A stretch of DNA of 64,000 bases from Phycisphaeraceae bacterium (GTDB lineage: Bacteria > Planctomycetota > Phycisphaerae > Phycisphaerales > Phycisphaeraceae): assembly GCA_029260715.1 (NCBI GenBank), contig JAJDCS010000026.1, forward strand, positions 1-64,000. The letters are read 5' to 3'. Positions within the stretch are counted from its first letter, which is position 1. The number at the start of each line of letters is the position of its first letter. This document shows positions 1 through 64,000 of this stretch, piece after piece. The notes under the pieces are model-generated. The model was not told the DNA's origin. It was given only the letters and a program-made list of their open reading frames with translations, and made no database searches. A program made the translations under genes and the position numbers.

Positions 1-1
1 G

Positions 2-145
2 GGCGGCGAGAAGCTACCGCTCGAAGAGGTCGCCTTCAACTACAGCAAGATCACCTGGACCTACACCGAGACCGACCACAAGACCGGTGCGGCCAAGGGC
101 GACGTCGAGACTCACTGGAACCAGGACGACAACACCGGCGGTTAA
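2..145 (+). CDS. Hcp-family type VI secretion tube-like protein, C-terminal fragment
   Basis: The window opens inside this gene; 47 codons remain before TAA. The tail contains LEEVAFNYSKITWTYTE followed by a Lys-Thr-Gly-Ala linker and a last strand with VETHW, the pattern of the final beta-strands of Hcp1-type proteins, which form hexameric rings of T6SS tubes or serve as secreted orphan Hcp proteins. No other T6SS gene is visible downstream, so this is either the end of a cluster lying to the left or an orphan Hcp. The family call rests on the C-terminal strand pattern only. Confidence 0.6.
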   Translation, partial: GGEKLPLEEVAFNYSKITWTYTETDHKTGAAKGDVETHWNQDDNTGG

Positions 146-268
146 TGCCGCGTCGCCCGGAGGGCGGCCCGAGGGGGAGAGATCGCCCGGGGACATCCGG
201 TGTTTCGGGGTTCCGGGGTTCCCGGGGGCAGGGGCGGTCAGGAGAGAGTCGCTCGGAGGGGAGATTCC

Positions 269-339
269 GGGGGCAACCCCCCGGGGGGGTGGGGAATTCT
301 GGGGGGCGAGTTCTGGGGGCCGGGGGAGATTCCGGGGGG
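269..339 (+). repeat. Dense G-run tract in an intergenic spacer (146-503)
   Basis: The 358-nt spacer between the Hcp-like gene and msrA is extremely G-rich on the plus strand. Here runs of four to seven G follow each other at short spacing, with one C6 run next to a G7 run. A short unit GAGATTCCGGGGG occurs twice, at 261 and 326, and TTCTGGGGG repeats between. Overlapping ORFs exist only because GC-rich DNA lacks stops. The tract could fold as G-quadruplexes in DNA or RNA. Confidence 0.6.
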
Positions 340-396
340 ACGTGAGGGCTGAAAGATTAGACCCCGGCGTGTACCGGGGCACGGGACGGGTGACAT

Positions 397-434
397 GGGT
401 TCGGCTCGCGTAACACCACCACGCGAGCCGACCC
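397..434 (+). terminator. Strong hairpin between the Hcp-like gene and msrA
   Basis: TCGGCTCGCG (401-410) is matched exactly by CGCGAGCCGA (422-431) around an 11-nt loop, and GGG/CCC extends the stem past one bulged T. No T-run follows, so intrinsic termination is not proven; it may simply close the upstream transcript. Confidence 0.4.
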
Positions 435-466
435 GTGTGCCCGGTCTGGCTGATCGGTGTTACCGT

Positions 467-497
467 TTGCGATGCGCCGCTTTCTCACAGGTATAAT
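467..497 (+). promoter_or_regulatory. Candidate sigma-70-type promoter of msrA
   Basis: A perfect TATAAT (492-497) lies 7 nt before the preferred msrA ATG at 504, with a weak TTGCGA (467-472) 19 nt upstream of it. If used, transcription would start at or next to the ATG, giving a leaderless mRNA; no Shine-Dalgarno sequence is seen. Confidence 0.35.
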
Positions 498-503
498 GCG
501 ACG

Positions 504-1124
504 ATGAAAATCACCTGTCTCGCCTTTGCTCTTGCTACTTCACTATTAACCATCACTGCAACAACGCTCGCCCAACCCGCCGCCGACCCGCCTCGCGAAG
601 CCGCCACTTTTGCCGGGGGGTGCTTCTGGTGCATGGAATCCCCGTTCGACAAGCTCGAAGGCGTGATCTCCACCACCTCCGGCTACATCGGTGGGCACAA
701 AGACAACCCCACGTACCACGAAGTCTCAAACGGCACCACGGGCCACGCCGAAGCGGTGCGCGTCGTCTATGACCCTAAAAAAATCGGCTACGCGCAATTG
801 CTCGACGTGTTCTGGCACAACATCGACCCGCTGGACGCCGGCGGGCAGTTCTGTGACAAGGGCACGCAGTACCGCACGGGGATTTTTTACCACGACCAAG
901 AGCAGATGCGGCTCGCCCAGCGATCCAAGCAAGACCTCGATCAATCCGGCCGATTCGATCAGCCGATTGTCACCGAGATCACCGCCGCCACAGCCTTCTA
1001 CCCCGCTGAGGAATACCACCAGGATTTTTATCGCAAGAACCCGGAACGCTACACGAGCTACCGCCACCACTGCGGGCGCGACCGTCGGTTGGCTGAACTA
1101 TGGGGCGTCGCGCCCGAGCACTAA
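504..1124 (+). CDS. msrA: Exported peptide-methionine (S)-S-oxide reductase
   Basis: Reduces methionine-S-sulfoxide in proteins. Residues 39-43 are GCFWC, the MsrA active site with nucleophilic Cys40 (most MsrAs have GCFWG or GCFWA). Other family landmarks are GYIGG, GHAEAV, the QYRTGIFYHD stretch and EEYHQDF near residue 175; a C-terminal HHCGRD Cys may resolve the sulfenate. The start at 504 gives a 23-residue signal peptide ending near TLAQPA, so the enzyme should act outside the cytoplasm; an upstream start at 435 would destroy that signal. Single-gene unit, converging tail to tail with the minus-strand SRPBCC gene. Confidence 0.93.
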   Translation: MKITCLAFALATSLLTITATTLAQPAADPPREAATFAGGCFWCMESPFDKLEGVISTTSGYIGGHKDNPTYHEVSNGTTGHAEAVRVVYDPKKIGYAQLLDVFWHNIDPLDAGGQFCDKGTQYRTGIFYHDQEQMRLAQRSKQDLDQSGRFDQPIVTEITAATAFYPAEEYHQDFYRKNPERYTSYRHHCGRDRRLAELWGVAPEH

Positions 1125-1582
1125 GCGGTCGGCCCCAGGCACCCGCGGATCGTTTGTTCCCTGTACGAGAAGATGCGTTGCAGCTGCGCCCGCACCAGCG
1201 GGTAGGCGATCTGTCCGATGGGCCACAATGGCAGGCGGTATTGCACCTCGTCTTCGATCGTGGTCCCGCTGTCCGTTTCGCGGAACCGGTGGGTGTGCAC
1301 CCACTGCTTGTACGGGCCCCGCGTCTGCTCGTCGATGAACAGGTGCGGCGGCTGCCACCGTGAGATCAGCGACTGCCACTGGAAACCCACGCCGAACAGC
1401 CGCAGCTTATAGTCCAGCACCGTGCCTTGGGCGATCCGGATTGGCTTGGGCGTGGTGATCTTGAAGTTCAACTCGGGCGGGGTGATCCGCTCAAGGTTGG
1501 CCGCGTCGGCGAAGAACGCGAACACTTGCTCGATCGGCAGCGGCAGCGTCATGGCGGCGTTCAAGACGTGTGGCTGGGGCAT
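1121..1582 (-). CDS. SRPBCC-fold ligand-binding/cyclase-type protein
   Basis: 153 residues from the ATG at 1582. The pattern LPIEQVFAFFADAANLERITPPEL at residues 12-35 is the opening helix region of START-like SRPBCC proteins of the polyketide-cyclase/CoxG-like type, and WVHTHRFRE plus TTIEDEVQYRLP form the later strands lining the pocket. Proteins of this kind bind hydrophobic ligands; the ligand here cannot be named. It begins only 11 nt after the stop of the YdjM-type gene, so the two are probably co-transcribed. The longer reading to 1756 lies inside that upstream gene and is rejected. Confidence 0.8.
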   Translation of the reverse strand: MPQPHVLNAAMTLPLPIEQVFAFFADAANLERITPPELNFKITTPKPIRIAQGTVLDYKLRLFGVGFQWQSLISRWQPPHLFIDEQTRGPYKQWVHTHRFRETDSGTTIEDEVQYRLPLWPIGQIAYPLVRAQLQRIFSYREQTIRGCLGPTA

Positions 1583-1593
1583 GCGTGTAGATG

Positions 1594-2637
1594 TTACCGA
1601 GGGCGTAACGGCGTGTCTGTTGGTGTCGTTGCTGTGGTGGGCCAGCCGCGGGCGACTTCTTCCCACAGAGTAACCAGCGCCTCGCGGCGGCCGCCGGGCA
1701 GGCCGACCCACGCCACCGGGTCGAACGGGTTGGATGCGTTGATCCACACGCCCCACATGGGCGCGAACCTCGCGGTGTCCAGCGAGTAGCGCATGTCAGC
1801 CACCACGGCCCCGTGCTGTGGGGCAAGCGCGGTGTACCCGTCAGCGAAGCGGCTAAACCGCGTGAGCACGTCGACGATACGGCTCCGGTCGATCATCGCG
1901 GGGGGCACGTCTTCGGGTGCGAAAAGCGCGACGGACGCCCCTTCTTTCACCGTGGGCCGCCCCAGCCCGGCGCGCACGGCGTCCGCGTGGATACGCCCGT
2001 CGGCGATGTAGACGCACCGCCAGACGAGGGTGTTGCCGAGCGTGGGCATGACACGGGCGTGTTCGATGGTGTGGCCGCGCGACTCGGCGAGTTGTGCTTG
2101 AGCGTTGCGACACCGTTCGTGTTGGATCACACACAGGCCGAGGTAGGAAACCGCGATTGCCAAGCAGATGGCCGCCGGGCGCGCGCGCGACCGCGCGAAG
2201 ACAACGAGAACACCCAGCAGCAGTGTCACGCTGAAGGCCGGGTCGATGATTGCGATCAAGTCCCACGACAGCCGGGCATTGGAAAACGGCCACAACAGGT
2301 GTGTGCCGTAACTGGTGCAGGTGTCGAGCAGGCCGTGTGTGGCGTAGGCGAGTACGGCGGCGCCCAGCACGTGCCTGTACCGCCGGCGACACCAGGCGAA
2401 GCAGAAGAAAGGTAGCGCCGCGAGGAAACCGCCAATGGGGATGAACGCCAGCGCGTGTGTGAAGTGGCGGTGCAGTTCCTGGGGCAACGCCGGGTCCGAC
2501 CAGCGTGAGAACAGCACGTCAACGTCAGCGAGCATGCCGCCGACTAAGCCGATCACCGCCGCGCTACGCCCCAGGTGTTTGGTGAACACCGCCTGGGCCG
2601 CCGCGGCGCCGAGGAGGCCTTGGGTCAGTGGGTCCAT
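1594..2637 (-). CDS. YdjM-type inner-membrane metal-dependent hydrolase
   Basis: 347 residues. The N-terminus MDPLTQGLLGAAAAQ is diagnostic of the YdjM/YfhO-like membrane family (predicted metal-dependent hydrolases). Further family residues are DVDVLFS near 38-44, HRHFTHAL near 56-63, and ATHGLLDTCTSYGT near 98-111, giving His and Asp residues for a metal site at the membrane face. Several hydrophobic segments lie within residues 10-170; the C-terminal half is soluble and lineage-specific. First gene of a two-gene unit with the SRPBCC protein. Substrate unknown; some homologues are linked to envelope stress or DNA damage responses. Confidence 0.82.
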   Translation of the reverse strand: MDPLTQGLLGAAAAQAVFTKHLGRSAAVIGLVGGMLADVDVLFSRWSDPALPQELHRHFTHALAFIPIGGFLAALPFFCFAWCRRRYRHVLGAAVLAYATHGLLDTCTSYGTHLLWPFSNARLSWDLIAIIDPAFSVTLLLGVLVVFARSRARPAAICLAIAVSYLGLCVIQHERCRNAQAQLAESRGHTIEHARVMPTLGNTLVWRCVYIADGRIHADAVRAGLGRPTVKEGASVALFAPEDVPPAMIDRSRIVDVLTRFSRFADGYTALAPQHGAVVADMRYSLDTARFAPMWGVWINASNPFDPVAWVGLPGGRREALVTLWEEVARGWPTTATTPTDTPLRPR

Positions 2638-2751
2638 GGCTGTGGATGGTAGGGGGCTGGCTGCAGGCGTGCCATGACGACACTACCGGGCGCGCACCTA
2701 AATCGTAAAAAAGAAAGGTCGGTAGCTTGAATGTTGCGTCGGATCGTGAAA

Positions 2752-3510
2752 TCAGGCTCGCCGTGTGCGGCGGGGCAGGGCCAGCAAACCCAATCCGAAT
2801 ACCCCGAGCGTGCCGGGCTCGGGCACTTCGGGTGACGTGTTTTCAATAATTTCAATACTAGAAATAACCGCAAGGTTGTCGCCAATGACAGGCACGGTCC
2901 CTGGGTAGTTGATGAGCGGGATATCGCTGAACGCGCCGCCGCCGTCAAAAACGGGCAACGCGGCGATCGCGTCTACAACATCCATGCCATTGCCCAAGAC
3001 CTGGCCGAAGACGGTGAACCCGCCATTCTGATTGTTCAAGTTGGCGCTGTTATCGCCGAGATTGAAGAACCACTGGTTCGTGGCGCTGTTAATGGATTCG
3101 GGGGTGGGGTCTTGACCTTGTGGCGGGCCGATCTTGGCCATGGCAATCGTGCCGCGTAGGTTGGAGATGCCCGGCTCGTTGATGACAGGGGCTTTGTCGG
3201 GAACAATATTCAACGCCAGCGGGTCGTTGTTGGTAACGACATACCCACCGCCTTGCAGGACAAACGGCGTGCCGTCGAATAGCCGAGCGGAGCGGTGGAA
3301 GAATGTATTAACGTAATCGTCGTCAAGGACGTAGTTGAGGAAATTATCAACGGTTTGGGGCGTTTCTTGGGCAAACAACTCGACGTCGATATCCCCCAGC
3401 ACCGTGTGGAACCGAACGATCACTTCGGCTTGAGCGGGTGTCGCCGCGGCAAAGCCAAGCATTCCTACCAGGCAGGCTGTCAATAACGTATACCGGTTCA
3501 TTCTTCCCAT
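2752..3510 (-). CDS. PEP-CTERM cyclophilin-type peptidyl-prolyl isomerase
   Basis: 252 residues: signal peptide (cleavage near PAQA-EV, residue 28), a cyclophilin domain about 29-215, and a PEP-CTERM tail (VPEPGTLG, hydrophobic stretch, RRTRRA). Cyclophilin marks are HTVLGDIDVELF, TVDNFLNYV, NTFFHRS, FVLQGGGY and FTVFGQVLGNGMDVVD. The Phe and Arg of FHRS correspond to the catalytic region of the fold. It should catalyse proline cis-trans isomerisation on exported proteins while anchored or processed by an exosortase, which is not in this window. ATG 3510 is preferred; an in-frame ATG at 3501 is possible. The gene stands alone with an AT-rich spacer upstream. Confidence 0.9.
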   Translation of the reverse strand: MGRMNRYTLLTACLVGMLGFAAATPAQAEVIVRFHTVLGDIDVELFAQETPQTVDNFLNYVLDDDYVNTFFHRSARLFDGTPFVLQGGGYVVTNNDPLALNIVPDKAPVINEPGISNLRGTIAMAKIGPPQGQDPTPESINSATNQWFFNLGDNSANLNNQNGGFTVFGQVLGNGMDVVDAIAALPVFDGGGAFSDIPLINYPGTVPVIGDNLAVISSIEIIENTSPEVPEPGTLGVFGLGLLALPRRTRRA

Positions 3511-3700
3511 ATCCCTGATCTCCCACCTTCCTGATGGATGAAAGTGTGTTAGGTAGTTCGTAGCGACGTAAGTCTAGGCCTTCAAAGTATATCACTTAAT
3601 ACCCGTGTCTGTCAATGAAAAAATCTTAAAATAAACAAGCGTTTTGTGTGTGTATCCGCTTGATTTGAAGGCATTTAAGGCGTTGTGCTTCGCGCCGGCC

Positions 3701-4684
3701 TTAGCTGCCGGGGCGTTGCTGGGCCCAGACCCGCTGGTTGGTGGCGTCGAGGGTGAGTTGGAACTGCTTGAGCAGTTGGCTTCCGACTCGGCCGATCACT
3801 CTGTTTTCGCTTAGGTGAGTGAACCGGTCGGGCTCAAAGCTCACGGGCATGTGATTGAGTGTTTGATCGAATATCCGGATCGAGCGTAGCCAGGTTTTGA
3901 CGCTGGCGATCGACCCGCCGACGCCCTGTGAGCGGCCCACGCCGGTGTTGGGGACCAGCACAATGTCGGGCCATTGTGTCAGGCAAGATTGGGGCAGGAC
4001 GGCGTGTTGGTCCGCGCCGGTGTCGAGGATCAGCCACACCTCGTGGCCGTCGCCCACGGTCGCTTGGACCATGGGCACGCCCCGGTAGACCCACAGCCGG
4101 CTTCCGCTCGCGCCGGCGGGGGGCTCGAACCAAGCGGGGCTGTAGACCGTGAGTGTTGAAGCCTGGTAGTCGATCGTGAACGGCAACCCCCCAAACGCGC
4201 CGAACCCGATCAGGCCGCCCATGCTGCCGCCGAACGAGCGGTTGAAGCGGTAGAGGTCCAGCGAGGCTAGCTCGCTCGCTTTTAGTGCTAAGTCGGCGAT
4301 GGAGAGCGTGTGGACGTGTCTGTAGCGGTATGCCTCTTGCCCCGCGATGCCGGTGGCGATGCCCACGCGTCCGTATGGCAGGTTCAGGGTGTTGGCCATG
4401 GTGGGCGTGACGGCGTTGCGTGAGCTGCCCGTGTCGAAAAGGAATAGCCCCGCCTCGTAGCCGTTGATCCTCGCGGGGATGCGCAGGTACCCGTTGTGCT
4501 CACGTAGCGGGATGTCGATCCGTTTGGGCAGCTCGCCGGGTTGGGCCACGCTGTAGCGTGGCGGCGGGTGCTGGGGCGGCAGGGCGTTGGGCACGCCGCA
4601 GCCGGTGATTGCCAGCGAGGCGATCAGTGCAAGCCACGCCAATAAGCGACGGTTGTTTAATCGGTAGTGATGAGGCTGAACCAT
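3701..4684 (-). CDS. Lipoprotein retropepsin-like aspartyl protease with two DTG motifs
   Basis: 327 residues from ATG 4684. A lipoprotein signal ends in LAITGC (Cys29). Two aspartyl-protease half-domains follow: FLFDTGSS at 83-88 and LILDTGAD at 219-224, each with downstream hydrophobic strands, so one chain may carry both catalytic aspartates, like pepsins rather than homodimeric retropepsins. The second half ends in IGRVGSQLLKQFQLTLD, typical of the family's closing strands. Residues before 4684 in the open frame are just a translation of the neighbour's terminator. It follows the two VWA PEP-CTERM genes on the same strand, after a terminator; the substrate is unknown. Confidence 0.82.
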   Translation of the reverse strand: MVQPHHYRLNNRRLLAWLALIASLAITGCGVPNALPPQHPPPRYSVAQPGELPKRIDIPLREHNGYLRIPARINGYEAGLFLFDTGSSRNAVTPTMANTLNLPYGRVGIATGIAGQEAYRYRHVHTLSIADLALKASELASLDLYRFNRSFGGSMGGLIGFGAFGGLPFTIDYQASTLTVYSPAWFEPPAGASGSRLWVYRGVPMVQATVGDGHEVWLILDTGADQHAVLPQSCLTQWPDIVLVPNTGVGRSQGVGGSIASVKTWLRSIRIFDQTLNHMPVSFEPDRFTHLSENRVIGRVGSQLLKQFQLTLDATNQRVWAQQRPGS

Positions 4685-4748
4685 GGAAGCAGCGTGATAG
4701 GTTACCGCAAAACCATGCTCGTGTGAGATGGGGCGGTGCTTGGCGCGC

Positions 4749-4783
4749 AAAAAAGCAGCCGCCATCGTGTGATGGCGGCTGCT
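4749..4783 (-). terminator. Intrinsic terminator of the first VWA PEP-CTERM gene
   Basis: A perfect 13-bp stem, AGCAGCCGCCATC (4754-4766) with its complement at 4771-4783 and a 4-nt loop, followed on the minus strand by six T (4749-4754). It lies 29 nt after the stop of the gene ending at 4812 and also inside the duplicated block. Confidence 0.9.
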
Positions 4784-4893
4784 GTATTCAAACTTTGATC
4801 TGTCGCCGGGATTAGGCAATCCGACGGCGGCTGGTCGCACCGGCCAGGGCGCCGAGGCTCAGCAGGCCGAGCACGGCTGTCACGGGCTCGGGC
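4750..4893 (-). repeat. 144-bp duplicated block, copy 1 (PEP-CTERM tail plus terminator)
   Basis: Matches 5876-6019 at a constant offset of 1126 with one difference (T4878 versus C6004). The block covers the terminator, the 3' spacer and the last 27 or so codons of the VWA gene. Similarity stops abruptly at both edges. Confidence 0.93.
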
Positions 4894-5555
4894 ACTGCAT
4901 TACCCGCATCGATGATCTCCTGCACCTTCGTGTCAATGAAGTTTACAAAGAAAGGATCGGGGTTGTTACGGAAGTCAAGGATATTGAAGCCCACGCCGCC
5001 GTGGTTAGCCGCCAGCACGCCGTACCGGGCGTCGGTGTTGCCCACGCCGGGTACGCCGATGAAGTTGAACAGCGCGTTTGCGTTGCCCAGGCCCGCGTTG
5101 GCGGTGTTAAAGTCAGCGACAGAGCTGTCGTCGTCTTCGTCGGTGATCAGGATGAAGTTCTTCACGGCGCCTACGCGGAAGGTGGTATTCGCCAGGGCGA
5201 CGTTCACCGCTGTGCTGCCGCTCTCAGGGTTGCCGGCGTTGGCGGTGAGGTTCTGGAAGGGGTTTCCCGCCATGGTGAAGGTCGTGAAGTCGGTCAGGTC
5301 CTGGAGGAAGTGACCGCCGGGAGCACCACCACCGACCCGGGTCAACGAGTACATCGCGTCGATGCCGTTGTTGATCATGGCGGTGTTGAAGTCGCCGATG
5401 CGGGCCTTGACCTCGGTAATGTCGTTACCCATCGACGCCGAGTTGTCGATCAGGAAGACGATGTCAGCCGAAATCACGGCGTGAGCTTGGCTGCCGATTC
5501 CCATGACAGCGATGGCTATGGCGATAGCCCCGAACTTTTTCAATCCATCTCTCAT
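4812..5555 (-). CDS. Exported VWA-domain protein with PEP-CTERM tail (copy 1)
   Basis: 247 residues: signal peptide to about AHA (residue 26), a von Willebrand factor A domain 29-215, and a PEP-CTERM tail starting VPEPVTAVLG and ending SRRRIA. The MIDAS motif DNSAS (Asp37, Ser39, Ser41) with a Thr/Asp-rich loop, NFILITDEDDD near 134-144, supports metal-dependent ligand binding. Such proteins probably mediate adhesion or matrix contacts at the cell surface. The ATG at 5555 has AGGGGAG at good spacing. Its tail is identical in sequence to that of the next VWA gene, a product of the 144-bp duplication. Confidence 0.9.
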   Translation of the reverse strand: MRDGLKKFGAIAIAIAVMGIGSQAHAVISADIVFLIDNSASMGNDITEVKARIGDFNTAMINNGIDAMYSLTRVGGGAPGGHFLQDLTDFTTFTMAGNPFQNLTANAGNPESGSTAVNVALANTTFRVGAVKNFILITDEDDDSSVADFNTANAGLGNANALFNFIGVPGVGNTDARYGVLAANHGGVGFNILDFRNNPDPFFVNFIDTKVQEIIDAGNAVPEPVTAVLGLLSLGALAGATSRRRIA

Positions 5556-5651
5556 TGCAAAAACTCCCCTAAAAAAAGTGAATAGGACCGCACTGCGTTC
5601 AAACTAATTTAGGAGCCTTCCCCTCCAAGGAAATGCTCTAATCAGCCTTTA

Positions 5652-5679
5652 ATTATACCAACGTCAAAAGCTATAGCAA
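5652..5679 (-). promoter_or_regulatory. Candidate promoter of VWA PEP-CTERM gene copy 1
   Basis: On the minus strand TTGCTA (5679-5674) and TATAAT (5657-5652) are separated by 16 nt, about 95 nt before the ATG at 5555. The surrounding spacer 5556-5875 is otherwise AT-rich with no gene. Confidence 0.45.
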
Positions 5680-5875
5680 GCCAGATTGTTATAAAAACAA
5701 ATAATATACGCGATAATGTGTGTTTTTGAGTCGGGCTTTTTGAGTGGAAGCTTATCTATATTATCATTTAAATTGTTTTGTTAGGCGGATCGTTTTGGAC
5801 GCATCTTGCTTGCGTATGCCACTCTGTGTTGCGCCAACCTCAGCCAAATAGGCACGCCGTATTTCTGTGTGATTG

Positions 5876-5909
5876 AAAAAGCAGCCGCCATCGTGTGATG
5901 GCGGCTGCT
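5876..5909 (-). terminator. Intrinsic terminator of the second VWA PEP-CTERM gene
   Basis: Same 13-bp stem as the terminator at 4749-4783, at 5880-5892 and 5897-5909, followed on the minus strand by five T. It is part of the duplicated block. Confidence 0.88.
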
Positions 5910-6019
5910 GTATTCAAACTTTGATCTGTCGCCGGGATTAGGCAATCCGACGGCGGCTGGTCGCACCGGCCAGGGCGCCGAGGCTCAGCAGGCCGAGCAC
6001 GGCCGTCACGGGCTCGGGC
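5876..6019 (-). repeat. 144-bp duplicated block, copy 2
   Basis: Second copy of the block at 4750-4893, one mismatch. It comprises the terminator, the 3' spacer and the PEP-CTERM tail codons of the second VWA gene. Confidence 0.93.
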
Positions 6020-6714
6020 GTCGCACCGCTGGCTTGGATGATCTCCTCCAGCTTGCGCTGGGCGAAGTCCTGCACGAAAGCGTCGATCACCGTTTGGTCG
6101 GTCGTGTTGAACTGGTTCAGGTCAAACACGAACCCGCCGTGGTTGGTGATCAGGGTGCTGTAAGAGTTAATCGTGCTGGTGCCCCGGAGCACGCCGTTGT
6201 ACAGGGCGCTTTCCGCGGTCAGTAGGGCGTCGAGAGTCGTCGCGTTGGCGCCGGCCAAGTCGCCGTTGGAAGGTTCATCGGTGAGGATGATGATGTTCTT
6301 GACAGCGCTACCACCACGGAAGGAAATCCCGAGGGTGTTGGTGGGGCCGCCGTTCAGGGCCGCCATGGTGGCCTCGTAACCGGGCTCGGTGCCGCCGTTG
6401 GTCAGCAGCCCTTGTGCGGCTGTGGCGAACGTGGCGTCATCGGTCAGGTCCGTGAGCAGGCGGGGCCGCACGGTGCTGCTGCCGTAACCGACCAACGCGT
6501 ACTGAGCGTCCACACCGCCGGCGCTCAAGATGCTGGCGAACGCGCCGATGTTGTTACGCAGGTTGGTTTGAACACCGCCCATGCTGCCTGATTCGTCGAC
6601 GACGAACACCAGGTCGGCCATGATCACGGCCTCCGCCTTTGACGGGCCCATGATCATCGCCGCCGCGGCGACAGCGACGAACGCCACTTGCTTAGCCATT
6701 CCAAATAGTCTCAT
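5938..6714 (-). CDS. Exported VWA-domain protein with PEP-CTERM tail (copy 2)
   Basis: 258 residues: signal peptide to about AEA (residue 29), VWA domain 32-225 with a canonical MIDAS DESGS (Asp40, Ser42, Ser44), the NIIILTDEP strand near 140, and a C-terminal tail PEPVTAVLGLLSLGALAG ending in SRRRIA. The body is only distantly similar to copy 1, so the shared tail and terminator look newer than the split of the two domains. AAAGGAGGGG sits just before the ATG at 6714, implying efficient translation. Same strand and spacing pattern as copy 1, but each has its own terminator. Confidence 0.9.
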   Translation of the reverse strand: MRLFGMAKQVAFVAVAAAAMIMGPSKAEAVIMADLVFVVDESGSMGGVQTNLRNNIGAFASILSAGGVDAQYALVGYGSSTVRPRLLTDLTDDATFATAAQGLLTNGGTEPGYEATMAALNGGPTNTLGISFRGGSAVKNIIILTDEPSNGDLAGANATTLDALLTAESALYNGVLRGTSTINSYSTLITNHGGFVFDLNQFNTTDQTVIDAFVQDFAQRKLEEIIQASGATPEPVTAVLGLLSLGALAGATSRRRIA

Positions 6715-7074
6715 TTTCTACCCCTCCTTTAAGGTGAAAATAATCGTGAATCTACAGCAAGCCACACGCCGGCTGTACACTCATCCAATACAGTTCTTTC
6801 TCCAACTGAATTTATGCCACGGATTTTGAGGCTGGGCCACTTTGTTTGTCGCAGTTCTTTGAAAAAGAGCAAATCGATAGGCTTACAAAGCAGTATATTT
6901 TGTGTGGTTTTCTCATCTTTCCTGTTTTGACAAGGCCCCATGACGGGGCCTTGGTGAAAGCTGTCTTATGACGTCGAATCCACTGGCTTGGGGTTATCCG
7001 CCCAGCGGAGACGCAGCCGTGGCGGTATGATGAGAAACACCGGTCATTAGCCGCGGATAGGGGTCTTTAAACCG
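6715..7074. other. Intergenic spacer between divergent VWA and hpnC genes, with a hairpin
   Basis: 360 nt with no convincing gene. The first 220 nt are AT-rich and should hold the VWA promoter. CAAGGCCCC (6931-6939) pairs exactly with GGGGCCTTG (6945-6953) around ATGAC; the plus-strand hairpin resembles a terminator stem but lacks a T-run, and no plus-strand gene precedes it. Confidence 0.5.
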
Positions 7075-8076
7075 ATGGTTTCGTCTATTATTGATCAACT
7101 CGACACCTTCGGCCCCGACCGCTGCGAGCGGCTGAGCTACGCCCAGGCCACGGCCTACACGCGCAGGCTAGCCAAGACGCACTACGAGAATTTCACGGTC
7201 GTGAGTTGGTTCCTGCCCAGGCGACTGCGGGATGATTTCAGACACGTCTATGCGTTCTGCCGGTGGGCGGACGACTTGGGGGACCAGGCTGGCGACCGGG
7301 CGCGGTCGCTGGAGTTGTTGGCTTGGTGGGGGCGTGAGATCGACGCTTGCTACGCAGGCGAGCCTAGGCACCCTGTTTTCGTGGCGCTGCACCGGACCAT
7401 CCAGCGACACGACATCCCGCGCAAGCCGTTTGACGATTTGGTCAACGCGTTTGTGCAAGACCAGCGCGTCACGCGGTATCAGACGTGGGACCAGGTCTTG
7501 GACTACTGCACGCGAAGCGCCGACCCCGTGGGGCGGCTGGTGCTGTACCTGTGCGGCTACCGCGATGAACACCGCCAATCGCTTAGCGACGCGACGTGCA
7601 CAGCCCTGCAACTGGCCAACTTCTGGCAAGACGTGCGCCGCGACACGCTCGAACGCGACCGGGTGTATGTCCCCGCCGACGTGGCGGCCAAGCACGGGCT
7701 GGAGATTGAACGCATGGTCGAGGCGGTGCGCCGACACGCGAGGGGTGGGGGCGCAGGGGAGGCGATCGAAGCGGTGCGCGGGCCCTATGGTGACACGCTG
7801 CGTGAATTGGTCGACCGCACGTGGCCGCTGTTCGACCGGGGTAGGGGGCTTTGGCCTCTGGTGGGACGCGAGGTGCGCCTGGACATCCAGCTTTTCTCGC
7901 TCGGCGGCGAGTCGATCCTCAAGCTCATCCAAAAACAAGGCTACGACACGCTTGTGCGCCGCCCCCGGTTGGGCAAACCGGCTAAAATCGCTTTGATGAT
8001 GCGCGCTGTGGCAATCAACTTGTTCGGGTCGGGTCGGCGGCCCGGCGGGGCGTACCCGTTGGAGGCCGCGTCGTGA
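7075..8076 (+). CDS. hpnC: Presqualene diphosphate synthase-type enzyme HpnC (hydroxysqualene route)
   Basis: 333 residues, trans-isoprenyl diphosphate synthase (squalene/phytoene synthase) fold. First aspartate-rich motif is DDLGD at 66-70 after YAFCRWA; the second site is QLANFWQDVRRD near 180-190. In the three-gene route to squalene, HpnD makes presqualene diphosphate from two farnesyl diphosphates, HpnC converts it to hydroxysqualene, and HpnE reduces this to squalene. HpnC is distinguished by its order in the operon and by SYAQATAYTRRLAKTHYENF at the start. Its stop overlaps hpnD by GTGA, indicating coupled translation. Squalene would feed hopanoids or other triterpenes. Confidence 0.92.
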   Translation: MVSSIIDQLDTFGPDRCERLSYAQATAYTRRLAKTHYENFTVVSWFLPRRLRDDFRHVYAFCRWADDLGDQAGDRARSLELLAWWGREIDACYAGEPRHPVFVALHRTIQRHDIPRKPFDDLVNAFVQDQRVTRYQTWDQVLDYCTRSADPVGRLVLYLCGYRDEHRQSLSDATCTALQLANFWQDVRRDTLERDRVYVPADVAAKHGLEIERMVEAVRRHARGGGAGEAIEAVRGPYGDTLRELVDRTWPLFDRGRGLWPLVGREVRLDIQLFSLGGESILKLIQKQGYDTLVRRPRLGKPAKIALMMRAVAINLFGSGRRPGGAYPLEAAS

Positions 8077-9023
8077 CCACTGCCGTCCTTGAACCGTCGC
8101 AGGCCGCCGAACCGCATGACCGGTTGCTTGCCCGGTCGTTCCGGCACTGCCGTTTGGTGACGCGCCGCCAGGCGCAGAACTTTTACTACGGCTTGAAGCT
8201 GACACCCGAGCCCAAGCGCACGGCTCTGTGTGTGATTTATGCGTGGATGCGCGCGGTGGACGACCTGGCGGACGAAGGCGGCAGCGTGTCTGAAAAGATC
8301 GCGCGGCTCGAGGCGTTCCGGCGTTACACCGGCGCCGCGGTTGACCTTGAACAGAACCTGCCCGAGGCGGCGGTGGACCGTGTGTTGGCGGACCACGATT
8401 TGATCTGGCCGGCGCTGCGGAAGATCGTGCTGGGCTACCGCATCCCCGTCGAGTATCTGCACGCGATGATTGACGGCCAACTGCTCGACCAGAACCAGAC
8501 GCGTTACGCCACATTCGAGCAGCTTTACGACTATTGCTACAAGGTCGCCAGCGTGGTCGGGCTGGTGTGCATCACGATCTGGGGCTACACGGGCGGCGAG
8601 GCCACGCGCAAGCTCGCCGAGCACCGCGGCATCGCACTACAACTGACCAACATTTTGCGCGACTTGGTTGAAGACGCCCGACGCGACAGGGTGTACCTGC
8701 CCGCCGATGAGCTTGAGTGGGCCGGGTTCGATCCAGCCCGTTTCTCACGGTGGGTATTGCAAGCCGACGCCGACGCGGCGTTCGACCGGCTCATGGCCGA
8801 CCAACTGGCACGCGCTCACAGCTACTACGAACTGTCTGCCGGGTTGGAGGACCACTTGGAGCCCGACTGCCGGGCCACCTGTTGGGCCATGATGCGGATC
8901 TACCACCGGCTGCTAGAGAAGATGTCGCGGCGTCCCAGGGCGGTGCTCACGAGTCGCGTGCGGCTGAGCAAACTTGAAAAGATAAGCATCGGCGCGCGCG
9001 CCGCGTGGGGGCGGTGGTCATAA
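8073..9023 (+). CDS. hpnD: Presqualene diphosphate synthase HpnD
   Basis: 316 residues starting with GTG inside the hpnC stop. Motifs: CVIYAWMRAVDDLADEGG with the Asp-rich site DDLAD at 63-67, and QLTNILRDLVEDARRDRVYLP from about residue 190, the second diphosphate-binding site. HpnD condenses two farnesyl diphosphates to presqualene diphosphate. ALCVIYAWMR and the C-terminal LSKLEKISIG are typical of this subfamily. The gene is followed after 13 nt by hpnE, so the three form one operon with no visible internal promoter. Confidence 0.93.
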   Translation: MTTAVLEPSQAAEPHDRLLARSFRHCRLVTRRQAQNFYYGLKLTPEPKRTALCVIYAWMRAVDDLADEGGSVSEKIARLEAFRRYTGAAVDLEQNLPEAAVDRVLADHDLIWPALRKIVLGYRIPVEYLHAMIDGQLLDQNQTRYATFEQLYDYCYKVASVVGLVCITIWGYTGGEATRKLAEHRGIALQLTNILRDLVEDARRDRVYLPADELEWAGFDPARFSRWVLQADADAAFDRLMADQLARAHSYYELSAGLEDHLEPDCRATCWAMMRIYHRLLEKMSRRPRAVLTSRVRLSKLEKISIGARAAWGRWS

Positions 9024-9036
9024 ACATGGTGGGTCA

Positions 9037-10407
9037 ATGATTAGTCAGTCGCAAAGCGACCGGTCTAGCGTCGTTGTGGTGGGCGGTGGTTTGGCGGGGA
9101 TCGCCGCGGCTGTGCGCTTAGCGGACCGGGGTTTGGCGGTCACACTCATCGAGACGCGCAAGCGCCTGGGCGGGCGGGCCACGAGCTTTGTCGATCCTGC
9201 CACCGGGCAGGTGCTCGACAACTGCCAGCACGTGCTCATGGGCTGCTGCACGGGCTTGCTGGACTTGTACGACCGTTTGGGCGTGGCCGACCAGATCCGC
9301 TGGTACCGCCGGCTGTATTTCGCGGGCAAGCCGGGCGTGATCGATCAACTTGAAGCCGACGATCTGCCCGCGCCGCTGCACCTTACCCAAGCGCTCATGG
9401 GCTTCCGCTTGTTTTCGCTGGTCGAGAAAGCGGCGATCGCCAGGGGGATGCTGGCGATCATGCGCCTGGGCACAATCGGCCGCGACAAGCTAAGCGATAC
9501 AACCTTCGCCCAGTGGCTGTCCGATCACCACCAGCCCCAAGGCGCGGTGGACAAGTTTTGGTCGGTGATCGTTATCAGCGCGTTGAACGAACTGCCCGAG
9601 CGTGTCAGCGCCGCTTACGCGGTCCAGGTGTTCCAAGAGGGTTTTTTGGCCAGCGAGCAGGCGTATGTCATGGGGCTTGCCTCGGTGCCGCTAGTGCGGT
9701 TGTATGACGCGGCCGGGCGTGTGATCGAAGACGCCGGCGGGCGCGTGCTGCTGTCTACGGGCGCGGAGGGGTTCGCTTTTGACGGTCAGCGCGTCACGGG
9801 TGTGCGGCTGGCCAACGGCAACGTGCTAGGGGCCGATCAATTTGTGTCAGCCGTGCCGCACGACCGGCTGATCAAGCTGTGCCCCGAACCCATGCGTCAG
9901 GCCGACGCCAGGCTCCAGCCGCTTGAACAAATCGAGACCAGCCCGATCATCGGCATTCATATGTGGTTCGATTCGCCGCAAGGTCAACCGTTGATGACGC
10001 TGCCGCACCTGGTCTTAACCCAGAGCCCGCTGCAGTGGGTGTTCAACAAAGGGTACGACGATCAGCTCGGCGGCCAGCACCTGCACGGCGTGATCAGCGC
10101 CGCTCACGACTTGGTGAATGCTCCGGCCGATCAGATTTTGGAGATGGCTGTCGGCGAGGTTTACAAAACGCTGTGGCACAGGCGGGCGGGGTCCGCGCCA
10201 CGGTTGGTACACGGGCGTGTGATCAAAGAGAAGCGTGCGACGTTTTCAGCCGTGCCGGGCATCGACCGGCTGCGTCCCGGCGCAGCCGGTCGGATCGTGA
10301 ATCTCTACTTGGCCGGCGACTGGTGCGACACGGGCTGGCCCGCCACGATGGAGGGCGCCGTGCGTAGCGGGTACACGGCCGCCGCGGCGGTCACGGGGGG
10401 GGGTTGA
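9037..10407 (+). CDS. hpnE: Hydroxysqualene dehydroxylase HpnE (FAD amine-oxidase fold)
   Basis: 456 residues. The N-terminal dinucleotide-binding site VVVGGGLAGIAAAVRLADRG (13-32) with ETRKRLGGRATSF is the FAD motif of the amine oxidase/phytoene desaturase family; the C-terminal LAGDWCDTGWPATMEGAVRSG is the FAD-binding end found in squalene-associated desaturase-like enzymes. It reduces hydroxysqualene to squalene in the last step of the HpnCDE route. Full length for the family. Last gene of the operon; it converges with a redoxin gene 64 nt away without an obvious terminator. Confidence 0.92.
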   Translation: MISQSQSDRSSVVVVGGGLAGIAAAVRLADRGLAVTLIETRKRLGGRATSFVDPATGQVLDNCQHVLMGCCTGLLDLYDRLGVADQIRWYRRLYFAGKPGVIDQLEADDLPAPLHLTQALMGFRLFSLVEKAAIARGMLAIMRLGTIGRDKLSDTTFAQWLSDHHQPQGAVDKFWSVIVISALNELPERVSAAYAVQVFQEGFLASEQAYVMGLASVPLVRLYDAAGRVIEDAGGRVLLSTGAEGFAFDGQRVTGVRLANGNVLGADQFVSAVPHDRLIKLCPEPMRQADARLQPLEQIETSPIIGIHMWFDSPQGQPLMTLPHLVLTQSPLQWVFNKGYDDQLGGQHLHGVISAAHDLVNAPADQILEMAVGEVYKTLWHRRAGSAPRLVHGRVIKEKRATFSAVPGIDRLRPGAAGRIVNLYLAGDWCDTGWPATMEGAVRSGYTAAAAVTGGG

Positions 10408-10471
10408 AAATCCTCAGCCGTCGATCACCGGGCGCGTCGGGCGGGCGGGGTGCCGCGTCTAAAATCGCGTG

Positions 10472-11101
10472 CTATTCCTCACGCTTGATCGAGCAGCCGA
10501 TGCTGCGTGTCTCCGTGACCGGGATTGCGTCGCCGTGGAGCATCGCTTTTAAAATCGGCTCTAGGTATTGCTCGTCGCTGGTGCCGCATTGGTCGTACGA
10601 CAGCGGCGCTTTTTCGATGCCGCCCTTGTAGGCTAGTGTCTGCTGCTGATCGTTGTTAATGATGTAGATGTGGGGCGTGGTCTTCGCGTTGTAGGCGTCG
10701 GCGATCACGTTGCCCGGGTCTTTGAGCACGGGGTAGGGCATGTTGGCTGATTGGGTGTACTGATCGATCTCGACCACGTCTTCGGTGCGGTTGGCGTTGA
10801 TGCCCAGGAACTTGACGCCGATTGATTCGGGCATGTCGTTGTTCATGGCTGTGATCCGCTGGGCGATCCCGTTGAGGATCGGTTGGTAGGCTTTGTCCCA
10901 CGGGCAGCGGGTGCTTTGGAAGTGCAGGACGACAATCCTGCCTTGGTAGTCGGACAGCTTGTGGATGCGTCCCTGGGTGTCTTGCAACTCAAACTGAGGC
11001 GCGGGCTGGCCCACCTGGGGCTCCGCGGCTTTGGCGTGTGGGGCGGTCGCCAAGGCAAGCAGGGCGATAAACATACTGACTTTCACGGTTTGAAGGGGCA
11101 T
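10472..11101 (-). CDS. Exported redoxin (AhpC/TSA-thioredoxin-like) protein
   Basis: 209 residues from the ATG at 11101, chosen because AAGGAG precedes it and because it gives a clean signal peptide (cleavage near AKA-AEP, residue 26). The body is a redoxin: GQPAPQFELQDTQGR, then IVVLHFQSTRCPWDKAY with a single Cys66 in place of a CxxC pair, and TTPHIYIINNDQQ containing the cis-Pro site. Proteins of this type act as extracytoplasmic thiol peroxidases or thiol-disulfide carriers. A second Cys pair near the C-terminus (QCGTSDEQ, SIGCSIK) might resolve. Monocistronic. Confidence 0.85.
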   Translation of the reverse strand: MPLQTVKVSMFIALLALATAPHAKAAEPQVGQPAPQFELQDTQGRIHKLSDYQGRIVVLHFQSTRCPWDKAYQPILNGIAQRITAMNNDMPESIGVKFLGINANRTEDVVEIDQYTQSANMPYPVLKDPGNVIADAYNAKTTPHIYIINNDQQQTLAYKGGIEKAPLSYDQCGTSDEQYLEPILKAMLHGDAIPVTETRSIGCSIKREE

Positions 11102-11233
11102 TGTGTTCTCCTTGTTATGAGTTAGTGCCACCGTTGTTGATCATCTCTCCGCCCTTCGCTCAATGAGCTTACGTATCAGAAGTGCCGCGTGTTTGATGCG
11201 GATAGGACGGCAGAGACATAAATTTATCATATC

Positions 11234-11263
11234 TTAGTCTTACAGAGTTAGTTAGAGTATAAT
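11234..11263 (+). promoter_or_regulatory. Candidate promoter of the PAS/GAF histidine kinase
   Basis: Perfect TATAAT at 11258-11263 in an AT-rich spacer; the best -35 is the weak TTAGTC at 11234-11239, 18 nt away. It lies about 110 nt before the kinase start. Confidence 0.3.
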
Positions 11264-11375
11264 AGAATTATTCACATTGATACAGGGGATAGGCGGGGCG
11301 TGTCTTGGGTGTTGCGGATAAAAACCCTTTTTTGAATAGTGTTGCCTACCAGGCACAGGCGGGGTCTGATGTGTT

Positions 11376-14300
11376 GTGCGACGTGGGGCTAAGAATCACG
11401 AATATCTATACAGAGACAGTTCCAACGTGAGTGGGTATCAAAGAAACCAAGCGTGGCCGATCGTCACGGTCGCGGTTTTAATTGCCGCGATCGCCGCGAT
11501 CGATTTTTTCACACCACTGGGCGTTGTGGCGCCTGTGCTGTATGTCGTGGCTGTGTTTTGGGCCGCGAGGTTTGTCTCACCAAAGAGCGGGTTCGCGGTC
11601 GCCGCGGCCTGCACCGTGTTAGTGATTGTGGGGGGCATTGTGTCACCCCCGACTGGGGATCCATGGAAAGCACACGTCAACCGCGACATTACGATGGTCT
11701 TGATTTGGGTTATGGCGGTGCTGCTGTACAAGCATAGTCAAACCAAGGGCCTGCTGGCACGGAAGAACGATTCGTTACACTTATTGCAGGAGATCACGGT
11801 CGCCGCGAACGAGGCGCCTACCATCGATGGCGCGCTGCTGGTCGCCGTGGAGAAGATATGCGTCGCGATGGGTTGGCCGGTGGGCCACGTCTATTTCCCA
11901 TCAGATCGCGGCGCCAGAGAACTATACCCGTCAACGATTTGGTACCTGAAGCACCCCCAGCTTTTTGAGACATTCCGGCGGATCACCGAGCAAACGGATT
12001 TTGCCCCTGGCGAGGGCCTGCCCGGGCGGGTCTGGGCCAGCGGGGATCCGGCTTGGATTGTCGACGTGACCAAGGACGCGAATTTCCCGCGTGCCCGGCT
12101 GGCCAAAGACATCGGTGTGAAAGCGGGGTTCGGGTTCCCCGTTTCAACCGACAGGCAGGTTGTCGCGGTGTTGGAGTTTTTCTATGTCGATGCCGTTGAA
12201 CCCGATGGGCCGTTGCTCGAGATCATGGCTTATATCGGTAGCCAACTCGGGCAGATCATTGAGCGGAAGCGAGCCGAGAAGGCTTTGCGCGAAAGCGTCG
12301 AGCGGTTCGAGTTGGCGGTGAGAGGCACACGCGACGGCCTGTGGGACGCCTGGGCGGTGTCAGAGGATTTGTTTAATCCGCAAAACCCGATTTACTACTC
12401 GCCCCGGTTTAAGGAGTTGCTTGATTTTTCGGATCACGAGTTCCCCAACATAATCCATAGCTGGGCGTCACGGTTGCACCCGGATGATTCGGACCGTGTG
12501 TTCAAGGCGCTGCAAGACCACGTCGACCGCAGGGCGCCTTATGACATCGAGTACCGGATGATTACGAAAAGCGGTCAATGCCGGTGGTTCGCCGCTCGTG
12601 GACAGGCGATCTGGGACGAGGCGGGCAGGCCCGTGCGCATGTCGGGCTCGTTCAGCGACATCACCGCTCGCAAGCTCGCACAGGAAGCCATGCGCCAAAG
12701 CGAGCTTCAGTACCGCCTGCTGTACGACGACAACCCCTCGATGTATTTCACGGTGGCGCACGACGGGACGGTCCTGTCGGTCAACCGGTACGGCGCACAG
12801 GAGCTTGGCTATACAGTTGAGGATCTGGTCGGGCGTCCGGTGTTGGACGTGTTCTATGAGCAAGACAAACCGGCGGTACAAAAGGCGTTTGCTTCTTTTG
12901 TAGAAAACCCCGGGCGCGTGGCGCGGTGGGAGTTCCGGAAAGTCTGCAAAGACGGGCGGGTGATCTGGGTCAAAGAGACAGCCAACACCAGCCGAGACGC
13001 GGACGGCAACCCGGTCGTCATGGTGGTCTGTGAGGATATTACCGAACGCAAACAGGCAGAAGAGTTGCTGCTGCTACAGAGTACGGTGTTGGAAAAGATC
13101 GCGATCGGCAGCGAGTTGCAGGAGGTGCTCAACACGCTTTGCCTCATGGTCGAGCGGTTAGCTCCCGACTCGTTCTGTACCGTGATGCGGGTGGCGGAAA
13201 GCGGCGACAAGCTCCGGCTTGTGGCCGGCCCGAGCCTGCTGCCCGAGATGACCGAGGCTTTTGACGGGCTGATGCTCGGTGAGCGTTCGGGCTCGTGTGG
13301 GACGGCGGCATACTGCGGCCAGCCGGTGATTGTCGAGGACACCAAGACCGACGAGCGCTGGGAGGGGATACGTGATGTGGCGTACCGGTTTAATATCGGC
13401 GCATGCTGGTCGATCCCGATTTGTGTGGAGAGCAAGGCCGAAGGCAAGAAAGTCTTCGGGACGTTCGCGATCACACACACCGAAGCGAAGAAGCCGTCCG
13501 GGTCCCAGCGAAGCCTGCTGGAGACCGCCTCGCAGTTGGCGGGGATCGCCATACAACGCCAACGCGCCGAACAGGCGCTGCGCAGCAGCGAGCAGCGGTA
13601 CCGGTCGATTTTCGACCACGCGGCGGTCGGCATCGCCCACGTGGCGCCCGACGGGCGTTTTCTCCAAGCCAACCCCGTGATGTGCAAGATACTGGGGTAC
13701 ACGATCGAAGAGATGAGGCAACTCAAATTTTCAGAGGTGACCTACCCCGACGATCGAGAGGAAAGCGTCAGACAGGTCGGGCAACTGTCGGCGGGGCGGA
13801 TCGACAAGATCGCGATGGACAAACGGTATATCGGGAAGTGCGGGGCCGTTGTGTGGGGGAAGGTGTCTGTGGGCATGGTCAAGCCCGCGGCTGATAATTC
13901 AAAATACTTTGTCGCGGTGATCGAAGACATTACCGAGCAGAAGCGAGCCGAGAAGGAACGAGACCGGTTCTTTAGCTTGTCGCTGGACATGCTTTGTATT
14001 GCCGGGATGGACGGCTATTTCAAACGGTTCAACCCCGCTTTCGAGCGCACGCTTGGATACGCTCGAGAAGAGTTGCTGTCAAAAAAAATTATAGAGTTCA
14101 TTCACGCGGACGATCGCGACAAGACCCTCAAAGAGATCGAGCGTGTAAGACGTGGAGAGATGGTGACCGACTTCGACAACCGGTACGTCTGCAAGGACGG
14201 CTCGGTGCGGTGGCTGTCGTGGCAGTCTGTGACGGACACGGATGCGGGCGTGGTGTACGCCGTGGCCCGGGACATCACCGACCGCATGCGTGCCCACGAG

Positions 14301-15035
14301 CAGGCCCAGCAGCACCAGGCCCAGGCGGCGCACGTGGCCAGGCTCACCACAGCCGGGGAGTTGGCGTCGGGGTTGGCGCACGAGTTGAACCAGCCCCTGG
14401 CTGCGATTTCTAATTACGTCCAAGCCTGCGTGGCGGACCTGCAGGCCGACGGGTGGGACAAGCAGGAAATGATCGACACCATGAACAGGGCGTCGGGCCA
14501 GTGTCACCGGGCGTCGAAGATCATCCGTCGGTTGAGGAACTTTGTCAGCAGGCGCGAGCTTCACGCCACGGCGATGAACATCAACGACGTTGTTCACGAA
14601 GCGGTGGGATTGATCGATCTTGATACGCGCACTCGCGGCGTGAGCGTGTGCCTGGACCTGGACCGGGATATCCAGCCGGTGGTGGGCGATTCGATCCAGA
14701 TTGAGCAGGTCATATTGAACCTGGCCAAGAACAGCCTGGATGCCATGTCCGAGGTGTCAAATCGGCCGCACGTGTTGACGATCAATACCGCGCCATTCAA
14801 TTCTCAAGGCATCCGTGTGACACTCACGGACACCGGCCAGGGGCTTTCCAAGGACAGGATCGATGAAATCTTCAAGCCTTTCTACACCACCAAGCCCGAT
14901 GGCATGGGGATGGGCCTGAGCATCAGCCGCTCGATTATTGAGGCACACGGGGGTAAACTGTCTGCACGATCTAAAACAGGGGGCGGTGCTGTTTTCCAAT
15001 TCACTCTTCCAACCACTACGAGGAGGTCAACATGA
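11376..15035 (+). CDS. Large multi-PAS/GAF membrane sensor histidine kinase
   Basis: 1219 residues from a GTG; start uncertain (another GTG at 11427). Order: four membrane segments about 28-125; GAF about 130-300; PAS 305-433 and 446-560; GAF 565-735; PAS 740-860 and 865-975; HisKA with LAHELNQPLAAISNY, phospho-acceptor His1002; HATPase 1088-1215 with NLAKNSLDAM, DTGQGLS and GMGMGLSISRSI. The H-box and catalytic domain are of the FixL/TodS class. Its stop overlaps the FixJ-type regulator by ATGA, so the two are a cognate pair. The many sensor domains suggest several ligands or redox states; no haem site can be assigned by eye. Confidence 0.92.
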   Translation: MRRGAKNHEYLYRDSSNVSGYQRNQAWPIVTVAVLIAAIAAIDFFTPLGVVAPVLYVVAVFWAARFVSPKSGFAVAAACTVLVIVGGIVSPPTGDPWKAHVNRDITMVLIWVMAVLLYKHSQTKGLLARKNDSLHLLQEITVAANEAPTIDGALLVAVEKICVAMGWPVGHVYFPSDRGARELYPSTIWYLKHPQLFETFRRITEQTDFAPGEGLPGRVWASGDPAWIVDVTKDANFPRARLAKDIGVKAGFGFPVSTDRQVVAVLEFFYVDAVEPDGPLLEIMAYIGSQLGQIIERKRAEKALRESVERFELAVRGTRDGLWDAWAVSEDLFNPQNPIYYSPRFKELLDFSDHEFPNIIHSWASRLHPDDSDRVFKALQDHVDRRAPYDIEYRMITKSGQCRWFAARGQAIWDEAGRPVRMSGSFSDITARKLAQEAMRQSELQYRLLYDDNPSMYFTVAHDGTVLSVNRYGAQELGYTVEDLVGRPVLDVFYEQDKPAVQKAFASFVENPGRVARWEFRKVCKDGRVIWVKETANTSRDADGNPVVMVVCEDITERKQAEELLLLQSTVLEKIAIGSELQEVLNTLCLMVERLAPDSFCTVMRVAESGDKLRLVAGPSLLPEMTEAFDGLMLGERSGSCGTAAYCGQPVIVEDTKTDERWEGIRDVAYRFNIGACWSIPICVESKAEGKKVFGTFAITHTEAKKPSGSQRSLLETASQLAGIAIQRQRAEQALRSSEQRYRSIFDHAAVGIAHVAPDGRFLQANPVMCKILGYTIEEMRQLKFSEVTYPDDREESVRQVGQLSAGRIDKIAMDKRYIGKCGAVVWGKVSVGMVKPAADNSKYFVAVIEDITEQKRAEKERDRFFSLSLDMLCIAGMDGYFKRFNPAFERTLGYAREELLSKKIIEFIHADDRDKTLKEIERVRRGEMVTDFDNRYVCKDGSVRWLSWQSVTDTDAGVVYAVARDITDRMRAHEQAQQHQAQAAHVARLTTAGELASGLAHELNQPLAAISNYVQACVADLQADGWDKQEMIDTMNRASGQCHRASKIIRRLRNFVSRRELHATAMNINDVVHEAVGLIDLDTRTRGVSVCLDLDRDIQPVVGDSIQIEQVILNLAKNSLDAMSEVSNRPHVLTINTAPFNSQGIRVTLTDTGQGLSKDRIDEIFKPFYTTKPDGMGMGLSISRSIIEAHGGKLSARSKTGGGAVFQFTLPTTTRRST

Positions 15036-15685
15036 TGAATGTGAAAGCCAGTAACCCCGTCGTTTTTATCGTCGACGACGACCCCGCCGTGCGGGATTCC
15101 CTGCAGATGTTGGTCAGGCGGTTGGGGTTTGGGATCCGGGCTTTTGAATCAGCCGAGGCGTTTCTAAAGCAGTACGACCCCCAGGCCCCGGGCTGCCTCG
15201 TGTTGGACATCCGCATGGACGGGATGACCGGTTTGGAGCTTCAAGATCGCTTGTACGATGCTGGCGCGTTGATCCCGGTGATCTTCATCACGGGCTTCGG
15301 TGATATCCCCACAGCGGTGCAGGCGACGAAAAAAGGCGCGGTGGATTTTATTGAGAAGCCGTTTAGCCGCAAGGCCCTGCTTGAGCGTATCCAAGAGGCG
15401 GTCGAGCGAGACCTTCAGCGTCGCAAGGCACAAGCCAAGCGCACAGAGCTCGAAGAGCGTCTTAACCACCTCTCGCCGCGTGAGCGTCAGGTGATGGACC
15501 TGGTGATCTCAGGCATGACCAGCCGCCAGATCGCAGAGGAGCTTTGTCGTAGTGAAAAGACCATCAAGGCCCACCGGCTGCACCTGATGAAAAAGCTCAA
15601 GGCCCGCACGTCAGCGGAATTGGCGAGAATCGCCTTGACCGTACAATTAGGCAGGGCCGACCTCACATCGGACCTACCCGTCTAG
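15032..15685 (+). CDS. FixJ/TodT-type response regulator (REC-LuxR HTH)
   Basis: 217 residues. REC domain 8-125 with acidic pocket DDD (residues 15-17 region), phospho-acceptor Asp59 in VLDIRMDG, Thr of FITGFGD and Lys of IEKPFSRK. A linker helix leads to a LuxR/FixJ HTH at about 148-210 (LSPRERQVMDLVISGMTSRQIAEEL, then SEKTIKAHR). It should bind DNA as a dimer when phosphorylated by the overlapping upstream kinase. ATGA overlap with the kinase stop; GAGGTC precedes the ATG. A hairpin with T-run follows directly. Confidence 0.94.
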   Translation: MMNVKASNPVVFIVDDDPAVRDSLQMLVRRLGFGIRAFESAEAFLKQYDPQAPGCLVLDIRMDGMTGLELQDRLYDAGALIPVIFITGFGDIPTAVQATKKGAVDFIEKPFSRKALLERIQEAVERDLQRRKAQAKRTELEERLNHLSPRERQVMDLVISGMTSRQIAEELCRSEKTIKAHRLHLMKKLKARTSAELARIALTVQLGRADLTSDLPV

Positions 15686-15718
15686 CGGCTACGCGACGGG
15701 TAGCCCCGCCGCTTTTTT
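15684..15718 (+). terminator. Terminator of the kinase-FixJ operon
   Basis: AGCGGC (15684-15689) pairs with the CCGCT end at 15708-15712, with an inner CTAC/GTAG pairing and a C-rich bulge, followed by seven T (15712-15718). It begins at the stop codon of the regulator. Confidence 0.7.
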
Positions 15719-15934
15719 ACCGCCGTCTTATAAGCCTTAGTTCCCGATAACCGCTGCTGCTTGTAGCGGTGGCAGGGGATTCGATGGCTAGGGTGCTCGC
15801 CTGCGCGCCCTTTGGCTAATTTCCCTTTGCGGCCTAACCTCATTTCTCCGGATAACCGAAATGATTAGTACGGCCTCTTGTGTTTCTGGGTTACACAGGC
15901 CAACGTAAACGCTAGTTCTTTGATGTGAGGGCTT
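15719..15934 (+). other. Leader region of the HDOD gene with hairpins
   Basis: 216 nt without a gene. ACCGCT (15750-15755) pairs with AGCGGT (15765-15770), and GCAGG just after can pair with CCTGC about 30 nt on. This gives a possible structured 5' leader; it matches no riboswitch I recognise. Confidence 0.3.
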
Positions 15935-16870
15935 ATGAAAAGCGACGCCTACCAACTGATCAAGGCGACGCAGCGAATGCCGTCGCCCAAGGGTGTGGCT
16001 CTTGAAATCCTGAGGCTGACGGACAGCGATGACACCACCGTCGAGGCGTTGGGCGTGGTGATCGAGTCCGACCCGGCTCTGTCTTCTCAGTTGCTCAAGA
16101 TCGTCAACAGCCCGCTGTCGGGGATGTCACGCAAGGTCGGGTCCATCTCACGGGCGACCGTGCTGCTGGGGTTTAACACCGTGGCGAGCCTGGCTTTGAG
16201 CCTGTCGGTTGTTACCGATAACCGTGAATCCACTTGCGAAGGTTTCGACTACGACCAGTTTTGGTCCGAGTCCTTGGCTCAGGCGGTGGCGGGCAGGCAC
16301 TTGGCCAAGCTGACCAAGCTGTTCTCGCCCGATGAGACGTTCACCTGCGGGCTGCTCTCGCAGATCGGGCGGCTGGCGTTTGCCAGCGCTTACCCGGATC
16401 GGTATTCGCAGGCGTTGCGGGTGGTTGGCGAAGACAGAAACGAGCTCAACGAATTCGAGACCGAGCTGTTCGGCATATCCCACGACGCGTTGGCCGCCGA
16501 AATGATGAACGACTGGCGGCTGCCCGAACTGTTCTCCGAATCGGTTCGGGGCCAGCAGAACCCGGACGCGGCCGGCTTCGAACCGGACTCCCGCCCCTAC
16601 AAGTTCGCCAAGCTGCTGCACCTAAGCGGGGCAATCGCCGAGGTGTTGGTCAGCCTGACCGTCGAGCCTGACAAGCTGTCGTCGATCACCAACGAGGCTT
16701 TCCACCTGGGCATCCGCCCGGATCAGCTACAAGAGGCGTTCGACTTGATCCGTGAAGAGTGGCGCGACGCCGGGCGGATCTTCCGGATACCCACACGCGA
16801 GGTGCCCACGCTTGGCGAGATCCACTCGCGGTGCACCAAGCGGCGGTCGGACTTGGCTGAAGCGGGTTAA
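15935..16870 (+). CDS. HDOD-domain signalling protein
   Basis: 311 residues. The HDOD domain spans about 15-215: MPSPKGVALEILRL, VIESDPALSSQLLKIVNSPL, then GSISRATVLLGFNTVASLALSLSV and a later LLSQIGRLAF. HDOD proteins have an HD-like helical fold that lacks the His-Asp metal residues and usually act as non-catalytic regulators in c-di-GMP or motility signalling. The C-terminal 90 residues are not a recognised effector domain. It is preceded by an independent leader after the operon terminator and may respond to the same stimuli as the kinase upstream. Confidence 0.88.
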   Translation: MKSDAYQLIKATQRMPSPKGVALEILRLTDSDDTTVEALGVVIESDPALSSQLLKIVNSPLSGMSRKVGSISRATVLLGFNTVASLALSLSVVTDNRESTCEGFDYDQFWSESLAQAVAGRHLAKLTKLFSPDETFTCGLLSQIGRLAFASAYPDRYSQALRVVGEDRNELNEFETELFGISHDALAAEMMNDWRLPELFSESVRGQQNPDAAGFEPDSRPYKFAKLLHLSGAIAEVLVSLTVEPDKLSSITNEAFHLGIRPDQLQEAFDLIREEWRDAGRIFRIPTREVPTLGEIHSRCTKRRSDLAEAG

Positions 16871-19029
<2,159 letters not shown>

Positions 19030-19134
19030 TAGCGTTAACCGACCGCGCCACGGGGCGCGCGTCAGCAGAAGTGACAAAATAAACAGGCGTTTGGATACCG
19101 CTAAAAGCAAACCCAACCTACGGAGACGATAGCG

Positions 19135-19452
19135 ATGGCAACAGCGACCGCGACAAAGACCAAGACAACCGTCCGCCCGTTAGACGACCGGATCCTGGTC
19201 CGCCCCGACGACCCGGAAGAGAAGACCAAACACGGGATCTACCTGCCCGAGGGCGCTAAAGAGAAGCCCATGAGTGGGAAGATCATCGCCACGGGCCCCG
19301 GTAAGCTCAACGACGACGGCACGCGCGCCGCGGTCGCCGTGAAGAAGGGCGACACGGTCGTATACGGCAAGTACTCGGGCACGGAGATCGAATTGGACAG
19401 CGAGAAGCTCGTGATCCTGCGCGAGAGCGAACTGCTAGGCGTGCTGGAATAG
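19135..19452 (+). CDS. groS: Co-chaperonin GroES
   Basis: 105 residues. After a Thr/Ala/Lys-rich 13-residue head come VRPLDDRILVRPDDPEEKT, the mobile loop KHGIYLPEGAKEKPMSGKI and the C-terminal VVYGKYSGTEIELDSEKLVILRESELLGVL, all standard for the seven-fold lid of GroEL. It is placed between two groEL genes, so it could serve either paralogue. A stable TCCGCC-TCA-GGCGGA hairpin follows it. Confidence 0.97.
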   Translation: MATATATKTKTTVRPLDDRILVRPDDPEEKTKHGIYLPEGAKEKPMSGKIIATGPGKLNDDGTRAAVAVKKGDTVVYGKYSGTEIELDSEKLVILRESELLGVLE

Positions 19453-19463
19453 CGCCTGCCACG

Positions 19464-19512
19464 AGCCGTCCGCCTCAGGCGGATCAGGGAGCGGGGCGGC
19501 TGAGAGGGTTTT
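19464..19512 (+). terminator. Branched hairpin and T-run after groES
   Basis: TCCGCC (19469-19474) and GGCGGA (19478-19483) form a tight hairpin, bracketed by AGCCG and CGGCT (19497-19501), with GGGTTTTTA just beyond. It could attenuate transcription between groES and groEL2. Confidence 0.4.
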
Positions 19513-19620
19513 TATAAACGAGGGCGTGCACGGCTCGAGAGCCAAAGCGTCATTCTCGCTTAGCGTCACACGAATGGGACGTACAACTAGCACTCAAACA
19601 GATATTACGGAGTCTATCCG

Positions 19621-21234
19621 ATGGCAAAGAAACAGATGATATACGGCGTCGACGCGGCGGCACACCTCCAGAAGGGGTTGAAGCACCTATCCGACGCGGT
19701 GCGCGTGACCATGGGGCCAACCGGGCGGCACGTGGTGTTGCAGAAGTCGTTCGGCGGGCCGACGGTGACTAAAGACGGCGTGTCGGTCGCCAAGGAAGTG
19801 GAGATGCCCGAGCCGTTCCAGAACATGGGCGCCAAGATGGTGATCGAAGTGGCCAAGAAGACAGCCGACAAAGCAGGCGACGGCACGACCACCGCCACGG
19901 TGTTGGCCGAGTCGATCTTCTCCGAGGGCCTGCGCCACGTCACCGCCGGGGCCAACCCCATGGCCCTGCAGCGCGGCATCACCGCCGCCGCCGAGGCTGC
20001 CACCAAGGCAATCACCGACATGGCCACCAAGTGCAAGTCCAAAGAAGACCTGCGAAACGTCGCGACCGTGTCGGCCAACCACGACAAGCAGATCGGCCAA
20101 CTGATCGCCGACGCCATCGACAAGGTCGGCTCCGAAGGCGTTGTCGAGGTCGAAGAGGGCAAGACAGCCGAGACCACGCTTGAATACGTTGACGGCATGC
20201 AGTTCGACAAGGGATACTTGTCGCCTTACTTCATGACCGACCCGGCCACGAGTCAGTGCGTGCTCGAAGACGCTTACATCCTCATCCACGAGAAGAAGAT
20301 CAGCAACCTGCCGGATATGCTGCCGTTGTTGAACAAGATCGCCATGGCCAACAAGCCGCTGCTGATCATCGCCGAGGAGGTGGAGAACGAAGCGCTGGCG
20401 GCGCTGGTCGTCAACCGCCTGCGTGGCGTGCTGAAAGTTTGCGCGGTCAAGGCGCCGGGCTTCGGCGACCGTCGCAAGGCCATGATGGCGGACATCGCGG
20501 TCCTGACCGGCGGTGCGTTCTTCAGCGAAGACCTGGGCCGTAACCTCGAATCAATCGAGCTCGAAGACCTCGGCCAGGCCAAGAAGATCGACGTGGGTAA
20601 GGACAACACCACGATCATCGAAGGGGCGGGCAAGAAGAAAGACATCCAGTCACGGATCGAGCAGATCCGCCAGCAGATCGAGAAGACCACCAGCGACTAC
20701 GACCGCGAGAAGCTCCAGGAGCGTCTGGCGAAGCTGACCGGCGGCGTGGCGATCATCAACGTCGGCGCCGCGACCGAGACGGAGATGAAAGAGCGCAAGG
20801 ACCGCGTGGACGACGCGCTGCACGCAACGAAGGCAGCGGCGGCCGAGGGCTACGTGCCAGGTGGCGGGGTGGCGCTCTTGCGGGCGATCCCCGCGGTGCT
20901 GGCCGCCAAAGCCAAGGCTCGCGGTGACGAGAAGCTCGGCTTCGATATCATCGCCGCGGCGCTGGAAACCCCTGTACGGCAGATCGCCGACAACGCCGGG
21001 TACGACGGGTACATCGTGATCGAGGCACTCAACGAGAAGAAGGGCAACGCCGGGTTCGACGCCGCGACGGGCACGTACGTAGACATGGTCAAAGCCGGGT
21101 TGATCGACCCCGCGCTGGTGGCGCACACGGCCCTGACCAACGCCGCGTCGGTGGCCGGGCTGATGCTCACCACCAACGTGCTGATTACGGAACTAAAGGA
21201 AGACGAACAGCCGGTGGAAGGGGCGGTAGTTTAA
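19621..21234 (+). CDS. Chaperonin GroEL, paralogue 2 (no GGM tail)
   Basis: 537 residues with all ATPase motifs ([54 protein letters not shown]). The C-terminus ends in [11 protein letters not shown] rather than Gly-Gly-Met repeats, and several apical-domain positions differ from paralogue 1 (for example [21 protein letters not shown]). It probably folds a narrower client set or works in a different condition. GGAG precedes the ATG. Its 5' spacer of 168 nt includes the hairpin after groES, so it may be separately expressed. Confidence 0.95.
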
Positions 21235-21257
21235 GAGCGCGTATAAAAACGCCACAA

Positions 21258-21286
21258 TACGAGCCGCGACCGTAAGGGAGCGGTCC
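21258..21286 (-). repeat. Intergenic repeat family A, copy 1 (inverted)
   Basis: On the minus strand reads GACCGCTCCCTTACGGTCGC and then GGCTCGTA. GACCG and CGGTC form a 5-bp stem with an 8-nt loop. Other copies lie at 21454, 40972 and 57222, with a partial one at 58395. Confidence 0.7.
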
Positions 21287-21351
21287 CGGTTCGGCGTTGC
21301 GGCCCGATTTTGGACACGACCTAAGCACGGCGCGGGGTATTGCGCATACGC

Positions 21352-21391
21352 CCGGTGCCACACATCACGCCGAAGGCCGATGTGTGCGAAT
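21352..21391 (+). repeat. Intergenic repeat family C, copy 1
   Basis: CACACATC and GATGTGTG flank a core CGCCGAAGG, making a hairpin. The same core and stem pattern recurs at 26798 and 58257. Confidence 0.7.
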
Positions 21392-21453
21392 ACAGACGCC
21401 ACGCAGCACTTTGGCGGGCTGCTGTGCGGCACCCGCTGGGTTGCATCGAAGAA

Positions 21454-21482
21454 ACCACTCCCTCACGGTCGCGGCTCGTATT
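21454..21482 (+). repeat. Intergenic repeat family A, copy 2
   Basis: ACCACTCCCTCACGGTCGCG then GCTCGTA, in opposite orientation to copy 1, so the two could pair across the 170 nt between them. A CCGCTG-CA-CAGCGG hairpin follows at 21487-21500, just before dnaJ. Confidence 0.7.
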
Positions 21483-21533
21483 GAACCGCTGCACAGCGGT
21501 CCGAACGCTTCATGCGTAACCGATGGTGACACA

Positions 21534-22667
21534 ATGGCTACGCAGCTTGATTATTACGAGGTCCTCAGCGTTACCAAAGACGCGGATAACGAGCAGATCA
21601 AACGCTCCTACCGCAAGCTGGCGATGAAGTACCACCCCGACCGCAACCCGGGGGACGCCGAGGCTGAGAAGCGGTTCAAGCAGTGCGCCGAGGCGTACGA
21701 GGTGTTGGCTGACCCGCAGAAGCGGCAGCTCTACGACCGCCACGGGCACGCGGGGCTGCGCGGCACCAGCGGCCACGACTTCTCACACATGAACGCCGGC
21801 GACATCTTCTCGATGTTCGACGACATCTTCGGCGGGATGATGGGCGGCGGGCGGCGGAACGGGCGGGGGCGCGGCGCCCGACGCGGGTACGACCTTGAAA
21901 CACAGGTGCAGCTCACGCTCGACGAAGTGGCCACCGGCGTCGAGCGCGAGATCGATTTCACCCGTCAGGACAACTGCGAAAAATGCTCGGGCAGCGGCGT
22001 GAAGCCCGGTTCGTCGCCGATCAACTGCACAGCCTGCGGCGGGTCGGGGCAGGTCGCCCAGAGCGGGCTTGGCGGGATGTTCCGCATGGTCACCACGTGC
22101 CCGGCTTGCGCCGGGCAGGGCAGCATCATCAAAGACAAGTGCGACGGGTGTCGCGGCACGGGGCGTGTGCCCAAGAAGCGGACGCTGAGCGTGAAGATCC
22201 CCCCCGGCATCCACGACGGGCAGGCGGTGCGCGTGCCCGGTGAGGGTGAGCCGGGTAGCAGAGGCGGGCCTCGCGGCGATCTGCACGTCGTCGTGCGCGT
22301 CGCCCAGCACAAACTCTTTACCCGCGAAGACGACCACTTGGTCCTGCAAATGCCCGTGAGCTTCACGCAAGCGGCGCTGGGCGCGAGCGTGCAGATCCCC
22401 ACGCTCGACGGCTACGAAGACCTGGCCATCCCCCCCGGCACTCAGCACGGCAAGCTGTTCCGCCTGCCCGGCAAGGGGTTGCCAAACCTCCGATCGGGCA
22501 GGAAAGGCGAGTTGGCGGTGCTGCTGCTGATCGAGATACCCAATAAATTAACAAGCAAGCAAGAGCAGTTGTTGCGTGAGTTCGCAGAGACCGAAGACCG
22601 CCACGTTATGCCCGAGAGCCACGGGTTCTGGGACAAAATCAAACAGTACATCAATCAACACACGTAA
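21534..22667 (+). CDS. dnaJ: Co-chaperone DnaJ (type I)
   Basis: 377 residues from ATG 21534; the open frame upstream is repeat sequence, not protein. J domain 5-70 with the HPD motif at 34-36; a Gly/Phe-rich stretch (MFDDIFGGMMGGGRR); four zinc-finger repeats CEKCSGSG, CTACGGSG, CPACAGQG and CDGCRGTG at roughly 143-205; then two beta-barrel client-binding domains and the dimerisation C-terminus. It presents clients to DnaK and stimulates its ATPase. grpE follows after 32 nt, but dnaK is not in the window. Confidence 0.96.
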   Translation: MATQLDYYEVLSVTKDADNEQIKRSYRKLAMKYHPDRNPGDAEAEKRFKQCAEAYEVLADPQKRQLYDRHGHAGLRGTSGHDFSHMNAGDIFSMFDDIFGGMMGGGRRNGRGRGARRGYDLETQVQLTLDEVATGVEREIDFTRQDNCEKCSGSGVKPGSSPINCTACGGSGQVAQSGLGGMFRMVTTCPACAGQGSIIKDKCDGCRGTGRVPKKRTLSVKIPPGIHDGQAVRVPGEGEPGSRGGPRGDLHVVVRVAQHKLFTREDDHLVLQMPVSFTQAALGASVQIPTLDGYEDLAIPPGTQHGKLFRLPGKGLPNLRSGRKGELAVLLLIEIPNKLTSKQEQLLREFAETEDRHVMPESHGFWDKIKQYINQHT

Positions 22668-22699
22668 TAGACCCGGTCAGGGAACGTAGAGGGCCCGCC

Positions 22700-23290
22700 A
22701 TGGCTAATCAGCAAGAGCAATCCGATCCATCACTACACGACCGCGCGCCCGCGAGCGATCAAAGTGGGCGAGACGATTTACCCACGGTCGCGCCGGGCGA
22801 AGATCAGCCTCAAGAGGCACAGCCCAGCCAGACGCCCGAGGCGCAACTCGCGGCGCTGCAAGCCGAGCGCGACGACCTGGAGTCTCGCCTTTTGCGCGTA
22901 TCGGCTGATTACCAGAACTACGTGCGCCGCAGCCAGCAGAACCTGACCGACGCTCAAGACCAGCAGCTTATGCAGGTCGTCAAGGCCCTGCTCACGCCGA
23001 TGGATCAGTTCGACCACGCGCTGGCGGTCGACCCGGACGCGACCACAACCCAAGCGGTGCTCCAGGGGGTGCAGATCGTGCGCGACGAGCTGCAGAAAGT
23101 GTTTAATCAATTTGGAATCAAGCGGCTGGAGGTACAGCCGGGCGATGAGTTCGACCCGCTGCGTCACGAAGCCTTGCAACGCATCGCCACGGAAGGGGTC
23201 GACAGCGGGCGGGTAGCGCAGCAAGTGCAAGCGGGGTATCTATTGGGTGACAAGCCCCTGCGCCCCGCGAAGGTGATCATTGCCGAATAA
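22700..23290 (+). CDS. grpE: Nucleotide exchange factor GrpE
   Basis: 196 residues: a disordered Gln/Glu-rich head to about 50, a long coiled coil (AALQAERDDLESRLLRVSADYQNYVRRSQ), and the beta-wing with LEVQPGDEFDPLRHEAL and GYLLGDKPLRPAKVIIAE. It dimerises and releases ADP from DnaK. The DYQNYxRR motif is the family signature. Downstream of dnaJ by 32 nt in an operon-like arrangement, with fmdB 50 nt further on. Confidence 0.95.
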   Translation: MANQQEQSDPSLHDRAPASDQSGRDDLPTVAPGEDQPQEAQPSQTPEAQLAALQAERDDLESRLLRVSADYQNYVRRSQQNLTDAQDQQLMQVVKALLTPMDQFDHALAVDPDATTTQAVLQGVQIVRDELQKVFNQFGIKRLEVQPGDEFDPLRHEALQRIATEGVDSGRVAQQVQAGYLLGDKPLRPAKVIIAE

Positions 23291-23340
23291 TCAGCCGATA
23301 AAAAGCGAGCGGGTAGTGACCGCCCCGGAGCCTAGACACG

Positions 23341-23700
23341 ATGCCGACGTATGACTATGTGTGTGGCGCTTGCGGCCATGAGTTTGAGGAATTCCAGTCG
23401 ATCACGCACAAGCCGCTGCGCAAGTGCCCGGCTTGCGGCAAGCTCAAGCTCAAGCGGTTGATCGGCACCGGGGCGGGTGTGATCTTCAAAGGCTCGGGCT
23501 TCTACGAAACCGACTACCGCTCGGAGGGCTACAAGAAAGCGGCCAAGGCGGAGGCGGATTCGTCATCGGGCAAAACGCCGGACGCCAAATCTAAAAAAGA
23601 AGACACGTCGCATGCCAAGCCTCAGGCACCGAGCGATAAGTCTTCAAGCCAACCCACTGGCACACCCAAGCCGGACACGAAGAAAAAAAATAAAGAGTAA
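23341..23700 (+). CDS. FmdB-family zinc-ribbon protein
   Basis: 119 residues. The N-terminal 50 residues are the FmdB/CxxC_CXXC_SSSS zinc ribbon: MPTYDYVCGACGHEFE and RKCPACGK provide Cys8, Cys11, Cys29 and Cys32, followed by GSGFYETDY. The last 60 residues are a Lys/Ser/Pro-rich disordered tail ending in KKKNKE. Role uncertain (putative regulatory protein family). It closes the chaperone block and its placement after grpE hints at a link to proteostasis. Confidence 0.88.
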   Translation: MPTYDYVCGACGHEFEEFQSITHKPLRKCPACGKLKLKRLIGTGAGVIFKGSGFYETDYRSEGYKKAAKAEADSSSGKTPDAKSKKEDTSHAKPQAPSDKSSSQPTGTPKPDTKKKNKE

Positions 23701-24096
23701 TAATTAGACCATTTAATCTAAGCTTTTTGGCTTCATTAGGCTGGCTTATTCAAGGCGGTCGTTGTATGCATTACAAATTTCATCGGCTTGCGGCTTAGGC
23801 TGGGTGGAAAAATCAAGGGTGTTGTAGGCTGCGTAAGACATTTAAATTAAAGGCGATAGAGATTTTTTGAACATCCGTGAGCGGTCATGTCTTGACAAAA
23901 TAGGTAAGTGTAACGATACTAGAAAAAAATAGAGCTTGATACTCGATAATTATCCTTTATCGGGAACTGAGTTACGGTTAGGCAAGAGACGCGCTAGAGT
24001 TGAATTTGCTATCGAAGGGAAAAGTTAAGAGCCACCGTTGGTATTGACCACCCCGCCTTGCACTTATTTTATATTTTATTTTTTATCGCGCCAGCT
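23701..24096 (+). other. AT-rich spacer upstream of the ANTAR regulator
   Basis: 396 nt, markedly richer in A+T than its surroundings, with no gene. TTGCAC at 24058 and the TTTTAT run about 17 nt downstream might be a promoter very close to the ATG at 24097, but T-rich sequence makes any match weak. Confidence 0.4.
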
Positions 24097-24741
24097 ATGA
24101 CTCAAGCGATATCTCCAAAACAGATCGATGCCCATCTGAGGGAACACCCCTCTAAGGTATTGATCGCGGAGGACGAGGCATTTTTAGCCGCGAGTCTAAA
24201 GCACCATATACAGCAATTGGGGTACGAAGCGATCGGCCCCGCCTGCAACGGCCAGGAAGCCATCGAGTTTGCGCGTGAGTACAACCCCGATCTGGCGCTT
24301 GTGGATCTGAAGATGCCCGTGCTTGACGGCCTAAGCGCCGCGGCGGTTTTGTTTAAGCAGATGGGTATCCCGGTGATGATCGTCAGCGCCCACAGCGATC
24401 AAGACTCGGTGGACGCCGGCAAGCGGATCGGTATTTTTGGCTACCTTGTTAAGCCTGTGCTTCAGGACCAATTGCGTGTCAATATCGAGGTGGCCTGGGC
24501 TGCGTACCGCCAGTACGACCGGCTGCGTTCGCAGGTGTCTGAGTTGAAAGCCGCTTTGGAAGATCGGAAGTACGTTGAGCGGGCCAAGGGGATGCTGATG
24601 GACCGGTTGCGGCTGGGCGAGGACGAGGCGATGCGCCGCCTGACGCGCCAAGCCAGGGACACGAGGCGCCGCCTGCCCGATTTGGCTCGGGCGTTGGTCG
24701 AAAGCGAAGAATTGCTTGGCAAAACGGCAAAGAGACAGTAG
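24097..24741 (+). CDS. ANTAR-domain response regulator (REC-ANTAR)
   Basis: 214 residues from ATG 24097; a TTG start at 24058 would add an implausible hydrophobic head. REC domain 19-138 with acidic pair EDE (25-27), phospho-acceptor Asp70 in LVDLKMP, VSAHS and VKPV. After a coiled-coil linker (QVSELKAALEDRKYVERAKGML) comes the ANTAR domain (GMLMDRLRLGEDEAMRRLTRQARDTRRRLPDLAR), which binds paired hairpins in nascent RNA and prevents termination. No kinase lies beside it. The region that follows contains several hairpins and terminators, possible targets. Confidence 0.93.
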   Translation: MTQAISPKQIDAHLREHPSKVLIAEDEAFLAASLKHHIQQLGYEAIGPACNGQEAIEFAREYNPDLALVDLKMPVLDGLSAAAVLFKQMGIPVMIVSAHSDQDSVDAGKRIGIFGYLVKPVLQDQLRVNIEVAWAAYRQYDRLRSQVSELKAALEDRKYVERAKGMLMDRLRLGEDEAMRRLTRQARDTRRRLPDLARALVESEELLGKTAKRQ

Positions 24742-24755
24742 AATCATTACAAGAG

Positions 24756-24816
24756 CCCCTTGCCGCTAAAATGGCTGTGTGTTACTCTGATTGAAACACC
24801 AGAACGCGGCAGGGGG
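24756..24816 (+). other. Long imperfect RNA hairpin after the ANTAR gene
   Basis: CCCCTTGCCGC (24756-24766) and GCGGCAGGGG (24806-24815) pair nearly end to end, and the interior can pair further (CTGTGTGTT with AACACCAG). It starts 15 nt after the ANTAR stop; no T-run follows on either strand, so it is not a terminator. Confidence 0.6.
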
Positions 24817-24847
24817 AAGAAAAATTGAAGATCGGTTGATTGGGATC

Positions 24848-24890
24848 GGCAGCAACTGCCCCGGTTACACCGCTAGCCACGACCGCTAGC
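24848..24890 (+). other. Two short hairpins upstream of a terminator
   Basis: GGCAG-CAA-CTGCC at 24848-24860 and GCTAGC (24872-24877) with GCTAGC (24885-24890) around a 7-nt loop. Tandem hairpins before a terminator are the arrangement bound by ANTAR proteins, but the loops do not match the AxxGxx hexaloop consensus. Confidence 0.4.
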
Positions 24891-24907
24891 TCTTTCTAAC
24901 CTGTCCC

Positions 24908-24958
24908 ACGCCGTTGGCCACGGTTCGCCAACACCAGTGCGCTCAGCGGCGTTTTTTT
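24908..24958 (+). terminator. Intrinsic terminator downstream of the ANTAR gene
   Basis: ACGCCG (24908-24913) pairs with CGGCGT (24947-24952), enclosing a TTGGC/GCCAA stem, followed by a run of seven T (24952-24958). Confidence 0.7.
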
Positions 24959-25136
24959 ATTGACTCACAGACGCCGTCGCCTGGCTGAGAACACAAGTGT
25001 GTTTGTAGTGTCGGTGCCTTCCTAGAACGACGGCTCTCATTTACACAAACGGTTTGATTGAAAGAGATGCAAATGATTGATCGCTGTTTACATATTCATA
25101 CAAATTGGCGGCGCAACGGGGCGGTGGGGTGAAAGT

Positions 25137-25179
25137 AACAGGGGCTGTCGTGACGCGGCAGCCCTTGTTAATTATTTTT
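25137..25179 (+). terminator. Second intrinsic terminator with no gene in front of it
   Basis: AACAGGGGCTG (25137-25147) pairs with CAGCCCTTGTT (25159-25169), followed by AATTATTTTT. No coding region lies between it and the previous terminator at 24958, so an untranslated RNA of up to about 200 nt may end here. The remaining sequence 25180-25360 shows no gene. Confidence 0.65.
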
Positions 25180-25360
25180 GAGCGGTGATGCTTCATTTAT
25201 TCATGTGGCGACACCGGGCGGGGTATCGCTGCGTCGATACAGGCATGCCTGCCGGTGCGTCTGGCGCCCACTTTTTGTATTGATTTCCTACAGTCATTTA
25301 TTACAATAATGCCTTGGCATATCGGTTTTCATTCGACTTAAAAACGAGAGGGACGTCGAG

Positions 25361-26761
25361 ATGTTCACGAAAACACGGTCAGCGTGTGCGGTGATGGGTC
25401 GGGGGGGTGTTCTCGTCAGCGCCGTGGTGTTGGGCTTGGCGGGGTACGCTTTCGCCCAGCCGTTCCCGTCGCTGTCAGTGCCTTTCGGGGACGGCACGGC
25501 TTTGACGTTCGTCGAGACCGGCACGTTTTCCAACAGCGACGGTGGGGCCGGGTCGCACGGCCCGCTCGTCTTCACCTTTGAGATCAGCGCCGTTGACCTG
25601 CAGATTTTCGACCACCGCGCCACGCTCGCCTCGGTGGAGCCCGGTTACTCCCTGCCCGACAACGGCAGCTCGTATTACATCGTGAACACGGACGGCGTCT
25701 TCATCGTCTCCGACAACAACCCCAACCTCGGCCAGTGGTACGAGTATTACACCGACCCGAAACCGTTCTTGCCCAGCGCGCCGATCGACCCGGCGAACCC
25801 CTTGCACTTCTCGGGCAATTGGCGGGGGCAGTGGGATATTCCCCAACAGTTCGGCGGGGGGTACGAACCCTGGACCGGCACGTGGGCTGTTGACTACTTC
25901 AACGACGGTGTGGAGACCATCACCACCCCGCTGGGCACGTTCAACGCCGTCCACTTCCGCGAGATCGAAACCACGACCAAGACACCCCTGAGCAATCCCA
26001 ACCACTTCAACACCAGCACGAATCGCAGCGACTTCTGGATCGCTGACGGGATGCACATCCTCCGCGTCGCCGATCAGTATTATTACGAGTCCGACTTCAA
26101 CGGCGACTCCGTCATCGATTACTCGGAGACCGAAAACAACGTGCTTACCGCGCTAAGTTTCACCGGTCAGACGATTACCATGCCCGCGCCGATGCTGGCA
26201 CCGCCGGCGTACAACTCGGCGGGCGGGGCCACGCAGCAGGCTGTGACCGACGCGCTTGACGCGGTCAACGTCACCACCCGGACCTCGCCGCTGGGCGACC
26301 CCGTCCACCAAGGCGGGGGGATCGGCTTCGTCTCTGAGATTGTTCAGCTTGACGACACTGCGGTGGCTGATTTCATCGCCGCTCTGCAAGCGGACGGCGC
26401 CTCGGCGGCCGAGGCGTTCCTCCGGGTCGAGTTGCCTTACGACGAAGCGTCGCTGGCTTCTTTCGGCATCAATGAAAGCGATATCGCCCCCTACTGGTGG
26501 GATGAAGATATTGACCAGTGGCTACTCGTCGGCACGACGACCGCGGGCACCCGCGGCGCGGGGGCGTTGGCCACGCTCCCCCAGCACGAGGGCTTGGTGG
26601 GGTATTACGGCGTCGACACCGTCAATGATCTGGTCTGGATGAACGTGAACCACGCGTCGATCTACGGCGTGCTGACGCCTGAGCCCGCTACGGCGGCCGT
26701 GCTCTCACTGAGCGCCCTGGTCATGGTCAATCGCCGTCGTCGCCCGGGTTTACCCGGCTAG
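25361..26761 (+). CDS. Exported PEP-CTERM protein with one EF-hand-like loop
   Basis: 466 residues: a long signal peptide ending near AFAQP (residue 33), a beta-rich ectodomain, and a PEP-CTERM tail (LTPEPATAAVLSLSALV then RRRR). I do not recognise the ectodomain. DFNGDSVIDYSE near residue 246 fits a calcium-binding EF-hand/dockerin-type loop (Asp, Asn, Asp spaced by two, then Ile-Asp). A WWDEDIDQW stretch near 386 and the DTVNDLVWMNVNHASIYGVL stretch before the tail are distinctive. Independent gene after a long spacer; surface-exposed after exosortase processing. GGGACGTCGAG precedes the ATG, a weak Shine-Dalgarno. Confidence 0.85.
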   Translation: MFTKTRSACAVMGRGGVLVSAVVLGLAGYAFAQPFPSLSVPFGDGTALTFVETGTFSNSDGGAGSHGPLVFTFEISAVDLQIFDHRATLASVEPGYSLPDNGSSYYIVNTDGVFIVSDNNPNLGQWYEYYTDPKPFLPSAPIDPANPLHFSGNWRGQWDIPQQFGGGYEPWTGTWAVDYFNDGVETITTPLGTFNAVHFREIETTTKTPLSNPNHFNTSTNRSDFWIADGMHILRVADQYYYESDFNGDSVIDYSETENNVLTALSFTGQTITMPAPMLAPPAYNSAGGATQQAVTDALDAVNVTTRTSPLGDPVHQGGGIGFVSEIVQLDDTAVADFIAALQADGASAAEAFLRVELPYDEASLASFGINESDIAPYWWDEDIDQWLLVGTTTAGTRGAGALATLPQHEGLVGYYGVDTVNDLVWMNVNHASIYGVLTPEPATAAVLSLSALVMVNRRRRPGLPG

Positions 26762-26797
26762 TCCCAGTGGTTGACGCTACGTTTCGGCGTATACGCA

Positions 26798-26835
26798 CGG
26801 GTGGCACACCGCGCGCCGAAGGCTGCCGTGTATAG
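26798..26835 (+). repeat. Intergenic repeat family C, copy 2
   Basis: GGGTGGCACACCGC, the core GCGCCGAAGG and CTGCCGTGT; the stem is less perfect than in copies 1 and 3. It lies between the PEP-CTERM gene and lnt. Confidence 0.6.
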
Positions 26836-26921
26836 ATTTCTAGCTTGCACCCGCTTCTGTCGGACGTGGGTCGGATCACCTATTTCCAAACACCGCCCAC
26901 GTTGATGCTATCCTTGTCGCT

Positions 26922-28685
26922 ATGGTCCATACGGGTGCCAGCGAGGTTGGGCGTCGGGGGCGTGTGGGGGTTCGCTCTTTGGGGTGGCACCTGGCGTTGC
27001 TAGGTGTTTCGGGTGTGTTGCTGGGTTTGGCGTTTCCGCAGCCGGGGTGGGGGTGGTTAGCCCATGCGGCGCTCGTGCCGGCGGTGGTGCTGGCGGTTCG
27101 GTCTGATAGCGAGAAGCGTTTGGCTTGGTCGGCTTACGCGGTTGGGCTGGCGTGGTGGCTGATACAGCTCAATTGGCTGGGGCAAATCACCGTGGGGGGG
27201 TACGCGGTGTTGTCGGCGTACCTGGCGGTGTATTGGCCGGTGGCGTTGCTGGCGATGCGCGCGTTGGGCAGTGGGTGTCGCGTGCCGATGACGCTGGCGG
27301 TACCGTTGGTGTGGGTGAGTTTGGAGGTGGTGCGCACGTACTTCCCGGCTGGCGGCTTTAATTGGTTCGCGTTGGCGCACAGCCAGGCGCCTTACGACGA
27401 GGGGCAGGGGGTGAGTTGGCTGATCCAGGTGGCGGATGTTTTCGGGGATCACGGCGTGAGTTTTATCGTCGGGATGACCAACGGTGTGATCGCTGATTTT
27501 TTGCTTCGGCCTTGGATGGTGCCGGGCGGTGGCAAGGCACAAGCGAATCCGTCGTTGCTTGCGGCGGCGGGGTTGTGGGCGGTGGTTGTGGGCGCGGCGT
27601 TGGGTTATGGGTATTACCGGGTTGAGCAGTTCGACGCGGCGGCGCGGGCTGAGGGTTTGCGTATCGCGGTGGTTCAGACCAACGTGCCCCAAGACAACAA
27701 GAACAACCCCACCGCCCAGCAGATGCTCGACGACTGGCACAGCATGATCGACCTGACCCGGCGTGCCGCCGCTGGGACGCCCAAGCCGGGGTTGATCGTG
27801 TGGCCCGAGACGATGGTGCCGGCTGCGCTTAATAAAGAAGCGTTGGCGCATTACGAGTCGGTCGGCTCGCAGTACGAGTTGTTCCACGAGCAGATCGGCC
27901 AGTTGGCTGGTGAGCTTGGCGTGGCCCTGCTGGTCGGGTCGCACGCTTACTACGACTGGGTGACGGTGCGGGCGCCGGACGGGCAGGGGGCGTATGAGTT
28001 GCCGGGCAAGCGGTACAACTCGGTGTATTTGTATGGGCCTGACGGGCGGCAAGCGGAGGGGCGGTATGACAAGATTCACCGCGTGCCGTTTGGGGAGTAC
28101 ATCCCGTGGGTTGAGGCGTGGCCATGGCTGAAGAAGCAGTTCATCCGCTACCTGAGCCCGTATGAGATTGACTACACGGTTCAGCCGGGGCGGAGTTGGA
28201 CGCGGTTTGAGGTGAGTGGGGGTGGGTCGGCTGCGTCGCCCGTGCGTGTGAGCACGCCGATCTGCTTTGAGGACGCGGTGGCGCGTGTGACGCGGCGGAT
28301 GGTGTACGACGAGCAAGGGGCGAAGGCTGTCGACGTGCTGGTCAACTTGACCAACGACGGTTGGTACGCGGGCACGCACCAGGGGCCTCAGCACATGCAG
28401 GTCGCGGTGTTTCGGTGTGTTGAGACGCGTGTGCCCATGGCGCGGAGCGTGAACACGGGCGTGAGCGGGTTTATTGATTCGGTCGGTCGTGTTGGGCCTG
28501 TGGTGCGAGTGGATGGGCGGGCCCAAGCGGTTGAGGGCTTCGCGAGCCATGCGGTGGGGGTTGACGATCGTGTGACATGGTTTAGCCGGTTGGGGCACGG
28601 CCCGGCGGTGGGCATGGCGGTGGTGACTGGTTGCTTGATTGTTTTGGCGGGGGTTAAGCGGCGGCGGGTTGGCTCAGCAAATTAG
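26922..28685 (+). CDS. lnt: Apolipoprotein N-acyltransferase
   Basis: 587 residues. About seven membrane segments occupy residues 20-245, followed by a nitrilase (carbon-nitrogen hydrolase) domain. The catalytic residues are visible: Glu296 in WPET, Lys384 in YDKIHRVPFGEY and Cys448 in PICFED. The enzyme transfers a third acyl chain to the N-terminal Cys of diacylated lipoproteins in the inner membrane. It fits the several lipobox proteins in this window. LAFPQPGWGWLAHAALVP near residue 40 is typical. No Shine-Dalgarno is obvious at the ATG and the N-terminal 20 residues may be shorter in vivo. Confidence 0.95.
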   Translation: MVHTGASEVGRRGRVGVRSLGWHLALLGVSGVLLGLAFPQPGWGWLAHAALVPAVVLAVRSDSEKRLAWSAYAVGLAWWLIQLNWLGQITVGGYAVLSAYLAVYWPVALLAMRALGSGCRVPMTLAVPLVWVSLEVVRTYFPAGGFNWFALAHSQAPYDEGQGVSWLIQVADVFGDHGVSFIVGMTNGVIADFLLRPWMVPGGGKAQANPSLLAAAGLWAVVVGAALGYGYYRVEQFDAAARAEGLRIAVVQTNVPQDNKNNPTAQQMLDDWHSMIDLTRRAAAGTPKPGLIVWPETMVPAALNKEALAHYESVGSQYELFHEQIGQLAGELGVALLVGSHAYYDWVTVRAPDGQGAYELPGKRYNSVYLYGPDGRQAEGRYDKIHRVPFGEYIPWVEAWPWLKKQFIRYLSPYEIDYTVQPGRSWTRFEVSGGGSAASPVRVSTPICFEDAVARVTRRMVYDEQGAKAVDVLVNLTNDGWYAGTHQGPQHMQVAVFRCVETRVPMARSVNTGVSGFIDSVGRVGPVVRVDGRAQAVEGFASHAVGVDDRVTWFSRLGHGPAVGMAVVTGCLIVLAGVKRRRVGSAN

Positions 28686-28818
28686 CTAGACACACCAATC
28701 GTCGCGTCGGGCTTGCTATGATCGGTAGGTGTGCGGTGGTTGTTTTGGTTCAATACCAAAATGGGCAGGCCGCCAGCCGGTAATCAATGATGTTTAAGGT
28801 TTGAGTCATAAGGAACGG

Positions 28819-29802
28819 ATGATGGTGGTACGTTTTAGCGTGATTTTTGCGGCGGTTTGCTGCGTGGGTTTGATGGGCGCGGGTGTGGCGTTGGGCGAAG
28901 AGGGGTTAAAGGGTTCGCAGCGATTGGGTGAGGCGCGTGGGTGGGCGGTGGCGCAGGTGCTCGAGTCGATCCGCAGCGATTCGCCGTATTTGCGAGCGAA
29001 CGCGATTGAGACGGCTCAGCGTTTGCCTAGGCGTGTGGTGCCGTTGGTGCAGTTGGGGTTGGACGATTCTGCGCCTGTGGTGCGTTTCGCGGCGCTGGCG
29101 ACGATCGGGAAGCTTCGGCTGCACAATCTGGCCCCCGCGGCGGAGCGGTTGGTGGCGGACCCGTCTGAATCGGTGCGCGCAGCGTCGCTTGCGGCGCTGC
29201 ACCAGTGCGGTCGGGTGGTTGATTTAAGCCCGTTGGCTGGGATGCTCGCCAGCTCCGACCCCGGCACGCGTGGGAACGTAGCCATGCTGCTGGGGCAGAT
29301 GGGCGATACGGACTCGGTGGCGATGCTCAAGGAGATGGCCCGGGTGCCCATGCCGCGCGTCGGTGCGGTGCAGGCGGCGCTTGTTCGGTTGCAGGTGGCT
29401 GAGGCGCTGGTGAAGCTTGGGGATGAATCGTCGCTCAACGCGATCCGTGCGGCGGTGTATTCGCCGTTTGACGAGGCGCGGGTTGTGGCGGTGTCCATGC
29501 TGGGGGCGCTGGCGGACCGTCGGATGGAGAAGGCGATCGTTCAACTTTTGAGCAAACCGCCGATCGAATTGCAGCTGGCCGCGGCAGAGACGCTGGCGAG
29601 GTTGGGCAAAGCGGACGGGCGGGCGTTTGTTTTGGAGGCTTGCGGGTCGGAGATAGCGACGGTGCGTGCCCAGGCGGCGTTGGCGTTGGCTCAATTCGAG
29701 GCCACGAAAGTGTTGGAGAAGTTGGTGGTTCTCTTGCGTGATCCCGATGAACAGGTTCGCCTGTCGGCCGCGGCGGCGATCATGCGTATTGATTCGGATT
29801 AG
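28819..29802 (+). CDS. Exported HEAT-repeat protein
   Basis: 327 residues. ATG 28819 or 28822 is preferred because AAGGAA lies just upstream; a TTG at 28801 is less likely. A signal peptide (VRFSVIFAAVCC, cleaved near ALG-EE) precedes about seven HEAT/Armadillo-type helical repeats with the pattern DSAPVVRFAALATIGKL, DPSESVRAASLAAL, DEARVVAVSMLGAL and DPDEQVRLSAAAAI. This forms a solenoid for protein binding in the periplasm. It precedes the MreC-like/mreB genes on the same strand by a 260-nt spacer holding its own promoter, so co-regulation is not implied. Partner unknown. Confidence 0.85.
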   Translation: MMVVRFSVIFAAVCCVGLMGAGVALGEEGLKGSQRLGEARGWAVAQVLESIRSDSPYLRANAIETAQRLPRRVVPLVQLGLDDSAPVVRFAALATIGKLRLHNLAPAAERLVADPSESVRAASLAALHQCGRVVDLSPLAGMLASSDPGTRGNVAMLLGQMGDTDSVAMLKEMARVPMPRVGAVQAALVRLQVAEALVKLGDESSLNAIRAAVYSPFDEARVVAVSMLGALADRRMEKAIVQLLSKPPIELQLAAAETLARLGKADGRAFVLEACGSEIATVRAQAALALAQFEATKVLEKLVVLLRDPDEQVRLSAAAAIMRIDSD

Positions 29803-29938
29803 CGTGTTTGGGGTGGGTGTTTGTGGGTATGATCAACGTGTAAGATGGCAGCGATGACGGCGGTACACGAGGCCGTTGGGGCGAGCGTGTTGCCGGCTGT
29901 TTGCGGAGTTTGAGCCCATCTGATTAACATAAGATGAG

Positions 29939-29967
29939 TTGACAAGGCGGCGAGTCGCGTAGATATT
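29939..29967 (+). promoter_or_regulatory. Candidate promoter of the MreC-like/mreB genes
   Basis: A perfect -35 TTGACA (29939-29944), a 17-nt spacer and GATATT (29962-29967, four of six matches). The start would be near 29975, about 90 nt before the TTG start at 30063, which has GAGGAGGT in front. Confidence 0.5.
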
Positions 29968-30062
29968 ACGTTACTTATAAGCTGAACGGGCTTTATAGCG
30001 GTGAGATAAATTATGCTGATCCACAACAGCCGGGTTGCTCCTGACATTGAGAGGAGGTCGCC

Positions 30063-30938
30063 TTGGGCGTATTGACCAAAGTTTTTGTCGTGTTGGTGAC
30101 GGTGTTGTCGGTGCTGCTTGGCACGCTGGCGGTGACGTTTGTAGCCAACACTGAGAATTACAAAGCGAAGCTAGAAGAGTCCGTGGCTGACAAGACCGCG
30201 GCCGAGGAGATCGCGAGGCTGCGTCAGAGCGAACTCAACGCGGTGCAGAGCAACCAGAGCGAGCAGATCACGCTGTTCAAGGCCCAGTCGGAGAGCCTGA
30301 TCACGCAGAACAATCTGCTGACGCAGCAGCGGGCCGAGGCTGAGGCCGCGGCGCAGCGCGAGACAGGGAAGTTGGCGAAGTTCGAGGCGGACTGGAGCCG
30401 GCTGACCGCGGCGAACCAGCAGTACGCCCAGATGACCAAGGAGATTCAGGAAGAACTCAAGCAGCGACGCGAACAGATCGTCGATCAGCAGACGCGGTCG
30501 ATCCAGCTAGCCGATCGGAACAACGAGCTTGAGAGCCAACTGGCCGCGTTGACCCGGCAGGTGCGTCGTGTGCATGAGAAGATGACGAACCTGCAAGAGG
30601 AGAACGCTGACCTGCAGGGCAAGCTGGCTCAGTTGCCGCCCCAGTGGCAGGCGAAGATCCTATCGGAGGAAGTGGCTGTGGCCCCGTTTGTGCCCGAGAC
30701 GCCCATCCGCGGCCAGGTCACGCGAGTCGAGCAGCTTGAGGGTGAGACGTTTGTCCAGGTGAACGTGGGCCGCAACGACGGCGTTGAATCCAACATGAAG
30801 TTCCTGGTGCACCGCGGCAGCCAGTTCTTGGGCACGCTGATTATCACGACGGTGGACGCGAACAGCTCGGCGGGCCGCATCGAGTTGATGCAGGGCAGGG
30901 TGTCGGTTGGGGACATGGTGTTGACGGGCGGGGATTGA
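30063..30938 (+). CDS. MreC-like membrane-anchored coiled-coil protein
   Basis: 291 residues from TTG 30063, preceded by GAGGAGGT at ideal spacing. A single N-terminal membrane segment (about 5-28), a long coiled coil about 30-195 rich in Gln/Glu/Arg, and a compact C-terminal beta domain (GQVTRVEQ, VNVGRNDGVESNMKFLV, GTLIITTVDANSSAGRI) that recalls the beta domain of MreC. With mreB 540 nt downstream on the same strand, it is a good candidate for the scaffold linking the MreB filament to the wall-synthesis machinery. The homology to MreC is a fold-level judgement, not a clear sequence match. Confidence 0.65.
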   Translation: MGVLTKVFVVLVTVLSVLLGTLAVTFVANTENYKAKLEESVADKTAAEEIARLRQSELNAVQSNQSEQITLFKAQSESLITQNNLLTQQRAEAEAAAQRETGKLAKFEADWSRLTAANQQYAQMTKEIQEELKQRREQIVDQQTRSIQLADRNNELESQLAALTRQVRRVHEKMTNLQEENADLQGKLAQLPPQWQAKILSEEVAVAPFVPETPIRGQVTRVEQLEGETFVQVNVGRNDGVESNMKFLVHRGSQFLGTLIITTVDANSSAGRIELMQGRVSVGDMVLTGGD

Positions 30939-30984
30939 GCCGGGACAGCCGGTTTGAGAGCGGTTTTGAGTCGGGTTATTCGTC

Positions 30985-31239
30985 ATGATGAATCAAGGCT
31001 ACCATCGGCGTCGCGGAAGTGTTTTCCTGCCCGGGCGCAGCGATATTTACACGCTGCTGATGCTGATCGCTTGTTTGGCTTTGCTTGTCGGTATTGGGTT
31101 TATCTGGTACCGGGGCGCGGAGCTTTTCGGCACGTCCAACCCGTTTGAAGTGGTGTCGCAGCGTGATCGGCCCGCGCCCGTCGGGCGTGCGGTGTTGGCT
31201 GGGTGCGTCACAGGCTCCGGCTTGAAGCACGCGGGCTAA
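30985..31239 (+). CDS. Small single-span membrane protein between mreC-like and mreB genes
   Basis: 84 residues. One membrane segment, IYTLLMLIACLALLVGIGFIWY (about 21-42), with an Arg-rich N-terminus (HRRRGSVF) that favours an N-in topology and a soluble tail of about 42 residues. No family recognised. The position between the coiled-coil protein and mreB suggests a cell-shape or division role, possibly in the slot that MreD occupies in other bacteria, but MreD has several spans. No strong Shine-Dalgarno; coding status moderately sure. Confidence 0.55.
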   Translation: MMNQGYHRRRGSVFLPGRSDIYTLLMLIACLALLVGIGFIWYRGAELFGTSNPFEVVSQRDRPAPVGRAVLAGCVTGSGLKHAG

Positions 31240-31481
31240 TCTCTCTTCGGCTTGCGTGCAGGCGGACGGTGGGGGGTGAGCACAAGCGGGGGCTGTGGTA
31301 TAACAGCGTGCTAGGCGGTGTCTAACAAAAGGTGTGTTCCATTACATCAATAGAACGCTGATCTCAAAGCGGCGGCGTCGTTTCCTGACAACAAGGGCAT
31401 ACCGCTAAGGTTGAGGTTTGGCTTTCTGGGTCTCTTGTTACCAATCGGAATGGCTCGTCGTGGCTAAAGGACGGTCCGGCA

Positions 31482-32534
31482 TTGTTTATCGATAACGTCT
31501 TAAGCTGGTTCAGCGTTGATATGGGCATCGACCTTGGCACGTGCAACACCTTGGTGTGTGTGCGTGGCGAGGGGATTGTGCTCAACGAGCCCAGCGTGGT
31601 GGCGGTGAAGAAGGGCACGAACCAGGTGCTCCAGAATGGCAACGCGGTGGGCTGGGTGGCCAAGGAGATGCTCGGCAAGACGCCCGGGTCGATCACGGCG
31701 ATCCGCCCGCTCAAAGACGGCGTGATCAGCGACTTCGAGATTACCGAGGCGATGCTTGGATATTTTATCCGGAAGGTGAACGGCAAGCGCCCGTTTGTGA
31801 AGCCGCGCGTGGTCATCGCCGTGCCCAGCGGGATCACGGCGGTGGAGAAGCGCGCGGTGCTGGATTCTGCTGAGCGGGCCGGGGCGCGACGCGTCTACCT
31901 CGTCGAAGAGCCCATGGCCGCGGGCATCGGCGCCAACCTGCCGATCGTTGAGGCCACCGCGTCGATGATCGTCGATATCGGCGGCGGCACGACGGAGGTG
32001 GCGATCATGAGCTTGGCTGACATCGCCCAGTGCGAGTCCGTGCGTGTGGCGGGCGACGACATGGACGAGGCGATCATCAACCACATGAAGAAAGCATACA
32101 ACCTGATGATCGGCGAGCAGACGGCTGAGCGGATCAAGATCGAGATCGGCTCGGCGTCGCCCGACCACGAGACACGATCAATGGAGGTCCGCGGGCGTGA
32201 CATGATCTCGGGCCTGCCGCGCAAGACGGTCATCACCTCCGACGAGATCACCCAAGCGTTGCAGGAGCCGCTTAGCGCTATCCTCGAAACGATCACGCGC
32301 ACGCTCGAACGCGCCGAGCCAGAGTTGTCCGCCGACTTGGTCGACAACGGCATTGTGCTGGCCGGCGGCGGGTCGCTGCTGCGTGGGATTGACGAGGTCA
32401 TCTCCAACGCCACGGGCCTGGAGTGCCGCGTCGCCGAAGACCCGCTCACCTGCGTGGCCCGGGGCACCGCGATCTACCTCGAACACCTCGAAGAGTGGAA
32501 GAACACCCTCGAAAGCGACATGGACGAGGTCTGA
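31482..32534 (+). CDS. mreB: Rod-shape actin homologue MreB
   Basis: 350 residues from TTG 31482 with AAAGGA upstream. Actin-fold ATP-binding motifs are clear: phosphate 1 DMGIDLGTCNTLV, connect 1 AGARRVYLVEEPMAAGIG, phosphate 2 IVDIGGGTTEVAIM, and adenosine motif GIVLAGGGSLLRGID. MreB polymerises on the inner membrane and directs lateral wall synthesis. Standard length. The gene is downstream of a MreC-like protein and a small membrane protein, and faces the cdaA-cdaR operon across repeat B1. A well-preserved mreB argues against the budding planctomycete groups that have lost it, which fits Phycisphaerae. Confidence 0.95.
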   Translation: MFIDNVLSWFSVDMGIDLGTCNTLVCVRGEGIVLNEPSVVAVKKGTNQVLQNGNAVGWVAKEMLGKTPGSITAIRPLKDGVISDFEITEAMLGYFIRKVNGKRPFVKPRVVIAVPSGITAVEKRAVLDSAERAGARRVYLVEEPMAAGIGANLPIVEATASMIVDIGGGTTEVAIMSLADIAQCESVRVAGDDMDEAIINHMKKAYNLMIGEQTAERIKIEIGSASPDHETRSMEVRGRDMISGLPRKTVITSDEITQALQEPLSAILETITRTLERAEPELSADLVDNGIVLAGGGSLLRGIDEVISNATGLECRVAEDPLTCVARGTAIYLEHLEEWKNTLESDMDEV

Positions 32535-32667
32535 CACGCACCGCATATTTTTCATGCGCGTCGAAAACAATCGAAGTTGCCGCCAGATCTATTGCCGCGT
32601 CCGAAAGCTCCACACTCGCATACGCACGATCGGTATAGAGCAAGTGGTGTGATTAATCGCTATTCGC

Positions 32668-32756
32668 CGGGTGGCACGGCTTGCTTGCAAGCCGTGAAAT
32701 GTGGCTCCGCCATGACAACTGTCACCGAATATGCTGGCAGATAATGACGCCAGTTG
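32668..32756 (+). repeat. Intergenic repeat family B, copy 1
   Basis: An 89-nt element beginning CGGGTGGCACGGCTTG. CACGGCTTGC and GCAAGCCGTG form a perfect 10-bp stem with a 2-nt loop, followed by TGGCTCCGCCATGACAACTG and ATAATGACGCCAGTTG. Closely matched at 49396-49484; shortened copy at 58413-58478. It sits between converging mreB and cdaR. Confidence 0.85.
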
Positions 32757-32790
32757 CTCTGAGGCGCGGCGGCTGGAGATTCGGCTAATT

Positions 32791-33849
32791 TTACTGGAGC
32801 GTGGGGGGTGGCGTGGGGCTTTGGGCGGGGGTGATGGTGAAGTTGGCTCTTGGGATCGCCGAGTCCACGCGCACCGACGCGGGCACGCTGATCAGCAGCG
32901 GCTTGGACGTGACTTTCGATTCCAACTCGTCCACCGTTAGCCGCAGGTCGGCCCACACCTTGATCTCTCCCTTGCGGATCTTGTCGATGACGTCGCTGGG
33001 GCCGCTGAGTCGGACGTTGTCGTTCAACACGCGTTGGCCGCCTGCCAACTCGACCGTGAATCGCTTCATCTCCTCCCACGGCACGGTAAGCAGGATGGGC
33101 ACGCCCGTGAGGCTAAGCGTGTCGGTCTGCTTGCGCACGGTGATGGTCACCGCCGCGTTGGTGGGCACGATGGTGGGGGCGTAGCCGCGCAGCCGGTTGC
33201 GGAGGATGTCGGGCAGCGTGATCGGCACGGTCAGCTCGTGTGGCACGTTTTCTTCTAGGCGTGAGAGCGTCTCAGGGCCGACGCGGGCTTCGAGCTTCAA
33301 GCTGCCCAACCCGCTGACCACGCTTACCGGTAGCTGCACGACCGCTTCGGTCGGGTTTACCACCGGCGCGGCTGCTAGCTGGATCTCGTCGGGAACCACG
33401 GAGTCCATCGCGATCGGGATGACGGTGTCTTCGATCCGCTCAACCCGCAAATCGAGGGTGCGGGGGTGGATCTCAACGATGCTCACGCCCAGGTCGCCGA
33501 TGGGGGAGTCCAGGAACTTGTCGCGCAGCACGACCGTTTGTTCGGGGCTGTCGGGGTCGGCTGTCACAAGCACCTCGATCGGCCGCACCTGCATGCGCTG
33601 CAGACCCGCGAATTGGCTCGTCGCGCAGCGTACCGTGACCGATACCTGCCGCTTGAGCACCGGGTCGATCAAGAGCTGCTGCCCCGGTGGCGCGACAAAA
33701 CGCACGCTGTATTGGAGGGGCTCTCGCTGCTTGACGTTCTCGCTTTCAGAGTAGAGCCAGATCAGCACCGCGATGATCGTCACGATCGTGTAGGTCTGGA
33801 CTTTTTCAAGCAGGCTGGGGCCGGGTTGTTCGGTATGGCTGGGGTCCAT
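32791..33849 (-). CDS. cdaR: YbbR-domain protein, regulator-type partner of CdaA
   Basis: 352 residues. One N-terminal membrane span (TIVTIIAVLIWLYSESE, about 22-40) and extracytoplasmic YbbR-like beta domains to residue 340, with repeated strands such as PVSVVSGLGSLK, LTVPITLP and VRLSGPSDVIDKI. In other bacteria the YbbR protein CdaR binds and tunes the diadenylate cyclase CdaA. Here it follows cdaA directly (3-nt gap), so the two are co-translated. The C-terminus ends in a Pro/Thr-rich tail. Three to four YbbR units are likely. Confidence 0.85.
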   Translation of the reverse strand: MDPSHTEQPGPSLLEKVQTYTIVTIIAVLIWLYSESENVKQREPLQYSVRFVAPPGQQLLIDPVLKRQVSVTVRCATSQFAGLQRMQVRPIEVLVTADPDSPEQTVVLRDKFLDSPIGDLGVSIVEIHPRTLDLRVERIEDTVIPIAMDSVVPDEIQLAAAPVVNPTEAVVQLPVSVVSGLGSLKLEARVGPETLSRLEENVPHELTVPITLPDILRNRLRGYAPTIVPTNAAVTITVRKQTDTLSLTGVPILLTVPWEEMKRFTVELAGGQRVLNDNVRLSGPSDVIDKIRKGEIKVWADLRLTVDELESKVTSKPLLISVPASVRVDSAIPRANFTITPAQSPTPPPTLQ

Positions 33850-33852
33850 GGT

Positions 33853-34713
33853 TTAAGCGGCTTGGTTGGTTCCAGAACTGAGGTTGTTGGCGGCTGTGTC
33901 ACTGAGTTTTATCTCGCCCAGTCCGCGGACTAATAGCGTGCGAAGCCCGCTGAGTGTTAAGCCCCGCGTCAGTTGCCCTCTTTCAGCCAGGCTGATCGCG
34001 CCCGTCTCTTCACTGACGACGATGATCAGCGAGTCGGTTTCTTGCGATAGCCCGATCGCGGCGCGGTGTCGCGAGCCGAGTTCCGAACTGAACTGCTCGC
34101 CTTCGGCCAACGGGAACTGGACACCCGCGGCGGTGATTCTGTCGCCTTGTACGACGACGCCCATATCGTGCAGCGCGCTGCCGGGCCAGAAGATGGTGTT
34201 GAGCAGTTCCTTGGAGACCTCCGCGTTTACACGCGTGCCGGTTTCGATGATCCCGCCCAGCCCGACGTGCCGCTCGATTGCGATCAACGCGCCGATCTTA
34301 TTTTTGCTCAAGTAGGCCACCGTCCCCAGCAACTCTTCGATCACCCGTGCTCGGCGCAAGTTGCTGCCGCGGAACAGCCTCGCCTCGCCCAGCCGCACCA
34401 TCGCCCGCCTCAACTCCGGCTGGAACACGATCACCAACGCCAGCGAGATGTAACCCAGGAGGTTGCTGTAAAGAAAGTTGAGCCTCTCAAACGAAGTGCC
34501 GCTGCCAAGGACTTTGATTAGCAGTGTGCCGATAATCAAAACCAGCGCGACGCCCTTGATGGCCCTGGCGCCGCGCGTGCCGTGGAGGAACCGTAAAATG
34601 ATGTACACCAACGCCCATATCACGACAAACTCGATCAGCACGACCCACCAGGGGTAGGTCTGGATCCGCTTGAGCAGTTGATGCAAGCGTTCGATCAGTG
34701 AGTCGGGATTCAC
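33853..34713 (-). CDS. cdaA: Membrane diadenylate cyclase CdaA (DisA_N domain)
   Basis: 286 residues: three membrane spans (about 22-42, 52-69, 84-97), a short coiled region and a DAC domain about 110-260. It converts two ATP to c-di-AMP. The RHR motif is intact (Arg215-His216-Arg217 in LGSRHRAAIGLSQ), but the usual DGA motif reads Asp183-Met184-Gly185 (LHDMGVV). The aspartate is kept while the next two residues differ, so activity needs proof. FQPELRRAM and the NKIGALIAIER strand are typical. Co-operon with the YbbR protein. c-di-AMP usually controls potassium, osmotic and wall homeostasis. Confidence 0.9.
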   Translation of the reverse strand: MNPDSLIERLHQLLKRIQTYPWWVVLIEFVVIWALVYIILRFLHGTRGARAIKGVALVLIIGTLLIKVLGSGTSFERLNFLYSNLLGYISLALVIVFQPELRRAMVRLGEARLFRGSNLRRARVIEELLGTVAYLSKNKIGALIAIERHVGLGGIIETGTRVNAEVSKELLNTIFWPGSALHDMGVVVQGDRITAAGVQFPLAEGEQFSSELGSRHRAAIGLSQETDSLIIVVSEETGAISLAERGQLTRGLTLSGLRTLLVRGLGEIKLSDTAANNLSSGTNQAA

Positions 34714-35171
34714 GGCAAGTTGTTTCCTAAGAGCTAATCGGCTTGTTTCGCCCGTGTTGCAATGCTATTAGCGAGCCAGGACGCCCATTTGTTTCAACGA
34801 CGCATAAGACAGTCTTAACCACGCTAACCCTCTTGCACAAGAGTATTACTGGTTTGCTCCGATCTGTACAGGCTAATAATATCATAGGGCTCTAGTGCTA
34901 AGGGCTAGCTTCCTAGCATTGAAATCGACTGAGTGAACATTGAGCTTGTGTCTTTATCGACAAGGCTGCAGAAGCCTCCCCAGTATCTCAGGGCAGGCCG
35001 TTGTCGCTAGTGAACGGGGCCGGTTTATCCGCAAGCCGATCGGAGACCCATCAGCCTTGAGGGGTTGTGCAGCTGTGCGACCGCTCAGTTACCACTATCG
35101 CTGCTATAGCGTTAAGATGTGGCCCCGTATGGGATGAGATTCGAATTCAACCTTTAATTGAGATAACACCG
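34714..35171 (+). other. Divergent spacer cdaA-clpP with candidate promoter
   Basis: 458 nt without a credible gene; the small open frames in it have no features. A plus-strand site TTGCTC (34854-34859), 17-nt spacer, TAATAT (34877-34882) could serve clpP with a leader near 280 nt. Confidence 0.3.
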
Positions 35172-35873
35172 ATGGACCATCGTATGGATACAAACATAGG
35201 CAGTGCGGCTTCAATTATCGGATCACGTGGTCAGACGCAGAAATCAGGCCAAGCGCCTGACTTAAACTCAATCCTACCACTCGCCATGGCCCAGGCTCCG
35301 TATCAGCGGTATCGGGAGATGACCATTGACGAATTGCTGCTCGAGAACAGGGTGATCTTTTTGATTGGCGAGATCCACTCCGCCTCAGCCACCGGGGTGA
35401 TCATGCGTTTGCTGCATCTTCAAAACCAAAAGAAAGATGTGGACATCAATCTTTACATTAACTCACCCGGCGGCAGCGTGGACGATACGTTGGCCATTTA
35501 CGACACGATTCAGTATCTAAATTGTGACGTAGCCACGTATTGCATCGGCAAAGCCCAGAGCGGCGGTGCGATCGTTTTAGCCAGCGGCACCAAAGGGAAG
35601 CGGTATATTCTTCCTCATGCAAGGGTTATGATTCACCAGCCTTTCGGCGGTGTGACCGGCCAAACCAGTGATATCCAGATCCAGGCTGAGGAAATACTCA
35701 AAGCGAAGACGGTGCTCAACGAGATTCTTGCCAAGCACACTGGCAAAAGCGTTGATCAAGTGCAGGAAGATTCAGAGCGAGACCGCTTTTTTTCCGCTGA
35801 TGAAGCGAAAGAATATGGCTTGGTGGACGATGTGCTGGGGAAAAAGGAAGAAAACGACCAGAAGAAGAAATAG
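35172..35873 (+). CDS. clpP: ATP-dependent Clp protease proteolytic subunit
   Basis: 233 residues from ATG 35172 (35184 is another option). Catalytic triad Ser130 (GKAQSGGAIVL), His155 (MIHQPFGG) and Asp204 (SERDRFFS) is complete. The Ser motif is GKAQSGG instead of the usual GQAASMG, so this belongs to a divergent ClpP type. Other landmarks are RVIFLIGEI, NLYINSPGGSV and ADEAKEYGLVD. The N-terminus carries about 40 extra residues, possibly cleaved. No clpX or tig follows, unlike many bacteria, so it is an isolated clpP; additional clpP copies may exist elsewhere. Confidence 0.93.
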   Translation: MDHRMDTNIGSAASIIGSRGQTQKSGQAPDLNSILPLAMAQAPYQRYREMTIDELLLENRVIFLIGEIHSASATGVIMRLLHLQNQKKDVDINLYINSPGGSVDDTLAIYDTIQYLNCDVATYCIGKAQSGGAIVLASGTKGKRYILPHARVMIHQPFGGVTGQTSDIQIQAEEILKAKTVLNEILAKHTGKSVDQVQEDSERDRFFSADEAKEYGLVDDVLGKKEENDQKKK

Positions 35874-36329
35874 TTCCCCGCGGCGACTTGACGTAAGTAA
35901 TTTTTTGGAATGCGTTTAGTTGTTGTTCTGTTGGCGTGTGAAATAGAGAAAAACCACTCGGCTTCATAAGAATATTTAATAAATAGTTGGGGATTGACCG
36001 TACGAAGGGTCGAATTTTTGAGGGTCAATTGCACTATTTTTCATAAAAACCTGAAAAAGGTCTTTACAGGACAGATTCGTTTCGGTTATAGTGTCTTTTG
36101 TTAGTTTACCATGCCTTGGTAGGTGCTTAATTTTTTGTAATGAGTTCTGGGGGAGGAGGCATGAGATAGAAGACGGCTTCGGCCGTGGTCTAGAAGTGTG
36201 GCTATAACAATAGTGGATCACTAAAAGAATTGATCCAGATAACGATCGTGTGATAATAAACAGAACGAGGCTTGTTAGCCTTTAAGTTAAACAAAAGAGG
36301 CAGACGATACACCTCAAAGGAGTTAATCG
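35874..36329 (+). other. AT-rich spacer with candidate promoter and leader
   Basis: 456 nt without a gene. TTTACA (36063-36068), 18-nt spacer, TATAGT (36087-36092) is a plausible promoter for the downstream PEP-CTERM gene, giving a 230-nt leader that contains an AGGC/GCCT hairpin near 36268. CAAAGGAG precedes the ATG at 36330. Confidence 0.35.
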
Positions 36330-37100
36330 ATGAGCAGGGGAACTACGAGAGTATTTAGGGCTTTGATGATGCTCGGTGCAATGGCTGGGTTGACCAACGC
36401 CGCGCTGGCGGGTGCCAGCTTTAACACGTTTGCGTCATCCACACTGGAGATTATCACGATTGTGGATATCCCAGACGCGGGCGTTCCTGTGACGCTGGGA
36501 ACAGTGCCGGCTGATTTAAGCATCTTAGGCGGCGCCGGCTTTACGCCACTCACTTCAACAGTAGGCAACGCGGGAGCCAGCACAGGCGGCTCGTCCGCAA
36601 CCCCATCGGCTGGCACGAGCTTAGATGTCGGCGATAAGGTTCAGCAGGTCGCCAACATCACCGGCTTTGCGATCCAGCCGCCGGATTCAAGTGCTTCTGC
36701 CAGTGTTGACTCACAGGGCATGATTTCATTGAGCAACTCCAGCACAGACCACACCTATGTGGTGGTGTTTAAATTGGCTTACCAGTACAACGTTAACGCG
36801 TCTGGTGACAATGCTTTCAATGACAGCGCCTCTGCGGATGTAAGCATCTCGCTGGATACCACAGATGGCTTGAATTTCAATGTGTTCGAAGAGATGTTTT
36901 CGGAGACGAACGGTGGGGCGTTGTTTGATACCGACAGCTTTATCTTTACGCTAGTTGTCCCGTCGTCCGCTACGGACGAGCTTACCGTTGGCGTGAACAC
37001 GTCAGGCCAAGCCACGTCGCTAGTGCCCGAGCCGGCTGCGGCCATGGTTTGGGGCATGGGCGGATTCATCGGGATGGGCCTGCTGCGCCGGAAACGCTAG
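36330..37100 (+). CDS. Exported PEP-CTERM protein, beta-rich
   Basis: 256 residues: signal peptide ending near AALA-GAS (residue 28), an Ser/Thr/Ala-rich beta ectodomain, and a tail VPEPAAAMVWGMG to LLRRKR. I recognise no enzyme motif; the repeated short strands (VVVFKLAYQYNVNASG, ADVSISLDTTDG) suggest a structural beta-sandwich. Strong Shine-Dalgarno AAAGGAG and an efficient terminator mark it as a monocistronic, possibly well expressed, surface protein. Confidence 0.85.
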   Translation: MSRGTTRVFRALMMLGAMAGLTNAALAGASFNTFASSTLEIITIVDIPDAGVPVTLGTVPADLSILGGAGFTPLTSTVGNAGASTGGSSATPSAGTSLDVGDKVQQVANITGFAIQPPDSSASASVDSQGMISLSNSSTDHTYVVVFKLAYQYNVNASGDNAFNDSASADVSISLDTTDGLNFNVFEEMFSETNGGALFDTDSFIFTLVVPSSATDELTVGVNTSGQATSLVPEPAAAMVWGMGGFIGMGLLRRKR

Positions 37101-37130
37101 AGTTTAACTAAAAACGACACAGTAAATTGA

Positions 37131-37162
37131 ACACCCGCCTTTTTGAGGCGGGTGTTTTTTTA
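37131..37162 (+). terminator. Intrinsic terminator after the PEP-CTERM gene
   Basis: ACACCCGCCT (37131-37140) pairs perfectly with AGGCGGGTGT (37146-37155) around a 5-nt loop, followed by a T-run of about seven. Confidence 0.95.
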
Positions 37163-37237
37163 TTTGGGGCGACAGGCTCGTGAGCGTATTATGATGACGC
37201 TGTACTGGGCTGTTTGTTTGATAGAAAGGAAACCGAT

Positions 37238-38410
37238 ATGCAACCAAGATTCATGATGATTCTTTTAGCTGTTGTGGTTGGGGTATTGCCGTTAGCTGCG
37301 ATGGAGGCGGTGGCGCTGGATGAGTCGCACTGGCTGGCAGCCGACCGGGCGATTGACCGGGGCATCGCCTACCTGCGGGGCACGCAGAACGACGACGGGA
37401 GCTGGTCGCCCGAACCGGGGCCTGCGATCACGGCGATGATCGTCTCGGCCATGCTCGATCGGCCTGACATTTCTACCAACGACCCGGCTGTGCAGAAGGC
37501 TTTGACGTATATCCTCAGCAAGTGCAAGCCGGACGGCGGTGTCCACGACGGCATGCTGGAGAACTACAACACAGCCATCTGTCTGGGGGCGTTGGCGCGG
37601 GTGCATGATCAGCCGGGGGTGGCGGGGGTGATCGTCAAAGCCCAAGACTACCTTCGCGATCTTCAGTGGCACGACCAGACGGACGCTTCGGGCAAGGCGG
37701 TCGACCTGTCGCATCCGTTTTATGGGGGTGCGGGGTATGGCCACCACGGACGCCCCGACTTATCGAACACGCAAATCATGCTTGAGGGGCTGCGCCAGTC
37801 CGGGCTGGACAGCAACGACCCGGCTTTCCAGCGTGCGTTGGTGTTTATCTTGCGGTGTCAGGGCAGCAACGCCAACACCGACTTCGGCGACCTGATCGTC
37901 CAGGACGGCGGGTTTATTTACGCCACGAGCATTAATAAAGATCTGGTCGGCGTGCCCCAGTCGATGGCGAGCCCTGAGATGATCGACGAGGCTAAGGAGG
38001 GCAGGCCCGTCAGTGGGCTACGCACGTATGGGTCGATGACTTATGCGGGGTTCAAGAGTTTGATCTACGCGGACCTGGACCGCGCGGACCAGCGCGTGGC
38101 CGATGCGTTCGGCTGGATCAGAAACAACTACACGCTGGACTGGAACCCCGGGTTGCCTGAGCCGCAGAAGATGCAGGGGTATTACTACTACCTGGTCACG
38201 TTCAGCAGGGCGCTGGACGCGTGGGGGGTGGACCGGGTCAAGACAACTGACGGGGCTGACCGCGACTGGGCGAATGACTTGGTGGCGAAGGTGACGGCGT
38301 TGCAGCGTGCGGACGGGTCGTGGACCAACGAAGCGGATCGGTGGATGGAGAGCGACCCGAATCTGGTGACGGCGTATGCGCTGACGGCGCTGCTGGGGGC
38401 GATGGATTAG
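37238..38410 (+). CDS. Exported prenyltransferase/squalene-cyclase-fold protein
   Basis: 390 residues from ATG 37238, with GAAAGGA 7 nt upstream. A signal peptide (MMILLAVVVGVLPLAAMEAVAL) is followed by helical barrel repeats with the QW-like pattern GIAYLRGTQNDDGSW, ALTYILSKCKPDGGV, ALVFILRCQ and VTALQRADGSW. This is the alpha-alpha toroid of prenyltransferase/squalene oxidase repeat proteins. It is too short for squalene-hopene cyclase, is exported, and has no DxDD motif, so it is not the cyclase acting on the HpnCDE product. Exported proteins of this fold are usually uncharacterised. Function not assignable. Confidence 0.8.
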   Translation: MQPRFMMILLAVVVGVLPLAAMEAVALDESHWLAADRAIDRGIAYLRGTQNDDGSWSPEPGPAITAMIVSAMLDRPDISTNDPAVQKALTYILSKCKPDGGVHDGMLENYNTAICLGALARVHDQPGVAGVIVKAQDYLRDLQWHDQTDASGKAVDLSHPFYGGAGYGHHGRPDLSNTQIMLEGLRQSGLDSNDPAFQRALVFILRCQGSNANTDFGDLIVQDGGFIYATSINKDLVGVPQSMASPEMIDEAKEGRPVSGLRTYGSMTYAGFKSLIYADLDRADQRVADAFGWIRNNYTLDWNPGLPEPQKMQGYYYYLVTFSRALDAWGVDRVKTTDGADRDWANDLVAKVTALQRADGSWTNEADRWMESDPNLVTAYALTALLGAMD

Positions 38411-38451
38411 GGGCATTAATATATAACGCATACGGCTTTGAGGTGAACGGA

Positions 38452-39084
38452 ATGGTGATTGACAAAATGGAGCGACTGACGGCTAATGATCCATATCTCG
38501 GCCGTGAGGCCCTTTATGCCTTCGACAACGCGATTATTGCATGCATGGAGGTAAACTCTAGAGTCGCCCCGGCCACTCACAAAATAGCGAAGAGTAATCT
38601 TCAAACGGCTGCCTGTCAGATCATTCCATCGGGCATTAGCCTTGCCCTATCGGTCCGAGAGCTTGTTCGCGAGGCATATTTATACGGCGCACTTGTCCTT
38701 GAACGCCCATTAGCCGAGCGTGCGATCACCATCCTATACCTTCACAAGTTCCCAGAGAAGGTTGATATCTGGAATCGCGGCTGGAGCTACCGCGAACGGC
38801 CATCGCTCGCACAAATGTTCGATGAGATCGGCGGTGACCAGTTTCCGGGGTGTGGTCCGGAACTGACCCGTTCCATGAACAGTCTTACTCACGGCGATCC
38901 GGCGAGTACATTGTGGAATCTTGTAACAACCGAACAAGGTGCGATGGGCCATGCTGTGGCTCGGATCATGGATAAACCGGACCTTTGCGACAAAGTATGT
39001 CTCGGTGCTGCGGCTTGGGTATGCGTACTCATGAGTATGGCTACTACAATATTCCCTGACGCTGCCACTAAACCAGCCAGGTAG
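38452..39084 (+). CDS. Accessory helical protein of unknown function (DUF5677-like pattern)
   Basis: 210 residues from ATG 38452, with GAGGTG at suitable spacing; the frame before it is out of the upstream gene. The sequence is helical, with SVRELVREAYLYGALVLERP near 60-80, YLHKFPEK and an SMNSLTHGDP motif near 140-150. This recalls proteins of the DUF5677 type (helix bundle, Arg-Glu residues and a final His), but I am not sure. Base composition is visibly less GC-rich than that of the flanking genes and codon use differs, signs of transfer. It is not linked to the neighbours by function. Confidence 0.6.
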   Translation: MVIDKMERLTANDPYLGREALYAFDNAIIACMEVNSRVAPATHKIAKSNLQTAACQIIPSGISLALSVRELVREAYLYGALVLERPLAERAITILYLHKFPEKVDIWNRGWSYRERPSLAQMFDEIGGDQFPGCGPELTRSMNSLTHGDPASTLWNLVTTEQGAMGHAVARIMDKPDLCDKVCLGAAAWVCVLMSMATTIFPDAATKPAR

Positions 39085-39226
39085 GGTCCGCAATCTGCGG
39101 GCCATGAATCATCGCATCAATGGTCTTAACGTAGGAACGGTTCGCCGATGGCGGACGCTACGTGTTGGGCCTACCGTTCTGGGGCGCACTACGCGACCTT
39201 CGGCCGGGTAGTGGCGCCCGCGCCAC

Positions 39227-39742
39227 TTATATCGGGTAGTCCGGCTTCTGCTGCCAGTCGAGTTCGGTGGTGCCGGGGATGCCGTGGTATTGGCGGGGGA
39301 ACTTGTAGTCTTTGCGTAGGGGGTAGCCCTCCCAGTCTTCGGGTAGGAGGATGCGGCGCAGGTCGGCGTGGCCTTCGAACTTGATGCCCATCATGTCGTA
39401 GGCTTCGCGCTCGTGCCAGTCGGCGGCGGACCAGAGGTCCATGACCGACGGGATCGCGGGGTTGTCGCGGTCGGTGTAGACCTTGACGGCGAACCAGTGG
39501 CCGTGCTTCATGGCGTATAGCTCGTAGACGGCGCAGAGCTTGTTGTCGGCGACGTAGTCGACGGCGGAGATGCAGCTAAGCCAGTCGAAGGCCAGGTCCG
39601 CGTCGTCGCGCATGAATTGGGCGAGGTCTCGCCAGTGCTGGGCGGTGGTGTGGATGCGGGGGTGCTTGTCTTCGGGGAGGGACTCGGTGACGGCATTGGG
39701 GTATTGATCGCTGATACGCTTGGCGATGTCGGTGGGTTTCAT
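39227..39742 (-). CDS. nuoC: NADH-quinone oxidoreductase subunit C, isolated
   Basis: 171 residues. The C-terminal family signature is complete: WHEREAYDMMGIKFEGHADLRRILLPEDWEGYPLRKDY (about 118-155), and the earlier HWRDLAQFMRDDADLAFDWLSCISAVDY is the NuoC N-terminal half. Part of the peripheral arm of complex I near the N2 cluster. NuoC is usually flanked by nuoB and nuoD; here the gene is alone, divergent from yebC and next to an accessory gene. Either the nuo operon is split in this genome or this copy is extra. Confidence 0.92.
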   Translation of the reverse strand: MKPTDIAKRISDQYPNAVTESLPEDKHPRIHTTAQHWRDLAQFMRDDADLAFDWLSCISAVDYVADNKLCAVYELYAMKHGHWFAVKVYTDRDNPAIPSVMDLWSAADWHEREAYDMMGIKFEGHADLRRILLPEDWEGYPLRKDYKFPRQYHGIPGTTELDWQQKPDYPI

Positions 39743-39889
39743 AATGGGCGTGCCTCGGGTTGAACGAGCGTAAGTGACGCGATGGTCATGATAACCGTTT
39801 GGCTTGGGTGGACAAGTGATGTGGCGGGGCGGGGTTGGGGGCGGGGCGGTCTGGGCTTACAATGACGGGCTTATCTAGGAGCTTAACGC

Positions 39890-40639
39890 ATGGCTGGGCA
39901 TAGCAAGTGGGCGAATATCAAGCACAAGAAGGCTCGCAACGACGCGAAGCGGGGTAAGACGTGGAGCAAGTGTGCCCGGGCGATCATTGTGGCGGCGAAG
40001 AACGGGGGGGGCGACCCGGCGGCGAACCTGACGCTGCGGTACGCGGTCGACGAAGCCAAGGCTGCGAACATGCCCAAGGACACGATCGCTAACGCGATCA
40101 AGAAGGGCACGGGCGACCTGGGTGGTGAGAACTATGAGAGTCTGATCTATGAGGGTTACGGGCCGAACGGCGTGGCGATTATGCTCGAGATCCTGACGGA
40201 CAACCGGAACCGTACGGCGCCGGAGGTGAAGAAGATTTTTGAAAAGGGGGGTGGCAACCTGGGCACAACCGGGTGTGTGTCTTACATCTTTCAGGCACGT
40301 GGGCAGTTGTTTGTGCCTAAGGCGGGGTGCGACGAGGAGCGGGTGATGGAGGTGGCGGTGGAGGCGGGAGCGGAGGATGTGGCGGACTGCGGTGAGTCGT
40401 GGCAGGTGTTGTGCGAGCCGGGGGCGTTTGTCGCGGTGCGCGACGCGATTGAGGCGGCGTCGATCGCGGTCGATTCGGCTGAGATGACGATGATCCCCAG
40501 CACGACCGTGCAGTGCACGGGCAACGACGCGCGCAAGGTGATTAACCTGGTCGAGGCGCTGGAAGACCACGACGACGTGCAGAAGGTGCACGCGAATTTT
40601 GAGATCCCCGATGAGGAGATGGCGGCGCTGGAGGGTTGA
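39890..40639 (+). CDS. yebC: YebC/PmpR-family translation or transcription regulator
   Basis: 249 residues, the standard family length. The N-terminus MAGHSKWANIKHKKARND is the YebC hallmark; ANMPKDTIANAIKKGTG, YEGYGPNGVAIMLEILTDNRNRT and GGNLGTTGCVSYIF follow. YebC-type proteins bind nucleic acid and have been linked both to transcriptional control and to relief of ribosome stalling at proline runs. AGGAG precedes the ATG by 9 nt. It is followed within 31 nt by an acylphosphatase gene, probably one transcript. Confidence 0.95.
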   Translation: MAGHSKWANIKHKKARNDAKRGKTWSKCARAIIVAAKNGGGDPAANLTLRYAVDEAKAANMPKDTIANAIKKGTGDLGGENYESLIYEGYGPNGVAIMLEILTDNRNRTAPEVKKIFEKGGGNLGTTGCVSYIFQARGQLFVPKAGCDEERVMEVAVEAGAEDVADCGESWQVLCEPGAFVAVRDAIEAASIAVDSAEMTMIPSTTVQCTGNDARKVINLVEALEDHDDVQKVHANFEIPDEEMAALEG

Positions 40640-40669
40640 GCGAGGTGAGGTGGCCGTTAGGGGTATGCG

Positions 40670-40954
40670 ATGGTTCGGCTGACCGTTCACTTTTCGGGCA
40701 GAGTTCAGGGGGTGGGGTTCCGCTACACGACGGTGAATATCGCTAAGCGGTTCGCGGTGTGTGGGTATGTGCAGAACCTGCACGACGGGCGTGTGCGGTT
40801 GGTGGCTGAGGGGGCGGCTGGTGACGTGAAGGGGCTGGTGGGGACGGTGCTAAGCGAGATGGGGCGGTACGTGGATAGCCACACGGTGGATGAGGGCGCG
40901 GCGACGGGGGAGTTCGGCGAGCCTGGGCGTGAGGGATTGGAGGTTCGGTATTAG
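40670..40954 (+). CDS. acyP: Acylphosphatase
   Basis: 94 residues. GRVQGVGFRYTTVNIA carries the catalytic Arg (VGFR), and the Asn of GYVQNLHDGRV (about residue 36) orients the nucleophilic water. The enzyme hydrolyses acyl phosphates such as carbamoyl or 1,3-bisphosphoglycerate. Full family length. Same strand as yebC with a 30-nt gap. Repeat A3 lies after the stop. Confidence 0.92.
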   Translation: MVRLTVHFSGRVQGVGFRYTTVNIAKRFAVCGYVQNLHDGRVRLVAEGAAGDVKGLVGTVLSEMGRYVDSHTVDEGAATGEFGEPGREGLEVRY

Positions 40955-40971
40955 CGACAATGCCGCATACG

Positions 40972-41001
40972 TGACCGCTCCCTCACGGTCGCGGCTCGTT
41001 G
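40972..41001 (+). repeat. Intergenic repeat family A, copy 3
   Basis: TGACCGCTCCCTCACGGTCG then CGGCTCGTTG, the clearest copy; the GACCG/CGGTC stem is intact. It lies between converging acyP and ppdK. Confidence 0.7.
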
Positions 41002-41056
41002 CGGGCGGTTGTTGTCATCAACACAAAATCACTCTAACGGTCCCTAACCCTCTCGC

Positions 41057-43816
41057 TCACAGCGCCGCCTGCGCCGCGGCCAGCCGGGCGATGGGCACGC
41101 GGAAGGGTGAGCAGCTTACATAGTCCAGTCCGACCTGGTGGCAGAATCGGATCGAGGCGGGGTCTCCGCCGTGCTCGCCGCAGATGCCGCGCTTGAGCTT
41201 CTTGTTGACCTTCAGGCCCTTGGTGACTGCCATGCTCACGAGCTGGCCCACGCCCGATACGTCGAGCGATTGGAAGGGGTCGCGGGTGAGGATTTCCTTG
41301 GCTAGGTAGTCGGGCAGGAAGTTGTTGATGTCGTCGCGGCTAAAGCCGAAAGTCATCTGTGTCAGGTCGTTGGTGCCGAAGCTGAAGAAGTCTGCTTCTT
41401 GGGCGATCTCGTCGGCGGTGAGCGCGGCGCGGGGGACTTCGATCATCGTGCCGATGAGGATGTGGAGTTTGGCTTTGAAGCCGTGCTCCTTTTTGACTTT
41501 GTCGATGGTCTCTTGGGTGAGCTTGCGTAGGGTGGCGAGCTCGGTGGCTGAGCCGACGAGGGGGATCATGATCTCGGGCTGTGCGTCGACGCGGTTCTTC
41601 TTGCACGCGATGGCGGCCTCGACGATCGCGGTGACCTGCATCACCAGGATTTCGGGGTAGGTGATCGACAGGCGACAGCCGCGGTGGCCGAGCATGGGGT
41701 TGGACTCGTGCAGTTGGGTGACGCGGGTGTGGACCGTTTCAACGTCGACACCGATTTGATCGGCGACTTCCTGCTGGCTGTCGTGGTCGTGGGGCAGGAA
41801 TTCGTGCAGCGGCGGGTCGAGCAGGCGCACGGTCACGGGCAGGCCCTTCATGGCGGTGAAGATGCCGATGAAGTCGTCGCGTTGGTAGGGCAGGAGCTTG
41901 GCCAGCGCGGCTTTGCGCTCTTCGAGTGTTTCGGCGAGGATCATCTGTCGCACGGCGATGATGCGGTCGCCCTCGAAGAACATGTGTTCTGTGCGGCACA
42001 GCCCGATGCCCTGGGCGCCGAAGTCACGGGCGCGTTGGGCGTCTGCTGGGGTATCGGCGTTGGTGCGGATCTTGAGCTTGCGGTACTTGTCGGCCCACTT
42101 CATGACGGTGGCGAAGCTGCCCGAGAGGGTGGGCGTCTGCGTGTCGACTTGGCCTACCATGACCTCGCCGGTGGAGCCGTCGATGGATAGCGTGTCTTCG
42201 TGTGTGAAGGTTCGGCCGTCGACGGTGATGGTGCGGGCGTGTTCGTTGATGTGGATCTGCCCGGCGCCCGCGACGCAGCAGCGTCCCCACCCGCGTGCGA
42301 CGACGGCGGCGTGGCTTGTCATGCCGCCAGTGCTGGTGAGGATGCCCGCGGCGGAGTGCATGCCGTCGATGTCTTCGGGGTTGGTCTCTTTACGGACCAG
42401 CAGAACGTGTTCGCCTGCTTGGGTGCGCATGACGGTTTCTTCAGCGGTGAATGCGAGCTTGCCGACGGCGGCGCCGGGCGAAGCGGGCAGGCCGATGGTG
42501 AGCACGTCCGCGTCTTTCTTGGTTGCGGGGTTGAAGCTGGGTAGCAATAGCTGGATGAGGTCGCCGGCGGGGATGCGGCCTACGGCGGTCTTTTCCGTGA
42601 TCAGTTTCTCTTTGACCATGTCGCAGGCGATCTTCACGGCTGCGGCGCCGGTGCGCTTGCCCGTGCGGGTCTGGAGCATGAACAGCTTGCCGCGTTCGAT
42701 GGTGAACTCGATGTCCTGCATCTCGCGGTAGTGCTTCTCAAGCTTTTTCTTGATCTCGATCAGTTGTTTGTAGACCTTGGCGTTCCACTTGGTCATCTCG
42801 ATGACGGGGCTTGGCGTGCGGATGCCGGCGACGACATCTTCGCCCTGGGCGTTGATGAGGAACTCGCCGTAGAACTTGTTTTCGCCGGTGGAGGGGTTGC
42901 GTGTGAAGGCCACGCCGGTGCCCGAGTCGTCGCCCATGTTGCCGTAGACCATGGACTGTACGTTTATAGCAGTGCCTAGGAGGCCGGTGATGTTCTCCAC
43001 CTGACGGTAGCGGACGGCTCGCGGCTGCATCCAACTGTTAAAGACCGCTTCAATCGCTAGCTCAAGCTGACGGAGCGGGTTTTGAGGGAATTCCTCGCCG
43101 TGGTGGTGGCGGTAGACTTCTTTATAGGCTTCGCACAGCTCGATCATGCCTTCGGTGGGCACGTCGGTGTCGAGGGTGGCGTTGTACTTGAGCTTGATAT
43201 CGCTGAAGGCTTTCTCGAAGTGTTCGTGGTCCACGCCGACGACCACGTCGCCGAACATGTTGATCAGCCGGCGGTAGGAGTCGTAGGCGAAGCGCTCGTT
43301 GCCGGTGGCGTTGGCGATGCCGGTGACGGAGGCGTCGTTGAGCCCGAGGTTGAGGATGGTGTTCATCATGCCGGGCATGGACACAGCCGCGCCCGACCGC
43401 ACTGACACGAGCAGCGGGTTCTCCTTGTCGCCGAACTTCTTGCCCAGCTCTTTTTCGAGCACAGCCACGGTCTTTTTAATCTCACCCATGAGCCCCTTGG
43501 GCAGCTTGCGGCCGCTCTTGTAATACAGGCCGCAGACCTCGGTGGTGATGGTGAACCCAGGCGGCACGGGCAGGCCGATGCCGGTCATCTCCGCCAGGTT
43601 GGCGCCTTTGCCGCCTAGCAGTTGCTTCTGGCTGGCTTTGCCCTGGGTGCGGGTCTTGCCGAAGTAGTAGATCAGCTTGCCGCCCTTGGAGGCGCCACGA
43701 GCTGTTTTGGTTTTCGATTTTTTAGCGCCGGCTTTGGAGCGTGGGCTTGATTTACGGCTTGAGCCGGCTTTTGATTTAGCCGAACGCTTCGTGGTCTTCC
43801 TCTTGGTCTTAGCCAT
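41057..43816 (-). CDS. ppdK: Pyruvate, phosphate dikinase with basic N-terminal extension
   Basis: 919 residues. The first 45 or so residues are Lys/Ser/Arg-rich (KRKTTKRSAKSKAGSSRK) and precede the normal start of the domain (KLIYYFGKTRTQGKAS, LLGGKGANLAEM). The ATP-grasp domain runs to about 390, the phospho-histidine domain holds TSHAAVVARG with catalytic His502, and the C-terminal TIM barrel ends with GICGEHGGDPASIRF and YVSCSPFRVPIARLAAAQAAL. It interconverts pyruvate and PEP with ATP and phosphate; PPi-dependent glycolysis or gluconeogenesis is likely. The extension resembles histone-like tails and may bind nucleic acid or polyphosphate, an inference. Monocistronic. Confidence 0.95.
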   Translation of the reverse strand: MAKTKRKTTKRSAKSKAGSSRKSSPRSKAGAKKSKTKTARGASKGGKLIYYFGKTRTQGKASQKQLLGGKGANLAEMTGIGLPVPPGFTITTEVCGLYYKSGRKLPKGLMGEIKKTVAVLEKELGKKFGDKENPLLVSVRSGAAVSMPGMMNTILNLGLNDASVTGIANATGNERFAYDSYRRLINMFGDVVVGVDHEHFEKAFSDIKLKYNATLDTDVPTEGMIELCEAYKEVYRHHHGEEFPQNPLRQLELAIEAVFNSWMQPRAVRYRQVENITGLLGTAINVQSMVYGNMGDDSGTGVAFTRNPSTGENKFYGEFLINAQGEDVVAGIRTPSPVIEMTKWNAKVYKQLIEIKKKLEKHYREMQDIEFTIERGKLFMLQTRTGKRTGAAAVKIACDMVKEKLITEKTAVGRIPAGDLIQLLLPSFNPATKKDADVLTIGLPASPGAAVGKLAFTAEETVMRTQAGEHVLLVRKETNPEDIDGMHSAAGILTSTGGMTSHAAVVARGWGRCCVAGAGQIHINEHARTITVDGRTFTHEDTLSIDGSTGEVMVGQVDTQTPTLSGSFATVMKWADKYRKLKIRTNADTPADAQRARDFGAQGIGLCRTEHMFFEGDRIIAVRQMILAETLEERKAALAKLLPYQRDDFIGIFTAMKGLPVTVRLLDPPLHEFLPHDHDSQQEVADQIGVDVETVHTRVTQLHESNPMLGHRGCRLSITYPEILVMQVTAIVEAAIACKKNRVDAQPEIMIPLVGSATELATLRKLTQETIDKVKKEHGFKAKLHILIGTMIEVPRAALTADEIAQEADFFSFGTNDLTQMTFGFSRDDINNFLPDYLAKEILTRDPFQSLDVSGVGQLVSMAVTKGLKVNKKLKRGICGEHGGDPASIRFCHQVGLDYVSCSPFRVPIARLAAAQAAL

Positions 43817-44093
43817 TGCGTTGAGTCCTGATAGGCGCGTGCCCCATTTGGGGCTTCGCTTTGTTCATAGCCATCCCTGCCGGGGGCACGGCCCCGCTTG
43901 GCGGTGGTGGCACGGTTGTAAATCGATTAAGAAATCGCCGTTGCGTTCCGTTTACGCTGTGGGCGGTCGCAGATTGCTCGGTAGAATGCCTGCCAACCCT
44001 AATCGAGGCAGATGATTCTAGTGTATCGCTGGCGAGCGTCAATGAGGCGGACAGGCGCTGGGCGTCGGGTCGTTTACGGGGGTGCGAGGGCGG

Positions 44094-44585
44094 CTACTGT
44101 TGTTCCCACCCGACGGCGTTGCCGGGGATGGGCTGTGCTTTGCCGTTACGGTTGACGCAGACAAGGGTGGTGGAGGCGGTGGCGAGTCGTTGGCTGTCGC
44201 GGGTGACTTCGTAATCGTGATCGATCTTCACGCGGGAGCGGATCCCCCCCGGCACCTCCCAGGCCTTGACCTGGACAACGTCGTCGTATCTGGCCGGGGC
44301 GCGGTAGCGGACCGACATGCGTGCCACGACAAACAGTATGCCTTGCTTTTCCAAGTCGCTGTACGCAATCCCTACCTGTCGCAGCAGTTCGGTGCGGGCG
44401 ATCTCCATCCAGACGGGGTAGACGCTGTGGTGCGCGACGCCCATCGAGTCGCACTCAGGGTATCGCACGCGGATTTCAACTTCTACGCTGCGGCCATCCT
44501 GAGGTTTGGATGGCGATTGGGCTGTTGTGGGTGAATTCAACGGTCGTACCTGCTTCAAGACGGGCGTCATTTTTAGACCCATCAT
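44094..44585 (-). CDS. YbgC-type acyl-CoA thioesterase (4HBT hot-dog fold)
   Basis: 163 residues with a 30-residue disordered head. The hot-dog domain begins VEVEIRVRYPECDSMGVAHHSVYPVWMEIARTELLRQ; the Asp of ECDSMGVA is the catalytic residue of 4-hydroxybenzoyl-CoA/YbgC thioesterases, and YRAPARYDDVVQVKAWE forms the central strands. It should hydrolyse short acyl-CoA or acyl-ACP thioesters in the cytoplasm. The start at 44585 is the outermost; ATG 44570 is possible. Not part of an evident operon. Confidence 0.88.
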   Translation of the reverse strand: MMGLKMTPVLKQVRPLNSPTTAQSPSKPQDGRSVEVEIRVRYPECDSMGVAHHSVYPVWMEIARTELLRQVGIAYSDLEKQGILFVVARMSVRYRAPARYDDVVQVKAWEVPGGIRSRVKIDHDYEVTRDSQRLATASTTLVCVNRNGKAQPIPGNAVGWEQQ

Positions 44586-44733
44586 TATAGCATGCTGTGC
44601 AGGTGAGACCGGTTGTTGCCGCTTGGCCAGTAGGCGGAATTCGGGTCTGAGAGCGACACGAGTCGTCTAAACCGCCCGCCGTCTGACGGCCATGGACTTG
44701 TGACGGTCGCGCCCGAGTGGGTCCTTGGCCGTG

Positions 44734-46296
44734 TTAGAATGTGTATTGCAAAATCAGGTACAGGAAGTCTACGTCACGGTGTGCGCCGGTTTGTTCTAGG
44801 AAGGTATCAGCAAAAAAGTGGCTGTACCCGAACACGCCGGTGACGTGGCTGGAGAACGCGTACTTGAGTAGCAGGTCGATCTCCTGACCGATCTGCTCGT
44901 TGGTGCCCACGGCCCCGGCGCGGGCCACACCACCGCCCGCGTTGTAGAACGCGTCGGCGTCTTCCGCTCGCCAGAAGAGGTGGCCGGTAATTTTCACTAG
45001 GAGCTTGTCAATCGGCTTGAAGGTTAAGCCGGCGCTGAGGTCGACGATGTTCTGCCTGCCCACGATATCCATGTACCCGAAGTATGCGTGTCCCAAGGGG
45101 AACAAATGGTTAAATGTTTCGACGTCGTTGTCGCCCGCGGTTTTGTCGCCCGACGCCACGTCGAAGCCGATGTGGACGCGCGCTGCGGCGGGCCAGTCGC
45201 TAGGGCTTAGGCCTATCTCCATGGCAAACATGTACGCCGCGATGTCCGCTGTGCCGAGTTCGCCGAACTGGTAGGCGCCTTCGATGTCGTAATCGACAAC
45301 GCCGTCACCGAGCTTGCCGAAGAGGCGGCCGCCGACGGTGTGCCGCTCTTCGTCACCGGTGGAGCCGTTGAAAGTGACCGTCATGTCGCTTTTGTCCAAG
45401 AACAGCCAGTAGAGGTCCACGCCCTCTTTGGCGTTGGTGGCGTAAATCCCGGTGAACTCCGTCTGGGCGTCTGGGTCGTTGAACCGGTATTTCTGGATGG
45501 GGGCGAACTGGGTGTAAAACCCGCTGACCTCCCAGCCATCAGAGCCGTTGAGGGTGAGCGTCACGCCGTCCCATTGGCGTTGGGTGTTGGCCCAGGGCAG
45601 GGGGCTGACGAGCCGTTGCTTGCCGAAGAGCAGTTGTTGACGCCCGCCACGGATGACGAGGGAGCTGTCGTTGTCCAGATTTAGCGTGAGGTCGAAGAAG
45701 CCTTGCTCTAGCTCGAACGTGTCCACGTCGAGAGTTCTGTGTCCGCCGGGGAGGTCTCTTTGGGTTGAGCCGGCGGATTTGCCTTCTATGTAGACGCGGA
45801 AGTTATCGCCGAAGTGCAGGTCGGCGTGTAGGAGCATGCGCACGAGAGTAAAGGCGTCGTCGTCGTTGGCGGTGGCGCCGAAGCCGAACCGGCCCCAGCT
45901 TTCAACCCGGGCGCGGAGGTGCCCGCCGAGGCTGGCCCAGAACTTGCCGTCTTCACTCATGGGGATGTACTTGATGGCGTCGGTCGGGTCGCCGGAGGCT
46001 GACAAGTCCTGGCCGGCCAGGCCGGACCAGTCTTCCGTGTGACGCAGGGTTTGGTACTTGGGGCGTTGCCAAGAATTCGACGCGGCGGCGGTTGATTTCT
46101 TCGCTGATGCCCCAGCGTTGGCTTGGTTCTTTTGAGCGGCTTTCTCATCGGGCGGTGCCGCATCAGAGTGTGGTGCGAAGATCGACTGCCCCATTGCGGG
46201 GGCGGTCAGGCAGCCCAGTCCAATAAGGACCACCGCGTAACGAAACGGCGTATACACACCCTTCAAAAAACATGGCAAAAAAACTTGTGAAATCAT
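44734..46296 (-). CDS. Alginate-export-type outer-membrane beta-barrel protein
   Basis: 520 residues from ATG 46296, with GAGAGG upstream; the ORF reaching 46359 would start at GTG. Signal peptide ends near PAMGQ (residue 38). After a Lys/Ala-rich linker comes a barrel of alternating strands: GGHLRARVESWGRF, DDAFTLVRMLLHADLHFGDNFRVYIEGK, SSLVIRGGRQQLLFGKQRLVSPLPWANTQRQWDGVTL, ending FLYLILQYTF with a C-terminal Phe. This fits the AlgE-like alginate export family (selective uptake or export of anionic polysaccharide). No biosynthesis genes surround it, so a role as polysaccharide or sugar-acid porin is inferred. Confidence 0.8.
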   Translation of the reverse strand: MISQVFLPCFLKGVYTPFRYAVVLIGLGCLTAPAMGQSIFAPHSDAAPPDEKAAQKNQANAGASAKKSTAAASNSWQRPKYQTLRHTEDWSGLAGQDLSASGDPTDAIKYIPMSEDGKFWASLGGHLRARVESWGRFGFGATANDDDAFTLVRMLLHADLHFGDNFRVYIEGKSAGSTQRDLPGGHRTLDVDTFELEQGFFDLTLNLDNDSSLVIRGGRQQLLFGKQRLVSPLPWANTQRQWDGVTLTLNGSDGWEVSGFYTQFAPIQKYRFNDPDAQTEFTGIYATNAKEGVDLYWLFLDKSDMTVTFNGSTGDEERHTVGGRLFGKLGDGVVDYDIEGAYQFGELGTADIAAYMFAMEIGLSPSDWPAAARVHIGFDVASGDKTAGDNDVETFNHLFPLGHAYFGYMDIVGRQNIVDLSAGLTFKPIDKLLVKITGHLFWRAEDADAFYNAGGGVARAGAVGTNEQIGQEIDLLLKYAFSSHVTGVFGYSHFFADTFLEQTGAHRDVDFLYLILQYTF

Positions 46297-46939
46297 CGAA
46301 ATGCCTCTCAGTGAGCGATTGGAAACAATGACGGTCGTGTCGGATTGACGTTTAGACACCGCAAGACCGTCGCGGTTAATGGTTATTGAAATCTCGGATA
46401 CGCACGATCAAGACTCCTTGGTGTTGGGCACAAGGGTCTGCCCGTACCAGTCTTTAAAGACGCTTATGGCTGCTTGGGCCGCACCAATGTTTCGACAAAA
46501 CAGCTAGAAAAAATTGAAATAAAGGGGGTGTCGTATAAATGCAAAGTGCCAAGGCATCGCTGCCTTAGCACCTTGCTGAGGGGGGTATTGTTGGAACGTT
46601 AAGGCCTAATTAAGCATTGGTTTTTGTGTGAATTATCGAGGCTGTTGTCAAGAACGAACTATTGATTCCGTGTTAATTATCATCTGCGTATTGAATAAGC
46701 GCCTTTAGTCTTTTGTATTAGCTTCAATAGATTTTTACCCGGCCGGGCGACAGTTATCGGGTTCGAGGCAATCTCGACCAAGGCGTGGGTGCAGGGGCAT
46801 TAAGATCGCATGCACGGATTGGGCGTGCGAGAAAAGGGGGCTTTCCGGTTGAACCGGACACGGTTTGTGCCGATATTGAAGTCTGGGCAGTGTCGCGTGT
46901 TAAGACATCGATCTGAAAATCGAGTTGAACATCTGATTT
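46297..46939. other. Long divergent spacer with hairpins
   Basis: 643 nt with no credible gene. GTGCCAAGGC and GCCTTAGCAC (46546-46571) form a hairpin that lies in the 5' leader of the porin gene on the minus strand; TCGAT/ATCGA pairs at about 46908-46923 just before the zinc-ribbon gene. The central 46600-46740 is AT-rich and likely holds promoters. Confidence 0.4.
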
Positions 46940-47878
46940 ATGCTGCAGTTAGACGCCACCATCTTGTCTTCGAAAGCCTCTGCGATCTTTTCATTATCGG
47001 GTTGGGGCCTGCCGGCGCTGGACTGGACCAAGCGAGCCAACCAGCAAGCCAAGGCCTTGCTTGATGATGTTGAGGACGACGCCCTGTTCGCTCCCCAGCA
47101 AGTGAAAGACGAGGCCATGGCCGCCGCGGTGCGGGCTTTGATGTATCTCTGGACCGGTTGGCCGGATCATACCAGCATGCTGGCCGGGGCGCTGCCGGAG
47201 AAAGAACGGCTGTACACCCTGGGCCTGGCTTATCGCCAGATGAACAAGATCGACGAGAGCAAGACGCAGTTCCAGCAGTTAACAGAGCGTCCGTTTGACG
47301 AAGAGTTGGCGGAGGTGACAGCCGAATTGATCAGCGATCATGCGGAGGCTCCGCTCAAGCGGTTCCGCGATCTGATCCAACTGGGCCAGGCGTGGGAGCC
47401 GTTCGCATACACCGATCTTTTCCTCCAGGCGAAAGACGGGTCGCTGAGCATGCGCGGCGAAGAGGTGGTGCGGAAGCTGCAGTGGCAGGAGTTCAACCTG
47501 CTGATGCAACGCTGCTACTTGGCCGCGACAGGGGTTGACATCACCAAGCGTGAAGCCGCTGTGGTGAGCAGGCAAGTCGAGCCCGCGTGGAAGCGGAACA
47601 TGCCCGCCAAGAAGATCCAGCCCATCGCGCAGTCGCCTCAAGCCCCCGCGGGCAAAGCAGGGAAGAAAGAGAAAGAAAAAAACGGCAAATCGAAAGACGC
47701 CGCGGCCAAAGAATCGGCTCAAGCGGAGCCTTCGGCGGCGCCCGCCAAGCCCAAAGAGCCGGAAAATGCCCGCCTCAAGTGCCCCAAGTGCGGCAATGTG
47801 GCTGTTTACTCCAAGTCTTTCCGCGGCAAGAAAGTGGCGTGCCTCAAGTGCCGCACCGCTTTCCAGTACGCCGCGTAG
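46940..47878 (+). CDS. Unknown protein with C-terminal zinc ribbon
   Basis: 312 residues. The N-terminal 210 residues are helical with TPR-like character (AMAAAVRALMYLWTGWPDH, LYTLGLAYRQMNKIDESKTQFQQL), then a Lys/Ala/Pro-rich linker of about 60 residues and a zinc ribbon at the end (CPKCGNVAVYSKSF then CLKCRTAF, four Cys). DUF6966-like N-terminal features such as DDVEDDALFAPQQVKDEAM occur but no family is certain. It stands 100 nt before tyrS, possibly one transcript. Confidence 0.65.
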   Translation: MLQLDATILSSKASAIFSLSGWGLPALDWTKRANQQAKALLDDVEDDALFAPQQVKDEAMAAAVRALMYLWTGWPDHTSMLAGALPEKERLYTLGLAYRQMNKIDESKTQFQQLTERPFDEELAEVTAELISDHAEAPLKRFRDLIQLGQAWEPFAYTDLFLQAKDGSLSMRGEEVVRKLQWQEFNLLMQRCYLAATGVDITKREAAVVSRQVEPAWKRNMPAKKIQPIAQSPQAPAGKAGKKEKEKNGKSKDAAAKESAQAEPSAAPAKPKEPENARLKCPKCGNVAVYSKSFRGKKVACLKCRTAFQYAA

Positions 47879-47980
47879 AGGCGGATACCCTACCGCTGAT
47901 TTTTGTTGTGCCCCTTACGGCTTTGGCTGTTACGGCCCCCGGCTAGACGCCCGGACCGGCAGGCTTATGATGTCTGCATC

Positions 47981-49171
47981 ATGACGAGCCCCGGCACCCC
48001 AACGGTGGACACAATTACCCGCGGCGCGGAGCATGTTTACAGCCCGCAAGAGCTGCAGGCCAAGCTCGCCTCAGGGCGGCAACTGCGCATCAAGCTGGGC
48101 ATGGACCCCACGGCGCCGGACATCCACCTGGGCCATTGCGTGGTTTTGAAAAAGATGCGCCAGTTCCAGAACCTGGGCCACAAGGCGGTATTGATCATCG
48201 GCGACTACACCGCGCGCATCGGCGACCCCAGCGGGCGAGACACCACGCGCCCGGTGCTGGACGGAAAAGCGATCGAAGACAACGCCGCGACCTACCTCGA
48301 TCAAGCGGGCAAAGTCCTGGACACCTCGGAAGAACGGCTGGAGGTCCGCCGCAACAGCGAGTGGCTGGGAGCGTTGAAGCTAGACGACGTGCTGAAGCTC
48401 GCCGGGCTGGTCACCGTTCAGCAGATGCTCCACCGAGAGAACTTCAAGCTACGCATGCGCGACGGGACGGAGATCGTGCTCAGCGAGTTGGTCTACCCGC
48501 TGATGCAAGGCTACGACTCGGTGGTCATCAATGCGGACGTCGAGTTGGGCGGCACGGACCAGACCTTCAACAACCTGATGGGCCGTGAGCTGATGGCCAA
48601 ACACGGCATGGAGAAGCAGGTGGTCATGGTGCTGCCGATCCTTGTCGGCACGGACGGCAGCGAAAAAATGAGCAAGTCCAAGGGGAACACCATCGCCGTG
48701 ACGGACAGCCCCGACGACATGTTCGGGAAGGTGATGAGCATCCCCGACACGCTGATGGCGAATTATTACCAGTTGCTGACCGACCTGCCGTCTTCGCGTA
48801 TTACAAGCCTGTTGACGGAGACTCACCCGCGTGAGGCCAAGGACGTGCTGGCGAGGGTCATTGTCGAGTCGCTGCACACGCCCCAGGCCGCCAACGCCGC
48901 CAGCGGGGAGTTCACCAAGCGGTTTTCGCAGCAGCAACTGCCTTCGGACATCGAGGTGAAGGCTGTGGCCTCGTCGCCGATCGGGATTGTGGAGTTGATC
49001 CGCCACGTGGGCTTTGCCGCTAGCAACTCCGAGGCCCGCCGGTTGGTCGAGCAAGGCGGTGTGACGTTCGCGGACGAGAAAGTGACCGACCCGCAGAGCC
49101 AAGTCGCCATCGAAGGCCAGCCCGTGCTGAAGGTCGGCAAGCGCCGCGTGTGCAAGGTGACAAAAAAGTAA
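47981..49171 (+). CDS. tyrS: Tyrosyl-tRNA synthetase
   Basis: 396 residues from ATG 47981; the earlier start codon at 47903 adds an implausible head. Class I signature HLGH at 49-52 (PDIHLGH) and KMSKS in GSEKMSKSKGN. The Tyr-binding region contains DYTARIGDPSGRD and the LMQGYDS motif, with the GGTDQTFN loop; the C-terminal S4 RNA-binding domain is FAASNSEARRLVEQGG onward. It charges tRNA-Tyr. This is the TyrZ-like shape. Directly followed on the other strand by tRNA-Thr; no T-box leader is seen. Confidence 0.95.
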   Translation: MTSPGTPTVDTITRGAEHVYSPQELQAKLASGRQLRIKLGMDPTAPDIHLGHCVVLKKMRQFQNLGHKAVLIIGDYTARIGDPSGRDTTRPVLDGKAIEDNAATYLDQAGKVLDTSEERLEVRRNSEWLGALKLDDVLKLAGLVTVQQMLHRENFKLRMRDGTEIVLSELVYPLMQGYDSVVINADVELGGTDQTFNNLMGRELMAKHGMEKQVVMVLPILVGTDGSEKMSKSKGNTIAVTDSPDDMFGKVMSIPDTLMANYYQLLTDLPSSRITSLLTETHPREAKDVLARVIVESLHTPQAANAASGEFTKRFSQQQLPSDIEVKAVASSPIGIVELIRHVGFAASNSEARRLVEQGGVTFADEKVTDPQSQVAIEGQPVLKVGKRRVCKVTKK

Positions 49172-49201
49172 CCCCGAGTGGGCGCCCCTCCAAGAGACAA
49201 T

Positions 49202-49274
49202 AGCCACCGACCGGAATCGAACCGGTAACCTCAGGTTTACAAAACCAGTGCTCTGCCAATTGAGCTACGGTGGC
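49202..49274 (-). tRNA. trnT: tRNA-Thr (anticodon UGU)
   Basis: On the minus strand a 73-nt cloverleaf: acceptor GCCACCG/CGGTGGC, D-stem GCTC/GAGC, anticodon stem CTGGT/ACCTG with loop TTTGTAA (anticodon TGT at 49241-49239), T-arm ACCGG-TTCGATT-CCGGT, discriminator T. One T-T mismatch occurs in the anticodon stem. CCA is not encoded. It reads ACA and, with wobble, other Thr codons. Confidence 0.93.
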
Positions 49275-49395
49275 GGCAGCTTCGCATTTTACGCTGGTGG
49301 GCCTGTGTGAGCCAGGCGGGTGGGTGGTTCACCGCTGCGCGTCAAAATGTCATTGATTTAGCCCTTGCTGTTCGAGCGGGGTTCCCGGTCGTGGT

Positions 49396-49484
49396 CGGGT
49401 GGCACGGCTTGCTTGCAAGCCGTGAAATGTGGCCCCGCCATGACACCTATCACCGAATAGGATGGCGGATAATGACGCCAGTTG
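49396..49484 (+). repeat. Intergenic repeat family B, copy 2
   Basis: Same 89-nt element as copy 1, with a few changes (GGCCCC for GGCTCC, CACCTATCACC for CAACTGTCACC), hairpin CACGGCTTGC intact. It lies in the 500-nt spacer between tRNA-Thr and the LEPR-XLL gene, which otherwise shows only a GTAAC-GGTT-GTTAC hairpin at 49590-49603. Confidence 0.85.
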
Positions 49485-49773
49485 TTCCAGCGGGATCCCC
49501 GGTCGCGGCAGCCGGCGGTGGTGCAGCGGGTGAACGGGTCGGCCCCGATTTTTACTGGTAAACGCGGTTCTGGATTGGCATTTCAAGATGTAACGGTTGT
49601 TACGCCTGTAGGCCCGCTGCCTGTCAGACGGCTGGGGAATCTCTGGGGTGGAACAAGCCCCGTTCAACAAACGGTTCGATGGTCTTTCTAGGGGTCTGGG
49701 CGGGGTTGCCCGGACACGGCGATCTCACCGCGGGTAGCGCGGTGGGAGTGTGTTGCATTTTTGGTTTAAGGGA

Positions 49774-52491
49774 ATGGGTAGCCGTATGAAGGGATCATCG
49801 AAGTCGCCAGATCAGGACGGGCAGGGTCGGCCTTTGGGGTCAAACGGATCGGCGGGCCAAGGCAAGCCCGGGAAGCGGTCTGGGCTGGCGAACGGCGCCA
49901 CACGCAAGCTGAGCGTGGAGCCTTTGGAGCCGCGCATCTTGTTGTCCGCCACGTGGGTCGACGCGGACACGAGCGACGCTATCCCCGAACCAACCGCGGG
50001 CGACGACATCGGCATCGGCAGCGACTTCGCCGATGTGATGGACGGCCACGGCGGCGACGACGTGCTCTTCGGCGAAGGGGGCGATGACCTTTTTCAGTTT
50101 CAGGACGCCCAAGACGGCGACGTTGTCGCCGTTGACGGCGGCGACGGCCACGACACGATCGACCTGAGCGGGTACAGCGTTGACAACGTGACCTTCGGCG
50201 ACGGCACGCTCACGGTCGACCAAGGGGGCGGCAACTCTTTCACCATCCATCACACCCAGGTCGAGTCGATCACGTTCAGCGACACCACGGCCAGTGTGCT
50301 CACCGGTGACCACGCGGAAAACGGTTTCAGCGGCAGCGAGGTGTTTGTCAGCGGCGGGGAGGCGTTCCGGATCGACGTGGCGGGCAGCGGGAATGTGGAT
50401 TGGTCCTTCGACGCGGACACGGGCTCGCTGACGGTTGGCGACACGCACGGGACGGGCCACGGAACGAGCCTGTCGATCAACGACCTGACCGGCACCGACC
50501 TCAACGTTGAGCACGTTTCGATCCGGACGGACCTGGGGGCGCTCGATAGCAACGTCGATATCGACACGCTGAGCATCGCCAACAACCGCAACATCGACGC
50601 CATCACCGTGGGCAACGGCATCGGGTCGATCGGCACGCTTGATTACGCTTACAACGTCGACTCCAGCGCGGTGATCAACGCGAACGTGGGGGTTGTCGAG
50701 ATCGGCAACAATGTTGAGTGCGACGTGAGGCTCCAGTTCAACGGCGACGTGGGGCAGATCGATCTCGTCTGCTATCAGGTCGGTGATATCAGCGTGACGG
50801 GCAATCTCGGTAGTTTCCAGGCTGGCGGGGTGACGGGTGATATCACCGTCGGCGGGGACGCGGGGTCGATCACCATCCAAACGCCCGGGTCTGCGGACGA
50901 CTTGGCGGGGAACCTTATTGTCCAAGGCAACCTGGGGCAGCTTGACGTCGGAGACGACATCACCGGCTCGGTCACGGTTAGCGGGGACGTGGGCGGGATT
51001 TCCGTGGGCGATCGGATCACCAAGGACATCACCATCGGCGGCGACCTAGACGCCTTCAGCGTAGGCGGTAGTTTTACGGGTACGCTCACGGCTGATCAAG
51101 TGAACGGGCAGTTTGATCTGCACGACGACGGACGCAGTTATTCAAACGAGTTTGAGTCAGACACGCAGGTGGTCTACGACGGGGCAACGCACACGCTTAC
51201 CGCCAACGCCTCTGTGCTGCAGCCGATCGCTGTTGACGACGTGGTGACGACGCAAGAAGACACGCCCGTTGTCACCGGCAACGTTTTGGCTAACGACACG
51301 GCTTACAACACGAACCTGGTGGTGAACGGCAGCTTTGAGAACACGCTTGTTCTAGACGGCGGGTGGCAGGTGTTCTCAGACGGTATCGCAGGCTGGAAAA
51401 CGTCCAACGGGCCCGGCATCGAAGTGCAGAGCAACGCAGCCGGCTCCGCGCTGGACGGCAATCAGCACGTCGAACTCGACAGCCACGGGTCCAATTACTC
51501 GCAGGCCAACAGCGGGATGTACCAAGATATTGATACGCAAGAGGGCGATGCGTACACGCTTGAGTTTGCGTACTCGCCTCGGCCGGGGCGTGGTGCGGCT
51601 GATAACGCCATCGAGGTTTGGTGGGACGGGCAACTGCTCGACACCATCACAGCTGACGGCACCGGGTTAAGTGATACCGACTGGCAGCACCACTCGTACG
51701 AAGTCACGGGCGGTAGCGACACAACTCGGCTAGAGTTCCGAGCGGTCGGGACGGGCACCACCTACGGGGGGTATCTCGATGACGTCAGCGTGGTCGGTGA
51801 GAACACGCTAGAGGTCACCGAGCACACACAAGGTTCGCACGGCAGTGTGGTTTACAACGGCGACGGCACGTTCACGTACACGCCGCAGGGCGACTTCAAC
51901 GGTGTGGATACGTTCGAGTACACGGTGGCCGACGGGAACGGCGGCTTCTCGACGGCGACGGTGTCGGTGACGGTCGAGGCGGTCGATGACCCGGTTCCAC
52001 CGCCTGTTGATAACAGCCCACCCACGGAGGATGAGGAAGACGATTCGTTATGGGACGGCAATGAGAACTTGGCGGTGCTGCAGACAGGGGGCGGCCCTGA
52101 CGAAATCGAGTTTAACCCTCCGCCTGAGTTGAGTGCCGATAACAGTATCGGGGTGGCTGATCCGCTGTCGGTGTCGCTTCATGCGCCGTCTCTAGACTTG
52201 TTTAGCGAGATCATTGAATCGCCGCGTTATGAGCCTATAGATATACAGATTCCCAGTGATGAAGCGCGTTTTGAGGATGTGTTTGAGGCTGGCGGAGATG
52301 TGCTTGTTCCATTTATCGACCCTAACGACGGGGCGGACCTGCAGGCTACGGCGGCGGGAGCGGGGGCTGAGGGGGATATCCCCGACACTTTCCTGACGCA
52401 ACTGTGGGGCTTGCTGCGTGGCGCGGCGGGGACGACCAAGGCGACGGACGAGCCCGACGCCCCGACAAATCGGACCCGCGGTCGCTCATAA
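49774..52491 (+). CDS. LEPR-XLL surface protein with RTX-like, beta-helix and VCBS-type domains
   Basis: 905 residues from ATG 49774; GTG 49750 or ATG 49786 are also possible. Order: a disordered Lys/Gly head; the LEPR-XLL motif [11 protein letters not shown] at 49-59; RTX-like calcium-binding repeats ([15 protein letters not shown]); Gly-Asp-rich repeats of about 11 residues resembling a beta-helix ([24 protein letters not shown]); a lectin/DUF642-like domain (NGSFENT to LDDVSV); a VCBS/cadherin-like module with [15 protein letters not shown] and [12 protein letters not shown]; and an acidic tail. LEPR-XLL proteins are large surface proteins of planctomycetes whose export is unknown. The next three genes may secrete it. 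Confidence 0.85.
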
Positions 52492-52683
52492 GCCTTGCTC
52501 GGTGGGTCGATAGTAACTCTAGCGACAATGACGGGTGTACGGGCGGCGTCCCGGCTGGTAGGGCGGCTAGGGCGCTTGTGTTGCTTGAATTTGCGCGCTC
52601 GGAGCGGGCGGTCAAGTTGTTGAGTACATCTCGGGTTAATGGGCGGCGGCGAAACCACGCGGTGGAGCAAGAGGAGGCAGAGC

Positions 52684-53124
52684 GTGTTCGATCAGCTAGA
52701 GGGGGCCGATCACGGCCTCGGTTCAAAAGAAGAAACCGAGTTGCTCGCTGAGCTTGAGCGGAACAAGCCCGAGGAGATCCGCCGACAGCGTGGGCAGGAG
52801 CGGATCGCCATCAAGGCGCCGGTGGTCGTTCAGCCCGGCAACACCAGCGACCTTCAGAAATTCAAAGTCCAAGGCACGACCGGCGACGTCTCCGAGCAGG
52901 GGTGCCGTGTTTTGCTGCCGATGCCGATGGGCGTTGGTGACATTTACCGGATGACGTTCGGCGGTGAGTTGAGCGGCCTGCCGCTGGCGTTTGCGCGTTG
53001 CATCCGGTGTCGGATGGTTCGTGAAGACGCATACGAGGTCGGCTGCACGTTCTTTGTATCGCTGGGGCTGTCCGGCGTGTTGGAAAAATTAAACGCCGAC
53101 GGCGGCGCCGCGGGTGATCAGTAA
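52684..53124 (+). CDS. PilZ-domain c-di-GMP receptor protein
   Basis: 146 residues from GTG 52684, chosen over ATG 52639 because GAGGAGG sits 6 nt upstream. The two c-di-GMP motifs are present: RxxxR as Arg36 to Arg40 within RRQRGQER, and DxSxxG as DVSEQG at 68-73. The remainder is the PilZ beta-barrel. It probably gates the adjacent adaptor or surface protein in response to c-di-GMP, as the PilZ-linked polysaccharide exporter Alg44 does. Lies 192 nt after the LEPR-XLL gene and overlaps or nearly touches the GAF-HlyD gene. Confidence 0.88.
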   Translation: MFDQLEGADHGLGSKEETELLAELERNKPEEIRRQRGQERIAIKAPVVVQPGNTSDLQKFKVQGTTGDVSEQGCRVLLPMPMGVGDIYRMTFGGELSGLPLAFARCIRCRMVREDAYEVGCTFFVSLGLSGVLEKLNADGGAAGDQ

Positions 53125-53146
53125 GCATGCGGGCGTTTGCAAAACG

Positions 53147-55030
53147 ATGATATCCCAATATACCGCCACACTGTCTGATGATCTCACCACGGAGGGTGAG
53201 CAGCCCAACGGCTTGGACACGTACCAAGCCATCAGCGCGCTGTCGCGTCGGGCGACATCGAAGCCGGTTTATTATCAAGAGGCTTTCCGTATTATCGCCG
53301 AGTCGTTTCACTGCCCGTACGCGATGCTGCACGTGAACCTCGGGGCGACGGTGGTTGAGGATACTTGGCACAGCGGGTCGGTGGACCCCGCGTTTTGGAA
53401 GGGCAAGGTCGACCGACTGCTGGGCGAGTGCGTGTCGGACAGCGCGGCGCGTCTGCAGTTGTACAACGCGCGGGAGTCGTCGCTGCGGCTGGCGTTGGTG
53501 GTGTGTCCGATCTTGGACCCCCAGGGGCACCCGATGGGCGCGGTGGCGGGCGCGGTCAGCGGGCGGGAGGAGTTCAATCCGCACGCTTGTTTGGCGGAGT
53601 TCCAGGCTTTGACGAGGCTGGTGTCGAGCTGCGCGACGATGGTCGCAAGCGAGTCTGACCGCGGCGGCGGCTTGGGGGTTTACGCTTCGCTGCACAAGGT
53701 GGCTTCGTACCGCACGAAGCACGAGATGGCGTTCGCGATCACGAACAACCTGCGGAACAAGACGGGGTGTGAGCAGGTGGCCTTGGGCTTGGTGCGTGGC
53801 AAGCACATCCAGTTGTTGTCGATCTCGGGTTTTGATGACGTGTCAACGCGTAGCCCCGGTGCGACGGCGGTCCGCGTTGCGATGGAGGAGTGTCTGGACC
53901 GGGGGCAGACGACGGTGTGCCAGCGTGAAGACGACTGGCACCAGGAGGGCCTGGCGACCGGCCACCGCCTGCACAAGCAGTGGAGCGCGACCACGGGGTC
54001 TTCGTCGGTTTGCTCGATCCCGTTGATTGATGACGGCCGGTGTATCGGTGTGCTGAGCATGCGCCGCCCGGCCGACAAGCCGTTTGATCGGCAGGAGGTC
54101 CAGGCTGTCGAGAAAGCCATGACGCCGCTGGTGCCGGGCATCTTGTTGGTGGACCGGGCCGATCGCGGGCTGTTGGCTCATGTCAAAGACACGGGGCGGC
54201 GGGCGGCGACCGCGGTGTGGCACCGAGACCACCCCGTGCGCAAGTACATTGTGGCGGGGGCCGCGTTGGCTGTGCTGTGGTTCTTTTTTGGGTCGCTGAA
54301 CTACCGTATTACGGTTCCGTGCGTGCTGGTGCCCGCCCGGGCCCAGCACGTGGTGGCGCCTTACGAAGGTGTGATCAAGGCGTCACACGTCACGGCTGGG
54401 GATCGGGTGACGCAGGGCCAGGCGTTGTATGAGATGGACGCGTCTGAATTGGAACTGGAGCGGGACCGGTTGGTAGCGAATATCGCGGTGTCTGACATCG
54501 AGATCGACCGTGCGGTGGCGAACAAGTCAACGATCGACGCGAAGCTGGCGCGGGCGCAGCGTCGCGTGCACGAGGCGCAGCTGCAGGCTATTGAGCGCAA
54601 GCTCAAGCAGGCGGTGGCCCGGTCAGGCTTCCAGGGCACGGTGGTCAGCGGCGATCTGCGTCAGCGGATCGGGCAGGTGATCGCGCAGGGCGAGCCTGTG
54701 TTTGTGTTGGCGCCGTCGGGCGGGTGGATGCTGGAGTTGGAGGTGCCCGAGTCGGGTGTATCCGACGTGGGGGCGGGGCTGACCGGTTGGTTCGCGTCGC
54801 ATGCGCGTCCGGAGGAGACGCTCGTGTGTCGGATCACGCGTGTGCAGCCCTCGGCCCAGTTGCGGCGTGATCGTAATGTGTTTGTCGCCGAGGCCGAGGT
54901 TGACATCCAGGCGCCGTGGATGCGGCCGGGCGTGGAGGGCGTGGCGAGTATCGACGCGGGGCGGCGACGCGTGTGGTGGGTGTTGCTGCACCGGATGGTG
55001 GATTACGTACGGTTGAAGCTATGGGTATGA
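53147..55030 (+). CDS. GAF-domain HlyD-type membrane adaptor
   Basis: 627 residues from ATG 53147 (a GTG at 53114 overlaps the previous stop). Two cytoplasmic GAF-like domains (about 35-160 and 195-345), a membrane span near 366-388 (KYIVAGAALAVLWFFFGS), then a periplasmic adaptor with the biotinyl-lipoyl half-motifs (PYEGVIKASHVTAGDRVTQGQALYEM, VVSGDLRQRIGQVIAQGEPVF), a coiled-coil hairpin and a beta domain. GAF sensing fused to an efflux adaptor is uncommon. It overlaps the M50 gene, forming a transport pair; the GAF part may sense a small molecule or a neighbouring protein. Confidence 0.85.
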   Translation: MISQYTATLSDDLTTEGEQPNGLDTYQAISALSRRATSKPVYYQEAFRIIAESFHCPYAMLHVNLGATVVEDTWHSGSVDPAFWKGKVDRLLGECVSDSAARLQLYNARESSLRLALVVCPILDPQGHPMGAVAGAVSGREEFNPHACLAEFQALTRLVSSCATMVASESDRGGGLGVYASLHKVASYRTKHEMAFAITNNLRNKTGCEQVALGLVRGKHIQLLSISGFDDVSTRSPGATAVRVAMEECLDRGQTTVCQREDDWHQEGLATGHRLHKQWSATTGSSSVCSIPLIDDGRCIGVLSMRRPADKPFDRQEVQAVEKAMTPLVPGILLVDRADRGLLAHVKDTGRRAATAVWHRDHPVRKYIVAGAALAVLWFFFGSLNYRITVPCVLVPARAQHVVAPYEGVIKASHVTAGDRVTQGQALYEMDASELELERDRLVANIAVSDIEIDRAVANKSTIDAKLARAQRRVHEAQLQAIERKLKQAVARSGFQGTVVSGDLRQRIGQVIAQGEPVFVLAPSGGWMLELEVPESGVSDVGAGLTGWFASHARPEETLVCRITRVQPSAQLRRDRNVFVAEAEVDIQAPWMRPGVEGVASIDAGRRRVWWVLLHRMVDYVRLKLWV

Positions 55031-57171
55031 ACCAGAGCAACCCGCCGCCGGGCGGCGTGGACCTGGCGGAGCGTCTTCGGCACGTGCACGTGGGTGTGCG
55101 CCCGGAGTTAGAGGTTAGCCGCCACGTGTTTCGGGGCGAGCCGGCGTACATCGTGACCGACCCGATCACGTTTCAGAGCCACCGGCTGACGCCCGCGGAG
55201 TATGAGGTGCTTGCGGCGCTCGAGTCGGAGCGGTCTTTGGACGAGACCTTCCAGGGGTTAATCGAGCGGGGCAGCCTCGAAAAAACAGACGAGCAGGATT
55301 TTTACAGTTTCATTTTCATGCTCCACCGTTTCGCGTTCTTGAACCTGCCGATTTCAGACGACAAGACGCTGTACCGCCGTTTCGAGGCCCGGCGCGCGGC
55401 GCGCCTGAAGCAGAAGGCCATGGGTTTTTTATATTTGCGCGTGCCGCTGGTGAATCCGGATCATTTTTTGACCAAGACGGTGGGGCGTGTGCGGTTCTTG
55501 TTTTCACGGTTCTTTTTTGTGGGGTGGTTGGGCTTGATGGCGGTGTGCGCCGCGGTGGCGGCGATGCGGTGGCACGACCTGATTGAGCCTCTCAACGGTG
55601 TTCTGGCGGCGGAAAACCTGCTGCTGTTCTGGGGGCTGTTTGTTGGGCTGAAGCTTGTCCACGAGATGGGACACGCGTACGCGTGCAAGCATTTTGGCGG
55701 GCACGTGCCCGAGATGGGGGTGTTCCTGATCGCGTTGACGCCCTGTGCGTATGTTGACGCCAGCGCGTCGTGGGGTTTTTCCCGCGTGCGGGAGCGGCTG
55801 ATCGTCTCGCTGGCGGGGATGTACATCGAGTCGATCGTGGCGGGGGTGTCGCTTCTGGTGTGGAGCGTGACGGCGCCGTCGCTGATCCACGACCTGGCGT
55901 ACCAGGCGTGCTTCATGGCGAGCGTGGTGACCGTGGCGTTCAACGTCAACCCGCTGATGAAGTTCGACGGGTATTACATCTTGACCGACCTGATCGGCAT
56001 GCCCAACCTCCGCCAGCAGTCGGTGGCGTTTGTGCGGGGTGTCTTTAAGCGTATAGCGTTGGGGATCAAGTCGCCCGATGCGCCGCGGTCGTTTTCGACC
56101 CGGGTGATCCTGTTTTCTTATGGTGTTGCATCATCGGTGTACAAGGTGTTTGTGGTGTTTGCCATCGCGGGCCTGATCGCCACGAAGCTGTTTCTGGTGG
56201 GTATGGCGTTGGCGGCGGCGTATGCCGGCACGCTGGCGTTTCGGCTGGTCCAGTCGGCAACGCGTTACCTGTGGTGGTCGCCCGACACCGTGGCGGTGCG
56301 CCCCAGGGCGATCGCGGTCAGTGTGCTGCTGATCCTTGTGGTGCCCTTGGGGATCGCGGCGGTTCCGCTGCCGGTGAAGGTCACAACGCCTGGCGTGGTC
56401 ACGACCGAAGCCGAGCGTGTGCTGCGCGCCGGCACGCCGGGGTTTGTGAAGCGGGTCCACGTGCAGCCGGGCGATCGCGTGGCCGCGGGCGGGGTGCTGG
56501 TGGAGATGGTGAACCCCGACCTCGATTCAGCAGTGGCCCAGGCGGCGGCACAGGTCGAGACGTCCGAGCTACGCATCCAAGCCCACGAAGCGGGCGAGTC
56601 GCCCAAGGCTTCACAGGAGATCAGCCGGCTGAGCTACTTCCAAAGGCAATACGAGCACAGCCGGTCCGAGTTGGCCAAGCTGAGCGTCACCGCGCCGCGG
56701 GGCGGTTTTGTGGCCCAGTGCCTCAAGCCATCGGACGTTGACCGATTTTTGCAGACGGGCGACCCGGTGGCGACGGTCAGCGGCGGGCGGTGGGTCGTGC
56801 GGTGCTTGCTTACCGCTGATGAATTTACGGCGGCTAAGCCTGAAGTGGGGCAGGCGGTGCAGTGCCGTTCGTCTGTTGACCCGTCGCTGCGTTTGGCTGG
56901 GTCGGTGGTGAAGATCGCGGGGTCGGGTCAGCGCGAGATTGATATCCCGGAGTTAACGCACCTGGCGGGGGGGCGGATCCCGATCAACCCGCGTACCCAC
57001 GAAGCGGCTGAGCCGTATTTTGAGATTACGATTGCGTTTGAACCCGGCGAGATCCCCGCGCTGCGCAAAGGCATGACGGCCTACGCGCGGTTCGACGGCA
57101 CGTCACAATCGATTGGCGTGCAACTGGTGCGACGTCTGCTGTGGTTCCGGAACCACTTGTTGGCGGGCTAA
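55021..57171 (+). CDS. PqqD-like / M50 membrane protease / HlyD fusion
   Basis: 716 residues from ATG 55021 (a second ATG at 55027 gives an ATGA overlap). N-terminal PqqD-like domain about 25-105 (FRGEPAYIVTDPI, EYEVLAALESERSLDETFQGLI); six or more membrane segments; zinc site HEMGH at 214-218 and the NPLMKFDG motif with Asp316, as in site-2-type M50 proteases; then a periplasmic HlyD domain from about 455 (VKVTTPGVVTTEAERVL, GTPGFVKRVHVQPGDRV). Such putative peptide zinc metalloproteases occur with secretion systems. Here it may process or translocate the adjacent surface protein. No ABC exporter is in the locus. Confidence 0.88.
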   Translation: MGMNQSNPPPGGVDLAERLRHVHVGVRPELEVSRHVFRGEPAYIVTDPITFQSHRLTPAEYEVLAALESERSLDETFQGLIERGSLEKTDEQDFYSFIFMLHRFAFLNLPISDDKTLYRRFEARRAARLKQKAMGFLYLRVPLVNPDHFLTKTVGRVRFLFSRFFFVGWLGLMAVCAAVAAMRWHDLIEPLNGVLAAENLLLFWGLFVGLKLVHEMGHAYACKHFGGHVPEMGVFLIALTPCAYVDASASWGFSRVRERLIVSLAGMYIESIVAGVSLLVWSVTAPSLIHDLAYQACFMASVVTVAFNVNPLMKFDGYYILTDLIGMPNLRQQSVAFVRGVFKRIALGIKSPDAPRSFSTRVILFSYGVASSVYKVFVVFAIAGLIATKLFLVGMALAAAYAGTLAFRLVQSATRYLWWSPDTVAVRPRAIAVSVLLILVVPLGIAAVPLPVKVTTPGVVTTEAERVLRAGTPGFVKRVHVQPGDRVAAGGVLVEMVNPDLDSAVAQAAAQVETSELRIQAHEAGESPKASQEISRLSYFQRQYEHSRSELAKLSVTAPRGGFVAQCLKPSDVDRFLQTGDPVATVSGGRWVVRCLLTADEFTAAKPEVGQAVQCRSSVDPSLRLAGSVVKIAGSGQREIDIPELTHLAGGRIPINPRTHEAAEPYFEITIAFEPGEIPALRKGMTAYARFDGTSQSIGVQLVRRLLWFRNHLLAG

Positions 57172-57221
57172 AAGTGTTTTCAGTTGTGTGTACGGTTTGA
57201 CAGGGACCATCGCCTCAGTTC

Positions 57222-57250
57222 GGACCGCTCCCTGACGGTCGCGGTTCGTG
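57222..57250 (+). repeat. Intergenic repeat family A, copy 4
   Basis: GGACCGCTCCCTGACGGTCG then CGGTTCGTG, 50 nt after the M50 gene; stem GACCG/CGGTC intact. Confidence 0.7.
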
Positions 57251-57328
57251 ACGATCCTGCACGGATTAATCTAAATCCGTACGATAATACATTTTATTAA
57301 GAGTAAATAGGGTGGAGAAAATCCATCC

Positions 57329-57367
57329 AACCAACAATCCCCCAAAGGGGCATGCCGAGGGTTGGTT
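57329..57367 (-). terminator. Hairpin after the PEP-CTERM gene at 57391
   Basis: AACCAAC (57329-57335) pairs with GTTGGTT (57361-57367), with an inner CCCC-AAA-GGGG hairpin. No T-run on the minus strand, so termination is only likely. Confidence 0.4.
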
Positions 57368-57390
57368 TCATGAATTTAGGTTGCTGACGT

Positions 57391-58086
57391 TTAGACGACC
57401 CGTTGCCGCTTGGTCGTGTACCCCAACACGCCTAGGCCCATCATGCCCAGGATCGCGGTGATCGGTTCGGGGACTCCTGTCTCGGGGATTACTGTAAAGC
57501 TGTAGGCAAACGGATCATTTGTAGATCCGTCTCCGGAAAAGGGGCTCGGGTTTTCAGGCAATGTTAGAAAAAGCTCTTGGCCATTGGAAAAGACGGCGGT
57601 CAGCACGGAGTTTGGTGTTGCGGCACCGTTGTTGAAGAAGGTGTCTTGGAAGTCCAGGACAATGTTTTGTGCTGGGTTGCCATCAAGGTCCGCCTGGAAG
57701 CTGAATACGTCACCAGAATCAAAGCCCGAGAAGGTATACGCCAAGACACCTAGCCGAGCAGTTTGAGGCGCGGGATCATTTGGCGGTGTGAACATCAAAT
57801 CGATACCAGGGTCTATGACGTTCGTTTCGTTGTAGATTCCGGCAATTGTGGCGAAATGTCGGTCGGGGCGGCCAATAGTGATCGAGAAGCTTGTGATCCT
57901 CGCAGCTAGACTGTCGTTCGTTAGCGTCATGATGGGAACATTCGGTGGATTCAGGTTTCCTGCCTCTCCTACAATTTGAAATGTAAATCCCGCTGTTGGA
58001 ATGGCGTGCGATACTTCTGAGAAAATGGCCAATCCCATTGCCGTAACGGTTGCAATGACAAGAGACTTGAGCCTAAACATCTTCAT
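57391..58086 (-). CDS. Exported PEP-CTERM protein within the secretion locus
   Basis: 231 residues from ATG 58086, chosen because AAGGAG precedes it by 6 nt; the 58173 start lacks one. Signal peptide to about SHA-IP (residue 28), a beta-sandwich ectodomain with GFTFQIVGEAGN and an internal TFSGFDSGDVFSFQADLDG, and a tail VPEPITAILGMMG to TKRQRVV. No recognised catalytic motif. Position between the M50 and the HlyD gene on opposite strands suggests a surface component linked to this cluster, but it has its own 5' region. Confidence 0.82.
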   Translation of the reverse strand: MKMFRLKSLVIATVTAMGLAIFSEVSHAIPTAGFTFQIVGEAGNLNPPNVPIMTLTNDSLAARITSFSITIGRPDRHFATIAGIYNETNVIDPGIDLMFTPPNDPAPQTARLGVLAYTFSGFDSGDVFSFQADLDGNPAQNIVLDFQDTFFNNGAATPNSVLTAVFSNGQELFLTLPENPSPFSGDGSTNDPFAYSFTVIPETGVPEPITAILGMMGLGVLGYTTKRQRVV

Positions 58087-58256
58087 TTGGAACTCCTTGG
58101 ATCTTCGGTTCGGGCTGCTTCTGCCAACTGGTAGCCGGGAATTCACATGTGACCCGTGCCAATAGCAGCTCAAATAGCCAATATAACATCATACGGGCAA
58201 CCCAAAACGACGCCTAGTCTTCCCAATAGATTTATTCTTAGTGCGCCTAACAACAA

Positions 58257-58296
58257 TGGGTGCCACACAGCACGCCGAAGGCTGCTGTGTGCGAGG
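58257..58296 (+). repeat. Intergenic repeat family C, copy 3
   Basis: CACACAGCA and TGCTGTGTG flank CGCCGAAGGC, a 9-bp perfect stem. Part of a 410-nt spacer, 58087-58496, that also holds repeats A5 and B3 and no gene. Confidence 0.75.
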
Positions 58297-58394
58297 GGAT
58301 TGACAATCAAAATTACCTAGCGGCCTATAAACGTCACTGTTAGGTGGTCTAATACGGGTTCGGACTAATTTTGAGTCGATTTAAGACTATAAAG

Positions 58395-58478
58395 GGACCA
58401 CTCCCTGACGGCCGGGTGGCACGGCTTGCTTGCAAGCCGTGAAATGCGGCTCCGCCATGACAACTGTCACCGAATAGG
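58395..58478 (+). repeat. Fused repeats A (partial, copy 5) and B (copy 3)
   Basis: GGACCACTCCCTGACGG (58395-58411) runs straight into CGGGTGGCACGGCTTGC and the rest of a shortened family B copy (58413-58478), with the hairpin intact. The junction shows the two families can nest. Confidence 0.8.
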
Positions 58479-58496
58479 ACTAAACCGGGTGGGGCG

Positions 58497-59459
58497 TCAG
58501 CGGGCGGGCGGGCCGTACGAGGCGTGGCGGGCCCCGTCGCCGGTCGCGGTGAGGGGCTGACCCGTTCGGGCGTCTAGCTTGAGTTGCAGCGTGAACCCGG
58601 CGGGCAGCAAATCGTTTTCATTGTCGATATCAAACACACACCTGAACGTCCTGCTGGCGGGGTCGATCACCGGGTCGATCATCTTCAGCGTGCCTTCGAT
58701 CGGCTTGCTCACGGGCTCTTGAGCGTCGAGCAGGTACACCTCGCCCCGTGAAAGCTTGCCGTACAACTTCAGGGGCAGTTGGATCTGCGCTTCGAGCGTT
58801 TGCAGCGCCACGAGCATGAGGATGGGGTCGGCGGCGGTGAGCGACGTGCCGGGCTGGGCCAGCACACGCACGACCTGCCCGTCGAACGGGGCGCGCACGG
58901 TGTGGCGGGCGAGTTTTTCCCGTTCGAGCTTCAACACCGCGGCATCGATAGAGCTTTTTCTAACCGCGAGGTCGTAGGCTACCCGTGCCTGGTCGCGAGA
59001 GAGCATGGCCTCTCGCAGCTCCCATTGTGAAGCGGCTTTGCCGTCGTACGCCTCTTTGACGCGGTTGAGTTGGAGATTGGCGTGCATGTAGCTTAGCTTG
59101 GCGTGCTCGATGGTTTCGGTGTCTTCCGCTTGGAGTTTTGCGACCTTAACGGCTGCGGCCGCCACGCGCAGGTCCATGATCGCAAGGGGTTGGTCTTTGT
59201 TGACGCGTTGGCCCTCTTCGACCTGAACGTCCATCAGCACGCCCTCAAACGGAGCGGCAAGGGTGACTTGATGGCGCGGCGATACCATGCCATGCAGGTC
59301 GTTCTGGGCGCGGGGTGATTGGCTGACGGCTTGGCCCCAACGGGCTTGGGCGGGTTGGTCGCTTGCGGTTTGCTGCGCCGCCGCCTGGCTATGCCAAAGC
59401 GATACGGCCGTCAGTGCAAGGGCTACGACCCAGGGCTTACGCCCGATAATCACACTCAT
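58497..59459 (-). CDS. HlyD/RND-type periplasmic adaptor protein
   Basis: 320 residues: signal peptide ending near QAAAQQ (residue 29), first lipoyl half-motif VTLAAPFEGVLMDVQVEEGQRVNKDQPLAIMD (about 66-96), a coiled-coil hairpin 98-170, second half HTVRAPFDGQVVRVLAQPGTSL, and the beta-barrel/MP domain to the end (VIDPASRTFRCVFDIDNE). Shape of an RND or ABC efflux adaptor without a membrane span other than the signal. GGAGGT precedes the ATG. It has no inner-membrane pump beside it, so it may extend the GAF-HlyD/M50 system or serve a distant transporter. Last residues GDGARHASYGPPAR are low-complexity. Confidence 0.88.
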   Translation of the reverse strand: MSVIIGRKPWVVALALTAVSLWHSQAAAQQTASDQPAQARWGQAVSQSPRAQNDLHGMVSPRHQVTLAAPFEGVLMDVQVEEGQRVNKDQPLAIMDLRVAAAAVKVAKLQAEDTETIEHAKLSYMHANLQLNRVKEAYDGKAASQWELREAMLSRDQARVAYDLAVRKSSIDAAVLKLEREKLARHTVRAPFDGQVVRVLAQPGTSLTAADPILMLVALQTLEAQIQLPLKLYGKLSRGEVYLLDAQEPVSKPIEGTLKMIDPVIDPASRTFRCVFDIDNENDLLPAGFTLQLKLDARTGQPLTATGDGARHASYGPPAR

Positions 59460-59812
59460 ACCTTAGTACCTCCATCGACAGGGTGTATGTCATTTCTATC
59501 GGATGGTTCCGTGCTGACCTGATGGCCCGGTATGGGGTGCGCGGGCTTGTGTATGAGCGGCCGGTGGGGCTTGGCAGGCCAATAAGGGCAGGTGGGCGGG
59601 GCGTTTCGCGCCCAATAATGACACATGAGGCATTGATTTGTATTTCGGTTTGGGGCAGGGCTTTCCTGTATGGCCGCCTTCAGCTTGTAAGTTTATTTAA
59701 ATTATGGAATTAAATATCCTTAAGAAAATAATTCGCCATTGCGAAAACTGGTGGTACATTTGAAACAGGCGTCACAAACGTCATGAAGTAAGAGGCGCGG
59801 GAGGGGAGAGTT
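59460..59812. other. Divergent spacer upstream of the HlyD and small membrane genes
   Basis: 353 nt without a gene. The first 150 nt are GC-rich with a weak GGGGCG/CGCGCCC pairing; 59685-59780 is AT-rich and a likely promoter zone for both genes. Confidence 0.4.
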
Positions 59813-60004
59813 GTGTCTGTGGAGGGGGAAGCGATTTCGTCGGAGATCCAATTCCGCATGTGGATCACCATGATCGCGGCGGCGACGTTGGCAATGTCGT
59901 TTACCGTGGGTTATTACATCGGCCAGCGGCATTTTCATGACGGCCTGAACAGCGGCAGCCCCGGCGTGCAAAGCGTGATGGGGGTTCGTGGGCAGGCGGA
60001 TTGA
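59813..60004 (+). CDS. Small single-span membrane protein
   Basis: 63 residues from GTG 59813, preceded by GGAGGGGAG at good spacing, which is why it is accepted. One membrane segment at about 17-37 (WITMIAAATLAMSFTVGYYIG) with an acidic head (EGEAISSE) and a short tail of 25 residues. No family recognised. It converges with the PP2C phosphatase gene. It may be a regulatory or assembly peptide of the neighbouring adaptor system; there is no further evidence. Confidence 0.6.
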   Translation: MSVEGEAISSEIQFRMWITMIAAATLAMSFTVGYYIGQRHFHDGLNSGSPGVQSVMGVRGQAD

Positions 60005-60075
60005 CGGATCCCCGCGAATCTTTTGACACGACAGATTCCCGGGCGGGCTCGGCCGGGAGGGTCGGTTCAGTTTTT

Positions 60076-61038
60076 TCATTGAGTGGTTTGGTCGCGCCGG
60101 GATCGCCCGACATGGTTGAGCGGTCCGAACATGGCGCCGCCGACGCTGCGGATGCTGATCTCGGGCCAGGGCAGGGCGTCGCCTCGAATCGCCGAGCCGA
60201 CCAAACCCTTTAGCACCCGGAACGGCCCACATATTCTTTCCTTCCACGGCACGCTTGGGGCCAACCCATTGGGGCGGATCAGCAGCACGGTGACGTCATC
60301 GTCCGTCAGGTTGCCCCGGTGCAGGGCGGCGACGGCCTGGGTGACTGAACCGATCAGCCGATCGGGCGGGACGGGGGTAAGGGTTTGGACGACTTCCAAG
60401 AGGCCTTGCTCGCCAAGCAGCTTGCCGTCGGCGTCTTTCGCTTCGATTAACGAGTCTGTGTAGAACAGCACAAGGTCGCCCACGGCTAGCCGTTGGGAGC
60501 GTTGGTCGTATTGGCTGTGGCCTTCGATGCCCAGGGGGATATTGGCCAGGCCGGGGTTGGCGCGGGCGCCCGGCTTGAGCAGCGACCAGGCCCGGTCTTC
60601 GGCGTGGTACCACAGGGGCGGTGGGTGTCCCGCGTAGCTGAGGGTTAACTCCTGTGTCGGTGAGAAGAAGGTGGCCGCCAGTGCTGTGGCGAAGCCCCCT
60701 TCTTGAGACAGGTGCACAAACGCCCTGTTCATAGTTTGGACGAATTTGCCTTGGTCGATGTGGTTGACGTACCGCCTCATGAGCCGGCGGAGTTGGAGCG
60801 CGGTGTCGGCGACGGACGAGCCGTGGCCGCTGACGTCGGCGACGAGCAGGCGGGTGACCCGGCCGGTGGCGCAGCTCGAGACGTAATACACATCGCCCCC
60901 GCCGTCGGCGTCTTGGTAGGGGCGGCTGTAGACCCACGCGTCGAGACCGGATATGACCACGTCGCTGTCGGTGACTTGGTTGCTGCCCCAGACCTCCATG
61001 CAGGGCATGCGCTTCGCGGTGGTGGTGTTTGGGGGCAT
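60076..61038 (-). CDS. PP2C/SpoIIE-type serine phosphatase
   Basis: 320 residues with a complete PPM/SpoIIE fold: GGGDVYYV (48-55, metal Asp), LLVADVSGHGSSVAD (64-78, metal Asp), FATALAATFF, YAGHPPPLW, PLGI and LVLFYTDSLIEAKD and DDDVTVLLIRP near 275. These Mg/Mn-dependent phosphatases release regulators such as anti-anti-sigma or other Ser/Thr-phosphorylated proteins (RsbU type). There is no separate sensor domain; the first 30 residues are short. The C-terminal 45 residues are family-unrelated. Partners not nearby. Confidence 0.9.
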   Translation of the reverse strand: MPPNTTTAKRMPCMEVWGSNQVTDSDVVISGLDAWVYSRPYQDADGGGDVYYVSSCATGRVTRLLVADVSGHGSSVADTALQLRRLMRRYVNHIDQGKFVQTMNRAFVHLSQEGGFATALAATFFSPTQELTLSYAGHPPPLWYHAEDRAWSLLKPGARANPGLANIPLGIEGHSQYDQRSQRLAVGDLVLFYTDSLIEAKDADGKLLGEQGLLEVVQTLTPVPPDRLIGSVTQAVAALHRGNLTDDDVTVLLIRPNGLAPSVPWKERICGPFRVLKGLVGSAIRGDALPWPEISIRSVGGAMFGPLNHVGRSRRDQTTQ

Positions 61039-61354
61039 GGTTCGTGCTTGATTTGGGCGTTTTGCGGGTGGTTGACGCGTTCTTATCTACGGTACAGCCG
61101 ACATTTCCGCCGGGTCATATCTTGTGTGTGTCTTGTCTAAACCGTTACTTCTTGTGAGTTATTCCGGCCTGACGGGGGCGGTGCACCACGACGATCTATC
61201 AAGATATACTGTCGGCCGAGACGACTAATAGAGTTGAAGCGGTTTCGCTTTGTGTGCGTGAAGCAACCAGAAACCCGCTTTCTGAGCGGTCACAAAGTAT
61301 TATGCACGCTATGGCGGTCACGGCGGCTGGGGATACACGACCGAACGGGTTTCA
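61039..61354. other. Divergent spacer between phosphatase and lipoprotein genes
   Basis: 316 nt. No gene and no clear promoter match; nothing else recognised. Confidence 0.4.
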
Positions 61355-61924
61355 ATGGGTTTGACGACTATGGCTGATGCTTTTGTACACAAACACAGGC
61401 GCGCACGGGTTGTCGGTGTGGCGCTGTGTCTGATGGCGGTGGTGTGCGTTGCGGGTTGCAAGATGCACGTGGAGGCGGTGTCGCGGCCGGCGTACCGGCT
61501 CAAGGGGCGGGTGGCGGTCCTGGGCACGCTGCTGCGCGCCCACGAAGAGTTGTTTATCCCGCTGTATATGAAGGCGTTTCCATACCAGACGCTGGTGGAG
61601 CGGCGGGACTTGCTGGAGATTATCAATGAGCAGGACCTGTCGCCCGAGCGGTTGCGGGAAGAGACGCGCGCGAAGATCAGGCGGATCCTGGGCGTGACTG
61701 CGATCGTCTACCCGAATTTTACCGATGAGCCGCCCGGGCAGCTTTCGATCAAGGTGATCGACACGGAATCGGGCGAGATTGTGGCGGCGGTGCTGATCAC
61801 GCGTGAAAACGAGCCGTTGCTAGGCCCGAAGGCTTCGCCTAGGCGGATGATCTACAAAGGCGTGGACGCGCTGCGTGTCGAGGCCAACCGCCACGCCAAG
61901 AAAGCGTTTTGGCATTTGCGGTAG
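61355..61924 (+). CDS. Lipoprotein with CsgG-like pattern
   Basis: 189 residues; ATG 61370 is also possible. The lipobox VVCVAGC gives a lipidated Cys about residue 35. The body reads VAVLGTL, a helical LVERRDLLEIINEQDLSPERLREETRAKI, then LGVTAIVYPNFTDE and KVIDTESGEIVAAVLI. The order (strand, RxxLxxIIxEQ helix, GVTAIV strand, DTESGEIV) recalls CsgG/curli-secretion or LPP20-type outer-membrane lipoproteins. Family assignment is tentative. It faces, tail to tail, a second lipoprotein gene. Confidence 0.65.
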   Translation: MGLTTMADAFVHKHRRARVVGVALCLMAVVCVAGCKMHVEAVSRPAYRLKGRVAVLGTLLRAHEELFIPLYMKAFPYQTLVERRDLLEIINEQDLSPERLREETRAKIRRILGVTAIVYPNFTDEPPGQLSIKVIDTESGEIVAAVLITRENEPLLGPKASPRRMIYKGVDALRVEANRHAKKAFWHLR

Positions 61925-61942
61925 GCGGTGGGGGGGCAATTA

Positions 61943-62401
61943 TTATTTTTCCGGCGAGCCGACCGGCGTGGTGGGGGTATTCACCGCGTTGGTGTGTGCT
62001 GGGTTGCGCGTGGCGCTCAGGCGTTGGGCCAGCGCGTCTCTTAAGAGCATCTGGAGCGTCTGGTCGGTGGTGGTGCGGTAGATTTGGATGCGCGTCACGT
62101 CGGTGCTGACGGATTGGTAGGTGATCTTCATCTTCAGCTCTCTAGCGGATTGGAAGATGTACTCGCCGTCTAGGGCGGTGGTGTTCGACCAGCGGATTTC
62201 TAGATCGTTTTCCTCAAGCAAGTGGCGGATCGAGTCCCTGGTCTCGGCGCCGGTCGCGCCGACTATAACCACGAGCGGGTCCATGAACGCGGTCGGGTCG
62301 CCCCACAAAGCGGGGATGTCTTTCGAGGGGTGTGAGTGGCAGCCGGCGGTGGCGGTTAGCAGGCAGGCGACGATCCACGTTCTGTGGTTTAATTTTGCCA
62401 T
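61943..62401 (-). CDS. Small lipoprotein of unknown family
   Basis: 152 residues from ATG 62401, with GGAG upstream; starts further up are rejected. Lipobox LTATAGC gives lipidated Cys about residue 20. The rest is one alpha/beta unit: PLVVIVGATGAETRDSIRHLLEENDLEIRWSN and KITYQSVSTDVTRIQIYRTT, then a Ser/Thr-Pro tail. No family recognised. Tail-to-tail with the CsgG-like lipoprotein (19-nt gap). Confidence 0.65.
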   Translation of the reverse strand: MAKLNHRTWIVACLLTATAGCHSHPSKDIPALWGDPTAFMDPLVVIVGATGAETRDSIRHLLEENDLEIRWSNTTALDGEYIFQSARELKMKITYQSVSTDVTRIQIYRTTTDQTLQMLLRDALAQRLSATRNPAHTNAVNTPTTPVGSPEK

Positions 62402-62556
62402 GGTGTCACGCTCCGTGGGTTTCGGCTGTGTGGGGCGGGTTCGGGGGCGGTTGGTAAACACGGCCAGAGCCCGCTCCCCGGCAGAGAGCAACTCGTATTG
62501 TGGCGCTACGCTACCATCAATCGAAAGCCGGCTCTAGTCCGGATGTGGCGGGCTAG

Positions 62557-64000
<1,444 letters not shown>

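Follow-up and report, generated by a model that had tools for sequence, protein, structure and literature searches.

An RRE-M50-HlyD fusion protein as a probable leader-recognising subunit of an exporter for LEPR-XLL giant proteins

The M50-HlyD protein and its gene neighbourhood

We analysed a 64,000-nucleotide stretch of DNA from a Phycisphaeraceae bacterium (contig JAJDCS010000026.1), referred to here as the window. Its forward strand encodes a LEPR-XLL protein, a PilZ protein, a protein with GAF and HlyD domains (GAF-HlyD) and the M50-HlyD protein, which combines an RRE/PqqD-like domain, an intramembrane M50 zinc protease and a HlyD/MexA-type periplasmic adaptor in one chain (Table 1). Read from its ATG, the M50-HlyD gene encodes 716 residues, and its first 10 bases are also the last of the upstream gene; the reading frame is open further 5′, up to a GTG at 54916.

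Table 1 Features of the M50-HlyD locus, in window coordinates
Feature	Residues	Coordinates	Strand	Basis
LEPR-XLL protein, proposed cargo	913 aa from GTG	49750..52491	+	NF012209, cadherin-like domains
Extended clade-specific leader motif in LEPR-XLL protein		49924..49989	+	
C-terminal motif, before tail of LEPR-XLL protein		52390..52431	+	
PilZ protein with RxxxR and DxSxxG	motifs at 51-55 and 83-88	52639..53124	+	Pfam, alignment of 16 loci
GAF-HlyD protein, overlaps M50-HlyD start		53114..55030	+	Pfam GAF and HlyD_3 above cut-off
M50-HlyD protein	1-716	55021..57171	+	Pfam, alignments, AlphaFold2, fold matches
RRE/PqqD-like domain of M50-HlyD	~22-110	55084..55350	+	AlphaFold2 model, fold matches, Pfam PqqD in relatives
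HEMGH zinc-binding/catalytic motif	214-218	55660..55674	+	Sequence, alignments
NPLMKFDG motif including Asp316	310-317	55948..55971	+	Sequence, alignment
HlyD/MexA-type adaptor domain	~450-692	56368..57096	+	Pfam, Foldseek, sequence profile
Separate HlyD/RND-type adaptor		58497..59459	-	TIGR01730, 134.5 bits (cut-off 94.9)

A first-pass annotation had read the protein as a PqqD-like fold followed by a membrane M50 protease with the HEMGH and NPLMKFDG motifs and a HlyD domain, and all three assignments held up. By profile search of the window protein itself, HlyD_3 was clearly recovered (34 bits, cut-off 22.2), M50 (PF02163) fell just below its cut-off (26.8 against 27.2 bits) and PqqD (PF05402) gave no match. 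The adaptor domain has the membrane-fusion-protein fold of HlyD/MexA adaptors, with Foldseek E-values of 1e-10 to 1e-13 against MexA, MacA and AcrA. PF02163 is matched by all 28 relatives (E ≤ 1), and the protein has the HExxH and downstream NPxxxDG that define M50 (site-2) intramembrane metalloproteases. His214, Glu215, His218, Asn310, Pro311 and Asp316 are invariant in 28/28 aligned relatives and again in 53/53 members of a second set, which was collected via the pattern NPLxxxDGY, leaving HExxH alone as the independent check there. Asp316 is presumably the third zinc ligand, by analogy with other M50 proteases.

The N-terminal PqqD/RRE assignment draws on relatives and predicted fold. PF05402 is matched by 14 of the 28 relatives (E ≤ 1, best 2.6e-7), and an AlphaFold2 model built from 67 aligned sequences (mean pLDDT 84.5, with residues 21-100 at block means of at least 92) predicts three strands followed by helices, in keeping with the three-strand, three-helix winged-helix fold of PqqD and RRE proteins. 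Its best PDB matches were lasso-peptide leader-binding proteins solved with leader (TbiB1 5v1v, 5v1u and 6jx3; Foldseek E 0.006-0.011, probability 1.00; VIA Z 9.3-9.5), with PqqD (5sxy) at Z 8.1, although identity to 5v1v, 6jx3 and 5sxy is 11-19%. A profile of the N-terminus searched against PDB sequences was not used as proof of PqqD: its matches were weak and mixed, with designed TIM barrels (E 0.0026 and 0.0034) ranking above PqqD 3g2b (E 0.0097).

The LEPR-XLL neighbour belongs to its family by the curated cut-off of NF012209 (21.8 bits, cut-off 17), and its cadherin-like domains also score above cut-off; a later ATG start is possible instead of the GTG. Its C-terminal motif has the form common to cargo candidates of the window's clade, described below. 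The best 15-residue Kyte-Doolittle mean of its leader is 0.6, and judged by sequence the leader is too weakly hydrophobic for a transmembrane segment. Across an alignment of PilZ proteins from 16 loci, the c-di-GMP-binding motifs RxxxR and [DN]xSxxG are each present in 14. The separate HlyD/RND-type adaptor possibly belongs to the same machine as M50-HlyD.

This architecture is not new, and belongs to a locus described by Kamneva, Poudel and Ward in 2015 (PMC4452313) as comprising M50, GAF-HlyD and HlyD proteins plus a secondary SecA_DEAD, with a broader role called completely unknown. Those authors suggested SecA as the ATPase and M50 as the membrane part; their main text does not name a cargo, and LEPR, PqqD, PilZ, DUF3467 and DUF4347 are absent from it (PMC4452313). 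The two share the grouping of M50, GAF-HlyD and HlyD, an OEP (TolC-type) gene in some loci, planctomycete hosts and the finding of no ABC transporter. The window has all three proteins, the HlyD gene lying on the opposite strand 1.3 kb away, and differs in having a PilZ gene and no secondary SecA. Literature searches on the domains, LEPR, daptide or RRE found no paper that contained all terms, apart from one that listed PMC11046441; the 2015 paper came up in a broad search and as the sole match of another. None of these searches, the broad one covering 20 of its 5,963 matches, brought to light an export route for LEPR-XLL proteins; the term LEPR-XLL occurs in two papers, whose relevant passages mention it only incidentally.

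M50-HlyD and LEPR-XLL proteins co-occur across genomes

The first-pass annotation had raised cleavage of the LEPR-XLL leader only as a test, and the link between M50-HlyD and this leader gained support from genome co-occurrence, gene linkage and a clade-specific extended leader. Within the window's phylum (294 genomes), M50-HlyD is found in 26 of 27 LEPR-XLL genomes against 73/294 overall (Fisher 8e-17), and the gammaproteobacteria (232 genomes, the class of G319) repeat the pattern, with 18/22 against 31/232 (4e-15, or 3e-14 without G319 itself); these Fisher tests ignore kinship. Counted by families in the window's phylum, all 14 LEPR-XLL families fall within the 28 M50-HlyD families (p 1e-8, 85 families). 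Among 45 M50-HlyD genomes reached via named loci (45 of 80 loci), none titled as a planctomycete, 36 have a LEPR-XLL match at E ≤ 0.05, a threshold at which 1 of 14 control genomes also matches. As a control, Peptidase_C39 occurs in 112/294 genomes overall and 9/27 LEPR-XLL genomes (p 0.68) and has no match in the window genome; a C39 exporter as partner of the LEPR-XLL proteins was rejected on this lack of association.

Counting against the link, no LEPR-XLL match (E ≤ 0.01) was found in 47/73 M50-HlyD genomes of the window's phylum or in 13/31 of the gammaproteobacteria. Some of the M50-HlyD matches concerned are short or weak (for example G109 and G139; G342, G390, G474 and G505) and may be other M50 proteins; the 24-position LEPR-XLL family misses variants, such as those of G231 and G227, which were found by a leader profile; and the exporter may have other cargo besides LEPR-XLL proteins. 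LEPR-XLL without M50-HlyD was seen in G153 and in G404, G441, G527 and G548. Of the 92 LEPR-XLL places listed, only 6 have an M50-HlyD within 20 kb; two places in the window genome (C9:15 and C28:139620), each at the end of a contig, begin almost identically and may represent a single gene entered two times.

A SecA-less clade with PilZ genes and an extended leader

A tree of 103 M50-HlyD rows places the window in a clade of 26 (local support 100) that contains all 17 PilZ rows; two rows, L133 and L088, are one contig, which reduces the clade to 25 different proteins and its PilZ rows to 16. The tree includes 35 of the 115 M50-HlyD places found in the 294 genomes. An unseen clade member among these genomes is unlikely, the lowest clade member there scoring 397 bits against less than 320 for each of the 80 places outside the tree.

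SecA was encoded near M50-HlyD in 53/103 rows of the tree and within 6.5 kb of it in 0/26 rows of the clade. Within that distance, GAF-HlyD genes accompany 25/26 clade rows and 62/77 others, free-standing HlyD genes 13/26 and 37/77, and TolC-type genes 4/26 and 13/77. We identified neighbour genes with crude open-frame rules and a small number of phmmer queries, and a contig end cuts several loci short, so that absence of PilZ, SecA, HlyD or TolC in a single locus is a soft result. The SecA matches of the window genome fall on C9 and C33; the contig of the window is C19.

Large proteins adjoining the clade operons share two features. The extended leader RIxxSxTW stands at the start of all seven in view, and a Trp-containing motif lies at the C-terminal end of 12/12, a figure that is descriptive, since the expression had been tailored to the very sequences that it recovered. 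That expression also matched one unrelated short protein in L093. Regular expressions for LEPR were too strict, and variants that they missed, such as VEAR (L132) and, in G032, the far leader, were read from translations. A profile of the extended leader matched 8 of the 294 genomes at E ≤ 4.8e-5, all of them among the nine with a known clade member and four outside the training set. The next place follows at E 0.0049 and the next genome at E 0.0075; at E ≤ 1 the profile matches 131/294 genomes, and we read the matches beyond the gap as noise. In G186, G231, G053 and G227 the leader protein is on a contig other than the operon's, and the G227 protein lacks the C-terminal motif at its end. The clade member of G270 has neither PilZ nor the extended leader.

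A model for leader-directed export

We consider it probable that M50-HlyD is the leader-recognising inner-membrane subunit, likely also cleaving the leader, of an exporter for LEPR-XLL giant proteins, dedicated in the window to its neighbour. LEPR-XLL proteins would carry their N-terminal leader in place of a Sec signal peptide; the RRE domain, presumably cytoplasmic, would most likely bind the leader of the precursor, and the M50 domain would most likely cut it off in the membrane. The HlyD domain, GAF-HlyD, HlyD and a TolC-type channel would together form the periplasmic path. There are two lineages. In the commoner, a short secondary SecA often encoded next door probably drives transport, serving several LEPR-XLL proteins in each genome. 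In the window's lineage, with no SecA nearby and usually a PilZ gene, the operon seems dedicated to a single LEPR-XLL protein with the RIxxSxTW leader and the Trp-containing C-terminal motif, and is probably switched by c-di-GMP bound to PilZ. Counting against this model, well-studied M50 proteases cleave transmembrane segments, and the window leader lacks the hydrophobicity of such a segment.

Type I secretion resembles this model in its HlyD adaptor domains and in the TolC-type genes of some M50-HlyD loci. It differs in that no ABC exporter or ATPase is found among the eight window neighbours scanned with Pfam, in the fusion of the adaptor to a protease and RRE, and in the N-terminal leader of the proposed cargo. 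A stronger version of the model, which we put forward only tentatively, makes the SecA-less PilZ lineage a distinct machine: a single polypeptide, RRE-M50-HlyD, would receive the leader, cleave it and provide the passage through the inner membrane. Gated by c-di-GMP via PilZ and reading a two-part cargo code (RIxxSxTW leader, LWGLLR-like C-terminus), this machine would move giant surface proteins with neither an ABC transporter nor a secondary SecA nor a Sec signal peptide.

Against the exporter model, no energy source is apparent for the SecA-less lineage. On a rival reading M50 would do no more than process: the giant proteins would cross the inner membrane by the ordinary SecYEG/SecA route, with M50-HlyD, HlyD and TolC acting later. 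All five genomes whose M50-HlyD is solely of the PilZ-type clade (G231, G186, G160, G144 and G227) have a single SecA (frames of 932-1032 residues), so that the force must come from elsewhere, a point in favour of this rival. We nevertheless think it unlikely: the window leader lacks a Sec-like hydrophobic core, other leaders look similar by eye, and in the commoner lineage a SecA of its own often lies beside M50-HlyD.

The first-pass annotation had inferred recognition, cleavage and hand-over of an exported peptide; its domain reading stands, whereas a small peptide gives way to large repeat-rich LEPR-XLL proteins as the likely cargo. A RiPP-type maturation protease, in which RRE and M50 cut a small modified peptide (daptide- or epipeptide-like) and HlyD aids its export, would explain the RRE domain, which is typical of RiPP enzymes, and the best NCBIfam match, the daptide intramembrane metalloprotease NF041824, homologous over residues 52-416 (part of RRE plus M50; 155.4 bits, E 2.2e-45) and followed by YydH/LiaK NF058609 (43 bits). 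We judge it quite improbable, since the NF041824 score is about half the curated cut-off of 300, the Pfam scan of eight neighbours (small precursor genes lay outside it) found no RiPP modifying enzymes, and the genes that recur nearby encode adaptors, PilZ or SecA, TolC and large LEPR-XLL proteins. The window protein also differs from NF041824 in the HlyD domain that follows, and no daptide genes are among the neighbours scanned. That M50-HlyD merely serves an envelope-stress or efflux system in bacteria rich in giant surface proteins would account for the many M50-HlyD genomes without a detected LEPR-XLL protein, but is highly improbable given the flat C39 control, the pairing of extended leader and clade in 8/9 genomes (four outside the training set) and the direct adjacency of M50-HlyD and LEPR-XLL in several phyla, the last two being hard to obtain indirectly.

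For the preferred model, in which M50-HlyD selects LEPR-XLL proteins for export, the new elements are the tracking of M50-HlyD with LEPR-XLL, the SecA-less PilZ clade and its matched extended leader. A widespread locus, known since 2015 without an assigned cargo, now has a testable one, and its travelling with huge surface-type proteins that bear a matching start sequence suggests how these are selected and exported. Through the SecA-less lineage and its matching leader, both leader specificity and the part played by M50 become directly testable. If the model is true, RiPP-style leader recognition would be used for secretion of proteins thousands of residues long.

LapA-type giant adhesins are controlled by c-di-GMP through LapD/LapG. 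Like that system, the locus would combine surface proteins that are giant and repeat-rich with a protein that binds c-di-GMP in a single pathway; the resemblance is one of logic only, with PilZ and M50 proteins here instead of LapD/LapG.

Domain architecture and operon of M50-HlyD

The M50-HlyD protein has 716 residues; its gene begins with ATG and shares 10 bases with the stop-codon end of the gene upstream. From the N-terminus it comprises an RRE/PqqD-like domain (RRE, RiPP recognition element, a leader-binding fold), a membrane M50 zinc protease (motifs HEMGH, NPLMKFDG) and a HlyD-type adaptor. This architecture is already known, and the closest named relatives are planctomycetes, in line with assigning the window to Planctomycetota. 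The protease and adaptor assignments of the first-pass annotation were borne out. In the window protein Pfam places HlyD above and M50 slightly below cut-off; single scans (E ≤ 1) of 28 relatives, the window protein among them, returned M50 in 28, HlyD_3 in 25 and PqqD in 14. Zinc-binding and catalytic positions are fully conserved across 28/28 aligned relatives and 53/53 of a second set, which was collected by the pattern NPLxxxDGY, so that only HExxH is an independent check there. In the full-length model (mean pLDDT 87.8) the adaptor part resembles MexA, MacA and AcrA.

The PqqD-like N-terminus, also proposed earlier, gave no PqqD Pfam match in the window protein itself and was recovered by structure prediction. 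The AlphaFold2 model of the N-terminal 131 residues (67 sequences, mean pLDDT 84.5) has three strands followed by helices, and its top Foldseek and VIA matches are the leader-bound lasso-peptide RRE proteins 5v1v, 5v1u and 6jx3 (Z 9.3–9.5), with PqqD at Z 8.1. Foldseek E-values were modest (best 0.006), and similar domains in non-RRE proteins scored nearly as high (methyltransferase 8hkr, Z 9.1; GdmN, 8.4–8.8). Searched against the PDB, the whole-family sequence profile picked up MJ0392, a site-2 protease, at E 0.018 and PqqD at E 0.096; its matches to membrane fusion proteins were much stronger. An RRE/PqqD-like fold is clear in the predicted model; a fold is no proof of function.

M50-HlyD and neighbouring genes in the window
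Feature	Position	Strand	Remarks
LEPR-XLL protein	49750-52491	+	upstream of M50-HlyD, same strand
PilZ protein	52639-53124	+	upstream of M50-HlyD, same strand
GAF-HlyD protein	53114-55030	+	upstream of M50-HlyD, same strand
M50-HlyD	55021-57171	+	
PEP-CTERM protein	57391-58173	-	between operon and HlyD gene; Pfam above cut-off
Further HlyD/RND-type adaptor	58497-59459	-	opposite strand to M50-HlyD

PEP-CTERM-like tails were seen by eye in four other window proteins (2752-3510, 4812-5555, 5938-6714 (-) and 36330-37100 (+)). Elsewhere in this genome, a second M50-HlyD gene follows HlyD and GAF-HlyD genes on contig C27, and a short secondary SecA is encoded on contig C33.

LEPR-XLL proteins as candidate cargo

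The earlier reading of recognition, cleavage and hand-over of an exported peptide appears right in outline, and a specific, testable candidate cargo can now be named: LEPR-XLL proteins, large and repeat-rich with an N-terminal LEPR-XLL leader (family NF012209). Among 294 genomes of the window's phylum, M50-HlyD (query P0001, E ≤ 1e-10) was found in 73, LEPR-XLL (E ≤ 0.01) in 27 and both in 26 (Fisher 8e-17, a test that, like those below, disregards kinship among genomes). By family label, 14/14 LEPR-XLL families fall within the 28 M50-HlyD families (p 1e-8, assuming 85 families, the highest label seen). Peptidase_C39, taken as a control, occurred in 112/294 genomes and 9/27 LEPR-XLL genomes, with no association (p 0.68).

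The association recurred in a different phylum, in Gammaproteobacteria (the class to which G319, with locus L175, belongs): 31 of 232 genomes held M50-HlyD, 22 LEPR-XLL and 18 both (Fisher 4e-15; 3e-14 without G319), and in four (G408, G522, G503 and G508) the two lie at most 5 kb apart. In a third sample, 45 genomes from 80 named M50-HlyD loci, none titled planctomycete, 36 matched LEPR-XLL at E ≤ 0.05; at this level 1/14 control genomes matched as well. At the threshold used, LEPR-XLL was not matched in 47/73 M50-HlyD genomes of the window's phylum and 13/31 of Gammaproteobacteria; some of the M50 hits, being short or weak, may represent other proteins. Of 92 LEPR-XLL places, just 6 have an M50-HlyD operon within 20 kb.

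At E ≤ 1 the window's genome shows 17 LEPR-XLL places, and 16 score above the family cut-off. By eye, their frames carry some tens of seemingly basic-rich residues before the motif, frame starts being uncertain. No Sec-like hydrophobic stretch was found in the window's leader. Several other leaders (window's genome, L008, L012, L015) show by eye an SxxYKxLxxxYR-like segment some tens of residues before LEPR, which is not in the window's LEPR protein.

Two lineages and a proposed export route

In a FastTree phylogeny of 103 M50-HlyD rows, the window falls in a clade with local support 100 that comprises 26 rows, 25 of them distinct. All 17 rows with PilZ within 6.5 kb belong to this clade, and none of the 53 with SecA within 6.5 kb; nine clade rows have neither nearby, five of which (L125, L126, L129, L134, L135) begin near a contig end. 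Neighbours in the clade and in the 77 other rows, respectively, include GAF-HlyD (25 and 62), HlyD (13 and 37), TolC (4 and 13) and DUF3467 (0 and 11). The gene immediately before GAF-HlyD encodes PilZ at 15 loci, 14 of which are distinct, and DUF3467 at nine. These small DUF3467 proteins (L107:12850-13233, L175:7684-7992 and seven more loci outside the clade) occupy the place that PilZ has inside it; the two run on Pfam (L107, L175) both exceeded cut-off, and the protein could be a chaperone or regulator. The PilZ motifs RxxxR and [DN]xSxxG are each present in 14/16 loci, the two exceptions, L088 and L132, belonging to a four-row side branch. In each of five genomes whose sole M50-HlyD match belongs to the clade (G231, G186, G160, G144, G227), a single SecA was matched, with frame lengths of 932-1032 residues. 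At L094:11057-13009 a SecA-like gene adjoining M50-HlyD seems to be degenerate, scoring just 82.8 bits against Pfam SecA_DEAD, in a locus where the other parts are present, and in one clade locus a ParA-like ATPase gene (by eye, L076:6578-7354) lies between PilZ and GAF-HlyD.

Most likely, the RRE of M50-HlyD binds the leader in the cytoplasm, the M50 domain cuts it, and the chain moves via M50-HlyD, GAF-HlyD and HlyD to a TolC-type channel. The force would probably come from the short SecA in the common lineage, the one often near SecA; for the window's lineage, possible drivers are the housekeeping SecA, the proton-motive force and folding outside. The RTX, PKD and cadherin-like repeats found on scanning the cargo candidates are compatible with extracellular folding. 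The PilZ protein suggests that surface display is regulated by c-di-GMP, in a scheme resembling that of LapA adhesins.

Kamneva, Poudel and Ward (2015; PMC4452313) described a locus with M50, GAF-HlyD, HlyD and secondary SecA genes, proposed SecA as the ATPase and M50 as the membrane part, and termed the broader role of the locus completely unknown; LEPR, PqqD, PilZ, DUF3467 and DUF4347 are absent from the main text of their paper. Searches of open-licence PubMed Central papers found no account of the cargo link, of the SecA-less PilZ lineage or of the leader code of that lineage.

Terminal motifs of the PilZ lineage

An extended leader, RIxxSxTW, occurs in 7/7 clade loci with a readable N-terminus of the large operon-side protein (window, L081, L082, L085 with L200, L127, L132, L148). 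TW is absent from each of ten LEPR starts read beside M50-HlyD operons outside the clade (L089, L099, L103, L110, L136, L142, L150, L178, L187, L197; L103 and L136 not in the tree) and from the other 16 LEPR-XLL places of the window's genome. A profile of the seven segments matched only eight of the 294 genomes at E ≤ 4.8e-5 (G186, G000 (the window's), G144, G032, G160, G231, G053, G227), all of them among the nine genomes known to harbour a clade member; the one left over, G270, has neither PilZ nor leader. The next place was a second one in G000 (E 0.0049) and the next genome G222 (E 0.0075); at E ≤ 1 the profile matched 131 genomes in all, and we read the matches beyond the best eight genomes as noise. 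Four of the eight (G186, G231, G053, G227) lay outside the training set, and all carry RIxxSxTW; the probability that four such matches would all land by chance in the five clade genomes left among 290 is 2e-8. Their leader proteins are on contigs other than the operon's; three run off the contig end, and that of G227 ends without the C-terminal motif.

This motif, an xLWGLLR-like segment plus a charged, often basic tail, ends the operon-side large protein in twelve distinct clade loci with a visible C-terminus, the very sequences from which it was derived; Trp is its sole invariant residue. It is absent from six complete LEPR-XLL proteins of the window's genome outside the window. By eye, the large operon-side protein L120:1-6654 and the window's LEPR-XLL protein have a GGDDTFRFTDAQNGDVYNVDGGDGQ-like stretch in common; homology between the cargo proteins of near relatives thus seems to extend past the leader. 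Two LEPR-XLL proteins outside the clade, L187:8758-14565 and L203 (G270), have similar PxWxxFDP ends, which might serve the other lineage as a C-terminal signal.
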